From: Diphasiastrum complanatum
Taxonomy: Eukaryota > Streptophyta > Lycopodiopsida > Lycopodiales > Lycopodiaceae
Direction: 5' to 3'
NCBI GenBank assembly: GCA_029204225.1
Contig: CM055112.1
Coordinates: 26,563,864 to 26,627,863, forward strand
Length of the DNA stretch: 64,000 nt
In this document: positions 1 to 64,000 of the stretch, piece by piece
Position numbering within the stretch: the stretch's first letter is position 1
Layout of the letters: the number at the start of each line of letters is the position of its first letter
Notes under the pieces: model-generated
The model's database searches: none
Told to the model about the DNA's origin: nothing
What the model saw: the letters and a program-made list of their open reading frames with translations, nothing else
Translations under genes and position numbers: made by a program

Positions 1-230
1 TGCCAAAGCCAACCGTGATGTCAAAAATAAAAAATAATGACCTTCAATTTTTGGCTTACCAGGCCACCCGCCACTCTTTCACCAAATTGAAAGCCAAACT
101 GGCGTCGCTTAATGGAACGTCTGTATTGAATCAACCTAATTTTAGTTGGAGTACTAGGATTAAGGAGGGGTTGATTAAGTTATATGCAACAAAGGAAAAA
201 CCTGCTAGAAGTAAGAGATGATTCTTGGAC
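1..230 (-). repeat. Ty1/copia leader fragment
   Basis: Bases 1-120 closely match 53556-53672 in the same orientation. That second site lies in the 5' leader of a minus-strand Ty1/copia element (gag start at 53539, primer site at 54831-54843). This is therefore a detached piece of the same repeat family. The 68-codon plus-strand reading frame inside it is not conserved in the other copy and is not called as a gene. Bases 230-890 show nothing I can name. Confidence 0.55.
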
Positions 231-889
231 ACTCCTTGGGACACATACTCACCAAGAAGTGTATGACCAGACTCTAAGGTACCCAAATGGTACGAGAAGA
301 TAATGAAAGATGCGAAGACGAATCAACTTGGATTTAGTTTGCAGGAAGAAGTGAGAAATCTCGACGATAAATGATGCAATTATTTACACTTGATCGAGAA
401 TGTTGTACTCCAAACAAATATCATATATCAACTTGAGATATCTCATGTGTACAAAAGCAATATTTGCTCTCATTTTGTGATAGAAGCTATTAAAAATGGC
501 ACATTTGTCACATTTCAATAGAGACATTGCCCTATCCTCATTTCTTCTTGAATTTGATATAAAAAATAATGTCAATTATTTCAAATCTTTATTTCGACCT
601 TTTGTACATATTTTTAAATAGCTCAGTAGAATGTTGAGGCTTCTTATGACCATTATATTAGATTTATAGATGCTTTGACTATTCCTATAATATCGTAAGG
701 TGCTCTCTCCTTCATGCACTTTAGTGACCTGTGCATTCTACTCCTTGTCACAGACTAAGATTAGAGAGGATGTATACCAAGCTTTTTGGACAATTTAAAA
801 ACTCCACATCCTATAGTATTTGCATATGAAATTATAGGTATCTCAAATACCAAAAAAAGTTTGTTTGTCTTTTTTTGTTATATTCTTCA

Positions 890-1849
890 AACTCCAAAAG
901 ATTTGGAGTCATTGAACTTCAAATAGTTTGAGACATCCACCTTTATTTCTCATTCGTCTCACATAGACGTAAGCCACTTTCTTATAGACACCCTTGAGAA
1001 AGATTATGACATCAATAATGTAGACACAAAGAAACTGAGATAGACTTTTATTGGTTCCCATTTTTCTGTACATAAAGACACTTCTGATGTACAATCTAGG
1101 GACTTGTTCGATATGTCAAAATACTATGTCAATAATGATGTATATATTACTACTACAGACCTATGTAATTTTTTTGAATATCGTGAAGAAGAAATATTAT
1201 GTCTCCTATCTAGCACCGTTTTGAAATTCTTGAATATCACAACTTTTGAGACTAGTCATGATATGGTGCATGGTATCGAATATGAAAAAGATGAAGAATT
1301 TCTTAGTGGTGATATATTGCTTGTCTTCATAAAGCCCAATATATTTTTTTTTCTTATTTTGAAATTACATGTAATGTTGAATTCTTTATAAACATGGTTA
1401 CTTGATACCTCTTCCCGATGTATGCGAACTACTCTTATTATAGATGAATTTAATGTTCATTGAGGAAGTATCGAAAAGCACTGAAACTCATTCCATGGGG
1501 ACAATGAACTGGGCCATTACCTCAAGCATTTATAAATAAAATAAAATATGTAAGTTCAATCCAATTGGGGAGACATTGATTATGGTCGTAAAGGCATTGT
1601 CACATTACTTAGGAGGGCATAAGTTTATTAGAGCAAATATATCCATTTTCATTCAGAGATCTCATGTTTTGAATATTTTAGGCTATGGACAAGAGAATGT
1701 TTCTATCTTGTTATTCATTATATGGTTCATATATACAATTAAATGGTAATCAAGACAATCCTCATCTCCTAGATCCATTTTCAAGTAGAGAATTTTGTCA
1801 TGATAACACAACAATTGGACATGATGAGAATTCTGATGAACTAAAATGA
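890..1849 (+). pseudogene. M2-family gene, decayed copy C
   Basis: This is a degenerate copy of the unknown family called M2 here. The piece at 1104-1391 contains a tyrosine/asparagine-rich stretch and FFEYREEEILCLL, matching LGLREDEML in copy A and LILREDEILSIF in copy B. After a gap, 1499-1849 carries GHYLKHL, then VVKALSHYLGGHKF (copy B: AIKSLSICLGGHKY), then NILGYGQENVS (copy B: KIFGYTPNETT), and ends in LLDPFSSREFCHDNT (copy B: FLDPYERRLFLHDNT) with a TGA at 1847. At least one stop and one frameshift interrupt it. The 107-bp non-matching part at about 1391-1497 may hold the intron seen in copies A and B. No known domain is recognised. Homology to copies A and B is seen in the sequence; function is unknown. 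Confidence 0.6.
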
Positions 1850-2282
1850 TTTTTTTTAAAATTATCAACAATGTAATTTTTACATCAAAAAAGACTACAA
1901 AGTCTTTTGTGAATATTTCTAGCTATTTTCTTGTTATATAAACTTGCATGATTTTCTAAACTTCTTATAATATGAAGATTTGGTTATTTGTCGAACTTGA
2001 ACTCTTCGATAGAAAAAATAATTGAGAAATGTAGCTTCTTTTGTCACTGGTTCCTCCATATCAGTGATGGAATCTTACTCGTGCTTGTGATATTCCATGA
2101 CTAGACACTCAGACTTCCATATGTATTTGCAAAGAATGTTGTATGATCTCTCAAGATATGTTGGACGAAAAGAAAATGTAGTGTTAGACATTACGATAAG
2201 TAATTCAAGAAAGAAAGTTTATTTATAATTATTGACCATGCAATGTGTGATGTAATCTAGCTCTCATGATTTTAATTCTACA
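1850..2282. other. AT-rich intergenic DNA
   Basis: No convincing coding frame, RNA or repeat structure is seen between the M2-C pseudogene and the next minus-strand ORF. Confidence 0.4.
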
Positions 2283-2612
2283 TCAAGAAACTCTACACAG
2301 GGTTGTTGTAGTGCTTGCTTGTAAATCTTTATAAATATGTCTTTTTTTAAGATTTGGCTTCTCCTTGGATCTTAATGATTCCCTTGGTGTGCTTGGTTGT
2401 AGAGATTGATGCTCTACACTTTCTTCTTCACTTGACTCCTCCTTGAGCCTTGCAGGATACTTGACACCAGCAACATTAGAGACACTTTCATCCACACTTG
2501 AAACAACATTCTTGACATTAAAAGCAAAACCAACATCCATGGATTTGAGATCTGGATGCTCCAATTTCTCCTCTTGAAAAACAAGCTCTTTCTTGGCTTC
2601 CATCACATCCAA
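2283..2612 (-). CDS. Hypothetical acidic ORF, possible exon
   Basis: This 109-codon open frame is rich in Glu, Lys and Ser, with an acidic run (EESSEEESVEH) and a basic stretch (SKEKPNLKKRH). I do not recognise it. The composition would fit a disordered nuclear protein, but no domain is visible. Its 5' end abuts the broken 3' half of a Ty3/gypsy element, so it may be a truncated host exon or a chance frame. No promoter or splice sites could be assigned with confidence. Confidence 0.25.
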   Translation of the reverse strand: MDVMEAKKELVFQEEKLEHPDLKSMDVGFAFNVKNVVSSVDESVSNVAGVKYPARLKEESSEEESVEHQSLQPSTPRESLRSKEKPNLKKRHIYKDLQASTTTTLCRVS

Positions 2613-2639
2613 ATTGTGATTAGATCTAACACAAAGATC

Positions 2640-3000
2640 AAGCTTGAAAAGCCTACCATCTCTAATCCCTTTAGCAATGAAATTTACTTTCTTGATGACA
2701 AGGCAAGTATCGCAATCAAAATTGACATCACAGGATAAGTCAACTGCTCACCCAATGTTTCATGTAAGCTGGTTAAAATTAAGTTTACATGAAGGTGATG
2801 TAGTTGGACCTAATGAGGATCTTACCCACTTGGAGGATTTATCACTTAGTGTATCTTTGGAACTTGAAAGAGTACTTAGAACCAGAGATAATCAATTGAG
2901 AAATTGTTCTATCTCTGAGTGCTTGATTAGGTGGAAGGGTCGGACTGAGGATGATAATTCGTGAGAAAGGGTTGAAAGCATAAAGAAGAATTTTCTTAGT
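2640..3000 (+). pseudogene. pol: Ty3/gypsy pol 3' end with chromodomain
   Basis: This is the end of a Ty3/gypsy integrase of the chromovirus type. PMFHVSWLK corresponds to the usual hP(V/M)FHVS.LK element, followed by RVLRTRDNQLRN and LIRWKGRTEDDNS, the core of an integrase-linked chromodomain. The frame breaks at a TGA after DDNS where a Trp codon would be expected. It is followed by a polypurine tract and LTR, as expected. The rest of pol is missing upstream. Confidence 0.7.
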
Positions 3001-3027
3001 TTCCACTTCTGAGGATAGAAGTAGTTC

Positions 3028-3040
3028 AAGGGGGGAAGAA
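3028..3040 (+). promoter_or_regulatory. Polypurine tract of gypsy element
   Basis: The run AAGGGGGGAAGAA lies immediately before TGTTATGTCC, the 5' end of the 3' LTR. It would prime plus-strand DNA synthesis. Confidence 0.75.
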
Positions 3041-3732
3041 TGTTATGTCCATGTCCAATATGTGGGATTCAGCATAATTTGGCATGGATAGCCGGTACTC
3101 TAGTGTATAGGTTGTTAGTTAAGCCACGTCATTCTGGGCTTGGCCGATAATGTAATTAATAATCTTATGAGGGTCCATGTACTCCAATTGGACCTATGGA
3201 GATTTTGCATGGCGTTTGATGGCTTTTATGTCTATTTTCTTATTTTAACCATGCATTTTGATTTGTACAAGTCATGAGCAGATTGAGACCCAACCTCATG
3301 ATGACACTTGGCATGCCTCTACTTGACTAGCCTTTTCCAGTTTCACATTGCTTTGAGAAACAAGCTATTCTAAAGCACGAATTGGCTAATGCATTAGGGC
3401 CCTTTTTGGACTCAAAAAGGGCCTCTTCACTAATTATAATTAGTGTTAATGACGACACGTGTCCCAATAAAATATTGACAACTGAGAGGGAATGGTCCAT
3501 ATGACATGGCAAATTCAATGGTGCAGATTAAATCAAGCGTGGGCCCACAAAGTACACCTCTAACATTAACCCTAGATAAAGCAATAACTATGCCTACAAG
3601 TTAACATCAACTAGCCTGTCTATCTACTAGCAGCCATATCCTCTAAGTGAGCCTAGTCCTTATTTCAAATTTTGAATGTTCACAAGCTTGTATCTCTCAT
3701 CTCTCTCTCATTTTGTAGTCTCTCTCTAAACG

Positions 3733-3794
<62 letters not shown>

Positions 3795-4255
3795 GTATAC
3801 TCCACAAATATTCTATTTTTTTTTTATTTTGGTTCACCTTATCTGAAGATCTACACACTATTTCGCATATCCTACAATATCATTACATCATCCATTATGG
3901 CCTCTACTCAATCAAGGAAGCCCAAGAATCAACTAGCTTCCATTGTTGCACACATCAAAGTCCTAACTAGATGGATGCAAACACATCACAACCAACTGGA
4001 TGATGCATTTGACGGTCTAATTGCTTAGTATTAATAGCTATTCATATTCTACATCTCAAGGATGAAGATCAATCATCAAGTATTCAGTAGTTAGCGTTCT
4101 CTCTCAAGTTTGCGAGCTTGGACACTCTTGAGCATTCTAGCTAATTTCGTTAGAGTTGATTAGAGATTGCTATTGCGCTTACTGCTTATTAGCATTGTGC
4201 TTGATTCAGACTTATTTTTAGTCGCTCAGAGATAGCTTAGAGTACGCCCCATACA
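3041..4255 (+). repeat. 3' LTR of chromodomain gypsy element
   Basis: The LTR starts TGTTATGTCC directly after the polypurine tract and probably ends at the CA of CCCATACA. No second LTR is present, so the right end is approximate. It includes a long CT tract at 3735-3789. A short ORF at 3897-4028 (MASTQSRKPKN...) lies within the LTR and is probably not a gene. A 38-bp stretch at about 3391-3428 recurs inverted at about 12436-12473. Confidence 0.6.
3735..3789 (+). repeat. (CT)n microsatellite
   Basis: About 55 bp of uninterrupted CT dinucleotides inside the gypsy LTR. Confidence 0.9.
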
Positions 4256-4572
4256 TTTTCAACTTTTGACTGAGTTTACATGCAACCATCGGGCAAAGGA
4301 ACTCACAAGGTTGCAAAGAGGAAGTGAAACAACCAAGACTACCATTGGAAAGGAAGGATCCACGAATTCAAGATCGACCAAAACGGCGAAAACCTTGCAA
4401 ATGTGCAACACGTATACATGCGTCGAGATATTTTATTGGATGTGGTTGTTGCTGATAGAACCATGCAGTCACATTGTAGGTCTCACCTCTTTTATTCTTG
4501 TGTTAACTATTATGTTTGAATTATTATTATGTCATTGTTATGGATAATAATGTTGCATTAATGCCTGGTGCA

Positions 4573-5355
4573 GATGTCTTTCCTTCAAATAGCTTCGACT
4601 GGCAAAACGTGAAGTCCTTCACTGGAAAATTCTCCGCCATACACGCCAAATATGGAGAACTAATATATGGTGGGTTGGCATCATCTGCCCTGATCAAAAT
4701 GGGCATTTTCTTTTACGATCACATGTACGAAGTTCCAAAAAAAAACTTTGGCCAAGGCAAATTAGCACCAATTTCTGAGCCTGCGATCGATTCTCACGAG
4801 TGGCCATATGTTGACTAACTGACTATTGAATTAACGCAGAGGCAACTTCTCAAAGAGATTACTAGTAATATGAAGCCAACATTCGAATCCAAACGAGTCT
4901 ACACTAGCATCTCTGTGCCAATCACCGTATTTGTTGCCATATTTAAGGTGGTCCCCTTTAGAAAAACAAACACGATGTGGGCATGGAAAGCAACAGAATC
5001 ATCACTATTGGATAACATATTTGTCGCATGAGATTCAAAGGAAATGGAGCATAAAGGAGATTTAATAAGGTGTAAGCTCTTTTGTGAAACAATGACCATA
5101 AGGTATCATATTTCACGTCAAACATGCTCCTTAAGTTTCATCTATAGGTGATATAAGTTTGGTCATGGCCGATGGGACCCTCTGGATGCGGAGACGAATC
5201 AACAAGAAGTGGAGATATCCATACATTTGCCCCATGATGAAATACGAGAAATTCAAATAAATAAGGAGTGCAGCCTAGAAGATCTTCGGCATATGCTTGG
5301 ATTGACTTTTGTTGATGTGCCAATAGATTTTGTCTTTACTCGTAATGGACAAAAT
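4573..5355 (+). pseudogene. Unrecognised cluster-A exon (P3)
   Basis: A single plus-strand frame runs from about 4573 to a good splice donor (AAT followed by GTGAGT at 5356). It encodes about 260 residues, broken only by TAA at 4816, TGA at 5029 and TGA at 5149. Visible segments include FDWQNVKSFTGKFSAIHAKY, a Gly/Ala-rich GELIYGGLASSALIKMG, and near the end CSLEDLRHMLGLTF and DFVFTRNGQNV. A possible acceptor (GCCTGGTGCAG) precedes ATGTCTTTCC. No family is recognised. The same frame persists across the stops with no frameshift, which argues for a recently functional coding exon. It sits just upstream of the H3-like gene on the same strand and may be part of the same element. Confidence 0.45.
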
Positions 5356-5840
5356 GTGAGTCCCTAATTTCCATCAGATTCCTGAATTTTAAATAGTAAT
5401 GTTGAGTAAATATAGGATTATTAACTTTGTGTTTGGTTTTGCATATACGGAGACGAGCCAAAAAAGATCATGAATGTGTTTCATTTTTACAAACAGGGAC
5501 ATTAGGAGTCCAATGGGAATAAAGGATTTAATCTAATGAAAAATAGAAAACACAATTAGTTGGTTGCGTTTTGACTCTATTCTAAAATATTTGGTTATGT
5601 TTTGACTTTAATTTTGCGTTGTCACATTTTATATGCCTGTTACTACATTTGTGGATGTCCAAGGTTGAACCTTGTTAAGGTTTAAATCGTTTAGTGATAT
5701 GCATTTTAATACTATTACTGGTTTTCTTTGAAGGTTTCCGCTAACTGGCAATTAGGATTTTCACTCATGAGCATAGACAAGAACATACTATATTTGAAAA
5801 AGAGGCCAAAACTTTTATAGGGGAACTTACTAGAAATAAA
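5356..5840 (+). other. Intron or spacer upstream of H3-like gene
   Basis: AT-rich non-coding DNA after a GTGAGT donor. I could not identify the matching acceptor or downstream exon. Confidence 0.3.
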
Positions 5841-5849
5841 ACCCTTCAC

Positions 5850-5878
5850 TATATAAGGGTGCTTGGGTCTTCATTTCT
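5850..5878 (+). promoter_or_regulatory. TATA box and shared motif of H3-like gene
   Basis: TATATAAGGGTG is followed by GGGTCTTCATTT, about 130 bp before the H3-like start codon. Nearly the same arrangement (TATATAAGAGTG, then GGGGTTTTCATTT) precedes the M2 gene of the same cluster at 9241-9267 on the other strand. The shared sequence downstream of the TATA box is more than chance TATA similarity would give. Confidence 0.6.
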
Positions 5879-5983
5879 CCACTTCATCCCTTGAGTGTCA
5901 GAGTGTCAGTTTTTTTAAATTCTCTGTTTTTCATCTCTCGTGTTCTCTGATACGTTTTCAAAGGCTAACCAATGTTGGAGGAA

Positions 5984-7219
5984 ATGACACGGACGAAACA
6001 AACGGCTAGAGATCCCAGAGTGACTGCATTGCTCCATAGGGATGCACTAGCCACCCTCGATGAGAGAGAGAGACGGGAGAGCAGAAGCAGGAGTAGGAGT
6101 CGCAGCCCTATAGCGTCTCGGGAAGATCCGGCCACTCAGTGTGAAGCTGAGGAGGACATGGCCCATACAGCAGCTACACAGGAGGACCAGACTGAGCAGC
6201 AGTAGCAAGAAGACCAGCAGCAGCAGGAGGACCAGCAGCAGCAACAACCACCATGAGAAAGAAGCCCTCTCCCGACGGCAACTGAGCGGGAGGAAACAAT
6301 GAAGTTCCTAGATGAGGAGCTTGCGGCATCGGGTGAGTTGCCGGTTCTGAATGATTCTTTCTTCGACCCATTTCCACCAGCAATGGGCATGGACACATCA
6401 AATTTAGGCATATTGGGGGACACCACACCCACCGTGTCACCTCCAAGTCACGGCCCGGTGATGGGTCCGATGATGTCGTTGTTGGTGGGTGGTTCTGATG
6501 AGGGCACTCCGATGTCGCACACAACAAGGATGAAGCAGAAGGCGATCCATAGATGGTCAGAGAGAGGAGCACACGAGCGAAAGAGAAAGAATCCTCGCAA
6601 GGCAGGCTCTACATGAAAGCGACGGAACCTTGCAGCTCAGCAGCCATCACCACTGCCCACACCGCCAACATCGCCTCCACCACCTCCACCTCCACTGCCT
6701 CCGCCCCCACCACTTCCACCACCTCCTCCACCAACACCTCCACCACCACCACCTCCACCACCTCCACCACCACCACCTCCACCTCCACCACCTCCACCGC
6801 CTCCAAGTTCTGCCGTAGTTGGCCCAAGTAGGACCGTAGAGCGTGGCAAGGGTAGGCCGGCCCCTCGTGCAGCACCATGGGCTGGAAAGGAGCTCCGCAG
6901 GATGCAGCCACCACCTCATCGATTGCGTAGAAAGCGCAGGATCGCAAAGTGGCTCCAGGATATACAGAGCTATCAGAAGTCCGTAAAATTTTTGATCCCT
7001 AGGGCCCCTTTTGTGAGGCTTGTAAAAGAAATAGTCGATGAATTTTCCTTGGGGAACAGAGTTACGGCAGATGCGGTGTCTGCAATACAAGAGTCTGCGG
7101 AAATATACCTAATGCAGCTCTTTGAGGACTCATTTTTGTGTGCAGTGCACGGGAAGAGAGTCACAATACTCCCAAAGGATCTCCACCTAGCTAGAAGGCT
7201 AAGGAGAGAGCGCAATTAA
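5984..7219 (+). pseudogene. Divergent histone H3-like gene, copy A
   Basis: One frame of 412 codons encodes a histone H3-type protein. The second ATG of the frame is chosen because the protein then opens MTRTKQTAR, the canonical H3 tail start with Ala1 replaced by Thr and Lys9 by Asp. A tail of about 300 residues follows: an Arg-Ser repeat, a Gln-rich part, a Met/Pro part and a long polyproline run (coding 6660-6805). The C-terminal 105 residues are a complete H3 fold: SYQKSVKFLIPRAPFVRLVKEI (alpha-N and alpha-1), AVSAIQESAEIYLMQLFED (alpha-2), then HGKRVTILPKDLHLARRLR (loop 2 and alpha-3). Normal H3 is about 136 residues. Three in-frame stops, TAG 6203, TGA 6254 and TGA 6614, interrupt the frame with no frameshift; splicing around the first two cannot be excluded. 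It converges on the M2 gene. H3 homology is clear; its role is not known. Confidence 0.85.
6660..6805 (+). repeat. CCACCT-type polyproline-coding repeat
   Basis: Low-complexity CCA/CCT/CCG triplets encode an almost pure proline run within the H3-like tail. The long Gly, His or Val/Glu frames on other registers and strands here are shadows of this repeat. Confidence 0.85.
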
Positions 7220-7334
7220 AAATATCATGTACATGATTTTATTTATGATATACTGAAGATTTGGTGTCAAGTATCTTGCAGAATTTCAGATTATGTGAAT
7301 GCAAATTGTTGTGATTGAGTTTAATATCTGATTT

Positions 7335-7425
7335 CAGTATTGTTTATGTGAATGCTGTCATTTGAAAATTTTAGTACCATCTATGTGAATGCAGTGATTT
7401 AAAATTTTCAGTACTATGGAAATGG
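7335..7425. repeat. Short imperfect duplication
   Basis: A unit of roughly 45 bp around TATGTGAATGC and ATTTGAAAATTTTAGTAC occurs two to three times in the spacer between the convergent H3-like and M2 genes. Confidence 0.5.
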
Positions 7426-7467
7426 TAGTTTCTTTAACCATGTTGTAGCTAAGATAGGTTTCCATGT

Positions 7468-7561
7468 CGTGGCATGAAAATCACGCCAGGGCGCGACCAG
7501 GGGCCGTTTGACCTGGTCAAATGGGCCCTGGTCGCGCCCTGGTGTGAAAATCACGCCACGG
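7468..7561. repeat. GC-rich 94-bp hairpin
   Basis: Two arms of about 38 bp containing CAGGGCGCGACCAGGG and TGAAAATCACGCC are inverted copies. The centre, TTTGACC-T-GGTCAAA, continues the palindrome, so the whole unit can fold back. It lies in the 470-bp spacer between the convergent 3' ends of the H3-like and M2 genes. It could be a small foldback transposon or an element-encoded structure. Confidence 0.8.
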
Positions 7562-7685
7562 AAAAAAGAAAAGAAATCTTTATTAGAAAAAAAATTTAAA
7601 TTCTAAATTCAATGAATAAGCACATCATATAATTACAACAGAGAATTAGGAGAGTCCTCAAGAAAAAAAATGACAAAATCTTTAT

Positions 7686-9135
7686 TCACATTTGATCCAT
7701 TTCCTTCAGAGAGGACTTCAGCTTCTCTGATCGCTTCTCTGATGACAGTACTGGTTTTAACATTTCTAATGCTAATTTAGGAGCATCTCCCTCATCCTCA
7801 TAAGGGTCGATTAAACCCGAGAGAATGAGCCAGGTCTCGAATCCAGGGCAGAAATCATTCAAAATGGCTTTTCGGAGGACACAGTAAGCCTTTGGCGTTG
7901 ACGGTGACAAGTCCACCTCACCAATGTGCTTGAGAGTGCTTTGCATTTAAGAAGCTCTGTCGGTCCATCTGGGCTGTACTTGTTGCTGAAGCAGAAAATA
8001 AAGTTGTTGGGCAAGTTCCCAATGTAGTGGGCCATAGACCTGTCCAGAGTTCCTGCTTCAACTTTCTTCCGAACGCCACCCCTTCGCATTGCAAATGCAT
8101 CAAGCTCCATTGCGTCCTACATTTGGTTCAAATTATTGCAAAATGAGTATAATGAAGACAAACAAACATAACAAACACACACAAGTTGAATTGTTGGGTC
8201 AGACTTGCCTCGGTCCCTTCATCAATGTCTTCGGTTTGCGCAAGGTCAATTCCTTTGCCTTTGTACTTCACGTCAGCAGTTTTCCCTTCGAGTACCTTGA
8301 ATGGCCTCGTTTGAACTGGTGGTGGTTGAAGCATTTTCAATTGACAAAGCACTCTTGCCAGTGCTTGCTCGGTGGTGTCCGTGTCATGCCCGATCAGCTT
8401 CTCATACGTGTCGTCGGGCTGGGTGTGGTCGAAAGTGAAACTGCCATTCTACAAATTTACCAATGCTGTCAACATCTCATCTTCTCGCAAGCCGAGAATA
8501 TGTTGCAAGTCATGTATGAACACATACTCCTTTCCATCAATGATGATTGGAGCAAGGCCATGTATTCGAAGCACGACATCATCGGACTCATCTATATCTT
8601 TTGGCTCCGCTGATGTGGATGCACTTATTGCCTCTTGCTCTGCAGATAAATCTTCCTCTTCACCTAGGTCGTTCATCTCGTTCACCTGCTCACTAGGATT
8701 GTGTTTGTTGCTAGCCACAGTCGCTGGAAATTCATTAAGCAAAAAAATAACAGTAATCTCACCGGATAGAAACTTCTTTCCTACACTTTTAAGATCAAAA
8801 GTTTTCAGCTGATCCTTGGTCAGCTCCAAGTAATGATCGTTACCCAAGTGACTAATAAATCTGTTGAGACGAGCGATAAAGGGTCTATCTCCTTTTCATA
8901 TATAACTAAGCAAGTTATATGGAATCCACATGATAGTGGAGCCAGGAATTTGTAGGGCATAAGGCTTCAAAGTTTCATCTATATACTCACTCACGTACGT
9001 GAATGCATCTGTATTAGCCCGTAGAGTGGCAAGCGTGTCTATTCTACCGGTAAACATACAATAAATACGATCTAACTAATCTAAAAACTCTGTGGGGGCT
9101 AGCAGATTGGCCAACTCTATTTTAGAGGACGACAT
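7686..9135 (-). pseudogene. M2-family gene, copy A
   Basis: Exon 1 (9135-8209) is one frame starting MSSSKIELANLL. It has in-frame stops TAG 9076-9078, TGA 8896-8898 and TAG 8449-8451. Exon 2 (8116-7686) begins DAMELDAFAMRRGGVR and has one frameshift near 7930. The intervening 92 bp look like a GC-AG intron (GAG then GCAAGT at 8208, acceptor at 8117). Conserved blocks with copy B are an N-terminal helical region, FLSGEITVIFLLNEF, DLQHILGLREDEML, an acidic linker, DAF.MR.GGVR and the C-terminal LIDPYEDE. A basic patch (KVLEGKTADVKYKGKG) precedes the intron. No known domain, signal peptide or membrane segment is seen. A TATA box precedes it and it is convergent to the H3-like gene. Function is unknown. 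Confidence 0.65.
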
Positions 9136-9240
9136 TGTTATGCAACTAAGAACACTAATTGACCAGCAAACTAGTAGTCTAATTGAACAAGACAAGCTAA
9201 ATTACGAGGAAAGAAATTTCAACAAAGCAAGAAGTGACAA

Positions 9241-9267
9241 CAAAATGAAAACCCCCACTCTTATATA
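9241..9267 (-). promoter_or_regulatory. TATA box and shared motif of M2-A
   Basis: On the minus strand TATATAAGAGTGGGGG is followed by TTTTCATTT, about 125 bp before the M2-A start codon and 120 bp after the stop of the M3-A gene. The motif closely matches the promoter of the H3-like gene at 5850. Confidence 0.6.
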
Positions 9268-9381
9268 GAGGGACGTGTTTTCAAAAATAGATAAACAATT
9301 TTTATTTATAACAACAATCCAGTTCGACAGTATTATTTATCACAAAGGAATATTCGAATTACAATTCAACATGAATTGTTT

Positions 9382-12108
9382 CTATTCCATCTCATCAGTT
9401 TCCGTAGCTTCTCTAGCGCTGTTTTCCAAAACATTGGATGTTGGTGTCCTCGGCATCCATCTCTTTCCAACTCGGACTCTAGACATCCTCCATTCTTGAT
9501 GCCTTGTTCTAGCATTAAAGGATTGCCATGCTGTCTTTCTGACTGAATTTGAATTGGGGATCATTGAACACAACTCTTCAGTTCTTGTGTTTTGAAAGTG
9601 TCCTCGGCCCAAAACTCCTCTGTAAAACCATTGGAATATCTCAACCAATGCATTGCTACGACCGTTTCCTCCGCCATGCTGTGAATTTTTGAAATATGTA
9701 GCCTTTGCCCTGTAATGACTCTTTTCCATGCCTTGCGTATTCCAAATAGTTAATGATCCATAGGTTTTCATAAACCAAGGTCCATGAGCATAGAAGATGT
9801 GCTATTAATAGAAATTTCATATTAATTTAAATCTTTACAAATACATAAATACAAAAGTAAAAAATATGAGACACACATACCATATAGTGAGTTATGTGTG
9901 TTTCTCTCCATGCATCGATCATCAATTCAGTAATAATTTGACTTCTCTTGCGTATCTATCCAAATCTTCATCTTTCACAATTTTTTTGTTGATAGTTTGT
10001 GACAAGACATTAAATGCTTGCCAAACCTTAGCACATGTACTTGCCATGCGAGGATCTGAGCCAATATTTGTTGTGCATTGACATATTTTCTTCCAGTACT
10101 CCCATTCAACACTGTTTTTACGTGCAGTATGATTTGACAATAGGTGTCTCGCTTTTGCACCACCCATTGAAACTTTTGCTGGAAGATCTTGCGTTTTTCC
10201 ACTCATCTCAACGTCTTTGGTAAGACTCACGTGGCCCCCGTGCAATCCCATATCGGATAAAATTATCTCTAGATTTTTAATGCTAACATCTGCTCTTGAT
10301 TTGGGCTGCATGTTCCATGCGCAACAACAATGCGAAAATAATAATTTGTCCAGTATTCGTAATTCACCAAGCATTGTGCAAAAATGGACTCTTTCGAGAG
10401 GAATGTTCAGCACAAGTTTCCAGGCTTTGTCTAGATTGTGCCTATTTGGTGCAAGACGTTGGTTGCAATTCAAAATGCTTTTGTTCTGCCCAGATTCAAA
10501 CATATCATATATACAAAAATTCGTTGCATTTGCACCGAGACCACAATCGTACATGCATTTCAAAGTCTTCAAATCAGCAGCTAGGTGCCATTCTACAGCA
10601 AAGCTTTCTCCTTCAACATTGAGCAATTTGCCTTCATTTTGTGCATGTATTATCTTAGATATACTGCATTTTTCAAATAGCCACTCCAGTACGTCGTGAG
10701 ACTCCTTAGGAACTTCAAATGCAGCTATCCACCATATGTGATTTTCGGATTGCACGCTAAATTCTTTACAATAACTTCCGCCAAACTGTTGCAATTCACG
10801 TATCATCAAGGTGATTGTGACATGTTCAAGTTTATGCCCTTTTACGATTTCTGCTTCGTCCAACTTAATAACAAATATAACTTTACCTCTGCAAATCTGT
10901 AAAACAGAAATTTCATTACAAAAACATATTAGTTGAAGAAAAGCATACAATTGAAAACCGAAATCCACAATAAATGTTCTTACCATTTGTTCTAACTTCG
11001 TAATGTCGGATCATTATCGCTTGGACCTTTTCCAGATCTAAGAATATATTATTGCCTTGATGATAATTGTTTTGTCGGAGGTCCTTTCTTCTTATTGGTT
11101 ACTGTAAAAGAATCCTCAATATGTTGAAACTCTCCTAATTCAGAGAGCAAAATCGAATTGCATTCTCGTTTGGCGGATTCAACAAGTTTATAAGTAGGTA
11201 TTATTTGATGGCGTTTTAACCCAATTTTGTCAGAGCGTTTCATATATTTCTTCAAAGCTCTATACCCCTTGCGACTCACACCTCCTTGGTCACATGCGTA
11301 CACTATCTCTTTAACATTTGGATTTGGCTTGAACTTGTCGACTAGCTTTTTTGCAATTCTCAAGTGAATTGAATCACTTGTTTCATCTTCCACAATCTTA
11401 ATCAAATCTTTACCCTTCAAAAAATGTTTCATATATTTTTCGGCAATAAAATCTTTTCCAACCGTCTTTCTCAAGAACTCTTTTGTGTCCCTCATACGTC
11501 TTTTACTGGCACCACCACCTGGTGCCAAAGCTTCTAGTTTGTGTCTCTTAGGGTTTTCATTTTCTGCTTGCTGATCCATCGAGACTCTACGCTTTCGTTG
11601 TAAGCCATATATTGTCCTCTGAAATATACTGATTGAAGATTGCAATTCTTCAATTTTTGCGATAGAACTGGCAAGCTCTATTTTCAAACCATTTATCTCT
11701 TGCTCCAATTTCATATTTATTCCATGCAATGACTTTAAATTGTCATTCATACTCAAGATACGAATGAATGTCGTATTTGCCAATGTCTCAGCTTGGATTC
11801 TTCGAGAATCCATTGCTTGACAATAGCCAAGCAGTCCATTCCGACCATCTCCAACGAACCTTAACAAACTATGTACATTAGAAAATTTAGGAGGAGCATC
11901 TACCAGTGGATTATGAGGGTATAAATCACCTCTTACCCATAGGTCAATATGTTTTTTTCCTTCTAATCTCTAACAATGCATGTCATACGGATTTAAGTTA
12001 ACACCCCATGCAGCTTTGGTGGTCGCATAATCCTTCTCTAACTTCACATGTAAGTGATACATGTAAGTGAATTTCCCAAAAGAATCTATGTAGAACATTA
12101 CAATATAC
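9382..12108 (-). pseudogene. M3-family transposase-like gene, copy A
   Basis: A large protein of unknown family. The frame is visible from about 12108 (MFYIDSFGKFTYMY) through LWVRGDLYPHNPLVDAPPKF, a coiled-coil part (about 11810-11600), a basic part (KRRMRDTKEFLRK) and a helical domain. Then come VIKLDEAEIVKGHKLEHV, SVQSENHIWWIAAF, WHLAADLKTLKCMY with a zinc-knuckle-like region reduced to CIYD, an H/C-rich helical part, GGAKARHLLSNHT and, after an intron, LTIWNTQGMEKSHYRAKATY. Probable GT-AG introns lie at 9802-9880 and 10897-10983; the frame is not perfectly kept across the second. TAG 11970-11972 and a frameshift near 11070 interrupt it. The spaced acidic residues (D, then AD, then E/H) with a Cys motif after the second Asp resemble DDE/RNase-H-fold recombinases. 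That is inference. It lies tail-to-head upstream of M2-A. Confidence 0.6.
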
Positions 12109-13344
12109 CTTAATCAAATGGTGTCAAAGCTCAATGTGAACTAACAATGATATAAGCTTTATTAGGCATATACTAGTTTCCATCCCTAGGGTCCTATTGT
12201 AGTTAGGACAATGAAAGGTCGTCCTATACTAACCCTACTCTAGTTGTAATTTGTAACTTACCTATTACTTGCCTATTATAGTCTATGCAAATAACCTACA
12301 ATAGTCTATGAAAAGGAGACCTACATTTAGGCCTTAACTCTTGCTCACCTTGTATGGTAACCCAAGGTAAAGGTGCCATGTAGGATTGATTAGCACTAAA
12401 TTAATTATGATTAGAAAACTTGTTTAGGCAAGGAAGAGGCCCTTTTTGAGTCCAAAAAGGGCCCTAATGCAAATGTGATCTGCATATGTACATCAAAATG
12501 TATGTTCAAGATCCATTTTAGGGTTCTTCTATTTGTGTTAGTACTTTCATCATTCATGCAATAGTGCAAGTGCTCTTGTCAAACATTGTGTCATATGTGT
12601 TTATGCAATCACTTGGGTTGTAGATACTTCAAAGTAGATGAATGTTTTTCATTTTCTTTCACATTTATTACCCTGCACATTTATATCCTTAAATGAAAGC
12701 ATAATTTTTCTAGTACATTTGATGTTCCACATTCTAAACATGGAGTGTAGATATGATATATATGTCCGTCCTTTCAAAATATCCTCCATTGTTAATTAAG
12801 ATTCTTCACCCACAAATATACATCTTCAAAATTTACCTTTAAGATTAATCACCTGTATACTTTAGAGTTCAATGTATTAACTAAAACACTCAAACCTTAT
12901 GGTTATGTCATATTTCAAAATATCACTACGTATATTCCCTCCCTATGGCATATAGGTTTTCCTTGTCAAGGAAAAATTCAAATGTCACCTGTTAGGATCT
13001 CATCACATTCAGTCATTAATTCTACTAATGCTTTGCTAAGATGCTCCTTCTCAATAGTTTCCATATCCAATTGTTCATGTAGTAATGACACATGTTGTTG
13101 CACGCTTTGTACTACTTGGGAGACTTGACCACTGGCATCCATCAAACTTTTTTGTAATTGTTGTGCATAGGATCCCAGGTTGCCTCTGTTTCCTAGTTCT
13201 ATTCTAACTCCTTCTGAGTAACCCTTTCATGTTATTGTGCCACTTCCAATTCTTTTTTGACCTTTTGCAGCTCTTGGGCCTACATTGTCCCTTTTGAATT
13301 GAGTTTGTAGATGCAAGCTGACATGTTTGTTTTTCTTGCAGCAA
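12109..13344. other. Non-coding, LTR-like scraps
   Basis: No gene is seen. About 12436-12473 is an inverted copy of a segment of the gypsy LTR at 3391-3428, around GGCCCTTTTTGAGTCC, so at least part is old LTR debris on the minus strand. The rest is AT-rich and unassigned. Confidence 0.4.
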
Positions 13345-13950
13345 CTAGGTTAGCAGAATGCCAAGGTGTTGATAAATTTTTTGGATGTCTGTTAAATCCA
13401 ATAAGATTGTTGTGGAAGTACTGGCTGCTCTGAGCGATATTGAGACAACTATTGTTTCCACTACTTTAGGCTCTATATCCACAAAATTGTCTTCATAGTC
13501 ATAGCCTTCTGGGACTATGACATCCTTGGGACTGGGTCCTGATGGTGAAACACCAAAAAATGTGTCATCATTAGGGGCCAGGCCTGACTCTACATTTTGA
13601 GCAACTGTGGTAGCCTGCTCGCCTTGATATTCCAACAATTGGTCGAAGGATCTCTCTTGACCAAGGTCCATGTGTTCTTCAAAGGAGGGAGAGGACTGGG
13701 GGATAAAAAAGTCTAGCTGAGTTTGTAGAAGCTGAGAGGGGAAACCTGCTGGAGGCTTTCCCAAAAGATCAAGTACGAATTGTTCATTGTCTGGGGAAAG
13801 TTTAAAGGAATGGGTGTCTTTGGAGGCGAGGAAAGAGTCTGGGGTCGAGTTGGAGAAGTAGGTGGTGAAGAAGTGATGATGACAACACCCTTGATCACGC
13901 AACGTCCAATAGTAACCGATCTTCGACACATCCCCATCTCCGCCACCCAT
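13345..13950 (-). CDS. Hypothetical ORF, 201 codons
   Basis: An uninterrupted 201-codon frame starting MGGGDGDVSKIG. It has a mixed, mildly acidic composition, a segment FVLDLLGKPPAGFPSQLLQ and a Ser/Thr/Leu-rich end. I recognise no domain. Its length in AT-rich DNA and its non-repetitive composition make a real or recently real exon plausible, but there is no promoter or homology evidence. The overlapping frame at 13713-13946 is a shadow. Confidence 0.3.
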   Translation of the reverse strand: MGGGDGDVSKIGYYWTLRDQGCCHHHFFTTYFSNSTPDSFLASKDTHSFKLSPDNEQFVLDLLGKPPAGFPSQLLQTQLDFFIPQSSPSFEEHMDLGQERSFDQLLEYQGEQATTVAQNVESGLAPNDDTFFGVSPSGPSPKDVIVPEGYDYEDNFVDIEPKVVETIVVSISLRAASTSTTILLDLTDIQKIYQHLGILLT

Positions 13951-14095
13951 CTTCGTCTATACGAGCCCTAGCCACACCTCCCCCATCACCATTACTGCAT
14001 CCCCTACCCATAGTCCAATCAGACCCTCCATTACTTCACCCATCCCATCATACGCCACAATTTCCACGTCTTCTCCGTTTATGACTCTTGCCATC

Positions 14096-14154
14096 ACAAG
14101 TTAAACATAGGAATGCATAAGTTAACATCTTATGCATTCCTATGTTTAACTTGT
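14096..14154. repeat. Perfect 26-bp inverted repeat, 7-nt loop
   Basis: Bases 14096-14121 and 14129-14154 are exact reverse complements, separated by TTAACAT. Each arm contains AAACATAGGAATGCAT. The end of the neighbouring minus-strand ORF lies in the right arm. With no mismatch in 26 bp the structure is recent or maintained. Confidence 0.95.
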
Positions 14155-14405
14155 TTGTCTTTTCTCAAGTGATATAACCTTGGGATAGGGACTTTTTTTA
14201 GTTCAAACTTTCTTAAAAGCTTCTCTAATAGCTGAAATATTGTTGCATATGCTTCTCTGCCAATACCAACAAAATCATCGGCACCTTGGACTATAGTCTG
14301 ATCTAAAATTTTCTGAATGTCCACCATCAAAGACTCTGTAATTTTGCACTTAATATTAGAGCTCCTATTGTTCATCATAATGTATTCAATAGATTTTCTT
14401 GTCAA
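14130..14405 (-). CDS. Hypothetical ORF, 91 codons
   Basis: An uninterrupted frame with a helical look (ESLMVDIQKILDQTIVQ, then EAYATIFQLLEKLLRKFELK) and a basic tail. It ends inside the 26-bp inverted repeat. I do not recognise it. It may be a terminal exon or a chance frame. Confidence 0.25.
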   Translation of the reverse strand: MTRKSIEYIMMNNRSSNIKCKITESLMVDIQKILDQTIVQGADDFVGIGREAYATIFQLLEKLLRKFELKKVPIPRLYHLRKDKQVKHRNA

Positions 14406-16090
14406 TATTGAACCCGATGTCTTTCAAATTAAAGCATTGTCCTTAATATTATGAGGAGCAACTAATGTAGATCTGCAAGAAAAACCAGATAGTTAGTATA
14501 TAATCATAGTAGCTGAAATATATCTATATCTAATTGATCAAGTAACAAAAATCAATGCCTCCTCTTTTCTATAAAATGGACAAATCAGTAGGGATATCCA
14601 AATGTAGATGATATGTAATACCCTATTACATGCATATTTTTCTTGAATTACTACTTTGTGATGCAAAACCCCAATGAACCTACTCAATTGATAAAGATTA
14701 GCATTGAATATCTAATGGGCGTGGCAATGACAAGTTATTCAACGATATATTGAAGGCAAAAATACCTTAATAAATGAATCTAAAAGGACTACAACCCGAA
14801 GGGTAGTTATGAAATGACATGAACCTTAATGAGAAGACTAGCCATAAGAGCATAACTCTCCAGAAGAATCAGTTATTCACACCCCATGCAAACGTTGCAA
14901 CCTTCCACGTGCTTGCTTCTTATTGGAGCAAAGCTGCGTAATAAGGATGCCACCTAGGAATTGAACACTTGTAATTTTCCTATTGGATAGAATCAATTAA
15001 TTAAATTAAATAAGAAGCAACATATCGGTTGCTAAAGAGTTGCGCACTTTCACATTCGCTCCCTATATGTACTTCACATATGCTTCAATACAATTATCGA
15101 GTTTTTCAGGAGATCACAAAGAGAATTTGAGTCTACAAGTTTTCCCTACTCTTCGCTTTCATAAGCTTTCTGCTTGCTGAGTACTTCTGTAACAGTTGGT
15201 AAGCCTCAACCTGTCGGATGTGCCTGTGATGGTAAATTTGGTCAGACAACTCTTTAGCCTTGATATTGTTGTAAGTGTGCAATTGTAAATTCACTGCTAA
15301 AGTTGTCTTAAAACTCATTGGTTATTTGATTGTCTGTGTGATTGAATAATCGATTGTTTGGAACTTAATCGTGATGACAACATTCAAAATGATTGTTTCA
15401 TTACACTGACGTATACACATCCTAAAGTATGATCGACGTTGTTGTGAATCTATACTTTGAATCTTGCACATGGATACTCGTGCAGTCTAAATCTGTGGTC
15501 GATCGTTCTCTAAAATGAGCAACAATCCATTGTTGACAAATTTAATTAGGTGCATAGTCCCCTTATTGTGTGATGCCCTATGGAGGTTCTTCTTTTGGTT
15601 TGATGCAATGTTGCTATTTAGGCTGGAGCGTCCTGCAGCATCCTTTTAAACAGGAGCCTGCTTCTCCACTGCCTAATTTTTCTACTCTCATCTCGTCCCT
15701 CCACCAGCTTTTTGATCTTTATGCCAATCTTCCAATGTTGTCCATCCTTTGCCATTCCAACAACTGGTGAAGAGCTGTTGCTGATTCTCTACGTTTCGAG
15801 AGCAACTCAGAGGAAAAAGCTCCAAGAAAGCATGACCTTTTCCATTACCAATTGGGCAAGACTTGTCTGCGGTGTGGGGCAACTATGGGGAGCTCATAGG
15901 CATGTCCAAAATGATTCCAAAGGAGATTTTGAATGCAAAATCTTTGGCTGCTTCCAAGAGCCATAGTGAGGCAGAAAGACGTCGGCGAGGGGAAACACTC
16001 AAGAGTCTCTATTCCAAGCACAACCAAGGTCTATAAATGTTTATTGTCTGACATCTGCCCTCAAGAAAGCTACCAGTTGCGATCCACACC
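14406..16090. other. Intergenic DNA without recognised genes
   Basis: Several ORFs of 60-85 codons occur at 15570-15966, but none shows a domain, repeat or codon pattern that would separate it from chance. Confidence 0.4.
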
Positions 16091-16097
16091 CACAAAA

Positions 16098-16170
<73 letters not shown>

Positions 16171-16350
16171 CTTATGAATATGCATGCATGCATGGAGAGG
16201 AGGGCCATGCATCCTCCTCCCCATACATGCATCCTCTTTTTAAAAAAATTTAGTTCAAAAGACGTGCATGCATGGGTAAGGGGAGGAGGATGCATGGGGT
16301 CCCTCACCCATGCGCAAAACTATACGTAAATTTAAATATATCTATAGATT
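16090..16350. repeat. Dispersed repeat with GT/GA microsatellite, copy 1
   Basis: A (GT)n tract (16099-16132) runs directly into (GA)n (16133-16169). The following sequence, with CATGCATGG, GAGGATGCATGGG, CCCATGCGCAAAA and TTTAAATATATCTATAGAT, matches the repeat at 20080-20386. The latter carries its GT/GA tract on the other side. The overlapping SLSL and RERE ORFs are microsatellite artefacts. Confidence 0.65.
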
Positions 16351-16427
16351 GAGGCGATTTAAACCTGGACTCAATCCATTCTCGCCTGTCAGAAAATATT
16401 AATAAAGCTTCCATATTCACAGATCAA

Positions 16428-16590
16428 CAATAGAGGGCTCAGGAGATACAGATTGGAGTTGCGATTAGTTATAGAGGACTCAAAAGATACATAAAGAAGC
16501 AATAGAGGACTCAGAAGATATAGAATGGAGTTGCGATTAGCTATAGAGGGCTAAGAAGATATAGAATGAAGCAATAGAGGAGTCAAAAAA
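16428..16590 (+). repeat. Tandem repeat of about 72 bp
   Basis: Imperfect units contain CAATAGAGGGCTCAGGAGAT, then GGAGTTGCGATTAG, then TATAGAGGACTCA. A little more than two units are present. Confidence 0.6.
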
Positions 16591-16864
16591 AAGGCTCCAA
16601 GAGTCATCAAGAAAAGAATATAAACTTCAACGACAATCTTTCAAGTTGCTCTAACCTTCCAACTGCTCATCAAGGAAGGCTGAAGCCTTAGAAATAGCAA
16701 TGTTCACACCAACATAACCTCGTTAGAAGACTCTAGAGTCTGAATCCCGATTCATGGTCTTCGCTAAATTGGACAAAAGTGAAATGCTAGTGCTGAGCAA
16801 TGAGCAGATCGACAACCTTGAGAGCGTCATCAACACTACACTCCGCCCTCCAAAAACTTCGTCA

Positions 16865-16877
<13 letters not shown>

Positions 16878-16932
<55 letters not shown>
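16878..16932 (+). repeat. (GT)n microsatellite
   Basis: About 55 bp of GT dinucleotides preceded by a short AT tract. Confidence 0.95.
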
Positions 16933-16933
<1 letters not shown>

Positions 16934-16979
16934 ATAGAACCGTGGGTCTTGGGAACCGTGGGGTGAACCGTGCCACGGT

Positions 16980-17090
16980 TCATGTAATTAATTAATTAAT
17001 ACATATAATATGTATTGTGATATGCAAATCATGTAATTAATTAATCAATTAATTAATATATATAATATGTATTGTGATATGCAAAGTATG
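16980..17090 (+). repeat. Tandem duplication with AATT runs
   Basis: A unit of about 55 bp, ATGTAATTAATTAAT followed by ATAATATGTATTGTGATATG, is present twice in succession. Confidence 0.7.
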
Positions 17091-17337
17091 TTCTGGCATA
17101 TTTTTGTGATTTTGTGAATTGCACAATTAATGATAATGAATGAGGACATTGATGTAAGTTGGATATCCTTGAAGGTACTTATCATGTAATAAAACTGGTT
17201 TGTAAAATGGGAAATCAAAATATTTAGTAAGTGTGAGGTATGTATTTTTATTACTTTATGCGGGACAACTCTATGAGTAGTGTTGGTTCAATCTGTTCAC
17301 TGAATGCAGAATCCAAAAAAAAACGAAGATTATTATT

Positions 17338-17667
17338 AAAGTCCCGGTTCAGTCATCCACTACGCCTCCTGAGTTTCATGGGCCTATTGAAACTGATGTT
17401 GGCATGCGATCTGCAGCAATTACTACTCATGAAAGATCTCAACAATCGTGGATGATGAAGATTACTGGACCTACTATTCAAGCTCCAGATCTTATGAGTT
17501 TGGAACCTGCACTGAACCAATATCGGTGCAAATATCAACATCTCAGACCTCCATCTAAGATCTTAAGAAAATCAAACGACCATTCGTCAAGGAATCGTCG
17601 CAATGCTGCTAACGTTCGTATCATCAATATTGCAAATACTATCCTCCATGAACTGCTTCCTCCATGA
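17338..17667 (+). CDS. Possible hypothetical terminal exon
   Basis: A frame of 110 codons is open from a possible acceptor (CCGGTTCAG) to TGA at 17665. It is rich in Ser, Arg, Asn and Pro (SKILRKSNDHSSRNRRNAAN). No domain is recognised and no upstream exon was found, so this is a weak call. Confidence 0.2.
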   Translation, partial: KVPVQSSTTPPEFHGPIETDVGMRSAAITTHERSQQSWMMKITGPTIQAPDLMSLEPALNQYRCKYQHLRPPSKILRKSNDHSSRNRRNAANVRIINIANTILHELLPP

Positions 17668-17894
17668 TAGTTCTAGTCTGCTCGTGTGTGCTGCTACTGT
17701 GTCTGTGACCTGTTACAATGACAGCGGAATGTGTGCGTGTGTGTGAGAGAGAGAGAGATCACTTTCTGAAATGTGTGTGCTGTGAACAGATGCCATGAGA
17801 TTCTTTGAAATGTTACGGTTGGATTGAACAACCTCTACAATTCATGCTAAATTTACTTCAAAACCTGTAGTACCTCAATCTGTTTAAAATGTGA

Positions 17895-18385
17895 CTGTTT
17901 TCTACTGAATCCGACCGATTTCTGGCTCGACGGGGGCCTAGAATCCCAGAACTTCGTTTAGAGTTTCTGGTTTGGACGCACGTTTCGTTGTTGTGAGTAT
18001 TGAACCGTTTGGAGCCCGATTTAGACCTGTGGGTTCATCTTGACGTGCAACACAAGACGAAAATGATGACCTAGAAAATGGACTTCGTTCAACGACATTG
18101 GACCAGTTCTCGGGGATGTTAGAAAGTAGTCCATTTAGTGGCATTCTTCCAAACAATAAAGGTGTTTCCGGACAAACGACATCGGAATTGAGCTACAAAT
18201 GGTCCTGTGGGTTCGTGTTTAGCCCACAAACCTATGGACACCTCCTGTCCGAAGTTCTGATCGTTTTTTACTGAATCCGTTCAATTTCTGGCTCGATGGG
18301 CCTAGATTTCCAAAATTGCGTTTAGGGTTTCTGGTTCGGATGCATGTTTCGCTATGAGTATTGAACTGTTTAAAACCATGCAATT
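17895..18385 (+). repeat. Duplicated segment, spacing about 362 bp
   Basis: The stretch at about 17900-18020 (TTTCTGGCTCGACGGG, TTTCTGGTTTGGACGC, GAGTATTGAACCGTTT) recurs with mismatches at 18265-18380. This is an old tandem duplication or a two-unit satellite. No coding sense is seen. Confidence 0.7.
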
Positions 18386-20079
18386 CCTAAGTTGTGTGCT
18401 GGATTGTAGACCATACTAAAAATGCACCTCCATGTCAAGGATAGCAACTGAACAGATTCGAAGACCTGGAATCTGTCTGTCTGCCAAAATCAGTTTCAGC
18501 ATGTGCAGTGTGTACTGTAGGTGTCTACAATAGTTGGTAACTTCCAAACTATTTTGCTTAATTTAGGCCCCCCTATAGAAACTAAATGATCACTCATTTA
18601 GCTTTTAGGTGTCCTATATATGTTGAGAATCTATTTTCAGCTTTATGAATACTAAACAACCTGATTTTAGAGAGGTCAATGAGTCCTAAATCATGACGAT
18701 GTCTAGAACTCATGGCAATTTCTGAAAATACTTGTCCTGCATTTTATCTCTAAAATAGACTCTTTATTTCTAAAATGAATGTCCTGCTTATTTCCATTTG
18801 GGACAAAATGTTGAATGAGAGACACTATTGCTCATTTTTAACCAGGTGATAAATTTGGTTATTTGTGCTTTGCTAGTCTACAAACTACTCTCCCCTATAA
18901 TATTGAACATTCCAAGACAATCCTTTAAGTTCCAGCAATCAGATGTTCTCAATAGATTTTTTGTGCCCAAGAATGGGACACCAGCAAGCTTCTCCAAAAG
19001 TTAAAAGATTGGCACTCGTGACTGGCAAGGCGGAGTCATTTCTCATGAATAGTATTTCGTTTTGCAGCAGTAAAAAAAAAAACGTATTGAAGCAAAAGAG
19101 TTGTAAAATTTCATAGTTCTATTAATTATATACTGCTCGTTTCGTTCCCTACTATATGTTTCGACCAGAAATGGTCTAAACAGGTTTCTAAGGTATGATC
19201 CTAGGTACAACACCATGACCAAAGTATGCAAATGTTCTCTTTCCTTGGATTCTGAATTCTTGATTCGAGAGTGCTAGAGATTGAAATTTGACCATAACTG
19301 GCACAAATGCTTCTGTACATTCTATACATTCTGCAGGCAACGGTGAATAATCTCAAGCAAGCTATACACAAGAAAAGTTGTAAGTGCTGGTTTTACTATC
19401 ATCTATTTCAGCTACAGGTGTTGCTCCATCGTTGCTTGCCTATATCTATCTCCACCGCACCCCCTTCGTCAGCCTCCATCGCTACAGGTGCTACAGGTGT
19501 TGCGCTCTCAATAGAATCGCTTCTGTTCTTGGATCTTGGAAGTGAAACAAATATTTATTTTCTTTTAATTTCCAAACAAATAAAAAAGAACAAAGAAGCG
19601 TTACCTTCTTGTCTGCCTGCCCCCTGCGTGCCTTCTTGCTTGCGTGCCTGCCTTCTTGCTTTTGCTTTTGGATCTTGCTTTTTTTTTTTTGAGAGAGAGA
19701 TGTGGATCTTTGCTGTTGGAAGCGAAATAGTTCCTGTTTAATACCATACGTGCAATGATGCTACTTGTGAGTGCACATCAACTACCTTGCTTCCCTCACA
19801 ATTATTCCGAATAGACTTCACCATGGAATAAGCCTCTTCTATTCTGATATGCTTGCTTGCTTCCATCCGTGCAGGAGTAAACAGCTCTAACAAACAGGTC
19901 TTTCTGGAATCTGATATCTCTCAAGTATGGTCCGTATTGTGACAAGAAGGTGGAGATGTCCGATAAGCGGGCACACTGGTGAGATGGGGGCAAATTGAGC
20001 TTGTTCTGTGGAGGGGAAGTAATGTGTAATTCAGCTATTTTTGCCAAAGATTGATGTGGCAATGTGCCAAAAAGGTAGA
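18386..20079. other. Intergenic DNA without recognised genes
   Basis: No supported gene. An ORF at 19307-19741 is composed largely of Leu/Cys/Ser-rich low-complexity sequence and is not called. Confidence 0.4.
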
Positions 20080-20322
20080 GAGAGAGAGAGAGAGAGCGCG
20101 CCGGGGGGGGGGGGGGGGGGGGCGGAATCCCCTCCCCATCATTTTTAGCTCAAAAATTGTGTATGCATGGGAATGATGGGAGAAGGATGCATGGGTGCAC
20201 CCATACACATGCGCAAAAATGTACATAAGTTTAAATATATATATAGATAGATAAGTTTAAATATATATATAGATAGATGCGCAAAAATGTACATAAGTTT
20301 AAATATATATATAGATAGATAG

Positions 20323-20389
<67 letters not shown>

Positions 20390-20390
20390 A
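20080..20390. repeat. Dispersed repeat with GT/GA microsatellite, copy 2
   Basis: The segment GCATGGG...GAGAAGGATGCATGGG...CACATGCGCAAAA and TTTAAATATATATATAGAT matches the repeat at 16209-16350. It contains a (GA)n followed by a 20-nt run of G (20103-20122), an internal repeat of a 60-bp AT-rich unit, and a terminal (GT)n-(GA)n tract at 20326-20386. Confidence 0.65.
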
Positions 20391-21076
20391 TTTGAAAGAA
20401 AACTAGATAAAAGAAAGAGGAGCAAGAAAGAATGCCACATTTTTGTTTAAGATCCTTGTCAAGTGACACATGCTCAACTGGATTGCATTTGACACGACCC
20501 TTCAGTACTATTCAATATCAAATCTAACCTTATGAGCCGTGTGTCACTGGCCAACTTAAGTGGGGGGGAAGGCCTCCATTCGAGGGCCTTGCGCCCTGGG
20601 AGGTGGGTGTCTGAGGGCCCCACCGAGTAGGCGGAAGGCCCGAGGGCAAGGGCCTTCCACTGGGTAATGACACGTGTGAGGGTTTTTTTTTTCGAGTTGT
20701 TTTTTCAAAAGAAAAATTTCGATTTTTTTTTTGTTGCAGATTTCTATGTTTTTTGGTTTTTTCAATTTTTGATTTTTTTTTGTACATTTTTTAATTCTTT
20801 TTTGACGGAATATGCAGCCAATGACATACTGCCACATAACGCATGCACATTTCACATGTGCGGTGTGTGCATGCGCAATGTGGCAGCCCATCATTGGCTA
20901 TCCACATGCACATTCCGTCATGACTCTGTCCGCTTGAAAATTATAACACAAATAAATGTTTTTGGTTTTTAATGTACATGAACATTACACTTCTGGAGGT
21001 CCTCCAAATACAAAGAAAATCTAAGCACTTGGCATTACGTGAAGGACCGCAAGTTAGCTAGACATAGCATATGCCA

Positions 21077-21145
<69 letters not shown>

Positions 21146-22186
21146 GTGTGCAAATACAATTGTGTGGTGATGTTTGATACAAAATGTCATGATGATTTCC
21201 ACAAGTGATCCATCATCACATTTTGGTTTTGATAAGCACATAGGGAGGAGTTTAGAATGGAAATGTAGGTTGTAGCTTTGAACCTAGATGATGTGTTGTT
21301 GTACATGGTCACAATTTTCAACACAATCTTTTATGGGGGATAGTGCCATATATTTGCAATAAAAGTGCAATCCACGGGCTCCACACAAATCCAAAGGTGG
21401 TGGCTACTTGAGAGTTGCAAGAATGATCTTTGCATGATCCCAAAAGCTCTTCCAACCTTGGATGGGGGTGAGACCCTAATTTGATATTTGCTACTTGGTT
21501 TCTTGTATCCATAAATGGAATCTTTTGTGACTTTACCCTTTTTTGGAATAAAGCAATTATTGTAAAAATAGAATGATCTTCAAACTTGATGGAAAGGTCA
21601 TTGAAGATATCCTTTCTCGAGTACAATGAATGCCAAAGTCATCTCTTTCTTATTGTTGATTTTTTTTTATCGACCAAACATTATGAGATTTTGTGGGTTG
21701 TATTATGCTTGGAACTCTCCCTTTGTAATATGACTAGTTGTGTCATGTAGGTTTCTTTAGTCAGTAAAATATATTCATAACTTTTCAATGACTTACACGT
21801 GGAATTTGGGTAAATGTTCCGAACATGGTATTCACAACATTCTCCATACATTCCAAAGGAATACAAATTTATGCATGACTTAATGCACCATGTTTTTATC
21901 GATCTTAAAGCCTCCTTAATATGGTGTTCTTTCCCATAAAAATCACTAGCTTATTAAGGCATAAAGTTATCTACACTCATACTTTTTGGGTGTAGAGCAT
22001 CTTACTATCCAAAATTGTGGATTTTTTGCAAAAGCCCTGTCCAAATGGACACACCTTTAGTTCTTACATGTGAAAACTTGTTGAAATGAGCTTAGATAAT
22101 TTGAACATTTATTTTCAAGGTGGTGTAGCCGTGATATTAGCATAACATTACCAAATTCCATCATGTTGACTCATGAAGAAACATCC
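20391..22186. other. Intergenic DNA with a (CT)n tract
   Basis: A (CT)n tract of about 62 bp occupies 21081-21142. A T-rich stretch at 20680-20800 produces long shadow ORFs. No gene is supported. Confidence 0.5.
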
Positions 22187-22201
22187 TATCTTATTTTAAT
22201 G

Positions 22202-22287
22202 CTTCTTGGTTTCCAAGGGGAGGCTCGAACCTGGGACCAAAGAAACTTTGGATGCCAAGCCAACCAACTGAGCCAACCCCGTTGGGT
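22202..22287 (-). mobile_element. 86-bp tRNA-like retroinsertion (SINE-like)
   Basis: Read on the minus strand this is a tRNA-like unit with an A-box-like TGGCTCAGTTGG (22264-22275) and a B-box-like GGTTCGAGCC (22222-22231) at tRNA-like spacing. It is flanked by a perfect 15-bp direct repeat, TATCTTATTTTAATG, at 22187-22201 and 22288-22302. That is the length expected for LINE-mediated retroposition. The anticodon arm and acceptor stem do not pair as a standard tRNA, so this is a tRNA-derived SINE monomer or retroposed tRNA relic, not a working tRNA gene. Confidence 0.75.
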
Positions 22288-22979
22288 TATCTTATTTTAA
22301 TGATGCAAGGTTCTACTCAAAGCATAGTGGTATTTTTCTTCACTATCATTTTACCATACAAATTGTCAAAAGAAAGTACATGGATGACAAATTTCAACAA
22401 CTATGAATGGTACTTTAACCTCTTTTGAAAACATTGACCAAAACCAAAGTAAAGTAAAATGTTCATATAGTCCAACCATTTATTAAAACACACATTGGCT
22501 TTCTAACTTTGTACATATTTTTGGCCTTGTCTTGTATATTATCTTCAAGTGGCTAATGGAAGTTCGAGATTCCAATTAAAGTTAAGGGATATGTTTGAAA
22601 TTCTAGTGTATCTTGTTGAAGCCTTAAAGAAGATGGTGAGTACATGGAGCATGCCCCTATGCACATGTGCACAACCTTGTTGGCATACCCACCTATTCGA
22701 TATGAACAAAACAATAACCTTGAACATTGAATCCCATTACATGTTTAGGCCACAGTGGAATTGACCCAATAATGTAATTTATTTATTCTGCCTTGCAAAG
22801 AAAATGCTATGTGTTCATCTTGGTCAAGAAAGTTTGTCACGTTAGGAAAAATCTCAACTCAAAAAGGGCCCTACAAGGAACCCAAACTTAGTGAGAGAAT
22901 GATTAGAGAGAGAGAGAGTATAAACGCAAGATTTGTTGCCGTCTTTTTTTAGTTTCCGGTGTTGCCCACCGTCTAACTA

Positions 22980-23800
22980 GTTGTTAAGTGACTTTTAACT
23001 CAAACGAAATAAACACGTCAATTAAGCACATGGTCGACTATCCACACTGCCAAGAAGCTTTTATTCATACGTTTGTGAAGGAGTTTGGTTGCGCCATATC
23101 ACTAGCGGGAGGAGGAAAAGAGGATAAATTTTGGTTGAGCATGGTGTTCCCTCCAAAAATCTTTGAAAGCATTTGAAAGGTAGATTATATAACATCCATT
23201 GCTATTGCTTAATGATCTACATGCTTGTTGACGTTTTGTGTGAATCATTTTTCTCATTACATGATTTAGTTTGTCCAATTTTGAAATAATGGAAAAGTTT
23301 GATCTTCATATTGTACCACCAAAGCTAGTGAGAGTAATGAGACCTATAAGAAAGAATTACAAAATATTTGAAGGAGAAGTCCATGGAAACTTAATATTGG
23401 CTATTAAACTTGATGAGTCTGAAATTGTTAAGGGACAAAAATTGGAATGGGTAAATATCATCTTTATGAACAAAGCATTAAAAAATATTGAAAATGTTGC
23501 AGAGGATTCATCATTTAGTGTTCAATCAGAGAATGAAATATGGTGGTTAGCAGCATTTTAGGTATATTTCAATTTTATTTATTATTGTTTACCAGAATGC
23601 TATGATTTTTTTATCCCCTAAGTTTGCTAATGTCAATGTTCAGGTTTTAAAAGAAGACCATGCTATCTTGTCGTGGATTTTTTCGACAACAACTTATGCG
23701 AAGATTATTGAAGAGCACATGGGTGGAAACAAAATATTTGTGCCAAACTATGGCACGTTTCAAATTTTATGGCATCTTGCAAGTGATTAAAAAACACTGA
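22980..23800 (+). pseudogene. M3-family transposase-like gene fragment, copy E
   Basis: Three pieces of the M3 family lie in order. 23271-23561 gives ILAIKLDESEIVKGQKLEWV, then FSVQSENEIWWLAAF. A short interval with a plausible intron (donor after AGCATTTTAG, acceptor AATGTTCAG) follows. 23645-23790 gives LKEDHAILSWIFSTTTYAKI and FQILWHLASD, where the frame stops just at the position of the second conserved Asp. The upstream ORF at 22988-23176 may belong to it but has no visible match in the other copies. The 3' half (Cys motif and the C-terminal block) is missing. Confidence 0.6.
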
Positions 23801-23849
23801 ATTATGCATCAATTTAATTTCATGTCAAGGCCAGTTTGTATCTAATAAC

Positions 23850-24223
23850 CTTGAGAGGACCCAAACACTCCTATTGAGACATGTGGGGCAGTGCATGGCT
23901 TGTGACGGTCTTACACATGAAGATTGCATGGGATATGTGACCTATGGTTAGATGGATTGCATGGGAGGTTGCATGGGTGCATGCACAGGCTTCCTACCCC
24001 TATGTATACGGGTAGGGACACATCCTCCTCCATTCTAAGCTTTCAAGCTCTAGGTTTTTCTCTCCTCTCCTCATGTATTCAATTGCCATGGCTCGTGGGT
24101 GAGGTGTTTGGATACATCTCAATTGGTTGGGTGGTTTTTTTGGCTCCCACCAATCTCTTTATATGTTGCTCTTGTCCTCATACTAGTAGTTTTTCTGGTT
24201 GGTCCTTACATTGGTATTAGAGC
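23850..24223 (+). repeat. LTR remnant with tRNA-Met-type primer site
   Basis: TGGTATTAGAGC at 24212-24223 matches the initiator-tRNA-Met primer site used by plant Ty1/copia elements (usually TGGTATCAGAGC). It follows CCTTACA, a plausible LTR end at 24210. The LTR start is uncertain and is placed near TGAGAGGACCC. No coding region of the element is recognisable in the next 1.3 kb, so this is a remnant or a non-autonomous element. Confidence 0.5.
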
Positions 24224-25532
24224 TCGGCTAAGATGTAGTCTTGGATGGGTTTGAAAACAAGCTCTACATCTGATTAGAAAGGAATAATTGCTTGGATTTG
24301 TATCCCGAAATGGAGTGTTGATTTTCTCAAGAGAATTTCAAATATGGATTCACTAATTCTTGTTTTGAAGCATGCTTTTCGAAATTTGTGGTAAAGTGCT
24401 CTTCTACTTGTTCGATTTTGTGTAAAGATGCTGAGAATTAGTATGAATTTATTTGTAATTTCTTGCTCTTGAGAAGCTTTCAAATTGATGTAGACTGACC
24501 TGTTGTGGAAGATCTTGTTGTTTGTTTTATTGCTTAAATCTACTAGATGGAGTAACATGCATAGGACCATAGTATTCTATAGAGTTAGATTCATGTAGGA
24601 CTAGCTAAGTTGTTGATAGATTAATTTGGATTGATCTATCATGCTGAAATAACCAGCTAGTTGGTTGAACTCATAAATCTAATGATTGCATGTTGAGAAT
24701 TGAAAGTTTTTAGAAACTAATCCTCTACTGGAACATGCAACCTATAGAGCATAGATTGGTGATTGCAGTTAAGTTAATTTTTTTTTTTTCTGTTAGCAAA
24801 AAGTAAAGCTAGTAACATTTGAATGAGAGCGACCATCTCCTTGGATTTGTCGTTTCCTACAAATTAGATCTATATTAGTTTTTTGCTTTTATAGATCTTG
24901 TGAAAAAGCAAGGAGTGATCATGAGGAGGTAACTCTGTTTGAAGAGTTGTGAGGATTTACAAAGCTTTGAACTTCTGATTGCCAAAGGCCCTTCTCCTTT
25001 GACTATACTTCTACACTTTTGGAAGTGGTAGTACAATAAATTGTAAGTCACTCCATTCAATTGTTGCAGCTGTAGCGAATGTGGGAAAGGTTGTAACGAC
25101 CTAATTTTATGCTTTGAGAATCTGTGGTTAGGGCTTCATGTGGTACTTGCATGAATGAGTCCTCACCCTTTGTATGGGTCTTGGAAAATTTATTTTCATG
25201 CATTAGCATGGCTTTCTCAAAGGGGTATTGCATGTCGCATACCAATAAACCATGGTTTATGAAAATCTTAGCATCGTTAGAACGGTCTAATTCTGAGTGT
25301 AGATTTTTGTGAAATGCACTAAACGCATAGTTGTGAGTGGAATTATCAATCCTCCAGACCTTATCCAGGAAATTGTGAAAGGAATAATTTTACTATCCTA
25401 ACTGTTTGTTTATAAGATAGGTCCGTAGATTTAGGATTGACAGTAAAATATTTTTTTCATGGTGATTCCTCCTAGGTATCTGGTTGATTTTTAACGATTT
25501 AACTCTGAAGTAAGGTTCCTCCTAGTGAATTG
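24224..25532 (+). other. Leader-like non-coding DNA after the primer site
   Basis: AT-rich sequence with no supported ORF. It is the DNA into which the gag-only LTR element at 25538 inserted. Confidence 0.4.
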
Positions 25533-25537
25533 AGTTA

Positions 25538-26729
25538 TGTTGGCTGATTCTGATGAATCCCCAAGATACTTGGACAGAGCAACTCAAGAGAACCTCTCAC
25601 TTTAGACCGAGGAGGTCTCTGAGAAGATGAGACTAATGAAGACTGAGAGCCGAGTATGAGAGCTACTAGCTAGGAAAGACATGCAAGAACTATGTAAGCC
25701 TCATGGTGAATCCCGAAAGATGAAATGACCATGTAGGAACTAGTATTTCTAAGCAAATGTAATAAATACAAGTAGACCTCTCTTAAAGAAAGTAGAGTGA
25801 GCCACCTTTTGATGGTGACCTCTAGTGGAGAGCATTATTCCACTTGTAATTTGTGAAATGTGGAAATTCCACTAGGATGCCACCTAAGGAGCTCTCTTGC
25901 TTATTTAAGAGACTCCCTCTTTGTGAAGAGGAGCTTTTTGTGTATTGTATCAACTCCATGCTAAAATGAGAAGAGCCTTCACGAGTTTGGTGCATCCATT
26001 GAGCTCCTTGATCATGCTTGTTCTTGAGTGATGCATTCATGATCCTACCCTTCCCTCCTTCGTGTGTGATTGTGGATTATAGGGTGGATTAGATTTGCTG
26101 CTTTCCTAGAGTGGATTAGATTTGCTGCTTTCCTAGAGTGGATTAGTTTTCTTTTCTTGTTTGTGGATTAATTTAGGAGCCAGCATTCAAGTAAACTAAA
26201 TAGGCTGGATTTGTGGTGTAGTTCTTGCATATCTTTTTACAATCTAGTTTGATGTTCTTGGGATGTCCAAGAATCAAAAGACTGGTTGGTTTCTTGATTC
26301 TTGGACTTCTAAATGCTGTAGATTAGATTTTGTTTCTTGTTTTGTCAATTTATACAAGTAAAGTAGTGTAGGATCTGATTTTAGTTCATTTTGCAGCAAA
26401 GTAGAAGTAGGAATCCATCGTTGTTCAACTGAGCAGTAACATAGATCATTTGTTGTCGCATTGGCTTGCATTTTGGTTGATTATGCATGTGCATTCAGTT
26501 CAAAAGTGACCCATCCAGATGTCCTCTGACAGACAGGACAATACTACAATGATTATCAACCTCTTTTGTCTAATTTGGGCCTTAAAACAAGAAAGATAAT
26601 CTCAAGAAGTGCCCACAGTCTCTGCTAACAGGCAGAATACCAAGTTGTCAAAGCTGTAAAACAAGCAGCAAAAGAAGTAACGAAACAAAGAACTAGTTAA
26701 CAGATTCTAAGACAGAGACCCTGTAAACA
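25538..26729 (+). repeat. 5' LTR of gag-only element
   Basis: 1192 bp, TG...CA ends, closely matching 32515-33696. It contains a duplicated TGGATTAGATTTGCTGCTTT unit near 26085-26140. The minus-strand ORF in it is present in both LTRs but is not otherwise supported. Confidence 0.92.
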
Positions 26730-26730
26730 T

Positions 26731-26748
26731 TTGACACCGTTGCAACTT
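26731..26748 (+). promoter_or_regulatory. Degenerate primer binding site
   Basis: TTGACACCGTTGCAACTT starts one base after the 5' LTR and resembles the TGGCGCCGTTGCC primer site of plant Ty3/gypsy elements. Confidence 0.5.
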
Positions 26749-26992
26749 AAACTCCACAACATTCTACATACATAAGCAACGCAGTCTTGTCCACATTCAG
26801 ATCCCTGCAAACAAACTCCGAATCTTTAAGCACATCTGAGTTTCTGCAACTGAACAGAGCCACATTAATGGCTATCTCCTCGCCCACAACTATGGGCTGC
26901 TAAATTTGCAAATTCGTTGTTCGCAAACACACTCACGAACCTGCATTCCCTTCTATCCAAGCTCTCGCTCCTCTAATTTTCTCACGCTTCAA

Positions 26993-27650
26993 ATCTCAAT
27001 CGAAGCCTAGCCTAAATCTCAACCGAAGGACCAGCTTACATCTCAACCGGAGTGCTCGTTCAGATCTCAACCGATGCACTGACTCCCATCTCAACCGGAG
27101 TAATCTATCAGATCTCAACCAACGTGCTACCTCACATCTCAACCGTCACCCCTCAGTTAAATCTCAATCGGAGTGAGCTTTTAAGTCTCAACTGACACAC
27201 ACTGTCCAATCTCAACCTACAGCCAGTGTCAGATCTCAACCAAAGCCAATTTGTCAGATCTCTACCGACGCATTGTATAAGATCTCAACCAGATTCGACA
27301 CCCATCATTCAAATCTCAACCAGAGCCGAAGTGCTCGCTGCCATCTCAACCAGGGTACTTGTTCAGACCTCAATCGCCACGATCCCTACAATTTTGATAG
27401 GCCTGAATGACCTATTCAGCAAACACTTGTTTGGATAGCTAGCCATTTCCCAAATCTCAGCCGGCACCCATCTGTTGAATCTCAACCGGAGGCCACAGTC
27501 AGATCTCAACCGACGGCCTGCTATCAAATCTCAATCGACAGACTTAGTGAGATCTCAACCGACGGCCATTCTATCAAATCTCAACCGACAGCCTCAGTGA
27601 AATCTCAACCAACAACCATTCAGTCCAATCTCATCCGACGACCTGTTTCA
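26993..27650 (+). repeat. Leader minisatellite, ATCTCAACCG unit
   Basis: About 24 occurrences of ATCTCAACC(G/A)(A/G)(A/C)G, mostly spaced 20-31 nt with about 24-25 most common, separated by variable DNA. It lies in the untranslated leader before gag. Only the ATCTCAACC core is conserved; the spacers are not. Confidence 0.85.
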
Positions 27651-28689
27651 ACCGGCCCAGATCCACGCTAGACCACAGACAGTTTCACACTAGTCCACCG
27701 TAGACATTGCAATCCACCGCAACACACAACTTAATCATACTCCATCGCATTCATTCATAAACACCTGCATCCCAACCAACCGTAACATGTAACCCCATCC
27801 TTCTCCCATATAGACCTGTACAATCACCCCCTAACAGCCTCACACTGCCTCAGCCGCAATCCACACTCCATCACTCCCCTCACACTTCCATCTTATCCGG
27901 AGCCAGAGCCAACATTAGATCTCGACCGAAGGGGTCCCTCACCATCTTAGCCGGACCACATCTACGCCAGACCATAACAATCTCAAACGACGATCACAAA
28001 CAGCGAGTACATCGGCCATCTGACATCGCATCCGCATATTCTTTGCATCCACCACCTCTTCCTTCGTTTGCATCTGATTCCGTCTATCTCCGTTTGCATC
28101 TGCTACACTCTGCCTTTGTTCGTCTTCCATGCCTCTACACCTGTTTTACTCAAACACCTAACCGCATCCACCTTAGAACGCAAACAGATTAGCAGTCGCA
28201 AACAGAACACATTCACCCATACTACACGCATTAGATTGCAACTGACCGCATTGCATCGTAGTAACCCAACCTTCCACCTCCATTGCAACCAGTACCGCAA
28301 TAGACGGCACTCCCACCCCATTCTCCCGCAAATATCACCTTACGCTTACACTCACATCGCCTCATGCCAGCACCCCCACAGCATTACACCCGCAAACAAG
28401 CCATCCTCTAACTATGCCCGCCTTGAACCGCAGACACATCACAGTCGTCCACAGACGCACACACCCGCACCCCATCTCCATTCACCCTCGCACTGTAGTA
28501 CCTCACCTTAGGCCGCATTCCATCCACAAACAACAACCCTCTAATTGCCTCCACATTATCACCGTGAACCACCGTTTTCACTCGTCCCAACCGCAATAGT
28601 CTGCCCTCGTCCCATCATGACTACACACCGGCTGCCTCCGCATAGCACCACCAGTGCTCGCTAACATTCGCTGAAACCACACTCACCCA

Positions 28690-28870
28690 TCTCCATGGTA
28701 ATCGACCGCATCCCTTCGTAATCAACCGCAATCTACCGTAGCCATTGCAATCGCAATCAACCGCAGCTAAACGTAATCAAATGCAACTAACCGCAACCAT
28801 CCGTCAACAACATCAAATCGCAATCACCTGCACCCCACTGCAAATCGCAAACCGCATTCACCGTAAACCG
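28690..28870 (+). repeat. AACCGCAATC-rich leader segment
   Basis: Repeated AATC(A/G)ACCGCAA and AACCGTA words without a fixed period, in the same leader. C- and A-rich composition extends over 27700-28870; the ORFs there (for example 28068-28511) reflect this bias and are not called. Confidence 0.55.
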
Positions 28871-29053
28871 TAGGACTGCCAAAAAAAAAAAAAAACTTTT
28901 TCAAAAACACCAAAATTTCGCAAAATAAAAAACAATAAAAAAAGCACACCAGTATCCAATGGACCACCAAAAGGACCCTAAAATCCTAGACGATTATCCA
29001 TATAAAGTCGGGTCCCTGTAGCTGAACAAATCAGACGTCATAGGTTCTACCGA

Positions 29054-30231
29054 ATGAGGGCCGGACTACAAGACCAATCAACAAACCCATTCGAGGGACA
29101 AGAATCTGATAGAGCCGAGTCTTCACGAGCACGAGCCCATTTTTCTGGTGTTGAGCCCTCATGGGTCAGAACCAACCCTAATGGAATTTCTGCTACCCAC
29201 GGAGCTCATCTTGCGAGACGTACACCCAAGCTAGATCTACCCAAGTTTGATGGTAGTTCGGGCCCTCAAAAATTTTTGCAAATCTTTGAGAATGCATGTG
29301 ATGTGTATGGTGAAACATCTCCTATTGCTATGTTCCAAATATTTTCGATGACCATGATCACTAAAGCACGTGATTGGTTTTTCAACCTTGATCGTGAAGA
29401 AAAGACAGATTGGTCAATTTTAAAAGAGTCCTTTGTCAAGCGTTTTAAGCCATTTTGCTTGATCGAGAGCCCTTTCGTCAAATTGAGTAACATCAAAATG
29501 ACAAAAGAAGAACGAATACGACACTATATCGAGTGTTTCAAACGTCTCAAAAGTCAAGTACAAGAACAACCCTCTGAACAGATGCTCATCATCTGGTTCT
29601 TAGTCGGCCTTCCACGATGGATTAGACGCGAGCTTAAATCCAATGATGAATATACGAGCCTAAAGTTAGCTATGTCTGATGCCATCAAGGAAGAAGATGA
29701 AGAATCCGATATTGACGAATCCAAAGAAAGACGAGCACCACGTGCTCCTGTCCATGAGTCGAAGCCGATCAAGGACACCCGAGATCAGCTTTGGAAATCC
29801 CAGTTGGAGTTGCTTAATAAGCAACATCAACTATAGATGGAGAAACTCACCAATGACTTTCAAACTACCTTGAAGTCTATCCAAAGTAGTATGCCTGGTC
29901 AGCCAAACCCTGCACAGGTACCTTATAGACAGAAACAATATGGTGCCCACACTGCCGGGCTATGCATCCTATTGATGCTTGTCCTTCATATCAGCCTATC
30001 CAAGCACATACAGTCCAACAATATGAAGACCACCCATCACAATCTAGACATTCCTTGACTTATCATGAATATCCACCTGAAAGTCCAAAACCATTCAACA
30101 TACAAGATGGTTATGCTGTTATACAAGGGCCATTGCACACCAGATGTTTCATCTGTGGTGAAAATGGCCACTTCATGGCTGATTGTCCAGTCAAGGCCAA
30201 GTACCATGCTGAGTGTCCTGACTGTATCTGA
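29054..30231 (+). pseudogene. gag: Gag of gag-only LTR element
   Basis: 29054-29836 encodes a retrotransposon gag capsid region: PKLDLPKFDGSSGPQKFLQI, then KARDWFFNL, then WSILKESFVKRFKPF, the typical Ty3/gypsy gag core. An in-frame TAG at 29834 and one frameshift near 29950 separate it from the zinc knuckle CFICGENGHFMADC (C-x2-C-x4-H-x4-C) at about 30142-30183. No protease follows. Gag would assemble particles and bind RNA; the breaks suggest this copy depends on a relative. Confidence 0.75.
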
Positions 30232-32514
30232 AAACACAGTCTCAAAGATTGTCCAAAACAACCAACTAAGATCCTACCTGCCCGTTACGTCAGTTATGAA
30301 TCACGATAGGATCCTCACCACAACAACACGAGCACCATAGCAATGAACAGTTAAACCTGCTGCTCAATCGAGAAGTTTCTTGCAAACTTCTACATTATCG
30401 CACAATACACCAGCTCCATAATGCAAAAGACATTAATATGAAATGAGTCCTTGTCAAAAGAAAGTGAAACCGATCTTCCGTCATCTGCTACAATGTCCAA
30501 CCAAGGGCAACCTCCATAGAGAATTGACAGTTTTTCTCCACTTCTACAACCTCAAATCTATTTGTCTTTCCATATGCTGATAAAATTTCCAATATGCCAG
30601 TACACAACACATCTAGGATTTGGAAATCCAGATAGAGATTCGGTTCTGAATTTCTTGTTCACAGAGGTCCTTTAGACATAGTACCTCAACATACATGCAT
30701 CTCAAGCTATATCTTACAACATCTGCTATCAATGATGATAGATTTTTGTGTCACCAATCCTGTCTTGTTTTGACAAGGGCATATCAAAGTAAGTCACATT
30801 ACTCTACAGCACTGAAATATTGCAACTATCAAGGTAAATTATCAATGTTGATGAATGCAAGTTGTGTTCGACAAGTGCACTACAGTTCTCACTCTTTGTA
30901 CAGTTTGTTTATTTCCTTATTGCTCTTCATTCCTAGTGTGTGATTGATTTTTGCATGAGAAATACCTACTACACGAGAGTCTTCCATAGAGCATCTCAAG
31001 AATACATTTTCATTCATATATCCACCTTCAGATCACCTTGCACAGAGTTTACAATCTTTGGGCATACTGAAACTTTGAGAAATCTTTGTCACGTTAGAGT
31101 TGATTCCTGACTCTCATCGTCATATTCATCTGTGAGTCAACTACAGCAAGCTCGAAACAAATTTAGTTAAAATTTGTTCAGTCCAGTCCCATGTTCAACG
31201 TGTTTCAAATACGTGTTCCACACGTCGATCCAATCCTGAACATAAACAGTTACCAACAACAACATCCCCACCAACATATTTTGGGAGGGGGGGGGAGAGA
31301 GTGGATCCGCTTAGATCCACTAGAGCAGTCACGCTGCCAGCAACAACACCAGCAAGATCAACAGCCAAGGTCACAAACCCAAAGTCGACAACGACATGGC
31401 TAAGAAGACAGATGGGCAATTCAAAGATACTCAATCAGAAGAAGTACTCTAGTCATGACGAGGATCCTTTAGAAAGGGAAACACAAGCATTGGAAAATCA
31501 ATCTCTTTCTTCAACTGACCTCTTGCCATACTTCTGCGCCATTCTCATGCCTATCGTCCACACCATCTACCGATGTCACCACCTCCGCCCTACCTTCCAT
31601 CTGTTTGTTTATCATCTTCTTCTGAGAAATCCCTAGTTTTTTATAGTCCTACCGAAGTAGTTGAAAGATCATTGCAAGTGTCTTGCGAAGACTAACTGCC
31701 ACCTACAATGGATGATCAGCCAAAAGAAGACCTACAAAAGCAGGCGAAGCAGCTAGAAGACATAAAAAATTAAGCAAAGAAGCTGAGGAGGAAAGGACAA
31801 AACTTAAGCAACAGATGAGTCAGATCAACCTTGATCAAAAGAAACTCTCTGGAGCAATGATAGTTGAATCAAAGCGAGTTCCTCACCCAGCAAGTGGTGG
31901 TCGAAGCTCGGCATTGCAAGGGTCCAAGGCTGCAACTGTAGAACTATTAGTTCCTTCACCCTACCACCAAGCCTTCATCATTTTCCTTACCTTTACCAAA
32001 CCATCCACCCAAATCTGTTCCTACCACCAATTTTGATGGCTCCATCCCATGAGATTGATAATCGAGTTTGTGCAATCTGCAGATCAAAGGTTTTCCTTAA
32101 GGCTGGGACTTCGGCTGAGCAAAAAACTGCGGAAACACCCAGAAGCAAATGGAGGATACAGACCTCCCAAAAGTTAGAACCTACCAAGAAACCAAATATG
32201 AAACCGTCAATGGCAGATAAAAGTGGTAAAAAAGAAGACACACGAGAAGCACTCATGCATGCAGAGTTGTGAAGCTGCTGAAAGCTCTCCAAATTTTGAG
32301 AATGTCAACCCATTACAACAATAAGACATTCTGGTTAAATTGCGACAATTGCGAAAACAGTTTTTGATAAAGACTGACAACAATAAACACTTTATGCAAG
32401 CGAACAAGGATCTACGCTTTTCCAAGTGCCGATCGAAGACGCCAATGCGGAAGCGGAGCAACATCGTCCAATATGAGTTGCAGTGGGTCTTGCAACACAT
32501 TAGGGGTGGGATGA
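30232..32514 (+). other. Non-coding interior of gag-only element
   Basis: Where pol would be expected, only short frames are seen and none shows protease, reverse transcriptase, RNase H or integrase motifs. The frames at 31191-31636 and 32033-32272 are short, Gln/Lys-rich and unrecognised. Confidence 0.6.
32500..32514 (+). promoter_or_regulatory. Polypurine tract of gag-only element
   Basis: TTAGGGGTGGGATGA directly precedes the right LTR. Confidence 0.7.
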
Positions 32515-33696
32515 TGTTGGCTGATTCTGACGAATCCCCAAGATACTTGGACAGAGCAACTCAAGAGGACCTCTCACCTTAGACCAAGGAGGCCTCTGAG
32601 AAGACGAGACTAACAAAGACTGAGAGCTGAGAAATACTAGCTAAAAAGACATGCAAGAACTGTGTAAGCCTCATGGTGAATCTCAAAAGATGGAATGGCC
32701 ATGTAGAAACTAGTATTTCTAAGCAAATGTAATAAATGCGAGTACACCCCTCTTAAAGAAAGTAGAGTGAGACACCTTTTGATGGTGACCTCTAGTGGAG
32801 AGCATCATTCCACTTGTAATTTGTAAAATGTGGAAATTCCACTAGGATGCCACCTAAGGAGCTCTCTTGCTTATTTAAGAGACTCCCTCTTTGTGAAGAG
32901 GAGCTTTTTGTGTATTGTATCAACTCCATGCTAAAATGAGAAGATCCTTCACGAGTTTGGTGCATCCATTGAGCTCCTTGATCATGCTTGTTTATTGAGT
33001 GATGCATTCATGATCCTACCCTTTCCTCCTTCGTGTGTGGTTGTGGATTATAGGGTGGATAAGATTTGCTGCTTTCCTAGAGTGGATTAGATTTGTTGTT
33101 TTCCTAGAGTGGATTAGTTTTCTTTTCTTGTTTGTAGATTAATTTAGGAGCCAGCATTCAAGTAAACTAAATAGGCTGGATTTGTGGTGTAGTTCTTGCA
33201 TATCTCTTTACAGTTTGATGTTCTTGGGATGTCCAAGAATCAAAAGACTGGTTGGTTTCTTGATTCTTGGACTTCTAAGTGCTGTAGATTAGTTTTTGTT
33301 TTTTGTTTTATCAAATTATGCAAGTAAAGTAGTGTAGGATCTAATTTTAGTTCATTTTATAGCAAAGTAGAAGTAGGAATCCATCGTTGTTCAACTAAAC
33401 AGTAATGTAGATCATTTGTTGAACGCATTGGCTTGCATTTTGATTGATTATGCATGTGCATTCAGTTCAAGAGTGACCCATCCGGATGTCCTCTGACAGG
33501 CAAGACAATACTACAATGATTATCAACCCCTTCTGCCTAATCTGGGTCTTAAAACAAGAAAGATAATCTCAAGAAGTGCCCACAGTCTCTGTTGACAGGC
33601 AGAATACCAAGTTGTCAAAGCTGTAAAACAAACAGCAAAAGAAGTAACGAAACAAAGAACTAGTTAACAGATTCTAAGACAGAGACCTTGTAAACA
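32515..33696 (+). repeat. 3' LTR of gag-only element
   Basis: 1182 bp matching the 5' LTR; ends TGTAAACA, followed by the duplicated AGTTA. Confidence 0.92.
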
Positions 33697-33701
33697 AGTT
33701 A

Positions 33702-34381
33702 AATTGTGTTTGGGAGTTTTTTCTCCTTTTTGGTCGGTAAAATACCAATGGTTTTGTTATTGCATTCTAATTAATTTTGGTCGTTAGTAATTTGCATGCA
33801 AAAGCTTTTTGCAAGATACTCATTGAAGGTGAAATATAGTTGAACTAATAAAGTAAGTCATGATTGCTGAATGGAGGCAACTTCTTTATTCAACAAAATG
33901 GATTTTTGTTGAATACAGTAAGAGAAGTACTGGAATCCAAATTTTGTGGATTTTCTATTCGTGTACTTTCATTAGTTGCATTAAATTGATAGACCTTAAC
34001 GAAGTAATGCCAAAACCAGTGAAATGAAAATGAAAATCGACTTTTCATTATCATTTGCATATGTCTAAGGAAATTTCATGTACCTCAGTCGATGAAATTT
34101 TTTGAGGGACCGAAAATCTTAAGGGGGGACGAAATGGACATAAGGGATATTGAACGTGCTTGTATTATGTAATTTGGATTTTTGTGAATTCTGGTGGTAA
34201 AATTGCATAATACTGGTAGTTGAATTCGTTAGGTAGAATTCATATTGTATATGTATAGGACCATGAGTATGATCCTAATTTTGAATGGAAATTGTGATAT
34301 GAGAAGTGAGAATTGACACATTGATCACATTTGTACCTTTAGTACATGATAGAGACTTTTCCTAAGAGCTGCAACTCTCAG
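33702..34381 (+). other. Interrupted host or element DNA with polypurine tract
   Basis: Non-coding. A strong polypurine run AAGGGGGGACGAAATG at 34121-34136 suggests the 3' end of another LTR element was here, possibly the one whose primer site is at 24212. Confidence 0.4.
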
Positions 34382-34951
<570 letters not shown>

Positions 34952-36260
34952 CATTTGCAAAATGCATCGGAGATTGCATAGAGGTGGTTGTGACTGGTGT
35001 GGTGGAGAGTGGGAGTGTGTTTGTGGAGACAATAGGGGGTGTAGTGGTGAGGGTGAGTGTGATGGGTAGTGTGACAGTGATGGTTGATGTGATGGGAGTT
35101 GATGAGATGGTGGTTGGTGGGTCACTTACCACGAACGACACAGGTGGGACACCAGGTTCAGCCTCTGGCTCCTTTGCCTCAGAATGTCTCGTCGAAGGAT
35201 TTGATGTTGTAGTCAATTCTTCTTCAATGGCTTCCATGATTTTCACTGTTGAGGTGTCTTTAGGCATTGGATAAGGTGATTGTGTTGTGTCTCCCATTTC
35301 GTTGATATTTCCATGCCCTTGGCTAGTGGATTTGCACAAGTGTTGTTTGTTGTTACTGGATGAGTCTGTACCTTGTGTGTGGCCCTCTGAATGTTCTTTT
35401 GTGTGTTGGCTATGGGCATGCTCTTTTAACCGCTGTGACTCTAACTCTGCTTCCGTGCATTGTGTGAGTGACACTGGTGTGTTTCTACTAGTGATGTGGC
35501 ATCGTTTGTGTTATGGCTTTCTTGTTGCCTTTGCCTCTCCCCCTTTTATCCTCTTGGGGTGCTGAGCTCGTGTCGAGGTGGTATGTGGCACGTTTGGATA
35601 TTTCTCTTTCACTCGAGCGAGAATGCTAGAGAAGTCACCCAAGTAATGTTTGTTTACGAGCATATGTAGGAGATATCCGCACTTTGTGAGAGGTTTTCTT
35701 GCTTTGAGCGCTGCACATAATTTGATACTTATCTTTTCTGCCCACATGAAGTGACGGGTAATAGGTTCCTCCAAGCCAAATGATGGGGCAAATAAAGTGC
35801 TGTTCGGAATCTTGTCAATTCTTGACGATTGTACCTCAGTGAGTAATGCAAGAAGGTCCGCCATTGCCCTAAGTCCTGGATCCGAGATGAGTTTGAAAAC
35901 GTCATTGTCATTGTTATAGATGGAGGTGTCACCGTCTTCTGTACAAATATGCGTCAAATAATTTCTATCAAAAGATTGCCCTCTGCCGTGCATAGGCTCT
36001 CCTTCATTCGGGAACCCCAAGTGGCTTAGGATATGTGGTGAGATAGGAATTGGAACCTCATCGTTGCGTCTAGGAATCCTGAATGTATGGAGCTCGTCAT
36101 CAAATGTAGAATAAGCCTCACGCATCGGGCATTCATGTTGCACACCGGAGATAAGTTGTGTGTCAAAGTTTAGCCGCTCCAAGAAAGCCATTGCTAACTT
36201 TTGAAAAAAATCAGTAAATGAGACCAAGTGAATTTCTTGAGTGTACCTGCTAGGTTTCAT
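34952..36260 (-). pseudogene. Extra ORF downstream of gypsy integrase
   Basis: One frame of about 436 codons with a single stop (TAA at 35511-35513). It lies 3' of integrase in sense orientation. The N-terminal 250 residues are globular (MAFLERLNFDTQLISGV, ISPHILSHLGFP, KCGYLLHMLVNKHYLGDF). The C-terminal half is Thr/Ser/Pro-rich. The C-terminus runs into an unrelated LTR fragment. The ILSHLGFP and LLHMLVN segments vaguely recall the plant retrotransposon-associated domain found in extra ORFs of Tat/Ogre-like elements; I cannot confirm that. No signal peptide or membrane segment typical of an envelope protein is evident. Confidence 0.45.
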
Positions 36261-36684
36261 GTCTGATCAAGCACTTTGCTTAGTTCTGGGACTCCACAAT
36301 ATAGATAATATGCTGCCTGATAGCTTATGTGAGTGGTCTGTCCCTTTTTTTTTTTTTTAGAGAGAAAGATAAATTCCTTGCAATCGATTGCATAAATAAG
36401 TGATGCTAGCTCCAACCCGGAAGATAATTACTGTTTTGGGACATGATTGTCACTGGTCATGCATGCTGTTACCTGAAACCTATACAATAGTGATAGAAGT
36501 GAGGTAGATTTGCGAGAATTCGGACCTAAACTATCCTAAGTATTGATTGTTAAACATGCAGACAATTCAACAAAAAAGGGTGTAAAAAATGAATTAAAAA
36601 CAAAATGAACATTATCACAAAATGACAGAAATTATAGACATGCATGCACACACACACACACACACACACATAACACAGAATCAA
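36261..36684 (-). other. Spacer between integrase and extra ORF
   Basis: Non-coding, with a T11 run and a short (CA)n at 36649-36671. Confidence 0.5.
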
Positions 36685-37206
36685 TCAGTATATGTCTAAG
36701 GAATAGTAGGGCTCATGATATCGCCGTAATCTACTCTCGTTCACTACCGTGTCCAGCGGGATGCCTTTGAGGGTTTTAAATTTAGCGTAGCCCGAAGCAA
36801 AGATCTGATCAATGATATAGGGACCTTGGCCAGTAAACTTAAGTTTGCCCGTATGTACTTTCGTTTGATAGAGCTTATTGTGCATGCACACTAATGACTC
36901 TTGTTTTGCAAAGCTTATGGAGGTGGAATAGCCTATGGGCAAGGATCTGACTTTCGTCTAGTTTCAAATCGTAGGCTACCCGTAAAGACGGGACATAGAA
37001 TTCTACATGCATCATGGCCTCTTGTCCATACGTGAGTTGGAATGGTGTCGTGCCAATGGCCTTTTTGGGTGTTGTTCGATATGCCCATAAAGCGGCATAT
37101 AACTTGAACTCCCAATCTAACAGACTGGCTTCCACCGTCTTCATGAGGATTTCACACAGAACCTTATTCATGGACTCAGCCTGCCCGTTACATCTTGGGT
37201 AATATG
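36685..37206 (-). pseudogene. pol: Gypsy integrase, C-terminal part
   Basis: Continues the integrase broken by copia-1: NGQAES holds the third catalytic residue (Glu). Then LYAALWAYRTTPKKAIGTTP and QLTYGQEAM, then LKFTGQGPYIIDQIF and LDTVVNESRLRRYHEPY, the usual integrase C-terminal region. A frameshift lies near 36900. The reading frame is continuous with 42353 onward when the copia element and one copy of ATATG are removed. Confidence 0.8.
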
Positions 37207-37853
37207 TGTGAAAGGTTTCAGATCCTTAAGATCCAATATACTTGAATGATCTTTGGTTAGAAAGATAAATACACTACCAATCTCACCAATGTAGAAAAAT
37301 CAGCATCTACACACAATTGAGATGCAAACACTAATAGAACTTGATCAAACTTGAATGAAATGAATATGTACTATTGCTGTCCGTACAAAACCAGCAAGCT
37401 ACTATATTTCACACGTGTGGATCCAGAAATAGCAAATATAGATCACTCTACAAATAGAATTGCAAGCAATCACCAAGATAGTGCACCAATGGATAGTAGA
37501 ACCCAAGAGAACCATGTATAAGCATGAAATGAAATAGAGAAGAGAGAAGATCACTCTCTCCAAGTTACATCCTTTTATAGCAAGTCCAGACCCTATTTGG
37601 CCACTTGGATTTCCCACCAAAATGCTAACCCTACTAATTTTGGGTCTAGATTCAATGTACCCAACTTATTCAAATTGAATCTACTCAAACTCGCATTCTA
37701 TCTTTCCCACACTTTCAAAAAGTTTTTATTCAAATGAAATTTAGACTAATGAACTTTGAAAAGTCAACCTCTAAGTCTAAAACAAGTTTTGGCCTCAATA
37801 TGCCAAATATGAAAATATTGCAAAATGTGATGAAACTAGTTGAATCTTTCACA
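37207..37853 (-). repeat. 3' LTR of copia-1
   Basis: 647 bp, nearly identical to 41703-42352, with terminal inverted TGTGAAAG and CTTTCACA. Confidence 0.9.
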
Positions 37854-38050
37854 CTCCCTCTTCAACTAGTTTTAGCATAGACTTTGATAATACTCCAAGT
37901 GAAGTCCTATGCTTCATGAACAAGTCTTTTCCCAATGCTTTGGTGAAGATATCAGCTACACATTCCCTTGAAGACACATGTTGAAGCTCTACCTCCTTTG
38001 CAATGACTTGCTCTCTCACAAAATGATATTGTATCTCAATATGCTTGCTC
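37849..38050 (-). pseudogene. pol: Copia-1 RNase H C-terminus
   Basis: KHIEIQYHFVREQVI, then CVADIFTKAL, the standard end of copia RNase H. The upstream part of the same 305-codon frame (to 38766) does not resemble copia pol; it is inserted or replaced sequence. Confidence 0.8.
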
Positions 38051-38830
38051 CTAGCATAGTTTTTGACAATAGAACTTTGATCCATCATAAGAATGATCTT
38101 CTTCCTAAGAATAGATCTCCTTTCAATGATCATGTAATGCTCAAAATAGAAACAACCATAATTGATATAGAGAATAGTGTCCACTTGGGATGCTTCACTA
38201 TTTCTTACATCAATTTTACATATCAAGATGTAACTAGAACATGAAGAATCAATTAGAATGTAAATGAAATAATTCCACCATGCTTCCAACTTTGACCTCT
38301 CTGGAAAAATACAGCAAACAAACAATAAATGTGAGTGATCAACTTTTGCTTGCATGTCTCCTCCTTCTTTGTCCTTTGTTGCCATGTATCCACCATGATA
38401 CTCCATGAATGAGCTTCCATCTCCATCTTGCCAAAAGATGCCATCAAGCCTTGATGACTTGGCCATGAATGAGTGACATAATGAGCCTCCAATATCTTCA
38501 TTTTCATCAGCAAAACCAGCCAAGAATTCTAGTACTAACCCAACATCAAAACAATGCTCACCAATGTAGTTAGTTTTATCATATCTTGACAATTTGTTTA
38601 CATCCACATGAAATTGCTCAAACATGAGATAGAACAAGTAAAGTAAACTTGAACAACACTTCCTTGCTGCTCCTTTGACCTTACTTGAGTCTTCAGTATG
38701 CTGTAAAAATAGATCCATAATACCTTTGCCAATTACCTCTCCTTTGATGCTCTTGACTAGTTCCAAATTGCCAACTTCCCTTTTGACTAGTTGAAGCGCT
38801 TTGAGATCAACCTCTTGATCAACAACTTAA
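38051..38830 (-). other. Foreign segment replacing copia-1 RT
   Basis: Open in frame for over 200 codons but with no reverse transcriptase motif (no YVDD, no SLYGLKQ). It contains Cys/Tyr/Phe-rich and Gly/Asp-rich parts that I do not recognise. It may be a captured host sequence. Confidence 0.45.
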
Positions 38831-38839
38831 TCATCAAAG

Positions 38840-40571
38840 TCATTGAACAAAATTTGTTTTCCAGATCCAATACTTGATTTCACAACAAGATAACATCCAC
38901 CCACTTGCATAGCTCCATGTACACAAGATGATCCTCCAAAAGATGTTCCACTCTTCATAAGAGCTTGATACTTGAGATGGCATTGCTTGGATCCACTCCT
39001 CTTCTTTCCTTGCTTGATCTACATTTGTAGGCTCATCCAAAGAGGTTAGGAAAGCAGCATAATTTTCAGAAACTACTTGCTTACCCTTTTGATCATATGT
39101 GAGCCTTGAAGGTAATTGTCTTTCTCTTGATGTTCTCCTTGGCTTTTGACTTGATGAAGGTCCATCATCACCACCATCCAAAGTATGATCCTTCTCATCA
39201 ACATCGAGAATGTTAGATCCATCCACTCTACCATCAATCATGCTTGAAGACACCTTTGGAATGTTCCCCTCATAAAAAATGACATCTCTATCAGCAATCA
39301 CTTTGTTAGTAGAAGGAATGTAAACCTTGTAGGCTTTACTCACCTCACTATATCCAACAAAAATACCTCTTCTTGAAGATGGATCCTCCTTGGTCCTATC
39401 ATCAAGAGTAATGTTGACATAGCATGTGCATCCAAAGGTTCTTAGAAAGTTGACACTCGGCCTCCTCTTGAATAGCATCTCAAAAGGTATCCTTCCATCC
39501 AAAATAGCACTCGACCACCTATTGCACAAGAAATTGGCACACAACAAAGCTTGATCCCAAAATGGTTTGTCAAGATTAGCACTTAACCTCATAGCTTTAG
39601 CACTTTCACATAAAGTCTTATTCTTCCTTTCAGCCACTCCATTTTGTTGTGGGGTCCTTGATATTGTATACTCCCTCTTGATCCCAAACTCATCACAAAA
39701 GGCCTTGAACTTGTTAGATATGTACTCACCACCATTGTCACCTCTCAAGCACTTGATCTTTGTGGAAAATTGGTTCTCCCTTGCATTCTTGAACTTGATA
39801 AAGACATCATTCACTTCATCCTTGCTATTTAGTCATGATAGATCCAACAAAATCTACTAAAATCATCAATGAATGTTACATACATATTAGCTCCACTATT
39901 GCTAATTGTAGTAAATCCATGAATATTCGAATGTACAAGTTGAGAAGGCTTTGTAGATTTAGATATAGATCTAGTATAGGGTACTCTATGTGACTTGGAC
40001 AAAGCACAAGACTCACAAACATGTTTGATGCCACTTAAGGAACTTGGAAGACCTATCACAATCTTCTTCCTAGCCATTACCTCCAATGACTTGAAGTTGA
40101 GGTGTCCCATCCTTTTATGCCAAACCTCTTGAATAGGTATTTGCTCCCTTGAGACACATCCAACTTGGTTAGCAATAACACAAGCATCTAGTTTGAACAA
40201 CTTCCCTTGACTTTTACCTTTTCCAACCAAGACATCCTTCCTTTTGATCAAACAAGCATCTCCATCAAACTCCAACTTGAGGCCTTGCTTAGCATTTGAC
40301 TCACACTAAGCAAATTCTTGGTAATAGATGGAATAAACAAGACTTCCTCCAAATAAAAATTCCTATTTTTAGAGAGAGCAATAGGAATTGTGCCAATCCC
40401 TTTGAGTGCACACTCACCATCATTGGCCGTGTAGATCACCCTCTTGTCATCTCCATATGCCAACAAAGAAGTGAAGTACTCTCTATGAAAGGTCATGTGT
40501 GAACTTACTCCACTATCAATCCACCAAGGATCTAGATCTCCATCATTAGCAAACATACATGAAGACATCAC
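38840..40571 (-). pseudogene. pol: Copia-1 protease and integrase
   Basis: DPWWIDSGVSSHM is the protease active-site region (D-S-G). WHKRMGHLNFKSLEV...CESCALSK is the integrase zinc domain. FIDDFSRFCW, GDNGGEY and PQQNGVAERKNKTL carry the catalytic Asp, Asp and Glu. RRGIFVGYSEVSKAYKVYIP follows. The frame is broken near 40270 and 39835. The part after SLDEPTNVDQARKEEEW, normally leading into reverse transcriptase, soon changes to unrelated sequence. Confidence 0.85.
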
Positions 40572-41102
40572 GAAAGCATCATTATTTGCATTTGAATAGA
40601 AATACTTGGAACAATGTTAGCATGGGCATCCAACAACCCATTAAGAATCACTTGAATAAGCTCTCCTTCCTTAATGTTTTCATCAATGCAAGCCAACTCA
40701 TCATTCAATGCTTTCATCCTCAAAACAAAAGTACTTGGACTTTCTTCATTCTTTTGCAAAAAAGAAAAAATTTGCCTTCTTAGAGTCAACACTCTAGAAG
40801 TAGACTTGGACTTTATAAAGCTTCTTCAATGAATTCCAAGCTTCCAAAGATGATGTGCACTTACCAACTTCCTTGCGAAGTTCATTGGTAACATTCATTT
40901 TTATCATGTGTAGAGCCTTCTTGGCCCTCTTGTCATACCTCAATTGATCTTGTTGTGTTGCTGGTCTCTCCTCCAAACCTACAACAATATCCAGAACATC
41001 ATTCATCTCAAGAAGTGACTCCATCCTCACTTTCCACAATGAATAGTTACTTGAGGTAAGCCTATCATTGGCTTCCAACATGACTCCAATTGAGGTTGCC
41101 AT
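40568..41102 (-). pseudogene. gag: Copia-1 gag
   Basis: MATSIGVMLEANDRLTSSNY, then WKVRMESLLEMNDVLDIVVG, then the helical capsid core (LRMKALNDELACIDENIK). This is the copia gag (UBN2-type) layout, matching the intact frame of copia-2 at 49711-50436. One frameshift at about 40793, and the zinc knuckle region is deleted. Confidence 0.85.
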
Positions 41103-41702
41103 CTAGCAATGACTTGATCTTCTCTTTCAACCTGCTTCAATGCACAAAGCACTCCTTTGAACAACAACAAATGCTTTCAAAAGAAATCACCAAGATTTGA
41201 AACTATCTCACAAATTCTCTTCTAGTACTTATCCAAGCAAATCAACACATAGAATCATGGAATCTTGATCAACCTATGATCTATCCTCAATCTAATGACT
41301 TTTGCCACTTCCTAAGATTGAAACACACTCAAATGAAGTCTAGAAACCTCACTATCTAGAGATCCAATCAAAATTAGGGTTTTGACAAAATCACAAAAAA
41401 TTGAGTATTCCAAATCTACATGCAAATGCTGAAAATTTGATATGCAATCTATAAGCCACCACTTAGGCTGAACCAATGATCCGAAAATCGGCCAAATCCA
41501 GTATGTGAATTCAAAAATCGGAATTGAACAAGTATATTGACCTATTTAGTGTTTTGATCTACAAAATATCCAATCTACAAAAGCAAAAAATCCGATTTTG
41601 GTGTAGAATCCTCTCTAGCATGCTCTAGACTCGATATCTTCACCAAATCATTGATAGATCTGATTTCCTCCTTCATAAACTGAAACACAAGCTCTGATAC
41701 CA

Positions 41703-42352
41703 TGTGAAAGATTTTAGATCCTTAAGATCCAATCTACTTGAATGATCTTTGGTTAGAAAGAGAAATACACTACCAATCTCACCAATGTAGAAAAATCAGC
41801 ATCTACACACAATTTGAGATGCAAACACTAATAGAACTTGATCAAACTTGAATAAAATGATTATGTACTGTTGCTGTCCGTACAAAACCAGCAAGCTATT
41901 GTATTTCACACGTGTGAATCCAAAAATAGCACATATAGATCATTCTACACATAGAATTGCAAGCAATCACCAAGATAGTGCACCAATGGATAGTAGAACC
42001 CAAGAGAACCATGTATAAGCATGAAATGAAATAGAGAAGAGAGAAGATCACTCTCTCCACAAGTTACATCCTTTTATAACAGGTCCAAACCCTATTTGGC
42101 CACTTGGCTTTTCCACCAAAATGCTAACCCTACTAATTTTGGGTCTAGATTCAATGTACCCAACTTATTCAAATTGAATTTACTCAAACTCGCATTCTAT
42201 CTTTCCCACACTTTCAAAAAGTGTTTATTCAAATGAAATTTAGAATAATGAACTTTGAAAAGTCAACCTCTAAGTCTAAAGCAAGTTTTGGCCTCAATAT
42301 GCCAAATATGAAAATATTGCAAAATGTGATGAAACTAGTTGAATCTTTCACA
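41703..42352 (-). repeat. 5' LTR of copia-1
   Basis: 650 bp; the primer site complement GCTCTGATACCA lies just inside at 41690-41701. Confidence 0.9.
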
Positions 42353-42900
42353 ATATGGAGCACTTTTGCGATGAACAACTAGGAAGGTCGACAACAAGTG
42401 TTCAATTACTATGTTCAAAAAGTGTGTACCCCTATCGTTGACGATTTCGAGTGGGCAACCAAATCGTACAATGATTTGCTCATAAAGGAACCGAACAGTG
42501 GTTTTGGCATCGACGTTCTTTACCGCCTGAACCTCTGCCGACTTCGTGCAATAATCTGTCACCACGATAATATATCTTGCCTATGTGAATCGCGCGGCGG
42601 GACTGATTGGTCCTACATAATCAATACCCCATTTAAAAAAAGCTTGTTCAGATAAGATGGGGGTTAAAGGCATATAATCTGAAAATTGTGGCCTTTTGGC
42701 TCTTTGGTACACATCACAAGCCTTTACAAAGTTATGAGTGTCCTTAAATAGTGAAGGCCACCAATACCCAGCTAGTAAGATCTTCCTAGCTGTTTTTTCT
42801 GAGGCAAAGTGTCCACCACCAACTCCTTCGTGTAGCAAGGATATGATGGAAATAATCTCGCCCTCAGTCAAACATCGTCTAATCACACCGTCTGCACCCT
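42353..42900 (-). pseudogene. pol: Gypsy integrase, zinc and core domains
   Basis: HEGVGGGHFASEKTARKIL...CDVYQRAKRP is the H2C2 zinc domain with its last Cys changed (CDVYQ instead of CDxCQ). WGIDYVGP and VNDRGTHF carry the first two catalytic Asp residues. A frameshift lies at about 42575. The frame is cut at 42353 by copia-1 and resumes at 37206. Confidence 0.85.
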
Positions 42901-43547
42901 TTTTTATAAAGTTGCCTTGTTATAAGTGTATAGGGTGCCACCTTGTCGATAAGTGCACATTGGGCAGGTTTCGACAACGTCGGATCTAGCACCCCCATCG
43001 TTAAAAACTCTGTGATGTGTTTGGCCCACATGGGAGTATAGTCAACTTGAAAAAGTATTGCATCGGGTAGGTCATCATTGATGTCCTCCGTTGGTTTCTC
43101 ATCACTCGATATTCTAGATAGATGATCAACAACAAAATGTTGCGATCCTTTGCCCACAACAATACAAAATTTGAATTCTTGTAGTAATAGCAACCAACAT
43201 GTGATTCTACCTGTTGTGCAAGTTTTGTTCATGAGGTAAAGTAACGCTTGATGATTTGTGAAAAATACAAAGGGTTTACCTTGAAGATAATGTCGAAACT
43301 TCTGGATGGCTTAAATCATCGCTAATGCTTCTCTCTCGGTTGTGGTGTAGTTCTTTTCCGCAGATGTTAAATGTCTACTAAGGAAACGAATTGGATAGTC
43401 CTTCTTGTACTCTCCGGGTTGAGTTAGCACTGCACCGATGAAAAACTTCGATGCATCAGTATGCACATGAAACTCCTTCATGTAATCTGGAGCTTGCAAG
43501 ATAGGAGCAGTTGTCAAGGCGTGTTTGAGTTTTTGGAAGGCCTTTCT
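42879..43547 (-). pseudogene. pol: Gypsy RNase H
   Basis: FHVHTDASKFFIGAVLTQPG, then RFLSRHLTSAEKNYTTTERE, give the RNase H catalytic Asp and Glu region. FKFCIVVGKGSQHFVVDHLS follows. Frameshifts and a stop near 43310 and 43235 break it. Confidence 0.85.
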
Positions 43548-44411
43548 CTATTCATCCGTCCACTTAGGATTTACGGTCACTCTGTATGTCCATCGTGCTT
43601 TACTAGCAAAATCGCGAATATGGCAACAATAGTGATTAGCATGACCCATAAAACAATAAGCGTCTCGGACCGTTTTAGGTTCTGGCCTCTCAACGATGAC
43701 TTTGATCTTCTCTGGGTCAGTGGCAATCCCATTGCGCGATACAATGTGACCAAGTACAACACCGTGGGTGACCCATATCTGAAATTTTTCAGGATAAAGA
43801 GAAATACCATACCTCTGGCATTGTATGAAAATACGTTCGAGTATGGTCAAGTGCGTGGATTCTTCCGAGTGCACCCCAATGTCATCAAGATAGATCTCAA
43901 GGTTGTCACCAATGAGATCATAAAATGCTGCTTGCATGACACGTTGGAAGGTACATGGCGCATTACACAATCCAAAGGGCATAACGCACCAGCAGAAGAT
44001 ACCCCATTCCGTAGCAAAAGCCATTTTGGGGTGGTCTTTTTCAGAGATAACAACTAAGTTGTATCCACTGAAGCCATTTAGGAAGGAGTAAACTTCATCC
44101 CCAGCTAGGTTTTCCAATATGGATTCGCCATACGAGATTGGAAAATGATCTCTTTTTGTGGAAGCGTTTAATTTGCGATAGTCAACACAGATATGAAGCT
44201 TCCCATTCTTCTTTGGGACCACAATGATAGGTGATACCCAATCTGTATGTTCCACCTCGTAGATGAAACCTGCCTCCAAGAGCTTTTGGAGTTTTTCTTT
44301 GATGCATGCTCTGTAGATCGGATGACAATGATAAGGTCTACTGGCATGGGGTTTAGCATCCTTCTTTAATGGGATTCTATGCACGACAACCGAGGGATCT
44401 ACCCCCTTCAT
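43548..44411 (-). CDS. pol: Gypsy reverse transcriptase
   Basis: 288 codons without a break: HRIPLKKDAKPHASRPYHC, WVSPIIVVPKKNGKLHICVD, KMAFATEWGIF, MPFGLCNAPCTFQRVM and EIYLDDIGVHS. The YLDD motif contains the two metal-binding Asp residues. It copies element RNA into DNA. It is open here, but its neighbours on both sides are broken and gag is missing, so the element as a whole is defective. Confidence 0.85.
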   Translation of the reverse strand: MKGVDPSVVVHRIPLKKDAKPHASRPYHCHPIYRACIKEKLQKLLEAGFIYEVEHTDWVSPIIVVPKKNGKLHICVDYRKLNASTKRDHFPISYGESILENLAGDEVYSFLNGFSGYNLVVISEKDHPKMAFATEWGIFCWCVMPFGLCNAPCTFQRVMQAAFYDLIGDNLEIYLDDIGVHSEESTHLTILERIFIQCQRYGISLYPEKFQIWVTHGVVLGHIVSRNGIATDPEKIKVIVERPEPKTVRDAYCFMGHANHYCCHIRDFASKARWTYRVTVNPKWTDE

Positions 44412-44461
44412 GTCCTTGTAGTTCCATGCGAAGTTATGACGATATTTTCTAAGGAGCTTCT

Positions 44462-45001
44462 CTAAGGCCAGACGTTGTTCGGTGTTGAGGTGTGCTCCAA
44501 TATGGACAAACTTTTCCTCTGAGGCTCTTGAAGATTTAACTTTATGGTTTGAGCGGGGCCATCATATGGCTCATTCACTTTTGGCTCCCATTGAGCTTGA
44601 GGCAGGTGGATAGTTACATCTTCAATGGTGAAGTCCTTGAAATGGATGGACACATCAATTTTATCAGGGGCGTAGGGCTTCTTAGTCATAGCCTTAGGTG
44701 GATCCTTAGGGGTTCTAGCTGTGTGGCTTGTGGACCTAGAGGATTGTGCTTCGCCCGAGGTTTCTTGAGCTATCGTAAGATCGCGAGGAGGCTCCACCTC
44801 TATAATCTTTTTCATTTTCTCGCGGATAGCTTCCTCCCTAGTTGGTTTCGCATGCACCTTGTGAGCGGCGTTTTTGGTTGGCTTGGATGCTTGAGGGACT
44901 TCGGTTAAGCGCGTAGATAGATTCAGTATCAGGTATCTCCCATTCGTATACCGGTCATTTGACACGATATAGTTTACTTTGGTCCAGTTTGGCTGCAGCA
45001 A
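44462..45001 (-). pseudogene. Gypsy gag-pol linker remnant
   Basis: A 179-codon frame rich in Lys, Glu, Pro and Thr, with IHFKDFTIEDVTIHLPQAQW. It precedes reverse transcriptase with a short gap. This corresponds to the protease/linker region, but I see no D-T/S-G active site. Confidence 0.5.
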
Positions 45002-45059
45002 TGCTAGTCTTAGGCTCTATCTCTCGGACCTTCTCAGGGAGTAGTCGTGGGGGAATGGC

Positions 45060-45430
45060 GTCCATGAAGCGCAGAATAGCTACATCTGATGAGATTCGTG
45101 GACGGAAACGTACTACTCGCAGATGACTTGCAAAAAAAGTGACTAGTGCAAGGGTGGGAGATGACTCGTGGACGGAAACGTACTACACGTAGAGGTGTGG
45201 AAAGTGCAAAAAATGACTCGTTGACGGGTAACTTACCACTCGCATATGACTCGTACAGAAGATGACTTGCAAAAAATGACTCGTGCAACCCTGTACCCGT
45301 GGATCTAGAAACCGTGGGGTACTTGCACATGAAGTACTCGCACATAAGATCCAACCGTGGGCTCGCTAGAAACCATGGGGTACTCGCACAGAAGATGACT
45401 CGCACAGGAATCTGACTCGTACACGACTCA
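45060..45430. repeat. TGACTCG-rich irregular repeats
   Basis: The word GATGACTCG or TGACTCGT occurs many times, with duplicated GACGGAAACGTACTAC and AACCGTGGGGTAC units. It lies in the leader of the gypsy element. Confidence 0.7.
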
Positions 45431-45439
45431 GAAGGTGAC

Positions 45440-47252
45440 AAACTAATTGTAAACGACTATGAACACTAATGAAAAACGTGTAGTAAAAATCAGTCGGAAA
45501 CCCACTGAAAAATGGCTAGAAATGGCGGAAGTACGGATGACAAAAGCCTCTAAAATCGGAAAAGCAGCCAGAAAACTATGCGCAAAACCGATGAAGTACT
45601 GAAAAACTGCCGGGAAAATGTCTATGAAAACCGTTGAAAATGTCTAAAACATGTCGATGAACGCCACTTAAGTGCACAGGGCTGAGGGAGGATGCAAGCA
45701 TGAAAACACTATGAAAAAATTACAAGAAGTGCTATAGATGCAAGTATGCATGAAGCATCTAACAAACTAAACTAGGCTGAAAAACGCAGATGTAAGCGAT
45801 CAATCAAAAACAAACAAATGACTAAAATTGAAAGCTAGCTGTGCAGAAAGCAGCTTAATCTCTTCTGTCCACATTACACCAATCTCAATCAGCAGAGGAA
45901 TTTGTAGTAAAGTTCGGCTATGTAGAACCTGATGGTGTTGCAGCTTTGGCGATTGCACATGCAACCATATCGAAGGCAACAGAAAAGGACGCAAAACTGA
46001 AAACGGACTAATGGTGTGCTGCTATGTGGGTTGGTAGTCCTGCAAGCAAAAAAATGGGCTGTTGGTGTGCTCAAAATGAGTGGAAGACGTGTTCAAAACG
46101 GAGAAGGTTGTATTAGAAGGGAACTCCAGCGCTGCAGAGCACACCAAACTAAACGTTGATGAAGAGAACTCTAGTAGGTGGTGGGATACAGATAGAACAC
46201 TGGCATGGACTGAAAAAAAAAACACTGATGAAGCGCTATCGACTGCCTGTTCTTCATTGAGAGCCTACTTGCCTGGTTACTGCACTCCCAAAATTCACTT
46301 GCAATCCTGAAGTTTCACAAACCATGAGGGAGTTTCACAAATCGTGAGGGAGTTCCACAAACTGTGAGGGAGTTGATGTGCAAATTTGATTTGAGAAAGG
46401 ATAGCGTGGATGAGGGCTTGCTCCAAGATGCGGCTGGTGTGCCCTCTGATGGCCGTTGAAAACCTGATGGATGCTAAAAGTGAGTTGCAGATGAAATGTC
46501 CCCTTCACGCCTGATGCAGCTGTAGATGAAGAAGACCACAGATGAAGAAAAAGTGTCCCCGTCACACGCTAGAGAAGCTGCAGATGCAACGTCCCCTTCA
46601 TGCCTTCAAAGACAGACAACACATGGCATGCTCCTCTTGTTCAAAAACACGTTGTAGGCAAAACAACACTATGCTTTGAAGAAGCAGCAGAGGGCAGGTC
46701 ATCAGATGGATGTTGCTCTTACGAAATCACCTGATGGAAGTGCGATTAGTGATGGGTCACCCTGCTGACACCTTCAGATGCCAGGCAATTCGAGGAGTTG
46801 CTCACGTGTGGGCAATAAGCAGATGAACCTCTGAGCAAAAGATTCATCCATAAAGCGCTGATGGGCTTTGATCTGCCGTTTCACTGGGACATGCGAAGGT
46901 AGAAAATGGATTGAAAACAGGCAAAACGAGCTGCTGAACGAGCTAAAAATGTGAGAGTTCAAGATCTTAGATGCGCCCCCTTCTAAAAACGTGATAGGGC
47001 TTTGCATAAGCCCTCGAGTGTGGCTTGAGGATGGCTGCTAAATCTACTCCATAAACCCTCTTTGTTAAAAAAAAACACGCTTTGAGATTTCTTGAAGGAA
47101 AGCAAGCAAGGAAGGATGCTTGAAAAAAAGCAAAAAGCAAAAAACAAAAAACCAGTAAGCATTAAAAAAAACAGCAACAAGCAAAAAGCACCAAGCAAGA
47201 AATAGCTTGAAAACAGGAAGAGTAGCGAGAAAGTAGAGAAAGCGAAAATAGA
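45440..47252 (-). other. Gypsy leader, no gag found
   Basis: Only short frames are present; no capsid or zinc-knuckle motif is seen on the minus strand. An A-rich AAAAAGC-type repeat lies at 47125-47215. Confidence 0.55.
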
Positions 47253-47254
47253 GC

Positions 47255-47267
47255 GGCAACGACGCCA
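47255..47267 (-). promoter_or_regulatory. Gypsy primer binding site
   Basis: Minus-strand TGGCGTCGTTGCC, one base after the LTR end CCAACA. It matches the TGGCGCCGTTGCC primer site of many plant Ty3/gypsy elements. Confidence 0.75.
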
Positions 47268-47268
47268 A

Positions 47269-48012
47269 TGTTGGCTGTTCGCATCCCTCAACTCTGGCTA
47301 TGGCTCCAACTAATGAGTGCTATGGCAAATTCCCAACTAAAACATGTTATGGCTCCGACTAGGCATTGTGGCTTTCCCAACCAATGGCTATGGCTTCCAA
47401 CTAACCGAGAGGTTGAAGGATGAGAAGATCTACAGTGAGTGGGTGAGTATTTCGGGCAAGATCCACTCTTCTCTTGTTTCTCTACTTCAGAACTGACTCA
47501 AATGACGGCTTAACCTAATAATCTCCTCCTCTAAGGCTTACCCTACTAGAGAATGGATGGCCTAGATTAACTTAACTTGTTGCTAGATGAATAATATACA
47601 ATACAATGTGAAGTAAGACAATACATGAAACCACACAAGGGAGAACACTCAGAGAGAAAGATAGGCATGTATTGCAAATGAGGCTCTTCCACAAAGTGGA
47701 CTCTTCCACTCCTATATATATACTTGGATTGGTGGTCACTTACAAAAAGGCATTATGGGACAAATAGACCACATAGGCTTAACTTGGTACCATGAGACAA
47801 ACTCCCAATGGACCATAAACAACTGAACTAACTTAAGTTGAACTTATTCAGACTAGTTTAAGTTTCAATCTTCTAGACTTAGGCTTAGAACTAAACAACT
47901 TTTAAGCCGTTACGACATGGCGCAAAGGCCTAAACTTGACTGATCCAGTTCTAGGCTTAAGTTTGTATCTTTTTCAAGATGGCTCGAATATTCCTTAGAA
48001 TATCAGCCTACA
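47269..48012 (-). repeat. 5' LTR of the gypsy element
   Basis: 744 bp starting TGTAGGCTG and ending CCAACA on the minus strand. Its outer edge lies exactly at the break in the copia-2 RNase H frame. Confidence 0.65.
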
Positions 48013-48602
48013 ATCCTCTTGATCCATACCATCTCCTTTGTGCAATGTGCAAGAGCTTTGTACTCGGCCTCACTAGATGACAATGAGATAGTGGCTTGTT
48101 TCTTCGACATCCATGATATAGCTCCATCACCTATGAAAATACAATGAGCACTAATGGATTTCCTATCCATGACATCTCCAGAATAGTTCGAATCTGAAAA
48201 TTCAAAAAGATTAGGTGATGATCCCTCATACAATATGCCAAAATCTCGAGTTCCAATGATGTACCTCAAAACTCGCTTTCCTAGCTTCTAATGCTCCTCA
48301 CTAGGATCTTGCATGAATTGACTCAATCTTCCAGCATAATAGCTTAGATCTGGTCTAGTAATGGTTAGATAGATGAGTGAACCAACTAGCTTCCTATAGA
48401 GAGTAATGTCCTCGAAGGATCTTTCATTACCTCTTATAGTTAGCTTTACATGAGACTCCATAGGTGTATCACTAGCTTTTGCATCTACCACATAAAATCT
48501 TTCTAGAATAGAATTAGCATACTTCTCTTGACAAATGAAAGAAGATTGAGAAGATGTAATGACTTCTAGCTTGATCCCAAAATGGTTTGTCAAGATTAGC
48601 AC
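48013..48602 (-). pseudogene. pol: Copia-2 RT end and RNase H
   Basis: KYANSILERFYV, then LVGSLIYLTITRPDLSYYAG, then RKSISAHCIFIGDGAISWMS and SLSSSEAEYKALAHCTKEMV. The element's integrase joins directly to this segment near 48570, so all of the polymerase core including YVDD is deleted. Confidence 0.85.
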
Positions 48603-49611
48603 TTAATCTCATAGCTTTAGCACTTTCAGATAAAGTCCTATTCTTCCTTTCAGCCACTCCATTTTGTTGTGGAGTCCTTGATGTTGTATACTCCCTCTTG
48701 ATCCCATGCTCATCACAAAAGGCCTTAAACTTGGAAGATATGTATTCACCACCATTGTCACTCCTCAAGCACTTGATCTTTGTGGAAAATTGGTTCTCCC
48801 TTGCATTCTTGAACTTGATAAAGACATCATTCACTTCATCCTTGCTATTTAGTCATGATAGATCCAACAAAATCTACTAAAATCATCAATGAATGTTACA
48901 TACATATTAGTTCCACTATTGCTAATTGTAGTAAATCCATGAATATTCGAATGTACAAGTTGATGAGGCTTTGTAGATTTAGATATAGATCTAGTATAGG
49001 GTACTCTATGTGACTTGGACAAAGCACAAAACTCACAAACATGTTTGATGCCACTTAAGGAACTTGGAAGACCTATCACAATCTTCTTCCTAGCCATTAC
49101 CTCCAATGACTTGAAGTTGAGGTGTCCCATCCTTTTATGCCAAACCTCTTGAATAGGTATTTGCTCCCTTGCAACACATCCAACTCGGTTATCAATAACA
49201 CAAGCATCTAGTTTGAACAACTTCCCTTGAATTTTACCTTTTCCAACCAAGACATCCTTCATTTTGATCAAACAAGCATCTCCATCAAACTCCAACTTGA
49301 GGCCTTGCTTAGCATTTGACTCACACTAAGCAAATTCTTGGTAATACATAGAATAAACAAGACATCCTCCAAATGAAAATTCTTATTTTTAGAGAGAGAA
49401 ATAGGAATTGTGCCAATCCCTTTGATTGCACACTCACCATCATTGGCGTGTAGATCACCCTCTTGTCATCTCTATATGCCAACAAAGAAGTGAAGTAATC
49501 TTTGTGAAAGGTCATGTGTGAACTTGCTCCACTATCAATCCACCAAGGATCTAGATCTCCATCATTAGCAAGCATCACAAAAGCATCATCATTTGTATCT
49601 TGAACATCCAA
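48560..49611 (-). pseudogene. pol: Copia-2 protease and integrase
   Basis: DPWWIDSGASSHMTF (protease), WHKRMGHLNFKSLEV and CEFCALSK (zinc domain), FIDDFSRFCW, SDNGGEY and PQQNGVAERKNRTL. Frames break near 49320 and 48840, the second at the same position as in copia-1, so that break is inherited. Confidence 0.85.
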
Positions 49612-49659
49612 ACCATCCTCATCAAGAGTAAGATTACCTTGCTTGTCTCCTTGATCTCT

Positions 49660-50436
49660 CTTCTTCTTGTAGCACTCACTTGCAAAGTGTCCTTTGATGC
49701 CACAATAGAATTACTTGAGCTTTGATATATCCTTCTTTTTGCCACTTGAAGAAGCATCCATTTGATCTTGCCCTTTAGACCACTTACTTTTGGTTTTGCC
49801 CTTGAATTTGCCCTTTGTGAACATAGCATCTTCTTGAAGTGTCGATGTAGATCCACCTCTTGCTTGAAGCCTATATTCCTCATTGATCAAGATCTCTTGA
49901 AGATCCATCAAACTTAGTAAAGTCTTTTGAATAGCAATACTTTGAACAATGTTAGCATGAGCATCCAACAAGCCATTAAGAACTACTTGAATAAGCTCTC
50001 CTTCCTTAATGCTTTCATCAATGCAAGCCAACTCATCATTCAATGCTTTCATCCTCAAAACAAAAGTACTTGGACATTCTTCATTATTTTGCAAACAAGA
50101 AAATATTTTCCTTCTTAGAGTCAACACTCTAGAAGTAGACTTGGATTCATAAAGCTTCTTCAATGAATTCCAAGCTTCCAAAGATGATGTACACTTACCA
50201 ACTTCCTTGAGAAGCTCATTGGTAACATTCATCTTTATCATGTGTAGAGCCTTCTTGGACCTCTTGTCATACCTCATTTGATCTTGTTGTATTGCTGGTC
50301 TCTCCTCCAAACCTACAACAATATCCAAAACATCATTCATCTCAAGAAGTGACTCCATCCCCACTTTCCACAATGAATAGTTACTTGAGGTAAGCCTATC
50401 ATTGGCTTCCAACATGACTCCAATTGAGGTTGCCAT
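49660..50436 (-). pseudogene. gag: Copia-2 gag
   Basis: 241 codons starting MATSIGVMLEANDRLTSSNY, ending in a TAA at 49711. The zinc knuckle continues in the same frame after the stop (FYCGIKGHFASEC, first Cys lost). Confidence 0.85.
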
Positions 50437-50985
50437 GTAGCAATGACCAGATCTTCTCTTTCAACCTATTTCAATGCACAAAGCACTCCTTTGAACAACA
50501 AAAAATGATTTCAAAAGAAATTACCAAGATTTGAAACTATCTCACAAATTCTCTTCTAGCACTTATATCAAGCAAATCAACACATAGAATCATGGAATCT
50601 TGATCAACCTATGATCTATCCTCAATCTAATGACTTTTTGCCTCTTCCTAAGATTGAAACACACTTAAATGAAGTCCAACAACCTCACTATCTAGAGATC
50701 CAATCAAAATTAGGGTTTTGACAAAATCACAAAAATTTGACTATTCCAAATCTACTTGCAAATGCTGAAAATTTGATATGCAATCTATTAGCCACCACTT
50801 GGGCTGATCTAATGATCCAAAAATGGGCCAAATCCAGTATGTGAAATGAAAAATCGAAATTGATCAAGTTTATAGACCTATATAGGATTTTGATCTACAA
50901 AAGATCCAATCTACAAAAGCTAAAAACTCAATTTTGATGTAGAATCCCTTCTACCATGCTCTAGACTTGATATCTTCATGAGATA

Positions 50986-51184
50986 CAAACACCAATAGAA
51001 CTTGATCAAACTTGAACGAAATGATTATGTACTGTTGCTGTCCATTCAAAACTAGCAAGCTACTGTCATTCACACGTGTGAAACCAAAAATAGCATTTAT
51101 GAATCATTCTACACATAAATTTGCATACAATCACCAATATAGTGCACCAATGGATAGTAGAACCCAAGGAGAACCATGTATAAG
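50986..51184 (-). repeat. Copia-1-family LTR piece
   Basis: Matches the middle of the copia-1 LTR (about 41816-42020). It joins copia-2 leader on one side and copia-3 integrase on the other, so it is a recombination or deletion scar. Confidence 0.75.
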
Positions 51185-51985
51185 CATTGTGAATGCTTCC
51201 TCAGGTGTTATCTTTGGTATGGCAATGGTAGGATTTCTATTTTGAAGATAGACTGCCGTGCTACATGCTTCTGACCAAAAATCTTTTGGTAGTTTCTTCT
51301 CAGCTAGCATAGATCTAGCACTTTCCACAATCGTACGATTCTTCCTCTTAGCTACACCATTGAGAGCAAGAGTATGAGCTTGCGTAAATCGTCTTTTAAT
51401 CCCACATTGATCACAAAGATCATTGAAGTCATTAGACTTGTACTCACCTCCACTATCTGATCTTAGGACTTTGATCTTTCTACCTGTCTGATTTTCGACC
51501 AATGCTTTGAAGCTCTTGAAGTTATCAAATGCATCTGATTTCTTCTTCAAGAAGTAAATCCACGTCTTATGTGACATATCATCAATAAAGGTCATGAAAT
51601 AGAAGGCTTTACCTAAGGACATGGTCCTCATAGGCCCGCATAAATATGTGTGGATTAAATCCAGGATGTTCTTTGCTCTTGCAACACCCGCTTTATTGAA
51701 CTTCTCTTGATGCTGCTTCCCATATATACAAGATTTGCACATCGATTTCAAGTGATCTTCTATGGTAGGCAATCTTGTTACCATTTCCAATTTTCTCATC
51801 AAACTGAGGCTTCCCAAGTTCAAGTGACCAAGCCTCTTATGCCACAACCTAGTTTGCGATGGAATGGACGATATAAGTCCATGCTGTCCCTTAATTGTAG
51901 CATTCAACTTGTACAATTTTGTATTGGGCTCTCTTACTCCATCCACAATAACTTGAACTTTTGGTTCACATCCTTCACACAGCAA
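51185..51985 (-). pseudogene. pol: Copia-3 integrase
   Basis: LWHKRLGHLNLGSLSLM, CKSCIYGKQH, FMTFIDDMSHKTWIYF, LRSDSGGEY, LALNGVAKRKNRTIVESARS. The catalytic Asp and Asp are present. At the Glu position the usual GVAERKNR reads GVAKRKNR, so the third catalytic residue is lost. The frame runs into the LTR scar. Confidence 0.85.
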
Positions 51986-52023
51986 CCATTAGGAGAGTTT
52001 TGAACTCCAAAAAGACTCTTTAA

Positions 52024-52400
52024 GAATTCGTGCAAGATGTCTGTTATATTATTAAAATATTATAACACTAATACCTTTGATTTGCCATATCGTTTTAAAT
52101 CATATCTCATAAGTATGTCATCTAATATATCATTGAAAAGCCGTTGTTGAGCGCTTTCCAATGCACCAAAACTTTGCTAAATTTGGACTTACCACTAAAA
52201 AGTTATGCCATTTTTAGTGTGGACTCAGAAAGTTACGTAACGTAGATTTCAAATTTGAGTGTTTTGATTGGTCCATGTGTAAGAAAAAATAAGAAAAAAT
52301 ATAAAAAGAATCTTTACAAAGGTCTTTTTTGGATTTAGAACTTCTGTAATGGATCATGGACGAATTCTACTTTCAACTTTTGATCAGTAATGACTCCAAC
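52024..52400. other. Insertion between copia-3 protease and integrase
   Basis: About 350 bp of AT-rich, non-pol sequence (AATATTATAACACTAATACC region) separates two parts that are normally contiguous. No terminal repeats could be identified by eye. Confidence 0.4.
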
Positions 52401-52540
52401 AGAAAGTAGATTTTTCTTTAAACCTGGTACGTAAGTACCTCCCTGATCATCCTGCTTTTGCCATCAGGTAGTTGGATTGAAACGTGCCTATCCCCTTGAT
52501 CTTGCACACCTCACCATTTGCTTGTGAAACAGATGTTCCA

Positions 52541-53539
52541 TTATCCAACACCCTTCAAACTACTGAACCCATTCTTGTACCTGTCATGTGTCCTTGTGGC
52601 TCCCGCGTCAATATACCATGCTTGATCATCTTGATTAGATGACAATGCAGATATGAAGATGCTAGAGTCTTCAATCTCACCCTCATCGACAAGGTTACCT
52701 GCTTGTTTTGGTTTCCCCTTGCCTTGTTCCGCCAGGAATTTGCGACATTCACTCTTCCAATGGCTTTTTTTTACCAACAAGGAAGCACTTGTCTTTATTC
52801 TTTTACCGGAAGATCCCTCGTCCTCCTGAGACTTGGCAAATTGTTGCTTAGACTTCTTCTTGCCCTTGCCCTTGCCTTGTTTTTGGCGTGTCGCAAGTGC
52901 CTGATCGTCAATATTTTGACGTCTAGCTTTCACCATTTCTCGTCATTGCTCTTCCTGCATCAAGATTCCTGTGAGCTCGTCAAGGTTGGCAATCTTTCTC
53001 TTCATGTTATTCCGCTCACAAACGTCTGATAGGGTTCTGCAATGTCGCACAATGCATTGTGCACCAGCTCCACATCACGTACGCATTCACCAATAGAATG
53101 TAGTTCATCTCTCATTGTCTGATTTTGGTCATGTATGTCTGATGTGCTCTCCTTGCTCCATGCGGGCACTATTCAACTTTGACTTCAGAAACATGATTCT
53201 TGACGGATTTGACGTCTCGAACTGCTCCTTTAGCACATCCCATGCCTGTTTGGGTGTCACAGCATCACAAATGTGGGTAATGATGTGATCCTTCACTGAC
53301 AAGTTAATGAAGCGTCAAAGCTTTCCTCATCTTTTTGTCGAACACTTTGATATCTGCTTCATTTGGGGCGGCCTTCTCTCATCACCTGTGACGACTTCCC
53401 ACACGTCTTTCTCCATCAGTATGCTTTTCATTTTGAATTTCCACACTGCATAGTTAGAAATCGCGTCCAATTTGCTACTTTCACTCAAAATGTACTCTCC
53501 CATGTTTGCCATCGCAAAACTGCTTGAAACTTCTGCCAT
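52541..53539 (-). pseudogene. gag: Copia-3 gag and protease start
   Basis: The gag start is at 53539 (MAEVSSSFAMANMGEYIL, then YAVWKFKMKSILMEKDVWEV). The region to 52936 has frameshifts. 52936-52541 encodes a basic Lys/Gly/Gln-rich segment, a zinc-knuckle remnant (KKSHWKSEC) and WYIDAGATRTH, where protease D-S-G is changed to D-A-G. Confidence 0.75.
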
Positions 53540-54843
53540 AGGCTAAAAACAGTATGCCGAGGCCAACAATGATGTCAGAAAGTTGAAAATAATGACATGC
53601 ACTTTTTCCCTTACCAGGCCCACTCGTCGCCTATTCCACCAATTGAAAGCCAAATCGGCGTCGCCCTTCCGAAATGCACTCAGTCGTCCAACTCCCAACA
53701 ACGTGCCCAGTGGAATGGTGAAATCACTTCTGGCGTACTCCGAACACTTTTTTCCACTGCAATCACTCTATTTTGGTGCACCGTACTTGTAGGTACAGTC
53801 CGGGTGCCCTTCGTTTGGAGGTTATAGCCTTTCGTTTGGGTCAAAATGGGCGAAGGACCCAAAAAATAGGGACTTTTCCTAGTTTTTGAACTGTTTCTTC
53901 ACCTTGAAGTAATACTTCACTCTTCACCCTAGGGCCCCAACTCACTTTTAAGTATGAACATTTTTAATGAAGTTGAAGGCACCTAGATGCTCTTCACTTC
54001 TTCATGCCCCTCTTCAACAACCCTTTAGACTCCATCCAATGGTTGAATCTGATCCAACTGTGGATATCCCTTCTGTGTAGCACAATTTGAGACGTCGATC
54101 TTGTAACTCCTCTATCCAACGGATCTGAACACTTCTGTGTACCAATGGAGAGTCTTGTAGACATTGTCCACTTTGAAACGCTACGCTCTCACCCTGGTTC
54201 CAAGCGCGAACTGTCCGCGACCTCCCTGTCTGGGCCGCGACTCCCCACACTGATTTTTGTTTGATCTAACTCGCATGTCGATCAATTTGACCATGATCTG
54301 AGGCCTAGATCAAGGTCGCCCTACTGATTCCAAGACTGTAGAGTGCTCACTCAAGAAATTCCGTGGAGAAACGGTGATTTTAGCTCAACTTGACAAAGTG
54401 GCTTTTTTTTTATCTTTTACCGCAAATCTGCTAGGTTAACTGTCTGGAGACAAATCTCTGACATAAACCTCACAATATCTTCATGGCTGGTTGACAATGT
54501 GATTAACTTCCTTCTTTTCCTTAAGGCATCCAAAACGGTGCACAAACAGCGAAGAAATCACCAGTTATGTATAAAAACCGTAACCCAAACCCGGTTTCAA
54601 TTTTCAGCTGGCTTCAAAATTATCAATTTTTCACTAATTTTTTCCCTGTCTGATGCTATGCACAGGCTAATAATCCCTCTGCTAAGCTTAGCAATCCATT
54701 ATAAACTAGAAAACCATGCACCATTGCTTCTCTTTCTGTCTTCAACCCGCTGTAAACCTCGAACTCTCAGAAGACAGTTTTTCCGAAGCTCTCTTCAACG
54801 ACGATGATGTACTGTGTACACTCCCTGTACGGCTCTGATACCA

Positions 54844-55871
54844 ACTTAGAATTGGCTTTGCACAGGAACACAGATCATGCTACACAGTAACACAGACAGA
54901 AGACACTCTTTATAGCAAGCTCACATAACAACTATATTTCTCAAAATGAAATTACACTGTACATATAGTTGTTCACTCAGGCAACCCATGCATGACCCAG
55001 GTTGCCATTGGCGGGACGTGTGTCCCGTCGACTTGCCTCGTGGCGAGGCCAACTGATCCTTATCCACTGATAGGACCCACAGTACAGTAACACAATGATT
55101 CTACTTTAATTCAAACTTTGTTGATAGGGCCAGCCATTCTTTTACACATTTGAGCAAATATAGAGTTGAACAGTGAGGAAAAAATGAAATTGAATGAACT
55201 CGCAAACTAGTTTCTACTGTTTTATGACAAAAATATTGGTGCCTCTTAAGACAAAATCCATGTATCAATCTTTTTCTTTTTAATATATAAAATCACCTTC
55301 CGGCATCAAAAGGTGCATGTTAAAGAAAGATACCTTTTTTTTGTGTAAAAAAATTACAAGAACAGTATGTGATAAAACGAAGTGAAAATTGTTTTCATGG
55401 TGGAGAAGGTCCACCTCCTTGACTAAAGGGCTAATAGAATAATTTTAACTATTTTGCAAGCAATTGATGCTCTTTTTAGCAAACTCCAATGATAAGGAAT
55501 AATGATCTTGTAAAGGAAGGAATTAGCATTGAGATACTGATTTTTATCTTAGTTTCATGAAACATAAAAAATCTAAAATTTTAAGCTCCCAACCTAATCA
55601 CTCTTCAAAATAGTTGACAACACAACACAAACCAATTGGTTCAATCACCATAGTATAGCATCAAGTACTTCGAGACTAGACAAATAGAATTGCTCACCAA
55701 CAACTGTATATACACACTTTATCATCACAAGTACAAAGAAATGCAACTTAAGTGCTCAACATGGGCTCATAAAAGAATTGGCCCGATAATTCTAGCACTA
55801 AGTATAATATGTCATCGTCAAACTTAGAAAGTAGCCATAAAGAAATCACATGTCAATTATTGCTAATTTAA
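54844..55871 (-). repeat. LTR region(s) of copia-3 and copia-4
   Basis: Non-coding sequence between the copia-3 primer site and the copia-4 polypurine tract. It should hold the copia-3 5' LTR (nearest 54844) and the copia-4 3' LTR (nearest 55871). The boundary between them is not visible without a second LTR copy. Confidence 0.45.
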
Positions 55872-57535
55872 CTCTCTCCCTCAATAATCGACGTCTCGCT
55901 TGATCTAAGACTTATTCTATTCATGGAACATACCTCCATGATAGTATTATACTTCAGTATTGACAAAGAAAAAATTTTTACATAACCATTTCTATGCCAA
56001 GCTTAGTTCTAAAAGTCTCAAACTTGTCTTTCCATAAGGCTTTTGTGAATATATCAACAAGTTGCAACATTGTAGAGCATTGTGTAACACTAATATCTTC
56101 AGATTGTAACTTTTCACGCACAAAATGATATTTTATTTCAATGTGTTTAGTTCTTGCATGAAAGATTATATTTTTGGCCAACTGTATCTCGCTTTAACTA
56201 TCACTGAAGATAATAGTTGGGTGTGTTTGCTTTATACGAATCTCACTCAATAATCTTTGTAGCCAGGCAGCTTCTTGAGTAGCAAAATTTAACGCTTTAT
56301 ACTCAGCTTCTGTCGATGAAAGAGAAATGGTGTCATGCTTCTTATTAGGCCATGAAAAATAGCCATTTCCAAAGTTTAAAGCATAACCATGAATTGACTT
56401 TCTATCATCTATATTGCCAGCCGAATCAATGTCAACATAACCTTGTAACCTAGGTAAAGTATTTTGCTTCCTATAAACCAAGCCAAGGTTAGGTGTGCCC
56501 TTCATGTACCTCAAGATCATTTTCACGGCTTTCCAATGATCCAAAGTGGGTGATGACATAAATTGACTAATCAAGCTCACAACATAGCAAACATCAAGAT
56601 GAGTAGTCGTAAGATAAATCAAACTTCCAACTAGTTGAAGAAATAGTGTAGTGTCAACTTGACCACTATAATCAATACAAGACAACTTCTTACTAGCTTT
56701 GCATGGAGTGATGAAAAGTTTGCACTCTATCATGTGGAATCTCTCTATAATATCGCGAACATACTTGCTTTGACATAGCCTGATGTCATTGCCATTATGC
56801 CATACTTCAACCCCCAAGCAATAATGCACATGATCTAAATATGTCATCTCAAATTGCTTGCACAAGTTGGCTTTGATGGAGTGAATGAGATTCTCGTCAT
56901 TGCCTGTGATAATTATATCATCAACATAAAGCACAACCTAGGCAATGCTATCATTGTTTATAAGAAGATAAAGATTTGGATCTGAACTTCTTCTCATAAA
57001 CTCGTGAGAGAGAAAGTAATGATCAATACGTCCATACCATGCATGTGGTGCTTGCTTCAAACCATAGAGTGCTTTGTGTAGCTTGCATATGTTATGTTAT
57101 TGTCCCTTCAAAACAAAGCCTTATGGTTGGAGCATGTATACTTCCTCTTCTAAGTCACCATTTAAAAGTGCAGATTTCACATCCATTTGATGAATCTTCC
57201 ACCCAAAATGGGATGTTAAGACAATGATTAGGTGTAGCGTAGTCCACTTAGCCGCTGGAGCAAATGTCTCCTCATAGTCAATCCTTTTACTTTGCTCATA
57301 GCCTTTCACACCACTAAGTGTGCCTTATGCTTTGCGATTGTGCCATTCGCATAAAACTTTGTTTTATATACCCATTTGTTGTCAATGGGTTTCTTTCCAT
57401 GTGCTATATCAACCAACTCCCATGTACCATGATTCCATCTCCTCTTCCATTTCACTTTGCCACTCTTTGAAATCCTTTGACTCATCAAAAGTTAATGGCT
57501 CTCGACACTCCAAAATGTCGCTCATTAGGGCATAG
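55872..57535 (-). pseudogene. pol: Copia-4 reverse transcriptase and RNase H
   Basis: Segments WELVDIAHGKKPIDNKWVYK, EETFAPAAKWTTLHLI, MDVKSALLNGDLEEEVYMLQ, then MLYVDDIIITGNDE (YVDD active site), MTYLDHVHYCLGVEV, LVGSLIYLTTTHLDVCYVVS, ISLSSTEAEYKALNFATQEA and HIEIKYHFVREKL. Several stops and frameshifts (57306, 57110, 56940, 56185). A polypurine tract (TTGAGGGAGAGAG) follows at about 55873-55886. Gag and integrase are absent. Confidence 0.85.
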
Positions 57536-57958
57536 TTCACATGATAATGATCAGGAGCTTTCCTTTCTCGCATTAAGGGTATATGGTGCCACCTAATAAA
57601 TTGCCTTGCTCAGAAGCATGATGGACTCCAAATGGTCCAAGTTTTGCTATAGAGTCCATTTGGAGATTTAAGTAATCATCGGAATACATGGCCAAGATTG
57701 ATAATGAATTATAGCATGCCACCTTGTTTTATACCAAAAAGTTTTTAATATTGCTCTTTGATTATTTTGCACCAAAGTAAAGCTTGAAAATATTAATGTC
57801 TACTTATAGGTTGTGTGGACTCACTCTAAACTCACTTGAGTTTTTATGTTATTAGCTAAATCAATCAACAATAATTGCATGAAGTGTGATGTTTGATATT
57901 TTTTGTGAATGAGTCAAGTCATTATTGAACAATTGGAGTATTTGTGGCATAGTTTATT
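57536..57958. other. Intergenic DNA without recognised genes
   Basis: AT-rich, no supported ORF; the left edge of cluster B lies somewhere here. Confidence 0.35.
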
Positions 57959-57988
57959 GGCTTATGAGGTTACCAAAGATTTGTATCA

Positions 57989-58369
57989 TTGCAAAGGGGT
58001 TTTACATTGAGGGGCATCCTTCAATGGAAATTTCATGATTTTTTAGCATACAACTTGCTTGCTAGCGACTCAATGAAAGAGTATGTGAGATGCCTTGAAT
58101 GTGGAGCCAACAACAACAAAAATACGGTTAATTCACTACCAACAATTATTTATTGTGGGGATAAACATTGTTTACCTATGAATAGAAGATTGACGTGGAA
58201 GAGAGAGCACCACCTTATCAAAAAACATCATAAAAAATCATGCAAGTTTGTGATTAAAAAAGAAATGGCTAATGGATCCCAGAAAAAAGTGAGTGGAAGA
58301 TGCATCAAAGTACACGAGCTGGAAGAGGCTAAGCACCCTCTATACTCTACCATATTGGAAAGTGAGTAG
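57989..58369 (+). CDS. Hypothetical Cys/His-rich ORF
   Basis: An open frame of 127 codons with features of a zinc-binding domain: RCLECGA (C-x2-C), YCGDKHC (C-x4-C), then WKREHHLIKKHHKKSC (spaced His and Cys). The region is strongly basic, which suits nucleic-acid binding. It then reads GRCIKVHELEEAKHPLYSTI to the stop. No ATG start is certain. It lies beside the H3-like gene of cluster B on the opposite strand. It could be a DNA-binding exon of the M3-type protein or a separate gene. I do not recognise a known family. Confidence 0.35.
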   Translation: MQRGFTLRGILQWKFHDFLAYNLLASDSMKEYVRCLECGANNNKNTVNSLPTIIYCGDKHCLPMNRRLTWKREHHLIKKHHKKSCKFVIKKEMANGSQKKVSGRCIKVHELEEAKHPLYSTILESE

Positions 58370-58455
58370 TAAGTATGTTGAAGCTTTGATTCATTTTCGT
58401 TTCATGTTTTTTGACCAAGGATGATTGCATTATAAAACCAAACTTTTTTACTCCA

Positions 58456-58701
58456 TTATGTTTTTATTTGAAATTCTGGGGAACTCATATTTATAGGGGT
58501 AGGAGGAGACAAAGATTTTGAAGGAGGAGGAGATTTATTAGGAGAGGAAGAATTAGCAGGAGAAGATAAAAATGGAGTTCTGGGAGGAGAAGAAGGAGAC
58601 TTAGGAGAAGACATGGGAGGAGATTGTCTGGCAGATAGAATCTCATCTAGAGGAGATGGCTTTGAAAAATCCCTCGCTTTATTAGGAGAGTCATGAGACA
58701 T
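58456..58701 (-). CDS. Ser/Pro-rich hypothetical ORF
   Basis: 82 codons starting MSHDSPNKARDFSKPSPLDE and consisting mainly of Ser-Pro repeats; it ends EFQIKT. It begins 22 bp after the stop of the H3-like gene. A TATA-like CATATATAGAGTGGGAG overlaps that stop, recalling the TATATAAGAGTGGGG promoter motif of cluster A. It may be the start of a further cluster-B gene or a displaced tail exon of the H3-like protein. Low complexity makes homology hard to judge. Confidence 0.35.
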   Translation of the reverse strand: MSHDSPNKARDFSKPSPLDEILSARQSPPMSSPKSPSSPPRTPFLSSPANSSSPNKSPPPSKSLSPPTPINMSSPEFQIKT

Positions 58702-58722
58702 CTTCTTTGAAACACTCCCACT

Positions 58723-59119
58723 CTATATATGAAAAACAAGCCGGGATGGTTGATTTTGCTTTTGTTTTCTCCTCTCAAAATCTTGTTTAGGAGGAGAGGA
58801 AGGAGCAGGTCTAAAGTACTCTGCAAATTTGTCATATGTGTCCCGTAGCCTGAACACAATGTTGAAATCCTTAAGCATGATGGTCACCCTTTTGGCATGG
58901 ACAGCTGCAACAATAGTATCTGAAAACAATTTCACTTGGAAATCTTCATATGCAGTGTGCAACGCCTCTATTGCCGTTACAGTCCATCTCACAACTTTTT
59001 GTAACCTGTCTGATGGATCTCTGTATGTGAGCTTTCGGAATCAGAAGATTATTGGTCTTCTCTAGCTTCCGAATATCCTTGAGCCAAGGTGGGTCTCTTC
59101 TCCAATGCCCCTTGGCCTT
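58723..59119 (-). pseudogene. Divergent histone H3-like gene, copy B
   Basis: The minus-strand sequence encodes an H3-like histone fold: WLKDIRKLEKTNNLLIPKAH (alpha-N and start of alpha-1), QRSIRQVTKSC, then after one frameshift near 58992 TVTAIEALHTAYEDFQVKLF (alpha-2), AAVHAKRVTIMLKDF (loop 2, very close to H3 HAKRVTIMPKD) and NIVFRLR (alpha-3). A C-terminal extension of about 40 residues, basic and Pro-rich, is absent from normal H3. It shares LLIP(K/R)A and VTA with copy A, against LLIRKLP in canonical H3, so the two copies are related to each other. The N-terminal tail is not visible. Confidence 0.7.
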
Positions 59120-60565
59120 TCAAAAAGATACTTTTTATATTTTTCAACGCGCATATACTGCATGTGAAAACCTGAGAGGCTATTCTCGCGCATTGAACTG
59201 ATATTAGAAGATAATATGAATGATCAAAGCTTGACTCAATAAATTCTCCTTAGCTTTGGACAATATGAAGAGTCTATCGAATCAAGCTTTGATCATGCAA
59301 AATACCTGTTGGAGGGTTTGCGGATCCCAAGGCAACCCTAACCCTAGTTAATAAGTGAGGGGGATTTGGCACCCTGCGTGTGTAAGTCCAACCCAATGAT
59401 CACATAGTTATTTGATTAATTAGAATGTTAATAAAAGGACTTTAGGCCTTTTTGCGGGACTTTTAATGTCGCAGGGCCTAAATGTCAAGTTAGTGAATAA
59501 AGTTGGGTTTCCCTCCAATTTTGATGGTTCCCACACTTTTTTAAATTTGGATAAAAAGATAGACAAGATTGGACCAACAGGATTCAGAGGCCAGGGTCCT
59601 CCTCTCTACTATAAAAAGAGACCAACTCGAGTTGGTCCTCATGTTCATTTTCTCATTTTAATAAAGCAGATTGGTTCTCTTAAAAAATGGATTGATGAAT
59701 GTCCTTGCTCTCCTTTCTTCTCCTCCATTTCTCATGTTTTCTTTGGATTTTGCTAATTGTTGGATTTGATCATTATTGGGATTGCTATTTCTTATGCTTT
59801 TTGTGAGAGAGAAAGGGAGAGAGAGAAGAGTAAGTTTCTATCATTGTTGTGGATTTAGGGTTAATGGATGTAGTGTTAATGCTTAGTGTTAATGGATGTT
59901 AGTGTTAGATCCTCCATTCATGTTGAAATCTGAACTGTACTATCGCTCTCATGGGAACAAACCTACGCGTGACAACTAACTTCGTCTCTTTGATGCTAAA
60001 TTGACTAGATCTTGGATTCAGGTTAGACAAGGAAAGAAACCCACTACAATACCCTCCAATAATTTCAAAAAATCTCCAAAATTTTTTTTCCTACAATAGC
60101 GATTTGACGTGCGCAGTCCAAGTGAAAAATCATTGTCTTCTCCAACGGCACGCTGATCCGATATCTGAGACGCATTGAAAATATATTGAAACGCATTATG
60201 AACACCTTATGAAAATGTTCTGAATGAACATTATTTCAAAAGAAAAAATCTCGTCTTTACGGTGCTTAAATAAGACGAGAGTCTGTAATAATTCTCCTCG
60301 TACACATTTTTCGATATTATTCATTTAATATTTATTTATTATTTGTTTAATGGTGATTCAAGGCTAGTGATGGACTATTCAATGAATTACGGCGCAGGTA
60401 TAGATTCTAGGATCAGGGCTAATGATAATTCGTAGAATCTAGTGATAGACTACTTAATGTATTCCGGCGTAGGTACAAATTTGTCTCACTATGATTGGTG
60501 GATAAATATAGGTTGTGTTCCTCAATTCATTATTTGACAAATGTATGGCTGTGATCAGCAAAAAT
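59120..60565. other. Intergenic DNA with a tandem duplication
   Basis: No gene is supported. A unit of about 100 bp (CTAGTGATGGACTATTCAAT, then CGGCGCAGGTA) is duplicated at 60365-60475 with mismatches. The ORF at 59466-59756 lacks support. Confidence 0.4.
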
Positions 60566-60569
60566 TGGC

Positions 60570-60578
60570 TATAAATAT
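60570..60578 (+). promoter_or_regulatory. TATA box of M2-B
   Basis: CTATAAATATGGGC lies about 285 bp before the M2-B start codon. Confidence 0.4.
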
Positions 60579-60854
60579 GGGCACCACTTTCCATAATTCG
60601 ATTCCGTGATCTTTTATTCTGAACTCACTAGTTATTTTATTTTCTTTCTTTCTTGCGATATCGAATCGACGCGTGCCTTCCCATACGATGCACGATCGGA
60701 TTCATTCAGGTGTGCTAAATCGATATCATCATCTTCTGATGTGTGCTTGTGAAAAATTTCAGTCGTGTCCTAACGGTATTGGATCAATGCGCGCACTGTT
60801 GTTCATTCCTCTACTGATATCATTTGGTCGCGTTGAACCGATATCAGGTTTAAT

Positions 60855-62380
60855 ATGGCTAGTTCCTCCATGTCCTCAAATAACAAACTTCTGGATTTTT
60901 TGAATGCTAATGACATTCCATTTGAGAAATTAGAGTATTTTGTGAGAATTTTTTTGCTCCCTTCGATATCGATAAGCTAATTTATGAAAATCGTTATAAT
61001 TTATTTTCTTATCTTGATCATTTTTCTCAGATTATTAGTACTCTTGTTTTGGATATAAATAGTTTTTGTTTCGTTCATTTTCAGGATCTTGTGCATTCTA
61101 AACCATCTTCTAAGCATAAACACAATAGAAATTACTCTAACCTGCATGACCATTTCAAAAGAAATATATATTGTGATATCCACAAAAGAATATGTCGCCT
61201 TCTCATCAAAGGAATGGCTTTTGTCTTTTACATATCTGCTGAAATTCCAGATGATGAATCTGTTAAATCTTCAACTGTTCCATTGATCGAAGCATCTGCA
61301 CCTGTTCCAATTGATGTAGATGATGCAGATACTGATAGCATCTATGGCTTCATATTATCAAAAAACTCTCCCGCGTTCTATAATCCTCTTTGATTCTCTT
61401 CCATCTGCATCTCATGTTAATCAATTAACTCTACTCAATGTTCCCTTATATTTTATAAATAATGAAAGTTATATTTCATTTAATGATATAGAATATGTTT
61501 TGATTTTGAGAGAGGATGAAATCCTCTCAATTTTTGCTCAAAATTTATCAGAATTTTCTGGCATTGTTGATTACACATATGATGACCTTGAAATTGAGAT
61601 AGATTATGATAAAGATGGCAATTGAAAATCTGGCAATGAGGCCTTGGAGGTCATGATTGAAAAATCTAAAGCCTATGAAAAAACTTTGCCTACAGAAGAG
61701 GAATTTTTGGAATTCCAAAAAAAATATCCCCCAAGGCCTAGATATATTTCCTCCAGAAATGTAGAGGCCATTGGAGGACATGACATTAGTAGAGCAAACA
61801 TCGTTGAATATAATGATTATAATCCGGTACGTAAATATTATATTGGTATTGATATTGCTTAGTTTTCTTATTTCAAACACTGCGTTAAAGTATGAGTTTA
61901 CAGTGTTATGTATCATTCTAAATTTTTTTTTTTTTTTGTACAAGATGCTATTGAAATAGATGCCTTTGGTATGAGACATGGAGGCGTCCGAGGTGTATCA
62001 GTCGGGAGAAAGGATGTGTCTGTATCTCATTATTTGAAAAAATTTCAAAATAATGAGATTTGTATATATCATTCATCTTTTAATCCATATGCAACCACTG
62101 TCATTATGGCCATCAAATCATTATCAATTTGTTTAGGAGGCCATAAGTACGCAAAAGGAACATATAAAATAATTTTTGTAAAAGGGATTTGGCTATTAAA
62201 ATATTCGGTTATACTCCCAATGAGACTACAAAAAGATCATCTGCAATGGCCCTTTATTTGGGTTACATTGATATGAGCAAAAGGAAAAATTTAGAATTTT
62301 TGGATCCATATGAAAGGAGATTATTCCTTCATGACAATACCATTCGTCTGAATCTTGAAGAGGATGATGGTGATAAATAG
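60855..62380 (+). pseudogene. M2-family gene, copy B
   Basis: Begins MASSSMSSNNKLLDFL, parallel to MSSSKIELANLL of copy A. After a frameshift near 60950 it continues FDIDKLIYENRYNLFSYLDH and KEYVAFSSKEWLLSFTYLLK. In further frames come LYFINNESYISFNDIEYVL and ILREDEILSIF. TGA at 61623 interrupts it, then LEFQKKYPPRPRYI. An intron (61827-61944, donor GTACGT, T-rich acceptor) precedes DAIEIDAFGMRHGGVRGV, SHYLKKFQNN, IKSLSICLGGHKYAKG and FLDPYERRLFLHDNTI. There are at least three frame breaks. No known domain. The intron sits at the same position as in copy A (before DAxExDAF.MR.GGVR), so the copies share gene structure. It converges on M3-B, 30 bp away. Confidence 0.65.
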
Positions 62381-62409
62381 ACAATCTTTTGTAATAGATT
62401 TTTGATATA

Positions 62410-64000
62410 TTACAAGGATCTCTCTTTTGTTATGAATTTGAATGCCTTTCGAAATATCGTAATACTTGGCAAGTTTTTAGCTTGATATCTAAATTGTGCT
62501 CTTCTATAAAACCACTGAAAAAGTTGAACTAAATATTTATTTCTTGAATTGTGTCCTACATGATTTGTTGCTCTATGAAATGCTCCCCTTGCTTGCCAAT
62601 GAGATTTTTCTATGTCTTGTGATGACCAGATACTTAAGCTCTCATATTCCTTTGAAAAATAAGTTGCATGATGAAGAAGGATGTGTTGCAAACAATAGTT
62701 TTGATTAGTTACATCAGTAGAAAAAATATAAGCCTGAATGAGAAAAGTACCAGATAATGATATAGATTAGCAGCATGTAAAGAGTAACGTTGTCTTTTCC
62801 CCAACAATCATGTACAAATTTTACAAATGTGGAGCAATGATTTTGCAAAGTCCTCATGTCTTCTGATGATAGGTTTTCTTTCTTGATAACACCTATGAGT
62901 TTGTCTAAGTTGGTCCACACTTGTTCCTTTTCCACTCGATTACTTCCTTCCAGTGTTCGTGTGACTTGAACAATTTCTCTCCAAATTTCGTATCTGACAC
63001 TTGATTCTTTGCATGTGTGATTGGATAAGAATCTTCTTGCTTTAGCACCTCCAATTGATGGGTTATTAGGAACGTTTCCTTTTTTCTCGGAAAGTCTATC
63101 ACTTTTTTCAATCATGGCATTCCCTTTATGTAGTCCTGCATTTGACAGAACTATTTTCAACCTCCTAATTGTTGCTTTAGCCACAGACTCCGGTTTATGA
63201 TTCCATGCTAGTAGAATATGTAGGTAAATAAGTTTTTCAATAATACGAACATCATCATGCAATGTGCATATGTGAACATTTTTTAATGGAATTGGCAGAA
63301 CACTTTTCATATTTGGATCTTTAGCTTCTCGTGTTGGGCCAGTGTTTGTTGATTGTCCCGAATTCATATTGTAGCAATCCTTCATGCAATAAAGACATGG
63401 ATGCTTTGATGTTGCCCCATGAGAAACATTATACATACATTTTAATGTTTTCAAATCCCCTGCAAGGTGCCATTGAATTTGAAAACTTCCATGGTTTTCA
63501 ACTGTAAATTTCTCACCCTCCAATGTCACTTTATAATCTCGCCATAATTTGTTCTTGAAAATATCCATGTAAGCATTTTATGGTCCTCTTTCAAGAGCTG
63601 TAGAGAAGCAAGTAATGCATGACATGTCAATAAAACTGGCAAGGTATAAATTGTTAATAACGACATTCTAAATGAAAATTGAAATGTATACCTGGAATGC
63701 CGCCAACCACCATATGTGATTTTTCGATTGAACACTAAATCTTCGATCATTTGTATATGAAATTTTGTTCATCAAAGTGACACTCACTTGTTCCAACTTT
63801 TGACCCTTGATGATTTCAGATTCATCCAATTTTATTACAATAATGATCTTTCCATCTACTTGATGTTCGTCTAGTTTATAAAATCGAATAATGTATTTTA
63901 GAACATTTTCAATTTCAAGAAAAATATAATTGCAATCGTTGTAATTGAGCTCACCATATTCTAATTTGTATAATTCAGTTATATGAAGTGGTTGGCCAAC
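62410..64000 (-). pseudogene. M3-family transposase-like gene, copy B (partial)
   Basis: Runs off the right edge. In order: NYIFLEIENVLKYIIRFYKL, IIIVIKLDESEIIKGQKLEQ, RRFSVQSKNHIWWLAAF, intron 63598-63691 (CAG then GTATAC; acceptor CTCTACAG), LLKEDHKMLTWIFS, then after a frameshift HLAGDLKTLKCMYN with CLYC 19 residues after the Asp, KNVHICTLHDDVRIIEKLIY, LLAWNHKPES, LSNAGLHKGNAM, GGAKARRFLSNHT, and a final exon SLSIWSSQDIEKSHWQARGA with KYLVQLFQWFYRR. Two conserved Asp residues, an intact C-x2-C and a late Glu/His block suggest an RNase-H-fold recombinase with a zinc-binding insertion. That is inference; no family name is assigned. This is the best-preserved copy in the C-terminal half. Confidence 0.65.

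What the first reader, a model, noticed from the sequence alone, without database searches (positions are those of the whole stretch)
4573..12108. Cluster A: compact multi-gene unit (H3-like, M2, M3) that may be an undescribed mobile or virus-like element
Within 7.5 kb, four coding units lie with small gaps: P3 exon, H3-like, convergent M2, and M3 whose stop is 120 bp from the M2 promoter. All are unlike the surrounding LTR elements. The same three families recur together in cluster B (58.4-64 kb), with further M2 and M3 copies at 0.9-1.8 kb and 23 kb. Co-dispersal of three unrelated gene families points to one mobile carrier. M3 looks like a recombinase.
Basis: inference. Interest (0 to 1): 0.93.

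Follow-up and report, generated by a model that had tools for sequence, protein, structure and literature searches.

The report
Plant jumping gene carrying a histone
The cluster is one 9.1-kb jumping DNA element in a plant genome that carries a RAG1-like transposase, two unknown genes and its own altered histone H3, which keeps the 'active' lysine 4 but has lost the 'silencing' lysine 9 and may therefore help the element to escape being silenced.

Summary
Cluster A is a mobile element: a 9,078-bp DNA transposon (3392-12469) with perfect 37-bp terminal inverted repeats enclosing P3, the H3-like gene, M2 and M3. The TIR core occurs 1,704 times in this 1.74-Gb genome (reversed-pattern control 0). 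Of 19 loci sampled, 12 carry all four genes, 8 of them inside a detectable TIR pair. M3 has the fold of RAG1: DDE with C(2)C and H(4)H, the seven significant PDB matches being RAG1, ProtoRAG or Transib. It fits the CMCT clade (CACTA, Chapaev, Transib, RAG1, Lanisha) with CA..TG ends, except that insertion leaves no target duplication (three empty-site tests, one weaker). Two diverged relatives also carry M3, M2 and H3 (one also P3), at similar protein divergence with saturated synonymous sites, so the histone looks like a long-kept gene, not a recent passenger. Its tail starts like canonical H3 (MARTKQTAR); 17 of 17 readable copies keep K4 and lack K9. Best inference: a self-encoded anti-silencing H3 variant. 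The window's copy is decayed. Nothing viral was recognised. Transposon-captured H3 is known from fungal hATs; a conserved H3 in a RAG1-like plant transposon was not seen in the papers listed. The function of H3, M2 and P3 is untested.

The parts
3392..12469 (.). whole transposon A, 9,078 bp
   Evidence: identical inverted ends; ends fixed by comparison of copies and empty sites
3392..3428 (+). left TIR, CATTAGGGCCCTTTTTGG..., with a 12-bp-stem hairpin
   Evidence: 1,704 genome matches to its core
12433..12469 (-). right TIR, identical to the left one
4573..5364 (+). P3 exon, unknown function, three stops in this copy; weak PB1-like end (E 0.19)
   Evidence: searches (stops; copy in L015), 33% aa identity to P3 of C
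5984..7219 (+). H3-like histone gene, one exon, 411 codons, H3 start (M-TRTKQTAR), long inner insert with poly-P, H3 fold; stops TAG 6203, TGA 6254, TGA 6614 in this copy
8200..9135 (-). M2 exon 1, three stops in this copy
   Evidence: open in L010, L015, L016, L017, L020
7689..8116 (-). M2 exon 2, with a frameshift in this copy
11049..11957 (-). M3 exon 1, coiled-coil-like N-terminal part
9881..11010 (-). M3 exon 2 reading frame with the first two catalytic Asp and C(2)C (second Cys changed in this copy); a frameshift near its end
9802..9880 (-). M3 intron, GT..AG, same place in M3-B and P0051
9382..9801 (-). M3 last exon with H(4)H and the catalytic Glu
   Evidence: RAG1 numbering
58726..64000 (.). 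cluster B: H3-like 59107-58726 (-), M2 60855-62377 (+), M3 from 62500 (-), going on to about 64.9 kb outside the window
1008..1840 (+). decayed M2 fragment, 53-62% like M2 of subfamily C in its 3' part
23301..23799 (+). decayed M3 fragment

Best explanation
Cluster A is a copy of a cut-and-paste DNA transposon of about 9 kb. Shown here: perfect TIRs, dispersal, precise insertion without target duplication, and a gene set of M3, M2, P3 and an H3-like histone that travels together in A and is also found, diverged, in C (four genes) and B (three). Inferred from fold and motifs: M3 cuts at the CATTA ends with a RAG1-type D-D-E site braced by a C(2)C/H(4)H zinc site and joins the element bluntly to the target. 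Inferred: the histone is a working gene of the element; it enters chromatin, where its tail can still carry K4 methylation but cannot take the K9 methylation by which plants silence transposons. M2 and P3 are taken as accessory factors of unknown role. Odds: transposon with RAG1-type transposase about 0.95; histone a selected gene of the element about 0.8; anti-silencing through loss of K9 about 0.45.
Against: No expression or protein data. Within A, dN/dS of the H3 fold (0.48) is hardly below an intergenic control (0.59), and M3 gives 0.70-0.85. TIRs of B and C were not found. A profile of M3 exon 2 finds no PDB sequence at E 10 and that of the last exon finds RAG1 only at E 1.2, behind an unrelated hit. 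11 of 17 tails keep R2. The tail of H3-B was not found.
Confidence: 0.75

Rival explanations
1. The histone is a captured passenger (transduplication) amplified by the transposon without any function, as described for fungal hAT elements.
For: Such capture is documented (PMC6710886). No selection signal within A.
Against: H3 is present in three diverged subfamilies at about the same divergence as the transposase, with saturated synonymous sites, grouped in a tree, and the tail is kept.
Confidence: 0.15
2. The histone works, but as a decoy or dominant-negative H3 that ties up histone chaperones or H3K4 readers, or as a docking tail that recruits the transposase complex (as RAG2 reads H3K4me3, recalled), not by resisting K9 methylation.
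For: K4, Q5 and R8 kept in 17 of 17; long insert in A; RAG1-type transposase.
Against: No reader domain recognised in M2 or P3; K9 lost in both A and C.
Confidence: 0.3
3. M3, M2, H3 and P3 are host gene families that happen to be near each other and were amplified as segmental or satellite-like copies.
For: Some copies are true duplications with shared flanks (L009, L013, L019).
Against: Identical TIRs at different flanks, exact empty sites, 1.0-1.1 kb short copies with the same ends.
Confidence: 0.02
4. An endogenous or virus-like element.
For: Multi-gene cargo with a histone; some large DNA viruses carry histones (recalled).
Against: No viral family among Pfam matches of the genes scanned; no relative confirmed in viral contigs; transposon-type ends and short nonautonomous copies.
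Confidence: 0.02

Closest known systems
[quoted passage not shown] RAG1) as described in PMC12730594 (passages)
   Same: DDE with C(2)C and H(4)H between second D and E; CA..TG ends
   Different: no target duplication (clade: 2-5 bp); histone H3, M2 and P3 as cargo
Lanisha (Maumus, McDaniel, Carey 2020, Repbase Reports; seen only as a reference)
   Same: a CMCT lineage by PMC12730594; its authors work on mosses (recalled), so it may be the same lineage as M3
   Different: cannot be told: no Lanisha sequence or paper was at hand
RAG/RAGL transposons and Transib
   Same: transposase fold, spacing of the last His pair and Glu; M3 and M2 converge in B and C as RAG1L and RAG2L do
   Different: ends are not the RSS-like CACWGTG (recalled), no 5-bp duplication, no Kelch partner recognised, about 13% identity
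Histone H3 captured by a hAT transposon in Pseudocercospora and relatives (PMC6710886; outline and first part of Results)
   Same: DNA transposon of about 9.5 kb carrying H3
   Different: hAT with 8-bp duplications; copies mostly truncated and RIP-mutated; there a recent capture of host H3
TET/JBP-bearing fungal DNA transposons (PMC12730594; outline and passages) and Spy (PMC4482050; passages)
   Same: epigenetic cargo thought to counter silencing; Spy also inserts without duplication
   Different: an enzyme, not a histone; Spy prefers AAATTT and has a PHIS transposase

Membership tests
CMCT clade | DDE triad | tested here: met
   KLDE and GDLK Asp in the RNase H order of the model, Glu in the last exon; catalysis itself not tested
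CMCT clade | C(2)C and H(3-4)H between second D and E | tested here: met
   CIYC/CLYC in the family; H-x4-H in M3-A, M3-B and P0051. The window's M3-A has lost the second Cys
CMCT clade | 5'-CA..TG-3' termini (most cases) | tested here: met
   CATTA..TAATG
CMCT clade | 2-5 bp target duplication | tested here: not met
   none in 14 insertions beyond chance; exact empty sites
RAG/RAGL and Transib | transposase fold | tested here: met
   model lacks the last exon
RAG/RAGL and Transib | 5-bp target duplication | tested here: not met
RAG/RAGL and Transib | RSS heptamer-like ends (CACWGTG, recalled) | tested here: not met
   ends read CATTAGG
RAGL | RAG2L partner with Kelch repeats | tested here: inconclusive
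   M2 has no Pfam match and its model failed, pLDDT 33
Lanisha | sequence kinship with the Lanisha transposase and ends | not testable with these tools
   no Lanisha sequence at hand
H3-bearing hAT | 8-bp target duplication | tested here: not met
H3-bearing hAT | hAT transposase | tested here: inconclusive
Spy (PHIS) | no target duplication | tested here: met
Spy (PHIS) | insertion within AAATTT | tested here: not met
   joints such as ATAAT/AATGT and CAATC/GACAG
Histone H3 | H3 fold | tested here: met
   PF00125 E 9e-29; best PDB match H3.1, E 2.5e-27
Histone H3 | tail ARTKQTARK with K9 | tested here: not met
   residues 1-8 kept in most copies, K9 replaced in 17 of 17
Centromeric H3 (CENP-A) | closer to CENP-A than to H3 | tested here: not met
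   the 60 PDB sequences shown of 173 bear H3 or histone-domain names, none CENP-A

The most novel reading that the evidence does not exclude
A RAG1-type DNA transposon lineage of plants has kept, over long evolution and under selection, its own histone H3 with the K4 tail preserved and the silencing lysine 9 removed: a mobile element that builds its own hard-to-silence chromatin, and that inserts bluntly without target duplication.
Probability: 0.42. Interest if true: 0.93.

Novelty: new variant of a known kind. Interest (0 to 1): 0.85.

Why it matters
Transposons that carry chromatin enzymes are known; one that carries a long-kept histone would be another way to fight silencing, and K9 lost with K4 kept is a direct, testable prediction. 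It also places a RAG1-type transposase with duplication-free insertion in high copy number in a plant, which bears on how the RAG, Transib and CACTA enzymes diversified. Such histones may have been annotated as host genes in other plant genomes (inference).

Tried and rejected
Rejected: a 39-bp TIR starting at TGCATTA (first reading); other copies end at CATTA. Rejected: TA or TAATG as target duplication; empty sites lack CATTA and hold the flank once. Rejected: centromeric histone. Not informative: dN/dS within subfamily A. M2 search: none of 1185 candidates at E 1e-3; M2 structure failed. Profile of M3 exon 2: no PDB sequence at E 10; profile of the last exon: RAG1 at E 1.2, second behind an unrelated immunity protein, so the sequence claim rests on the pairwise shuffles. 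M3 relatives in viral contigs and in prokaryote genomes: none confirmed. Long H3 proteins: 5 found, none with the transposon's tail and insert by eye. TIRs of B and C: not found. A genome count of the H3 tail was asked six times and not answered. The fold lists do not exclude superfamilies without solved structures.

Full report
What is there. The window lies at G000:C21:26563864-26627863 of a 1.74-Gb genome. The two M3 relatives with an organism name come from the ferns Ceratopteris and Adiantum, so the host is taken to be a seed-free plant; this is inference. Cluster A is bounded by identical 37-bp inverted repeats, 3392-3428 and 12433-12469. Inside lie P3 and the H3-like gene on the + strand, M2 and M3 on the - strand. 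Each TIR folds on itself with a 12-bp stem.

It moves. The TIR core with up to two mismatches occurs at 867 + 837 places, the reversed pattern at 0 + 0. The first M3 search scored 40 of 852 candidates, the window's own among them, at 95-100% identity on many contigs. I fetched 20 of the 39 others, and five stretches chosen from the TIR list. L009, L013 and L019 share flanks with the window, L012 and L017 and were dropped; L032 and the window were added, leaving 19. L011/L014 and L015/L016 share mutations and may be further duplicates. At 80% or more of the protein, P3 is in 15, H3 in 15, M2 in 17 and M3 in 16 of the 19. All four are in 12 of 19; in 8 of 19 all four lie within a detectable TIR pair. 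L029, L030 and L031 are 1.0-1.1 kb copies with the same ends and no detected gene; L033 turned out to be two ends facing apart.

How it inserts. Copies agree from CATTA inward and differ outside it. Of 17 loci given, 14 had a usable TIR pair; at the CATTA/TAATG boundary 5 match by 1 bp, 0 by 2, 1 by 3 and 0 by 4 to 10 bp (the pair of L012 was placed one base off). Empty sites: for L029, 40 scored hits of 3758 candidates cross the joined flanks; five fetched read straight across the joint (their alignments had four gaps in each row, none in the 20 letters on either side of the joint). For L022, four fetched sites read across the joint, three without a gap and one with a single gap elsewhere. 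For the window, four of five LTR copies read TAATG|CA and one GAATG|GA; the window's right flank lacks about 40 bp found in those LTRs, so this site is weaker. Insertion therefore left no duplication in these cases.

Placing it. PMC12730594 (outline and passages) describes the CMCT clade by C(2)C and H(3-4)H motifs, CA..TG ends in most cases and 2-5 bp duplications. The element meets the first two and fails the third. PMC9435367 (passages) reports 39 Transib-like proteins in plants, so a RAG1-type transposase in a plant is not new in itself. PMC7204232 and PMC3985635 were read as passages.

The histone. The fold matches canonical H3 best. Of the 19 loci, 17 show the tail: it begins MA in 16 and MT in the window; R2 is kept in 11, K4, Q5 and R8 in 17; position 9 is D in 15 and G in 2. 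In C the tail reads MDRRKQTRRD. B's tail was not found. C and B have a C-terminal extension, A a long inner insert. In A, stops fall at different places in different copies, some shared by a few; L025 is aligned over residues 1-385 of the query without a stop, so the active ancestor probably had an open frame. The window's stops are TAG, TGA and TGA, as C-to-T decay would give (inference).

Why it is hardly a passenger. C holds M3, M2, H3 and P3, with an A copy nested in its M3; B holds M3, M2 and H3. Over the aligned stretches, A-C identity is M3 45%, H3 50%, M2 35%, P3 33%; A-B is M3 41%, H3 43% (47 codons), M2 40%; pS is 0.77-0.89 and pN 0.38-0.49. A nine-row tree puts the A, B and C histones on one side of a branch with support 89/86, in 88% of 200 bootstraps; H3-B is a long branch. 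Against this: within A, dN/dS is 0.48 for the H3 fold but 0.59 for an intergenic control. Gene order differs: reverse A is M3> M2> <H3 <P3; B and C are M3> <M2 H3>, C then <P3.

Mechanism. Cut and paste by M3 is inferred from fold, motifs and ends. Anti-silencing by the histone is inferred from K4 kept, K9 lost and conservation; that plants silence transposons through H3K9 methylation is recalled, established knowledge. Precedents for such cargo: TET/JBP in fungal transposons (PMC12730594) and histone H3 in a fungal hAT (PMC6710886, outline and first part of Results).

In print. Among the rows listed (20 of 1,274; 15 of 32,474; 12 of 75; 4 of 4) no paper on a standing histone gene in a plant DNA transposon was seen; among those (8 of 8; 8 of 55) no zero-duplication member of the CMCT clade. 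The library holds open-licence papers only.

Noticed in passing
L028 with L035 and L036 (G000:C18:3942658-3972537): A 5.8-kb A copy is nested in the M3 gene of a diverged four-gene relative (subfamily C); another decayed M3 lies at the far end of L036.
   Followed up: partly
window 22859-22873: A 15-mer matching the outer end of the TIR at 14 of 15 places, about 430 bp before the M3 fragment at 23.3 kb; perhaps a remnant end.
   Followed up: no
L009 and window 3.4-12.5 kb; L012/L013; L017/L019: Pairs of copies share both flanks, so whole segments were duplicated, one pair about 140 kb apart on contig C21.
   Followed up: no
L029, L030, L031: Short 1.0-1.1 kb copies with the same ends: likely nonautonomous derivatives that may make up part of the 1,704 TIR matches.
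   Followed up: partly
window 39.5-42.3 and 48.6-51.2 kb; 25.5-26.7 and 32.5-33.7 kb: Direct repeats of 91-100% identity with spacings of about 9.0-9.3 kb, 4.5 kb and 7.0 kb, probably LTR elements and their LTRs.
   Followed up: no
window 11049-11969: The frame of M3 exon 1 goes on upstream to a likely splice site, so M3 may have a further 5' exon.
   Followed up: no
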